Positions 1-18,002 of a stretch of 18,002 nt of DNA are shown here, one piece after another. A model generated the notes under the pieces. The model was not told the DNA's origin and did no database searches. It worked only from the letters and a program-made list of their open reading frames with translations. The translations under genes were made by a program, and so were the position numbers. Each line of letters begins with the position of its first letter. Positions within the stretch are counted from its first letter, which is position 1. This DNA comes from Schoenoplectus triqueter (lineage: Eukaryota > Streptophyta > Magnoliopsida > Poales > Cyperaceae). Location of the stretch: NCBI GenBank assembly GCA_964058805.1, contig CAXKVV010002118.1, positions 1 through 18,002 of the forward strand, read 5' to 3'.

Positions 1-609
1 ATTGACTGGAGATTCTCGTCCATTTATAACCCGAGAGCCAATGGCCTGGCCGAAGCCTTTAACAAAACCCTAATCAATATCATGAAGAAGACTGTGGACG
101 GCAACCAACGAGACTGGGATAATCGTCTACAGGAAGCATTATGGGCTTATCGGACCACATACCGAACGCCTACGCAAGCTACCCCGTATTCTTTGGCTTT
201 TGGGGTTGAAGCCGTCCTCCCTCTTGAGGTAGAATTACCGTCATTACGGGTGGCTATGCAAAACGATATGACCATGGACGAATGCCAACAACTTAGACTG
301 GACGAATTGGATGCCATGGACGAGAAGAGGCTAATAGCCCAGCAGAACCTTGAGATATATCAGGCAAAAATGGCGAGGGCATATGACAAAATGGCGCGAG
401 TTAGGGCATTTCAACAAGGGGAGCTGGTTCTTGTCCTTAAGAGGCCGATCATTGGCCGGCACATCGGCCCAAAATTCTCTCCGAACTGGGAAGGGCCATA
501 TGTAATTGAGAAGGTATACGAGGGCGGCGCATACCAACTCATAGATCATGAAGGTGAGAGGCCCATGCCACCGATTAATGGGCGATATCTGAAGAAGTAC
601 TACACATAG
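1..609 (+). CDS. Integrase C-terminal part of gypsy pol (5' end outside window)
   Basis: The frame is open from base 1 to a TAG at 607-609, so this is the tail of a longer pol polyprotein that inserts element cDNA into host DNA. The first residues carry the end of the integrase core: the NPRANGLAEAFNK stretch holds the third acidic residue (Glu) of the D,D-35-E catalytic triad at about codon 18, followed by a WDNRLQEALWAYRTT segment typical of gypsy integrases. The C-terminal domain then shows a GELVLVLKR segment and a PKFSPNWEGPYVI segment, the usual DNA-binding SH3-like fold of gypsy integrases, and ends NGRYLKKYYT. No chromodomain follows, which argues for the Tat/Athila side rather than chromoviruses. 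No stop or frameshift is visible in this part. The start at base 1 is only the window edge; the Met at 82 is internal. Confidence 0.93.
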   Translation: MDWRFSSIYNPRANGLAEAFNKTLINIMKKTVDGNQRDWDNRLQEALWAYRTTYRTPTQATPYSLAFGVEAVLPLEVELPSLRVAMQNDMTMDECQQLRLDELDAMDEKRLIAQQNLEIYQAKMARAYDKMARVRAFQQGELVLVLKRPIIGRHIGPKFSPNWEGPYVIEKVYEGGAYQLIDHEGERPMPPINGRYLKKYYT

Positions 610-1270
610 CCCGAAGCGGGGCCAACCAAGTAGTATCTATTGTAAATAAATAAATAAGGAGGGAATAAGTGTTCGTTTACACACACATGCACGAAACACA
701 AACCCATATCTAACCTCCACTTTTGCATAAAAATCCCAAAAACCCTACTTGTGCATCTGTAAATAGAATGCATCCAAAAATCCAAAACCACACAAACACA
801 TTTAGCCCTACAACAAAATAAAAAATAGAATAAGGGAATACAACGCCAAAACCACGCGAGAATGTAAGGCGAGAGCTTTGGTGTTTGGGCTCACAATACA
901 AATACCACTGGGTTTGTCCATTTGATACAGAATAAACACAAAAATGGGCAGGGTTTGCAGTTTGTCCCTCAAACTATCTGTTGCCCAATGACGAAAGTTG
1001 CTCATATTGGTCGCCCGCGGCGCAAACCAAGGGATAGGTCGAGCAAATTGGTGGCTAGTAAATAGTCGCTTCTGAGGGCATGTAAATAAATAACTCTCGT
1101 ATTATTAGTAACATGTATCACTAATAACAAAAATTTGCCCTCTTCTAATAAAATAAAAGGATATATATGTAAAACAATAAAAACCTATTTTCATACTCAT
1201 AAAAAAAATGATAATAAAAAATAATAAAATCTTTTCAATAAGGGGTTGCCACCTTTGTCCCCGACACCAT
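610..1270. other. Non-coding spacer after pol
   Basis: AT-rich sequence between the pol stop and the tandem duplication. It contains AATAAA-type runs at about 643-657 and A-rich stretches, but no frame resembles a known protein and I see no clear repeat. It probably belongs to the retroelement's long 3' untranslated region. Confidence 0.6.
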
Positions 1271-1750
1271 GAGTGTTATACAAAGCTAGGTTGGGTGCAT
1301 TCATCCGTAAAAGCACCACACGCCCGAAGAAATGGTGTGTCATAATCCCACGACATATCATGGAGGGGTCAGGCTAAGGGTTTACGCTTGTACCCGACAT
1401 TTCATGTTAAACAAAGCGGTTCGCTTAAAGAAGTGACTCAGGTCATGGAGAGCGAATCTACCCGATGAAAGCCTGTCTCGCAGGGATGCGTGATGGATGT
1501 TTGAGGGTAGCTAAAATATGAAAAACCAGGTTGGGTACATTCATCCGCAAAGTACCACACGCCCAAGGAGGTGATCTGTTTCTAATCCCAAAATAGATCA
1601 TGGAGGGGTCAGATTAAGGGTTTATGCTTTTGCCCGACATTCAGTGTCAAATAAAGTAATTCGCTTAAAGAAGTGACTCAGGTCATGGAGAGCGGACTTA
1701 CCCGATGAAAGCCTGTCTCGCAGGGATGCGTGATGGATGTTTGAGGGTAG
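1271..1750. repeat. Tandem duplication, two 240-bp units
   Basis: Two head-to-tail units, about 1271-1510 and 1511-1750, align at exactly 240 bp. Landmarks at constant offset are TGGAGGGGTC at 1361 and 1601, and a nearly identical stretch of roughly 75 bp ending TTTGAGGGTAG at 1510 and 1750. The left half of the unit is more diverged and holds the hairpins described separately. A shortened, degenerate relative occurs at about 1955-2032. The function is unknown. It lies between the 3' ends of two convergent genes, pol and the antisense PMD gene. Confidence 0.85.
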
Positions 1751-2020
1751 TACCCCCACAAAACAAATTGAGTGGAGATGAGTGAATGTGAGTTTCCACT
1801 TTAGCACGCAAAGGTGCACAAATGAGGGGAGAGTGGGTGAGCTTCCACAAAATAAAGTCAATTAAATATATAAGGAGCATCCACAAAATGGTGTTATCAA
1901 TTGCATCCATAATCCAATTGATACTGGTAAGTTTATCCATCAGTAATAAAGGGATAAACGGGTTTATTCTGTACCCGGCCTAGAGGTCAATACAGACAGG
2001 TTCGGTATCCGTAAAATACC
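1294..2020. repeat. Hairpin repeats with co-varying arms in the post-pol spacer
   Basis: One hairpin type occurs three times with a TCCGYAAA-type loop: GGTGC/GCACC (1294-1317), GGTAC/GTACC (1534-1556) and GGTAT/ATACC (2004-2020). The variable inner base pairs change as pairs. A second type around a TAATCCCA loop has arms 1334-1341/1352-1359 in unit 1 and 1571-1577/1595-1601 in unit 2, different sequences that still pair. A third is GACAT/ATGTT (1396-1408) and GACAT/GTGTC (1636-1648). A fourth is GGGT/ACCC (1378-1395), GGGT/GCCC (1618-1635) and CGGGT/ACCCG (1959-1977). ATAAAC/GTTTAT at 1954-1967 is a further foldback. Confidence 0.75.
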
Positions 2021-2032
2021 ACGGTTACTTGA

Positions 2033-2333
2033 GTTTTGTATCGCCATAAATAAAGAGAAATGATGTATAGAATCAATGTAATAGGATGTTGTAAGATTTT
2101 CCTTTTATTTTAGACGCTGCGAAGCAGTTGTAATAGGGCGCTTTTGCAAATAAGATTGGAGGTGCACAACATGAAATCAATAGAATACTTCCTCGCGCTG
2201 CAGAGGAAGCGACGAAAGGATAATAATAGAAGCAAGCATCATCCACAACAAGAGATCAAAATGATAAATGTCAAAACATCCTATATCAAGTATAACAAAA
2301 GGAAAGAAGAAAAGAAGAAATGAAAAGTGCAGT
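2033..2333 (-). other. 3' flank of the antisense PMD gene
   Basis: This stretch lies just downstream of the PMD stop codon on the minus strand. A minus-strand AATAAA (plus TTTATT at 2104-2109) is a possible polyadenylation signal about 225 bp after the stop. A perfect 7-bp hairpin CTTCCTC/GAGGAAG with an 8-nt loop spans 2188-2209, and CTGC-GAA-GCAG lies near 2117-2127. No other coding potential is seen. Confidence 0.5.
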
Positions 2334-5300
2334 CTATGGGCCCAGAAAGCGGGACTCCAACTCCAATAACACAGTGCTAATAGTCTCTAAATAAGTATGG
2401 AGGGAGTGCCTATCCTCCTCCGAAGCTGCCTCGAAGTCCAGAAACTGAGCGAAGGCACTATCCCGAGCACTCGTGTGAATCTGCAGCTCTGGGAGACGTC
2501 CCGCTAGATGTCGGGAGAAGCCCTCCACCGATAATCTGTGGTCCTCTAGCTCCTGCACGAGCAGTCGAGCGGGCCCACCACTGACTCCCATAGAGCGGAG
2601 AGTGGCACAAGAGGAGAGTCGCTGAAGATAACGGAGTCGAGCAGCCTCCAAATGCCTGCGTAGCTCATGGATCTCCAACTCGTGCTGGTATACGAGAGAG
2701 CTCGCATCCTGGTAAGCCCTGAGCAGCTCCTCACACCTCCTAGAAATGAAAGTGCTCTCGAGATGAGGTGCAATGAGTAGAGCTGGCGCGATGGTATCCC
2801 GCATCAGCCCATACCAGTCAAAAGAGAAGCCACTGGGCAGAGAGTCCAGGATCTCGAAATCTAGCGGATAGCCTCCGAAGAAGGTATCCCGGAGTGCATC
2901 CCCTAGCGCGGCCAAGGCAAGCTGCACATCCCTCGATGAAACATCTGCAAATAAAATAAATGGGTTAGACAAATTGTTATAACCAAAGAAGAAATAGAAG
3001 AAAGAGAAGATCTAACCTATCGCCTCGTCGCCTGAGACAGGCGGGACTGAGTCAGGGATAGGGATGTCGGTCGCCTCAGGAGGACCCGTAGGTGTACCAG
3101 ACCCGGCTACAAAATAAAATAAAAGCATAAGTACATGAAAAGTAAAAATACGGGCAAATGACAGAAGGAAATATAAGATACCGGGAGAAGCATGAGGCTC
3201 GGCGAGACCCTCGCTAGCCGGAACCCCCGTCTCTGGGCTGTGGAATAGCTGCTCCACCAGCCAGCTCTCATCCAACTCTGAGTCATAATCGACTGCAACC
3301 CGCTCAGTCGAGACTCTGCTATCTGTGGCCATGAGAGGCTGCCCGTCGGGAGATGAAGAAGCATGAGATGGCCCTCCCTCGATCAATAATGGCTCGTCGC
3401 CTGCGGGCTCGACAGCCAATGGACTCCTCTGCTCTAAAGAAGCCTCCTCTGGTAGTGCAAGAGTGAGCACTGGCCCCAGAACCACATCAAATGAGTCACC
3501 GTCTCCAGTGGGTACCAGCAAGATCGACGGTGAGGCAGGACCGTCGTAGAAGAAAGACTCCGAGCGGTGTGGAGATGCCATGTCATCAGCCTCAGGGTCT
3601 GTAAAATCTACATGTAAGAATGAAAATACTAGTGCATGCTGACGACTAGGTATTAAATGAAGCACACGAACCTGCGACGGCAAGGTCGGTGCAAAACCCT
3701 GGAATAGCAGTACTCGCAGGCGCCGATAGATCTGCTATGATGTTGTCTCGGGTAGCCTCCACAGGAGATGTCCCATGAGCTGAAAAATAAACCCTAATCA
3801 GAGGTGTAAATGAAGTGCGCCCGAATAAGGATAAGCGAGTCAGTAAAGAAAATCACCCGGAGTGGGAGAAGGAAAAGAAGATGGAGAAGACGGCTGAAAG
3901 GCGCCGTCTCGATCTCTCCCCATGGTAGCTGGAGCCGGTGGCTCGACATATGGCTGGGAATGAACGCCAACTACTCGTGGACGAGGGACCGAGAATCCGG
4001 GCTCCGCGTGATCATGCTCATAAGCCAGCTCTGAATCAAAGAAGAATTGGTCGAAATGAGATGAGGCTTATCGAAAAGAAATAACCTAAAGGGTGATGAA
4101 GCATACCTGTGAGAATGGTCCTAACAGGAGCATGAGAAAACCGGCTGTCTAAACCCTGAAAATCGACAGGCTCTGCAGCAATGGCCGGGAAAGGGCTGCG
4201 ATCACGCGAAACGATGCCATCTAATAGAGGCTGGCCATCTCGCGGACATGTACTCCGGACGACCACCGGAGGAGTATACGACTGGTAAGAGCGAATGGTC
4301 TCATAATACCACTGCTGATAACGCCTCGTGAAGGTGGAAGTCCTAGAGGTGGATACCATCTGATAACGAGTGCCCGTGCCTAGTCGGAAGAGGTGAGTGT
4401 AGCACCATCCGATACCCTCCAAATCAGCCGCCAGTGATATAGGGCGGAGAAGAGGCGCTGGAATATCCTGATCCAAGCCGAACTGATGTGCACATCTATG
4501 TGGCGAATAGGGCTCGATGAACATATAATCGCCCAATCTGAGAGGAAGAAAACCCTGACGAATACTGATCAGGTACTCCAAGTCAATAGGCCTGGCTCGA
4601 ATGCTAGAAGAGTCAGAAGAGGGAACCCTGCTGTCAATCACCATCCTGTCAGCAACCCTAGATGTCCCACGGGCCACTGATCTGTCTCGGGAGAAGCGCA
4701 GATGGTCTCGACTCCTGAAGAATCTATACCGGGCAGCCTCCGGAGTCAATGAAGCTGGCTGCACCCCAGCTAAGTCACTCAATATGGGTAGATGATCTCG
4801 TAGCGTGACCGCCATGCCAGGATCATATGAGCCAGACCAATGCAAATGGAGCCATCCGCTAATCAGATGCCACGGGATCAGCTCCTGGCACTGTGAAGGA
4901 CTACGAGATGAAGTCAGACCGCGGAGGCACCTATAAATGTTGGCCAGTACAGGCACGGCCAAAGAAATCCTGTCGCCACGCGCGATCAGGCTCGCCATAA
5001 TGAACACCGAAGGCCGAATGGTGTATGCGGGGGAGCTAGGTAATAAGAAATAGCAAATCCACCAAGAGATGAAAGCTGTCAAATAAGTCTCCCGATCCAC
5101 GTCATGTGAACACAGGGTATCCTGAGATGGGATAGGGCTGTCGTGGTGAATCTCGAGCCGACCTGTACCAAATGGATCTCTGGTGGAAGCCAGACCCGTA
5201 GGGCGAGTGTGGACCCGATCGGTGAAATAGGCGATCCAATGTCTGAACGGAACTCCGGGATGCCCCCTCCGTAAATGATGATAAATCTCATAAATCCTAT

Positions 5301-5733
5301 GCAAAGAAGGCGGGAATCGAGTGAGGTCTCCCGAGTCAGCGGGCGAGACTATGAACTCGTCATAGAAATGACCGAAAATCGGCAGCCCGGTCAACTGCTG
5401 TATCTCCAGGAGGGTCGGAGTCAGCTCCCGATCGTCAATGAACAGAGTGTTGGTGGAATAGTTCCACCTCTCACAAAAGGCCCGTAGCCAGGGTGTGTCG
5501 ATATGATAATGAAACATCGACAAGAAAACCGAGTCATATATCCCGGCTCGCCTGAGCAGAGTCCCCTCCCGCATGAGCACGTACCGGGTCCACTCTAGCT
5601 GATATCCATGGCACTCCAAGGGAGTGATGAAGGGAGCAGTAGTCCACCTGTGAGCCTCCCCGTCAATAATCTCCTTGCCCAGGAGATGTGTCAAAGGAGC
5701 TGTAGAAGCAACGCCTAAGGGCTGAAGGGGCAT
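2334..5733 (-). CDS. Plant mobile domain (PMD) protein, spliced antisense gene inside the retrotransposon
   Basis: Six exons on the minus strand join into one open frame: exon 1 to 4107, then 4030-3857, 3779-3672, 3598-3182, 3106-3017 and 2944-2334 (TAG). All five introns are 72-77 bp, GT-AG and phase 1, with T-rich acceptors. From the first in-frame ATG (5733) the product is 1,008 residues. The frame stays open upstream to 5985 with protein-like sequence but no ATG, so a 5' exon may exist or the original start may be lost. Residues about 55-440 match the plant mobile domain (MAIN/MAIL1 family): LRAFCERW at 83-90, an LTPTLLEIQQLTGLP segment at 104-118. Residues about 543-806 are an acidic, Pro/Ser-rich linker. 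The last 200 residues are helical and probably coiled coil (HELEIHELRRHLEAARLRYL). PMD proteins of plants act in nuclear silencing and are recurrent in transposons. The role here is unknown. Confidence 0.85.
2945..3016 (-). other. Intron 5 of the PMD gene
   Basis: The minus-strand donor GTTAGA follows GCGATAG and the acceptor is TTTATTTTATTTGCAG. It is 72 bp, phase 1. Splicing joins the ...SGDEAI and DVSSRD... frames through a GAT codon and skips an in-frame TAG right at the donor, so it is needed to reach the C-terminal domain. Confidence 0.85.
3107..3181 (-). other. Intron 4 of the PMD gene
   Basis: 75 bp, phase 1, donor GTATCT and acceptor TTTTATTTTGTAG on the minus strand. It is a multiple of three without a stop, so retention would add a hydrophobic insert (ILYFLLSF...) quite unlike the flanking acidic linker. 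That contrast supports real splicing. Confidence 0.75.
3599..3671 (-). other. Intron 3 of the PMD gene
   Basis: 73 bp, phase 1, donor GTTCGT after GTCGCAG and acceptor TAGATTTTACAG. It joins ...TDLAVA to DPEADDMASP through a split GAC codon. Confidence 0.8.
3780..3856 (-). other. Intron 2 of the PMD gene
   Basis: 77 bp, phase 1, donor GTGATT and acceptor GGTTTATTTTTCAG. It joins ...FPSPTP to AHGTSPVEA through a split GCT codon. The small exon 3 (108 bp) has no other support than the consistent frame and splice signals. Confidence 0.75.
4031..4106 (-). other. Intron 1 of the PMD gene
   Basis: 76 bp, phase 1, donor GTATGC after CTCACAG and acceptor TTCTTCTTTGATTCAG. It separates the mobile-domain exon from the linker exons and joins RTILT to ELAYEHDH through a split GAG codon. 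Confidence 0.8.
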
Positions 5734-5985
5734 GATGTCATGAGGCTGATCATCCCTGAAGAATAAACCGCCGCCTCGCGGGTAGACAGGAGTCGCTCGG
5801 ATGGCTGAGACGAGAGGAGTCCAATCGCTAGGATCCTCATAAAAAGAATGATAATGACTCAAGGGGCGACGCGGAATGGCGTCATGAGATAAAACTACAA
5901 TACCCGAAGAAGAGAAGACGTCATGAGAAATGAAATGATGAATAATAAGGAATAATGCACCAAGACAAGCCTTTCGAGCGTTCAA

Positions 5986-6077
5986 GACTCGTCTTGGTGG
6001 GTGGCTCTTTGTTTACCCTTGAAAAATTTCAAGGATGAATGGATGAATAAATGAAATAAATTGATGATAAAATCATA
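5986..6077 (-). promoter_or_regulatory. 5' flank of the PMD gene with an 18-bp palindrome
   Basis: Between the PMD open frame and the purine tract lies CCTTGAAA-AA-TTTCAAGG (6017-6034), two perfect 8-bp arms. The only minus-strand ATG here (near 6074) runs into a stop inside the palindrome, so no first coding exon is evident. The antisense promoter should lie here or in the LTR. No convincing minus-strand TATA box is identified. Confidence 0.35.
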
Positions 6078-6100
6078 AGAAAGGGGAAGAAGAGAGAGAG
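6078..6100 (+). other. Candidate polypurine tract before the 3' LTR
   Basis: An uninterrupted run of A and G (AGAAAGGGGAAGAAGAGAG and on) lies between the antisense gene and the promoter-rich region. LTR retrotransposons prime plus-strand DNA synthesis at such a tract directly upstream of the 3' LTR. A TG that could start the LTR is at 6104-6105. Other purine runs (2290-2320, 2985-3010) lie inside or beyond the PMD gene and are less likely. Confidence 0.5.
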
Positions 6101-6162
6101 CAGTGGAAAGGTGGCCCACTGATCAGGAAAAGTCGCTGCATAACCCCGGAACAAATCCATTA

Positions 6163-6205
6163 GTCCCACAATGGAATGCTGAGCGCAAAGTGAAGAGTAT
6201 AAATA
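6163..6205 (+). promoter_or_regulatory. snRNA-type promoter-like pair, copy 1 (USE-like + TATA)
   Basis: GTCCCACA at 6163-6170 equals the first eight bases of the plant upstream sequence element RTCCCACATCG of snRNA genes. TATAAATA follows at 6198-6205, 24 nt after an 11-nt element would end. In plants about 23-25 nt is the spacing of RNA polymerase III snRNA promoters; polymerase II ones use about ten more. The last three element bases differ (ATG for TCG). Confidence 0.45.
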
Positions 6206-6224
6206 CCCCGCTATTCTCTATCCA

Positions 6225-6300
6225 CTCAGCATGTGTGACACCCAAGAAGATCGAGGGAGAGAGGAGACCTCTTGGGTGTCACCATGTGATTATATCTTTT
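6225..6300 (+). ncRNA. Candidate short hairpin RNA, copy 1
   Basis: Starting about 27 nt after the TATA box, the sequence folds into a perfect 13-bp stem (6235-6247 with 6270-6282, GTGACACCCAAGA/TCTTGGGTGTCAC) with a purine-rich loop, and reaches TTTT at 6297-6300, a minimal polymerase III stop. A transcript would be about 75 nt and mostly hairpin. Transcription is inferred, not shown. Confidence 0.35.
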
Positions 6301-6408
6301 CTGACAAGTGGGACCCACATGGCAGTCCCTTATGAGCAGCTCCAATGACATGGACCTAGCCTATTTTGCTAAGAAAGCTAACCAACCCGGAATAGAGGTT
6401 AAGCATTA

Positions 6409-6451
6409 ATCCCACAATGAAATAATATGGTGAAAGACGAGGATATAAATA
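6409..6451 (+). promoter_or_regulatory. snRNA-type promoter-like pair, copy 2 (USE-like + TATA)
   Basis: ATCCCACA at 6409-6416 and TATAAATA at 6444-6451 repeat copy 1 with an offset of exactly 246 bp, keeping the 35-bp start-to-start distance although the DNA between the two boxes has diverged. Confidence 0.45.
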
Positions 6452-6469
6452 CCCCACCACCTCCTACTC

Positions 6470-6544
6470 ATTCGAGGTGGCTGACCCTCGGGAGATCTAG
6501 GAGAGAGAAAATCTCTTGATGGGTCAGCCATTTGATTATATTTT
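6470..6544 (+). ncRNA. Candidate short hairpin RNA, copy 2
   Basis: Stem of 6478-6496 with 6511-6530: TGGCTGACCC/GGGTCAGCCA, one bulged T (6520), then nine more pairs including two G-T. The loop is CTAGGAGAGAGAAA and TTTT occurs at 6541-6544. Compared with copy 1 both arms have changed yet still pair, while the purine-rich loop is kept. Confidence 0.35.
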
Positions 6545-6604
6545 CTCTTACAAGTGGGACCCACCTGGCAGCCCCTTGTAGATGAACCTAATAGCATAGC
6601 CTAT

Positions 6605-6660
6605 CTGATGAGTCACCCATGTGACCATTTTCACTGACAGGTGGACCCCACACCTCAGTG
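6605..6660 (+). repeat. Partial third copy of the hairpin-RNA unit tail
   Basis: AGTCACCCATGTGACCATTT followed by CACTGACAGGTGGACCCCACA matches the segment downstream of hairpin 1 (6278-6322) and hairpin 2. Neither the promoter boxes nor the full stem are present. Confidence 0.45.
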
Positions 6661-6827
6661 ACCTATTGAAGAGGGTCAGAATTGAACCCTAGAAGTCTGC
6701 CTTTGAAGCTAACCCTAGGAAGGAGCTGAAGCAGTATAATCCCTATACTACATGAAATGATGTCAATGCCAAGCTAGCATTTTGATGCAACTAATCATGA
6801 GAAATTCCAAATGTGATTTTGCTTTCA

Positions 6828-7050
6828 AGGCTGACCTGGTGCCAAAGCTGCGAGCAACCACCTAACCATGCTTTGATTTGTGTTAATTACTGATAAGTAG
6901 TCAGTTCTTTGACCAAGTCACCCTCATGTTAAGGGATTGAAAGTCAATTTCACAAGACTGATCAGGTGCCAAAGCTGGGAGCAACCACCTGATCAAGTCT
7001 AGATTTGTATTAATTGCTGATAAGTAGTCAGCATTTGATCAAATCAAGCC
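6828..7050. repeat. Diverged 127-bp tandem duplication with hairpins
   Basis: Two units share GGTGCCAAAGCTG, GAGCAACCACCT and CTGATAAGTAGTCAG (loop at 6894 and 7021, offset 127). Unit 1 has ACTGA/TCAGT (6889-6905) and TGAC-CAA-GTCA (6910-6920). Unit 2 has GCTGA/TCAGC (7016-7032) and TTGAT-CAA-ATCAA (7035-7047). Loops are identical and the arms differ by paired changes. Unit 2 also has a perfect 10-bp stem TGATCAGGTG/CACCTGATCA (6959-6995). Confidence 0.7.
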
Positions 7051-7466
7051 CTAATGAATATCAATATAAGTCTAATTGGTGTTTAGTTAGGGTGGTTTCT
7101 GCAAGAGAGAGATAATTGGCAGAGACATTGAGCTACAAATGAGATCAGGGATTAATTCATAAGGAATAATAGGATTTTATGAATAAAAGAATTTTTAATT
7201 CAGAGAGGCAGGGGCAAAAAATGGAATTAAAAATTACAGGGATGATCATCATGATTTTAGGGATTTTTGGTGAAAATTTCATAATTTTTGGATAAGTGGA
7301 GCTATTAAAATAAATTCAGGGAAGATAAAAGCAGAATAAATGGATTAATCAAGGGCTGAGATTTGATCAGAGCAGTTCTGGGTGCAAGTTGGGGATGATA
7401 GCAGCTCTGGGTACAAACTGGGTGCAAGAAACACAGAGGGAATAAAATAAGCGAAGAGAGAGGGTG
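7051..7466. other. LTR stretch without recognised features
   Basis: AT-rich with purine-rich patches. I see no gene, clear repeat or promoter box. Confidence 0.5.
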
Positions 7467-7691
7467 TGCCACGTGGCAGCCTCTCATTGGGCCATGTCAG
7501 TAAGTGGGCCCCACCCAGGTATGAGTCACTGACAGGTGGGCCCCACCTAAGTGCCACGTGGCAGACAGCCAGTGGGCCACCTCACCACCCTAGTGCCACA
7601 TGGCACCACACCAGAGGTCCACTTAACTCAACCCTATGCCACATGGCACAGCCAGAGGAGACCACCTCACCACCCTAGTGCCACATGGCAC
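7467..7691. promoter_or_regulatory. Cluster of five G-box-like palindromes
   Basis: TGCCACGTGGCA occurs at 7467-7478 and 7552-7563, and TGCCACATGGCA at 7594-7605, 7637-7648 and 7679-7690. The first two contain the G-box core CACGTG, bound by plant bZIP and bHLH factors; the others carry CACATG, an E-box type core. A perfect 30-bp direct repeat (7577-7606 and 7662-7691) covers two of them. CTGACAGGTGGGCCCCACCT at 7530-7549 is a motif common in monocot intergenic DNA. Likely enhancer-type sequence of the LTR, by inference. Confidence 0.55.
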
Positions 7692-8246
7692 TACACTACA
7701 GAGCCACCTCAGCATGGATCAATACTATAACAGATGATTAATGGATTGATTAAACAAGTGGACCTATCAGAGTGTGCCAAGTCAGATCAATTAGTTTTAA
7801 GCAGAGAGTTAATCAATTCACAGCTGGACTAATGGGCCGAGATTCATATACTTACATGTGGGGCCCATTTGTCAGGTTTATGAATGTATAGCTCACACAG
7901 GCAATCATGCACCAAGCCTATGCACAGATCTAATCAGAGATTTAAATCAAAGGAAAGAAGCGATGTGTACCTGGCTCACTCGTGTTGCCTCTCTGACTGT
8001 GGGTCCCACCTAGCTGTGGACTCTGTGCGCCGGACGCACCCTCCTCTTTCTCTTCTCCTTCTCCCCTCCCTCTCTTCTTCCTTCTTCTCGACGAGGCAGA
8101 AGGCGCCATTAGAGGTGATCAAGCTCTCCAAAGCTCGCAACTCCAATTCCTTTCACCCAGAGTTAGCCTATACATAGGAGAGTATGTGCAATTGATCAGA
8201 ATTGAAAAACAACAAGTGAATAAGGTGATTGAGAGAGATGAATACC
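7692..8246. other. LTR stretch without recognised features
   Basis: Contains a pyrimidine-rich run at about 8040-8090. A short open frame at 7884-8177 is Ser-rich because of that run and has no recognisable domain. Confidence 0.45.
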
Positions 8247-8480
8247 TCGGGCAATTGATGAAGCACTTCAATTCCTACTTCAGAATCCAAAATTGATGAT
8301 GCAAACCTTCTCTATTTACTTAGGCGACGCTGTAGATAAAGAAAGAAGCAGCAATTAGGGAATGAATTGAAGCAATTGAGAAGGAGTGATAAAATCGGGC
8401 AAATTGATGAAATTTGAAACCTTGCACTCTCAGCTCGAATTATCAATGCTGGCAGCTTCCCTATGCTTACACGATGCTGT
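8247..8480. repeat. Old tandem duplication, about 148-bp period
   Basis: The segment starting TCGGGCAATTGATGAA (8247) recurs as TCGGGCAAATTGATGAAA (8395), and both run on through a CTTCC/CTTCT patch to GACGCTGT and CGATGCTGTTTAGG. Identity is moderate with indels. The second unit starts with a perfect 6-bp foldback CAAATT/AATTTG. Confidence 0.45.
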
Positions 8481-8848
8481 TTAGGTGATGGAGATTATCA
8501 ATTGGATGGTGGAGATATGTTTTTGGCCAAGAGATGGAATCGGGTAATAAAGCTTTGAGCTTTGGAAGAAGATAACAATGGCAGAGGGTAGAAGGGTATC
8601 CTAGATGCATTAGAGTGAGTATATATAGTATGTTTGGATGCTCTAGAAGGTTCTAACAACAGATGAGAAGTGGAGTCAAACATGGTCAACAGCCAAAGGC
8701 TTGAACTTTGGATTCGCTTGAATGGGGCCCACAACATAACAGAAGCACTAACAGAATTGAAGAACCATGTCCATGAGCCAAGGGAGTCTAATTGCTGGTG
8801 TATGAGTGGTGTATGGTTCTAATTCCCTGGTGCACCATCCCAATTGCC
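8481..8848. other. Sequence upstream of the main LTR TATA box
   Basis: Presumed U3. It holds no gene and no clear repeat. Confidence 0.4.
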
Positions 8849-8856
8849 TATATAAA
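8849..8856 (+). promoter_or_regulatory. Likely main LTR TATA box
   Basis: TATATAAA is followed about 30 bp later by an A/C-rich stretch and then GAGA-rich leader sequence, a typical plant polymerase II start region. The expected start is near 8880. It fits the U3/R border of the LTR. Confidence 0.55.
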
Positions 8857-8974
8857 CATCTGATCCATGGAGAATACATAACACACGCATACAGAAGACA
8901 AGAGATAGAGAGAGCACTTTATAGAGAGAGAGAGAGTAAGAAGAAGCAAGAATCCAGAAGAGAACTCTGATAGA

Positions 8975-9449
8975 ATCGATTGATCTCAGTTTTAACTTGA
9001 GAACTCGATCTATTTGCTTCAATTACTTGTTTGGAGGTAAGCTATATACTCTATTATCTGCCAATTAGGGATTAGTAGATTTAATTCTTGAAGATTGGAG
9101 CTTTAAAGATGTAATTGCCACTGGGTATCAGCATTTTACTGTGCTGTTTCTAAATTTCTTTGAATTTCAACTCTTTCTTCATGATTTTCTTCTTTATTTC
9201 ATGCATTGCAAGTTTATATAGTATAAATCTTTCATTTCTTTCAATGAATTTTGATTAAAGGTTGATGAATAAGGCTGTTAAATCGATTGATCTCAGTTCA
9301 ACTTGAGAACTCGGTAACAGTTGAGTTCATTGATCAATTCTTGATTCTTGAGTGAGAATTATCTTGATCCTTGTTAATACTATATGCATTAGGGTCTGGG
9401 GAGTCCTTTGAAGTCGATTGATCTCAGATATAATCTTGAGAACTCGACT
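8975..9449 (+). repeat. Three dispersed copies of a ~35-nt hairpin in presumed R/U5
   Basis: Copies at 8975-9009, 9282-9315 and 9412-9449 share TTGATCTCAG and CTTGAGAACTC. The outer arms are ATCGA/TCGAT, ATCGA/TCGGT and AGTCGA/TCGACT. The inner arms are CTCA+GTT/AAC, CTCA+GTT/AAC and CTCA+GAT/ATC, with the same bulged T before TGAG. Two independent paired changes separate copy 3 from copies 1 and 2. The first copy starts about 95 nt after the predicted transcription start. Confidence 0.75.
9031..9042 (+). promoter_or_regulatory. Possible 5' splice site in the LTR leader
   Basis: TTGGAG/GTAAGC has a near-perfect plant donor consensus just after the first leader hairpin, about 155 nt after the predicted start. 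It could be the end of a leader exon. No acceptor partner is assigned. Confidence 0.3.
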
Positions 9450-9873
9450 GATTTGGAATTTCAATACTGTTATCGCGTTCCGTTTCTGAAATTGAGTTTC
9501 AGATTGAGAATTAGGGAAGATTATAAGCATATGCATGCATGTCGTGGTTTGAATAAGTGTTATAAAGAGTATTAAGCATGACAATGTCAATATTGATCAA
9601 TGAATAACATGAATTTGAAGTAAATTGCAATCGGTACCAATGGCTTCTGTTGCGCTTTGACAATCATCCCGAATAATGGAGTTATAGGCCAATTTAAATC
9701 GTTCTAATCATGATAGAAGGCATTTACATGTATATACGATGCTGATTGTGTGCTTAATTGTTGTAAAAGATGATCAATTGCTTTGAATTTATGGGATATG
9801 AAATTCGGTACCGACTGGTACCAAATTGACTCATCCGACAGTGGTATACATCACGGTTCACCGGATGGATCGT
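9450..9873. other. Presumed U5, no recognised feature
   Basis: Moderately AT-rich with no gene or repeat identified. Confidence 0.4.
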
Positions 9874-9934
9874 CGATCAGACATTGTAGAATGATTCTCC
9901 ATGACAATACGATACTAGGGCAGTTGTCTGATCG
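9874..9934. repeat. 10-bp inverted repeat
   Basis: CGATCAGACA (9874-9883) and TGTCTGATCG (9925-9934) are perfect inverted repeats with a 41-nt spacer, in a locally GC-richer patch. Confidence 0.6.
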
Positions 9935-10091
9935 GAGAAAGACGGCCGCAATCGCCGGCGCTGCCAATGGCACTAATCTTGAAGCTCATGTTGACTGGAG
10001 AGTCAGAGAATCACGGCAGCACGAATATTGGCGTATGTGTGTGAATCTTGAAGAGATCGGGCGCATGAGGTGAAGCGTCATATTAATAGGG

Positions 10092-10215
10092 AGATGGATG
10101 TAGATCTGGGTCGTCCATCTATTACAAACCAATCTTGAAGCATATCCAGCGGCCCAAGTAAGAACGAAGTTAAATGAAAGATGAGCACCAATCTTGGAGC
10201 AGATCCAAAGGCCCA
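10092..10215. repeat. Short hairpin and 28-bp direct repeat at the presumed LTR end
   Basis: AGATGGA/TCCATCT (10092-10120) is a 7-bp stem. CCAATCTTGAAGCATATCC... (10129-10156) and CCAATCTTGGAGCAGATCC... (10188-10215) are 28-bp copies with four differences, each ending in GGCCCA. Confidence 0.6.
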
Positions 10216-10240
10216 GATTAGACCCATTAATTAAATAATA

Positions 10241-11410
10241 ACAGAATAGTAATAATATGGAGTAAATAAATGATTCAAGAATGCTATTGAACTCCAAATT
10301 GACTCAAATTTGTTTCTAAAATTTTCTTATTTTTCATACTATTTTTTTTATACAATAATATTCCAGTTTTAGAGATATAATCATGATAAAACAATTTAAA
10401 AGCAAAATACATTACATATATTGATATAGTTGACCTGGATTTGACTTGTCATTTTAAATACTATAAAAATTCCAAAAATACAAATAAAAATCATAAATAA
10501 TAACTAGATATATTTTAGTAATTTTTCAAGTGATTTTCCATGAAATAATAATAGTGATAGTAATATACTATAATAAATAATGAGATTAGCTATATTCTTT
10601 GATAAATAAAAAAATATATATGAATAATAATAGATATTATATTGATATTTTCTTGATATTTTCCCGTAAAAAAAAGAATAATAAAAATAAATAGCACAAA
10701 ATATACAAGATATACTACTATGGTAATAAATACATTTTCTTTTACAATAAAGAATAATGATATAGTTTTATAATATGAATTGTATTTCTTTTGTATTTCT
10801 TTACAAATATAAAAATATATACTTTTGATGAATAAAATGTAATAAAAATAATAGTTGTAATAAAAACATAATGAATTTCATCTCTTATGACTATTTTCAA
10901 TTAATAATAAAAATCTTATACTTTTCTATAGATAATAAATAGAAATAATAAAAATAGATATAATGAATAGTATAATAAATAGAATGGAATATTAATAATG
11001 ATTTCTTTTAGCTATTATAGATATTAAAAAAAATAATAATAATAAAAAAATACAATAATAAAAAAAATAATAATAGTAAAATAGTATAGCTAACCACCTT
11101 TTAATTTTGTAAATAATTCTTACATAATGAATAGTATTACAATATAATAGAATATAATAATAAAATTCTATTACTTTAGCTATTACAAACATTAAAAAAA
11201 TATATACAAATAAAATCATTGCCATTTTATTTTCTATTATTTTAGTAAGTGATTTTCTATAGAATAAATAGAGTTTAGAAATAATAAAAATAAAATTCTA
11301 CTATTTTAGCTATTATAAAATCCCAAAAATATAAATAAAGTTCTAAGTTAATAGCTACTCACTTTCTATTATTTTTGTAAATAGTTTTCTACATAGATAA
11401 ATAGCATTCA
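10241..11410. repeat. Very AT-rich zone with degenerate ~130-bp tandem repeats
   Basis: Recurring landmarks are TTAGCTATTA at 11176 and 11306 (130 bp apart) and near 11008, and GTAAATA/GTAAGTG followed by TTTTCTA and ATAAATAG near 11110, 11243 and 11377. TAGCTACTCAC at 11352 and TAGCTAACCAC at 11086 are 266 bp apart, twice the period. Units blur leftward. No coding sequence is supported. Confidence 0.5.
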
Positions 11411-11428
11411 AAATAATAATAATAATAA

Positions 11429-11506
<78 letters not shown>
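11411..11506. repeat. (TAA)n microsatellite
   Basis: Nearly pure AAT/TAA trinucleotides, interrupted by one AAAATAA near the left end. On the minus strand it reads as a poly-isoleucine frame, which is an artefact. Confidence 0.95.
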
Positions 11507-11508
<2 letters not shown>

Positions 11509-11580
11509 GCATCTTTACAATAGAGATAATAATAAGAGATATTATATGGGCTTTGTGTATTTTGATGAATAAAAAATGTT

Positions 11581-12313
11581 CACACAAGGAGTGTGGAGCC
11601 ACATGAGAATATTTGCACAACATTTAGGACGATATGTCGAGACAAGAATATCTTGACATTTGATGAATAATAATAAGATACGTTGAGACAAGAACATCTT
11701 GACGCGAGAAGATTAAGGCTTTGATAGCAACATGAAGAAGATGCGTTGAGACAGGAACATCTCGACGTGAGGAGATTAAGGCTTCGATAGCAACATGAAG
11801 AAGATGCGTTGAGACAAGAACATCTCGACGTGAGGAGATTAAGGCTTCGATAGCAATATGAAGAAAATGCGTTGAGACAAGAACATCTTGACGTGAGAAG
11901 ATTAAGGCTTCGATAGCAACCTGAGAAGATACATCGAGACAGGAACATTTTGATGTTTGATGAAGAATAACCAGAGCTACGATACTAACATGAAGATATA
12001 CGTCGACTCTGAAGAAGAAGAACATTACGATGTCCTAGAGAGGTGACATCTTAATGACTCGCTGCCATGAGCAAGTAACTCATGATTGAATACGCTCACA
12101 CAAGGGGTGTAGGGCTACATAGTAATTTTGCACAAGTAATGCAACACGTAAGATGATTAGTCGAGACAAGAACATCTTGACGCTCGTTGAAGATTGACCA
12201 AAGCTACGACATCAGCATGGAGAAATATGTCGACTTTGAAGATGAAGAACATTACGATGTCCGAGCGAAGTGACATCTTAATGACTCGGTGTCATGAACA
12301 AGTAATTCATGAC
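11581..12313. repeat. Duplicated hairpin module
   Basis: Two related modules, 11581-12084 and about 12096-12313, have the same order: a CACACAAGG...GTGT head, a GAGACAAGAACATCTTGAC hairpin, a GATGTC/GACATC hairpin (12029-12050; 12256-12277) and a CAAGTAA-loop hairpin. The last is CATGAG/CTCATG (12066-12084) in module 1 and GTCATGAA/TTCATGAC (12291-12313) in module 2. The head hairpin is GTGTG-GAGC-CACAT (11591-11604) against GTGTA-GGGC-TACAT (12107-12120). Module 1 is longer because it carries the 63-bp tandem copies. Confidence 0.75.
11681..11932. repeat. Four tandem 63-bp units
   Basis: Units 11681-11743, 11744-11806, 11807-11869 and 11870-11932 keep an exact 63-bp period (GATTAAGGCT at 11711, 11774, 11837, 11900). 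Each starts with a hairpin CGTTGAGA/TCTYGACG around a CARGAACA loop. Degenerate flanking copies have other pairing arms: ATGTCGAGA/TCTTGACAT (11634-11659), ACATCGAGA/TTTTGATGT (11931-11956) and GTCGAGA/TCTTGAC (12160-12181). Confidence 0.9.
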
Positions 12314-12332
12314 CATTTGAGCTGGCAAGACT

Positions 12333-12921
12333 GAACTCGTCCGTCGACGAGTTTGTCTCCCGGCTCACTTCCCGAGACTGTGAGATTGAATCGGTCTGTT
12401 GGTAGATTCATCCACAAAACAGTGAATGTGAACCGTTCTGTAGGTAGGTTCCTTCACTAACACATGCCTCAATGTTGAACTGGCCCAGCGCTTCAGGTTT
12501 AATATTGTGTGCAATTGTGTTTCCTAGGTTTATGAATCGGCTTAGTGCTACGAATTCATGATCTAGAAGATCGGTGAGAAGAAATACGTGGGCCATAGCC
12601 ACCCTTCTCCTGATTCACCAACCTCAAGGTCAACCGGCTCAGTGCTTCGAGTTGTATTTTGTGTGATTGGTTGTTGACTAGTTAAGATTGAACCGGTCTG
12701 TTTGTAGGTTTATCTTCTAGATCAACGGAGGTCGAGTCGGTCTGTATGTAGACTCACCTCAAGCCCCCTATGAAGAGATTAACCTGGTCTGTTGGTAAGG
12801 TTACATCTCGAGGTGGCATGGACTGAACCGGTCTGTTTGTAGGTTCGTCCCCCATAGGATAAAACCGATCTGTTTGTAGGTTTTGTCCCCCCCTAGATTG
12901 AACCGATCTGTTTGTAGGTTC
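12333..12921 (+). repeat. Array of 12 hairpins in two families with conserved loops and co-varying arms
   Basis: Family A has nine copies, each with a loop of exactly 12 nt, consensus G(G/A)TCTGT(T/A)(T/G)GTA with small variants. Arms by 5' start: 12333 GAACT/AGTTT (diverged loop), 12388 GAATC/GATTC, 12430 GAACC/GGTTC, 12690 GAACC/GGTTT, 12734 GAGTC/GACTC, 12781 AACCT/AGGTT, 12825 GAACC/GGTTC, 12861 AAAACC/GGTTTT, 12900 GAACC/GGTTC. Several extend after a one-base bulge by outer arms unique to that copy, for example GAGGT/ACCTC (12728-12760) and GAGAT/ATCTC (12775-12809). Family B has three copies (12477, 12534, 12631) with a 14-nt loop like GGCTCAGTGCTTCG and arms GAACT/GGTTT, ATGAAT/ATTCAT and CAAC/GTTG. 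Confidence 0.85.
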
Positions 12922-12941
12922 ATCTTCCGTAGATCCCTTTT

Positions 12942-12947
12942 TATAAA
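12942..12947 (+). promoter_or_regulatory. TATA box after the hairpin array
   Basis: TATAAA within CCCTTTTTATAAACTTAG lies directly downstream of the last hairpin and is followed by a C/T-rich stretch. It resembles a polymerase II start region of an LTR, which would make the hairpin array its upstream U3 region. Confidence 0.45.
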
Positions 12948-12969
12948 CTTAGACGACCACTTGCCCATC

Positions 12970-13324
12970 TCTTAACTATACTATTTGCTTCTCTCTTTCA
13001 AAGATCCAGAGGTGCCTCGAGGTTCGTAGCCCAGGGTAATTAACGGTGGGGGCTTGCGCCCACCGGAATCTACAAGAACTCACAATCACTAAAAAACCCC
13101 CTGAATGTGCATCCAAATATCTCTAAACGGCCGAATCGGCCGACACCCATCAGATGCACGCTCGGGAGGGATCTCCGTGTCCTTCTTCCGCAGAACCCAT
13201 CGCCCGGCGGCGGTGCGGCGGCGCGCGAAAAAGGGTCGCACAATCGTACTAGACTATGAGAAAAACAATTCTAAAATAAAAAAAAATACGAATGAGCCAA
13301 CCTCCAACCTACTCCAAAAGTAGG
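12970..13324 (+). other. Possible LTR leader followed by a GC-rich block
   Basis: After the TATA box come CCTCGAGG, a strong hairpin GGTGGG/CCCACC with an 8-nt loop (13045-13064) and, at about 13125-13230, a GC-rich island with the palindrome CGGCCGA-A-TCGGCCG and CGG repeats. A short frame over the block (13105-13323) is Arg-rich and matches no family I know. This block contrasts sharply with the AT-rich DNA on both sides. Confidence 0.4.
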
Positions 13325-14371
13325 ACAACTATATGATATGATATGATGAAAATAAAAATTTTGATCCTCTACTGTGCAGGATAGCATGTGATTTATTGGA
13401 TCACTTTAAAATTCTTGTAGTACCGAATTATGAGGAAATTTAATTTCCTATGGTTAGTAACGGCTTGGAGTTGTTGGTAATGGTTTAGAACAAACTCTCA
13501 AAATTTTCTAAGGCGCAGAATCTATCATTTAAACCAGAGAGTGACATTGAACCAATGCTTCCTAACCGTTTAACGGCTGAGCCGTTACAATGGCTCATAA
13601 ATCGTTAGTAACGGCTTACAGAATCAAAGGCCAAGATTTCTCAATATTAATCAAGATCACATCTCTATTTTTTTTATCAGTTATTGGTAAGTCATTGCAA
13701 AAGCTTATGAGCCATTAATAGTGACTTAACTTGACAATGCTCAATTTGTTCAGTTTCCTGAATAATATTTAAAGGGTTGCTCAGTTCACTCAATTTCTAA
13801 CCTGAAACATCCAAATATTCTAATCTTCTAAGAACATACTGATCACGTACTTGAGATCTTTTTGAGCATTCTAACTAAATCTAATCTTGTTTAACAAGAC
13901 TAGTTATTTTAGTTCTTATATTGCTTGAACAATTGAGTATTGAGTTACTCAATTTGTTCTCTGTTGTAGTTTTTTCTTTTGAGCCTCGAGTAATATTTGA
14001 GTCTTTTGTTTATTTGTTGTCTTTTAGTCTTTTGTACTAGTATTGTAAAAAATCTAAGGCTTCGTTGTAAGATAATTTCTTTGGTAATAACTCGATGCTT
14101 CATTTGTGAGGTGAGTTCCAAAAATATTATTTTTTTATAATCGAACTCCGTTAAAATCCTCGTGTTATTTACTTTTTAGCACTTGCATTCTTTGGTTCTT
14201 CATTTTTCAATTTTATAAAGTTTAAATTTCTTATGAAAATTTGTCGATTTATTGTTCTATATTAATTACTCTTTTTGATAATTAATATTTAACCGATTCT
14301 CATTACATATCTACTTTATTGCATCTAGTAGTTGACTAAGCTTTTGTTCTTTTTTGTACTATCTTCTCTTA
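13325..14371. other. AT-rich region, possibly an old LTR fragment
   Basis: Contains a perfect 7-bp hairpin TAACGGC-TGA-GCCGTTA (13571-13587), several AACGG/CCGTT repeats around 13450-13620, a TATTTAAA near 13768 and a T-rich stretch with GTTAAAATCCTCGTGTTA near 14150, which is reminiscent of copia-type LTR ends. No terminal pair or target duplication was found, so the identity is open. No gene seen. Confidence 0.3.
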
Positions 14372-15204
14372 GGGTTCATTTGGTACTCCATGGAATAATA
14401 AAAAGTAGGAATAACATTGTTATTCTGATGAATTAATTTCCCAAATGAATTTTAGACTAAGTAGAATAGTGTGTAAGAGTGATAATTCGGTATACCAAAC
14501 TATAGATGGTATATCAGTTTAGCTCTCGTCGGAATAGCGATTATTATTTTATTATGTTGTATTATATTATTATATTATGATTATAATTTATTATTATTAT
14601 TATTATTATTATATTATTTAGTATCATTATTATATTATATTATTATCTTATAATTATGATTATTATTAATTATTATTTTATCATCAATGTTAGTATTATT
14701 ATATTTTTATGATTATAATTTTTTATTATTATATTATTATAATTATGATTATATATTATTATTATATTATTATGATTATGATAATATTTATTATTATTAT
14801 ATTATGATTATGGTTATATTATTATTATTATTATGACCATGATTATTATTATTTATTATTATTATTATCATGATTATGATTATAATTATTTATTACTATT
14901 ATATGATTATGATTATAACTTATTATTATATTATAATTATGATTATATTATTATTATATTATTATTATTTATTATGATTATGATTATGATTATGATTATG
15001 ATTATTTAATTATTATTTAGTTATACTATATTATATTATTATATTATTTAACTATTCTCATCAACAACTATCAAATGATATTTTCGCTCTTCTGAACAAT
15101 CAAGAATATTGTTCTTCTACCCCTCTTCTAAAATGACACTATTTTATTAGTCTTTCAAAATTATCACTCTTTAAAAGTTATTCTTTGATTTGCTAAACGA
15201 ACCT
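14372..15204. mobile_element. MITE-like element with TTA target duplication
   Basis: Terminal inverted repeats GGGTTCATTTGGTA (14372) and the complement of TGCTAAACGAACCT (ending 15204) match at 10 of 14 positions, all differences being transitions. TTA flanks both ends (14369-14371, 15205-15207), as in PIF/Harbinger (Tourist-like) elements. A perfect 12-bp subterminal inverted repeat AAGAGTGATAAT lies at 14475-14486 and 15160-15171. No transposase is present and the centre is an expanded TTA-rich tract. Confidence 0.65.
14540..15050. repeat. TTA/TTATGA-rich simple-sequence tract
   Basis: Nearly continuous ATT, TTA and GATTAT repeats with few other bases, inside the MITE-like element. It probably expanded after insertion. 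Confidence 0.9.
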
Positions 15205-15207
15205 TTA

Positions 15208-15635
15208 GTCTATTTTTGGTGTTCTTGTAGTTGTACCAACCAGTTATCTTTTAGACTTGATCATACTTATGTTTTTTTTATGAAATACGTATCACCGTAG
15301 TTTACCTTAAAATATCAATAAGGATTCGTGCAAATAATTACAATAGATGTAGATCATTGGATGCCACTTTCTAAAGATACTTGCTATGATATTCTCGGTA
15401 GAGAGCCCATTAGCCAATCGACTTCAATTACCTAGTACAGTGTATTATGTAGTATGTACATGCCATCAGTCAGATCGATCTACTATCATATATTCATATA
15501 TGCATTTAGTCTAATTCTCTATATTCTCTAGTCATCGACGACTTATTAACTTGTTATATGCGGAAATCGTATAAAAATAATTATTATTTTTAAAATAAGA
15601 AAAGTGAATATATTATACTTTATATACATAAAAAC
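15208..15635. other. No recognised feature
   Basis: Mixed AT-rich DNA. No gene, promoter box or convincing repeat is seen. Confidence 0.5.
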
Positions 15636-16004
15636 AGGGGCGAATGTAGTAAAGGTACTGTTACTAACCCTTTGGATTTTATTTTAACCGCCCTAAAATG
15701 TTTGATTACTTTTATTGAGAATTTTTTGTTTAATACCGTGGATAATTAAAGAATTATGTAAAATTGCAAAATATGAAGTTCCATAGAGAAAAATTTTCTT
15801 CAACGGTTTAGTTATTTATTATTTTGAGTTGTATATTTTTATTATTTTTAATATATAAAAGGATATTATTTTGATAGTTTTTATTAGATAAGAATTTATG
15901 TTGAATTATTAATTTTTATTTAGTATCTGATTATTTAATGGGTTTGAATCCGATAAACTACAATCTGATTACTAACCCCTGGCTAAAATCATACATCCGT
16001 CTCT
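15636..16004. mobile_element. Possible degenerate short inverted-repeat element
   Basis: AGGGGCGAATGTAG (15636-15649) pairs with ATACATCCGTCTCT (15991-16004) at 10 of 14 positions. GGGGCGGATGTA-type ends recur in plant genomes. No target duplication is visible and no coding sequence lies inside. Confidence 0.35.
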
Positions 16005-16013
16005 ACATAAAAA

Positions 16014-16434
16014 TGAGAAGGTATCTAATGTCATTATTCTAAATGATATCTAATTCCACCAACTTACTTTCTTAATTTATATTTAAAATTTAATACACAA
16101 ATTTTGAATCCAAACAATTAATTTTGTTCATTTTTATAATTGATGTATGCTTATAAAATTTCATGATTTTTTAAGATCATTTTTTTACTAAATCAAATGA
16201 TAACAAAATAAGTACATAAAAATTAATTAATTATAGTTAACTAGATTCATTCATTTTGTTATCATTTGATCTAATATAAAATAACCTCCAAAATCATAAA
16301 ATTTACAATCATAAAAACTGAACAAGGTCAATAATTTGAATTCAAAATTTAAGAATTAAATTTTAAAATATAAAATAAAAAATAAGTTGATGACATCATA
16401 TATCATTAAAACTAGTGGCACTAGATCTCTTCTC
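16014..16434. mobile_element. Foldback MITE with 8-bp target duplication
   Basis: Two long imperfect arms (about 16014-16215 and 16250-16434) are inverted copies; for example AATCAAATGATAACAAAAT at 16193-16211 faces ATTTTGTTATCATTTGAT at 16253-16270. Ends read GAGAAGGTATCTA and, inverted, GAGAAGAGATCTA. CATAAAAA stands on both sides (16006-16013, 16435-16442). An 8-bp duplication suggests hAT, though Mutator-type cannot be excluded. There is no coding sequence. Confidence 0.75.
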
Positions 16435-16532
16435 CATAAAAAAGTATGGAAAATATAAGCATCTTTTATTTTATCAAATAGAATAAAATCATAATCCGCA
16501 ACTAACAAAATCACAATATATGTCATGTATAT

Positions 16533-17048
16533 AGGGGTGACAATTTAGTATGTTGCCCACTAGACCCATCTCACTCATGCTTGGTGTAACAATCAATTCG
16601 TCTGGTTCGGAGAGCGAGTGATCAGTAGAGCCGACTTGAGTCATCCGACAGGCCGAATTGAGTATGAGTTTGAGATTAGACTCACCCATCCGGCCTGGAA
16701 TGTTATACATATATTTAATTTATGAATATGTGTTTATATATAGATTTAATCGTATATGTTTCTTAATTTTTTTATTAAATAAATATGATTTTCATGTTTT
16801 TAATATAATTTTATTTGATTTCAATTGATCTATTTATATATCTAAATGCATATAAAATTGTACAACAATGAGATAAAAATAATTAAATAAGAAATTGGCA
16901 GGTCAGGAAGGACCGAATCGGGTGGAGAGCGAATGACTCATGGGTCGGTCAAGCTAGTGATTTTAAATCTATTGACATGAACGGGCAGGATACACAATGA
17001 ATTTTGGTCGCTTAAATAGCTCATCTATCTAATTCATTGTCATCCTTA
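16533..17048. mobile_element. Non-autonomous element with 9-bp target duplication
   Basis: AGGGGTGACAATT at 16533 is matched by the inverted AATTCATTGTCATCCTTA at 17031-17048. CATGTATAT is present directly before (16524-16532) and after (17049-17057), a 9-bp duplication as made by Mutator-like transposases. The inside holds inverted GACTCA/CCGA-type motifs (16560-16690, 16900-16950) and no transposase. Ends starting GGGGTGRCAATT are widespread in plant genomes. Confidence 0.75.
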
Positions 17049-17237
17049 CATGTATATTAAAAACGACTGTTGAAGTAATTGGTTGGCTGTCAAAGATCTT
17101 CATATTTTTCTAAAAATACAATGTAGGAGAAAAAAAAAAGGTGACTACATTTAGAAGTAGCCGCAAAAGAGATGCTTAAAAGGTGTTTAACGATAAGAAG
17201 ATATCACGTTCTAAAGTTATATATATATACACACATA

Positions 17238-17644
17238 GAGTTAGATTATTGTGAAAATATTTGCATTTTGAGTTTAAATATATACGGCTTAAATTTTATC
17301 GTAATACGTTTGAAATTTAAATTTCATTCTCATTAAATTCTTCATATCAAAATATTGGGCGATACAAAAATTTGGGGTATTTCAAGTTTTCTAAGTATTT
17401 ATTTTGGATTTTTAAAAATCAGAACTAAAATAATAATAAAATATTGAATTGTTGTTGCTGATTTTCAAAAATCCAAAACAAATACTTAGAAAACTCAAAA
17501 TACCCCAAAATTTTATATGCCTCAATATTTTGATATGAAGAATTTAATAAAAATGATAATTTTGAATTTCGAACGTATTACGATAATATTTGAGCCGTAT
17601 ATACTTGGGCTCGAAATGCAAATATTTTCATAATAGTCTAACTC
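17238..17644. mobile_element. Foldback MITE, long hairpin with TA flanks
   Basis: Left arm 17238-17422 and right arm 17458-17644 are inverted copies separated by about 35 bp. Examples are GAAAATATTTGCAT (17252) against ATGCAAATATTTTC (17616), and AAAACTTGAAATACCCC-type sequence on both arms. TA lies at both borders (17236-17237, 17645-17646), as for Tc1/mariner-type insertion, though the ends do not match Stowaway. The transcript would be an almost complete hairpin of about 400 nt. Confidence 0.75.
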
Positions 17645-17659
17645 TATATATATGGAGTT

Positions 17660-18002
17660 TTATTTCCTTTTTTTTTTTGTCTCGAGCCGGTTTTTTCACG
17701 CCAAGCAAATAATGTGGCTTGAAAAGGAAAAATAGTAACATGAAATCTAGATGGTAGATTAACTTCTGCAATTACTAATTATCATTAGTTGAACAATGAT
17801 CTGCTTCGATTCGCAATTTTATTTAGTATCCAAGTGGCCGAGATTTTTCTTTTTCTATATTAAATTCTCAAGTCTGTACAGATAATCCATAGCACTACAA
17901 AATAATCTCAAATTTATAATTTTATACGCAACAAGCATCATTGATGATCAACACTAAAGACTTACAGTCAAGGACGTACTAAGATAGGCTGCTTCATAGA
18001 TG
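17660..18002. other. No recognised feature
   Basis: Begins with a T-run (17665-17679) then ordinary AT-rich sequence. No gene, RNA gene or repeat is identified up to the window end. Confidence 0.5.

Follow-up and report, generated by a model that had tools for sequence, protein, structure and literature searches.

Why should a row of short hairpins keep a common loop while the arms that close it differ from copy to copy, and yet remain complementary? The question is raised by a stretch of 18,002 nucleotides of Schoenoplectus triqueter (contig CAXKVV010002118.1), which we refer to throughout as the window. A preliminary description, made from the letters alone, reported nine copies there with a 12-nt loop and complementary arms, eight of them with the same loop motif, and read the array as a conserved fold with compensatory arms. 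Here we set out the hairpins and the element that carries them, the covariation of their arms, the direction of their wobble pairs, and the explanations that these observations favor.

The hairpins and their host element

Both counts in the preliminary description proved correct. Nine units, here termed class 1, lie at 12327–12926, all on the + strand, each closing a 12-nt loop with an inner stem of 5 bp. Their loops start at 12338, 12393, 12435, 12695, 12739, 12786, 12830, 12867 and 12905. Five standard pairs stand beside the loop in every unit (9/9), all of them Watson–Crick in seven units and with one G.T in two; the background for five pairs at that spacing is 189 of 17,980 window positions (1.05%, units included). 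Matches to GGTCTGTTTGTAGGTT with up to three mismatches number eight in the window versus 0.10 expected, and the arms quoted in the preliminary description are present in the sequence. The loop of the ninth unit (12333–12354) is unrelated to the other eight, and is self-complementary. The units, in order, are as follows:

12327–12359, + strand: class-1 unit 0, arms GAACT/AGTTT, with a different loop (28.5 bits)
12382–12414, + strand: class-1 unit 1, arms GAATC/GATTC
12424–12456, + strand: class-1 unit 2, arms GAACC/GGTTC; outer stem AGTGAA/TTCACT at 12421–12426/12453–12458
12684–12716, + strand: class-1 unit 3, arms GAACC/GGTTT
12728–12760, + strand: class-1 unit 4, arms GAGTC/GACTC; outer stem GAGGT/ACCTC
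12775–12809, + strand: class-1 unit 5, arms AACCT/AGGTT; outer stem GAGAT/ATCTC
12819–12851, + strand: class-1 unit 6, arms GAACC/GGTTC; outer stem GGAC/GTCC
12856–12888, + strand: class-1 unit 7, arms AAAACC/GGTTTT, with two pairing states among copies
12894–12926, + strand: class-1 unit 8, arms GAACC/GGTTC; outer stem AGAT/ATCT

Short inverted repeats as such are not clearly enriched, at 20.0 per kb in the array versus 13.8 to 18.3 in the remaining window. What is unusual is the common loop with covarying arms, not the density of inverted repeats.

The preliminary list was right in its nine units and missed others in the same LTR, namely three class-2 hairpins (12478, 12535 and 12632) and the class-3 hairpins of 11634–11960. 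These, and a fourth class, are:

11634–11960, + strand: class-3 hairpins, loop CAAGAACA or a near variant, partly in a 63-bp tandem array
12066–12084, 12128–12144 and 12291–12313, + strand: class-4 hairpins, loop CAAGTAA
12477–12500, + strand: class-2 hairpin, 11-nt loop GCCCAGCGCTT, with an unpaired purine on the 3' side (repeat families D2/D3; pairing by eye)
12534–12557, + strand: class-2 hairpin (repeat families D2/D3; pairing by eye)
12631–12654, + strand: class-2 hairpin, with an identical 22-mer in the related LTR L086 (repeat families D2/D3; pairing by eye)

Pairing in classes 2 and 4 is based on few units, and the class-4 variants are too few for the strand test described later. Two further repeats may be recorded here. 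At 12023–12056 and 12250–12283, an inverted repeat, CATTACGATGTC/GACATCTTAATG, has fixed arms and differing middles, the opposite of the main pattern. At 8975–9440, three TCGATTGATCTCA...TTGAGAACTCG-like repeats, with the middle pairs GTT/AAC and GAT/ATC, are possible covarying hairpins (by eye).

Within a retrotransposon's 3' LTR, the array occupies the U3 end, immediately upstream of a TATA-like site that was called by eye and is not clearly retained in the related LTR L085. The parts of the element in the window are:

1–609, + strand: integrase-like ORF, C-terminal end; an open frame, named by eye, that defines the sense strand
4036–5985, − strand: antisense ORF with a plant mobile domain (PF10536, E 6.3e-27)
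6010–13242, + strand: 3' LTR (TG...CA) of the element, set by similarity to a 5' LTR copy from 6009/6010 and by the LTR end at 13242
12938–12952, + strand: TATA-like site, the predicted LTR promoter (by eye)

The window closes in, and slightly past, this LTR. The 5' LTR copy used for the LTR boundary (the C13 copy) is flanked on both sides by ACTGT (5 bp). The host is probably a Ty3/gypsy LTR retrotransposon. This is indicated by a Retrotrans_gag match (E 2e-07) in an open frame of 2132 aa in one element copy, by the antisense ORF with the plant mobile domain, and by the integrase-like frame by the 3' end, for which (1–609) Pfam returned no match. In each of seven LTR pairs compared, the best aligned piece is 99.4–100% identical, so the retrotransposon family is young. 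Other families were sought via the primer-binding-site region, and this gave one match, with three mismatches and unlike the site.

Several other features of the element and its surroundings were seen in passing. Beside the plant mobile domain ORF lie two more antisense ORFs, of 212 and 223 aa (2334–3683, minus strand; no Pfam match), and a direct repeat of 240 bp (1288–1750) separates the antisense ORFs from the integrase-like frame. Long AAT/ATT microsatellite-like arrays occur at 11412–11502, inside the LTR, and at 14540–15049, in the downstream flank. In the C13 copy (L011 2516–2597 and 2663–2743) the final ~80 bp of the LTR are present twice with a stretch between, an arrangement that resembles an LTR-end duplication.

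Predicted folds and covariation

Folded singly, all nine class-1 units form both an inner and an outer stem; contrary to what had been claimed, outer arms are thus not peculiar to single copies. One unpaired 5' base lies between the stems in six of the nine (12333, 12388, 12690, 12734, 12825 and 12900). The exceptions are 12430, which has an irregular break, 12781, with its unpaired base on the 3' side, and 12862, with none. An extra 2-bp helix forms within the loop in units 12388 and 12781, and unit 12333 folds across its own loop. Antisense folds of single units are mostly, though not in every case, weaker than sense folds; that of 12734 is stronger. When 690 nt of the sense strand are folded as one, the inner pairs have mean probabilities of 0.82–1.00 in eight of the nine units and 0.27 at 12690; in the 690-nt antisense fold they reach 0.77 in six of the nine and at most 0.29 in three. 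Fold z-scores are weak. Over 120-nt windows with starts from 12361 to 12921 they run from +1.3 to −3.2 for the sense strand, and the mean over 11560–12970 is −1.70 for sense versus −1.46 for antisense. RNAalifold, suggested earlier as a check on the fold, recovers part of this structure: its consensus has six pairs, the inner five together with one at the base that we call unpaired, and omits the outer stem. Rfam gave no match up to E 1 in 6000–13300.

The arms can be compared well beyond the window. Genome-wide, the GGTCTGTTTGTAGGTT loop-plus-arm pattern has 981 + 930 matches at up to two mismatches versus 27 + 22 for the control, and symmetric arm searches of G.U and A.C type surfaced related LTRs with the loops GATCTGTTAGTA and GATCTGTTTGTA. 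Two related LTRs were examined: L086, with eight units, and L085, with seven units and older-looking. Nine further rows were usable (eight distinct), and two rows from the C56 contig were dropped as unlike array units. The window and its related LTRs together gave a covariation set of 32 units, six of which entered via patterns requiring G.U or A.C.

With the proposed structure, 86.3% of the cells in these 32 units are paired, and two-sided changes occur at nine of the ten pairs (6 of 500 shuffles reach this). Two-sided changes that keep the pairing fill 48 cells, versus 17.3 (sd 4.6) in shuffles, of which 0 of 500 reach the observed value; the shuffles treat the units as unrelated, and because the units share kinship, events are fewer than cells. 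Controls in which the pairing partner was slid give 8–15 such cells. A conserved fold with compensatory arms thus finds support outside the window as well. Further pair types show no clear excess (20 versus 17.3 in shuffles; 57 of 500 reach this). A structure that omits the unpaired 5' base performs well too, with 77.2% of cells paired and 46 two-sided cells. The inner arms occur in 15 combinations, of which 13 are fully paired and two, GTCCT/AGATC and GAACT/AATTT, have non-standard pairs. The innermost pair is U-A in 17 units and C-G in 15, and nothing else.

A second, independent sample comes from the GATCTGTTAGTA loop, for which the closing pair alone was scored, with a pattern that barred a left-hand G and a right-hand C. 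In the 100 sites listed out of 180 with GATCTGTTAGTA (control 19), the closing pair is mainly T-A (56) or C-G (28), the others having 1 C.A, 1 T.G, 1 A-T, 7 A..A and 6 T..T. Eighty-six of the listed sites have a pyrimidine on the left and a purine on the right; of these, 2 carry a mixed closing pair, where independent bases would give 38. Units with a purine–pyrimidine closing pair did not rise above the control (14 versus 13; second pair, 1 versus 0). Compensatory changes, one mark of a structured RNA under selection, exceed the controls. A covariance model built from the 32 units, the nine window units among them, recovers those nine, all in the sense direction, and nothing further in the window up to E 1. 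Run on 12 more loci from this genome, the model again detects the arrays, together with one doubtful antisense match (E 0.095).

Constraint among close copies was read from an alignment of 64 arrays (47 distinct; six overlapping loci, L001–L004, L006 and L008, excluded), in which a shared variant is one present in at least two distinct sequences, gaps being uncounted. In stems, shared variants number 1 on 90 inner-stem sites, 5 on 82 outer-stem sites and 0 on 36 class-2 sites; in loops, 9 on 108 class-1 sites and 4 on 33 class-2 sites; and elsewhere, 2 on 16 bulge sites and 23 on 238 spacer sites. Since the inner stems are less variable than the loops inside this young family, the loop is the conserved part only between units and families. 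'Loop fixed, arms free' is true at that level, and not per position. Unit 7 occurs among the copies in two states, AGGATAAAACC/GGTTTTGTCTT and AAGACAAAACC/GGTTTGTCTT: wobble pairs become Watson–Crick pairs, and a 1-base deletion on one side leaves the opposite base unpaired. On the scale of the whole LTR, three usable comparisons give mismatches of 0.6–5.4% in 11960–13242 (the array and LTR end) and of 5.7–21.7% upstream of 11560, the L022 comparison having been dropped for the upstream part because it was probably spoilt by rearrangement. The class-3 stretch, 11560–11960, is not slow (5.1–15.7%).

Strand direction of wobble pairs

Read on the sense strand, a transition in a stem turns a standard pair into either G.U or A.C; a DNA-level process should yield both equally. 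In the inner stems of the 32 units there are 14 G.U and 3 A.C; when the six pattern-ascertained units are set aside, 7 and 1 are left (p 0.07). The outer stems show no bias (9 G.U versus 8 A.C), three window units being apparently out of register there. Among the 47 distinct copies, stems hold 12 single variants to G.U and 0 to A.C, besides one that turns G.U into A-U and two of other kinds. Outside stems, the corresponding base changes stand at 17 versus 15, which differs from the stem counts with a Fisher p of 0.003, or of 0.016 if the one G.U-to-A-U change is scored as A.C-type. Shared variants in stems comprise 2 G.U, 1 Watson–Crick and 3 A.C, one of which, at 12857, was scored as an A.C break because the script used a fixed register.

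The symmetric genome-wide patterns can be read in the same way. Rows with the exact loop make up 53 of 60 for the G.U-type and 21 of 27 for the A.C-type patterns (controls 16 and 1). By position, the innermost pair, at which CpG decay favors G.U, has 25 G.U versus 8 A.C, and the other four pairs have 34 versus 16. Strand-neutral inverted repeats in 11560–12960 have 7 G.T and 2 A.C, and elsewhere 8:10, 18:8 and 5:5; because the 18:8 comes from flank outside the LTR, we give this count little weight.

The class-3 hairpins, a set of 48 of 79 distinct units retained by sequence and not by pairing, have 60 G.U versus 3 A.C at base pairs 1–7, 4 versus 7 at base pair 8, and 9 versus 8 at base pair 9. 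They have 359 paired cells and 16 two-sided changes, values that 0 of 1000 shuffles reach. Base pair 4 occurs as G-C, G.U and A-U, and base pair 5 as C-G, U.G and U-A. Much of this is common by descent, so that the class-3 and stem counts are not independent events. G.U exceeds A.C on the sense strand, then, in inner stems, single variants and class 3, and not in outer stems or shared variants. Since a DNA-level process should be symmetric, the directional excess in the inner and class-3 stems points to selection on the sense RNA.

Explanations and known systems

We consider it probable, on balance, that the array forms a structured element within the sense RNA of the retrotransposon itself. 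The preliminary description had left the choice between a folded RNA, single-stranded DNA and quasipalindrome correction; the sense-strand G.U excess in the inner and class-3 stems favors the first, although the outer stems, having no such excess, do not join in this. The genomic RNA of LTR elements carries U3 at its 3' end, as in the layout described for Ty1 and Ty3 (PMC4974528). Once the element is transcribed, this 3'-terminal U3 copy would fold into a row of hairpins, each with an outer stem, often one unpaired 5' base, a 5-bp inner stem and a 12-nt loop of approximately GRUCUGUWDGUA. The loop is retained across units and families, and the arms differ in pairs only. An RNA-binding protein that reads the loop—the element's Gag or a host factor—may bind several copies together, and such binding may help the genomic RNA to be packaged, trafficked or exported. 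With the loop common to many copies, a loop-reading protein is the simplest explanation, and we infer that the likeliest role is that of a multivalent protein-binding signal in genomic RNA. A fuller version, which we put forward tentatively, is that the hairpins might form a multivalent RNA code, loop-sharing, bulged and interchangeable in their stems, in which one protein grips several loops and the element recognises its own RNA.

As to that protein, a CCHC zinc knuckle is absent by pattern from the one 2132-aa gag-side ORF examined (one copy), which weakens Gag as the loop binder and leaves it a candidate. The UCUG of the class-1 loop may resemble a nucleocapsid motif of murine leukaemia virus; a nucleocapsid-like reading of UCUG was set aside because of that missing zinc knuckle. 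The loop may also resemble a plant arginine tRNA and the iron-responsive-element loop, a short likeness to which we give no weight.

The first rival reading is an enhancer. The units would then be promoter-proximal, dyad-symmetric transcription-factor sites, and the hairpins incidental; the array does lie just upstream of the TATA-like site, repeats in tandem and diverges little, and a comparison with transcription-factor sites has been made for the Sirevirus palindromes, which sit upstream of the TATA box (PMC2829016). We regard this as unlikely, given that a dimer site should fix its arms, and here 13 of 15 different inner-arm combinations pair fully; that a loop read as duplex DNA needs no complementary flanks; and that the G.U excess of inner and class-3 stems is directional. 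Quasipalindrome correction, in which template switching rewrites one arm on the model of its partner and gives complementarity without selection, would yield the two-sided changes and the near-absence of mixed closing pairs. It is decidedly improbable nonetheless, for it predicts symmetric, ever more perfect palindromes, and what we find are an unpaired 5' base in six of nine units folded alone, directional wobble pairs, loops conserved between families, and few shared variants in inner stems. We give little credence to the idea that the hairpins are retained, or simply tolerated, as a source of small RNAs or as decoys in a conflict with host silencing, since stems of about 9–11 bp are short for Dicer substrates and the common loop would be left unexplained. 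What speaks for it is that, in maize Sireviruses, small RNAs are reported to be in excess on structured regions rich in palindromes (Bousios et al. 2016, via PMC10760457). Least credible is shared ancestry alone, with a few arm types arising once and spreading by tandem duplication or unit exchange while pairing goes unselected: the units are indeed paralogous and the same arm types recur, but each non-wobble combination among the fully paired ones would require a coordinated origin, and the slid-partner controls preserve ancestry and still lose most of the two-sided cells.

If the array does act as folded sense RNA, a plant LTR retrotransposon would have a cis-acting RNA element backed by covariation. 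The four adjacent hairpin classes would call for several readers, or one reader with several sites, and the conserved, repeated loop would be a ready bait for protein identification. LTR palindromes, usually taken as promoter DNA, could then bear the mark of selection on sense-strand RNA, and the strand test would be applicable to Sireviruses.

Among the best literature matches (open-licence; titles and abstract openings), covarying or repeated LTR hairpins of this kind did not appear; three known systems come near. Dispersed viral packaging signals have a common loop motif on variable stems. In RNA viruses, multiple packaging signals are reported to cooperate in one RNA (PMC6281560). The hairpins here differ in being clustered in ~600 nt of a retrotransposon LTR, and coat or Gag binding is only a candidate for them. 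Cis-acting RNA elements of retroviruses, Ty1 and Ty3, which act in packaging, dimerization and RNA transport, are folded parts of genomic RNA, as is predicted here. Ty3 is described as requiring, in cis, sequences from both its 5' and its 3' terminus (PMC4974528), and IAP and MusD as possessing RNA transport elements (PMC12786077); as far as these accounts go, none is an array of loop-sharing, arm-variable U3 hairpins.

The closest known system is the palindrome array of Sirevirus LTRs. The 3' LTRs of these Ty1/copia elements are reported to contain a cluster of 3–14 palindromic motifs that lies upstream of the TATA box, with a CGG-CCG arm core common to most elements and a middle that varies between elements (PMC2829016). 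The earlier statement that no repeat of this kind had been described therefore needs qualifying: palindrome arrays at the same LTR position are known, and it is their fixed arm core that sets them apart. In both systems, units with dyad symmetry that can form hairpins recur in the LTR, on the upstream side of a TATA box (called by eye in ours). Unlike the Sirevirus arrays, the array described here has no conserved CGG-CCG core; its 12-nt loop is common and its arms covary, even within one element, and its host is probably a Ty3/gypsy retrotransposon with an antisense plant mobile domain ORF.
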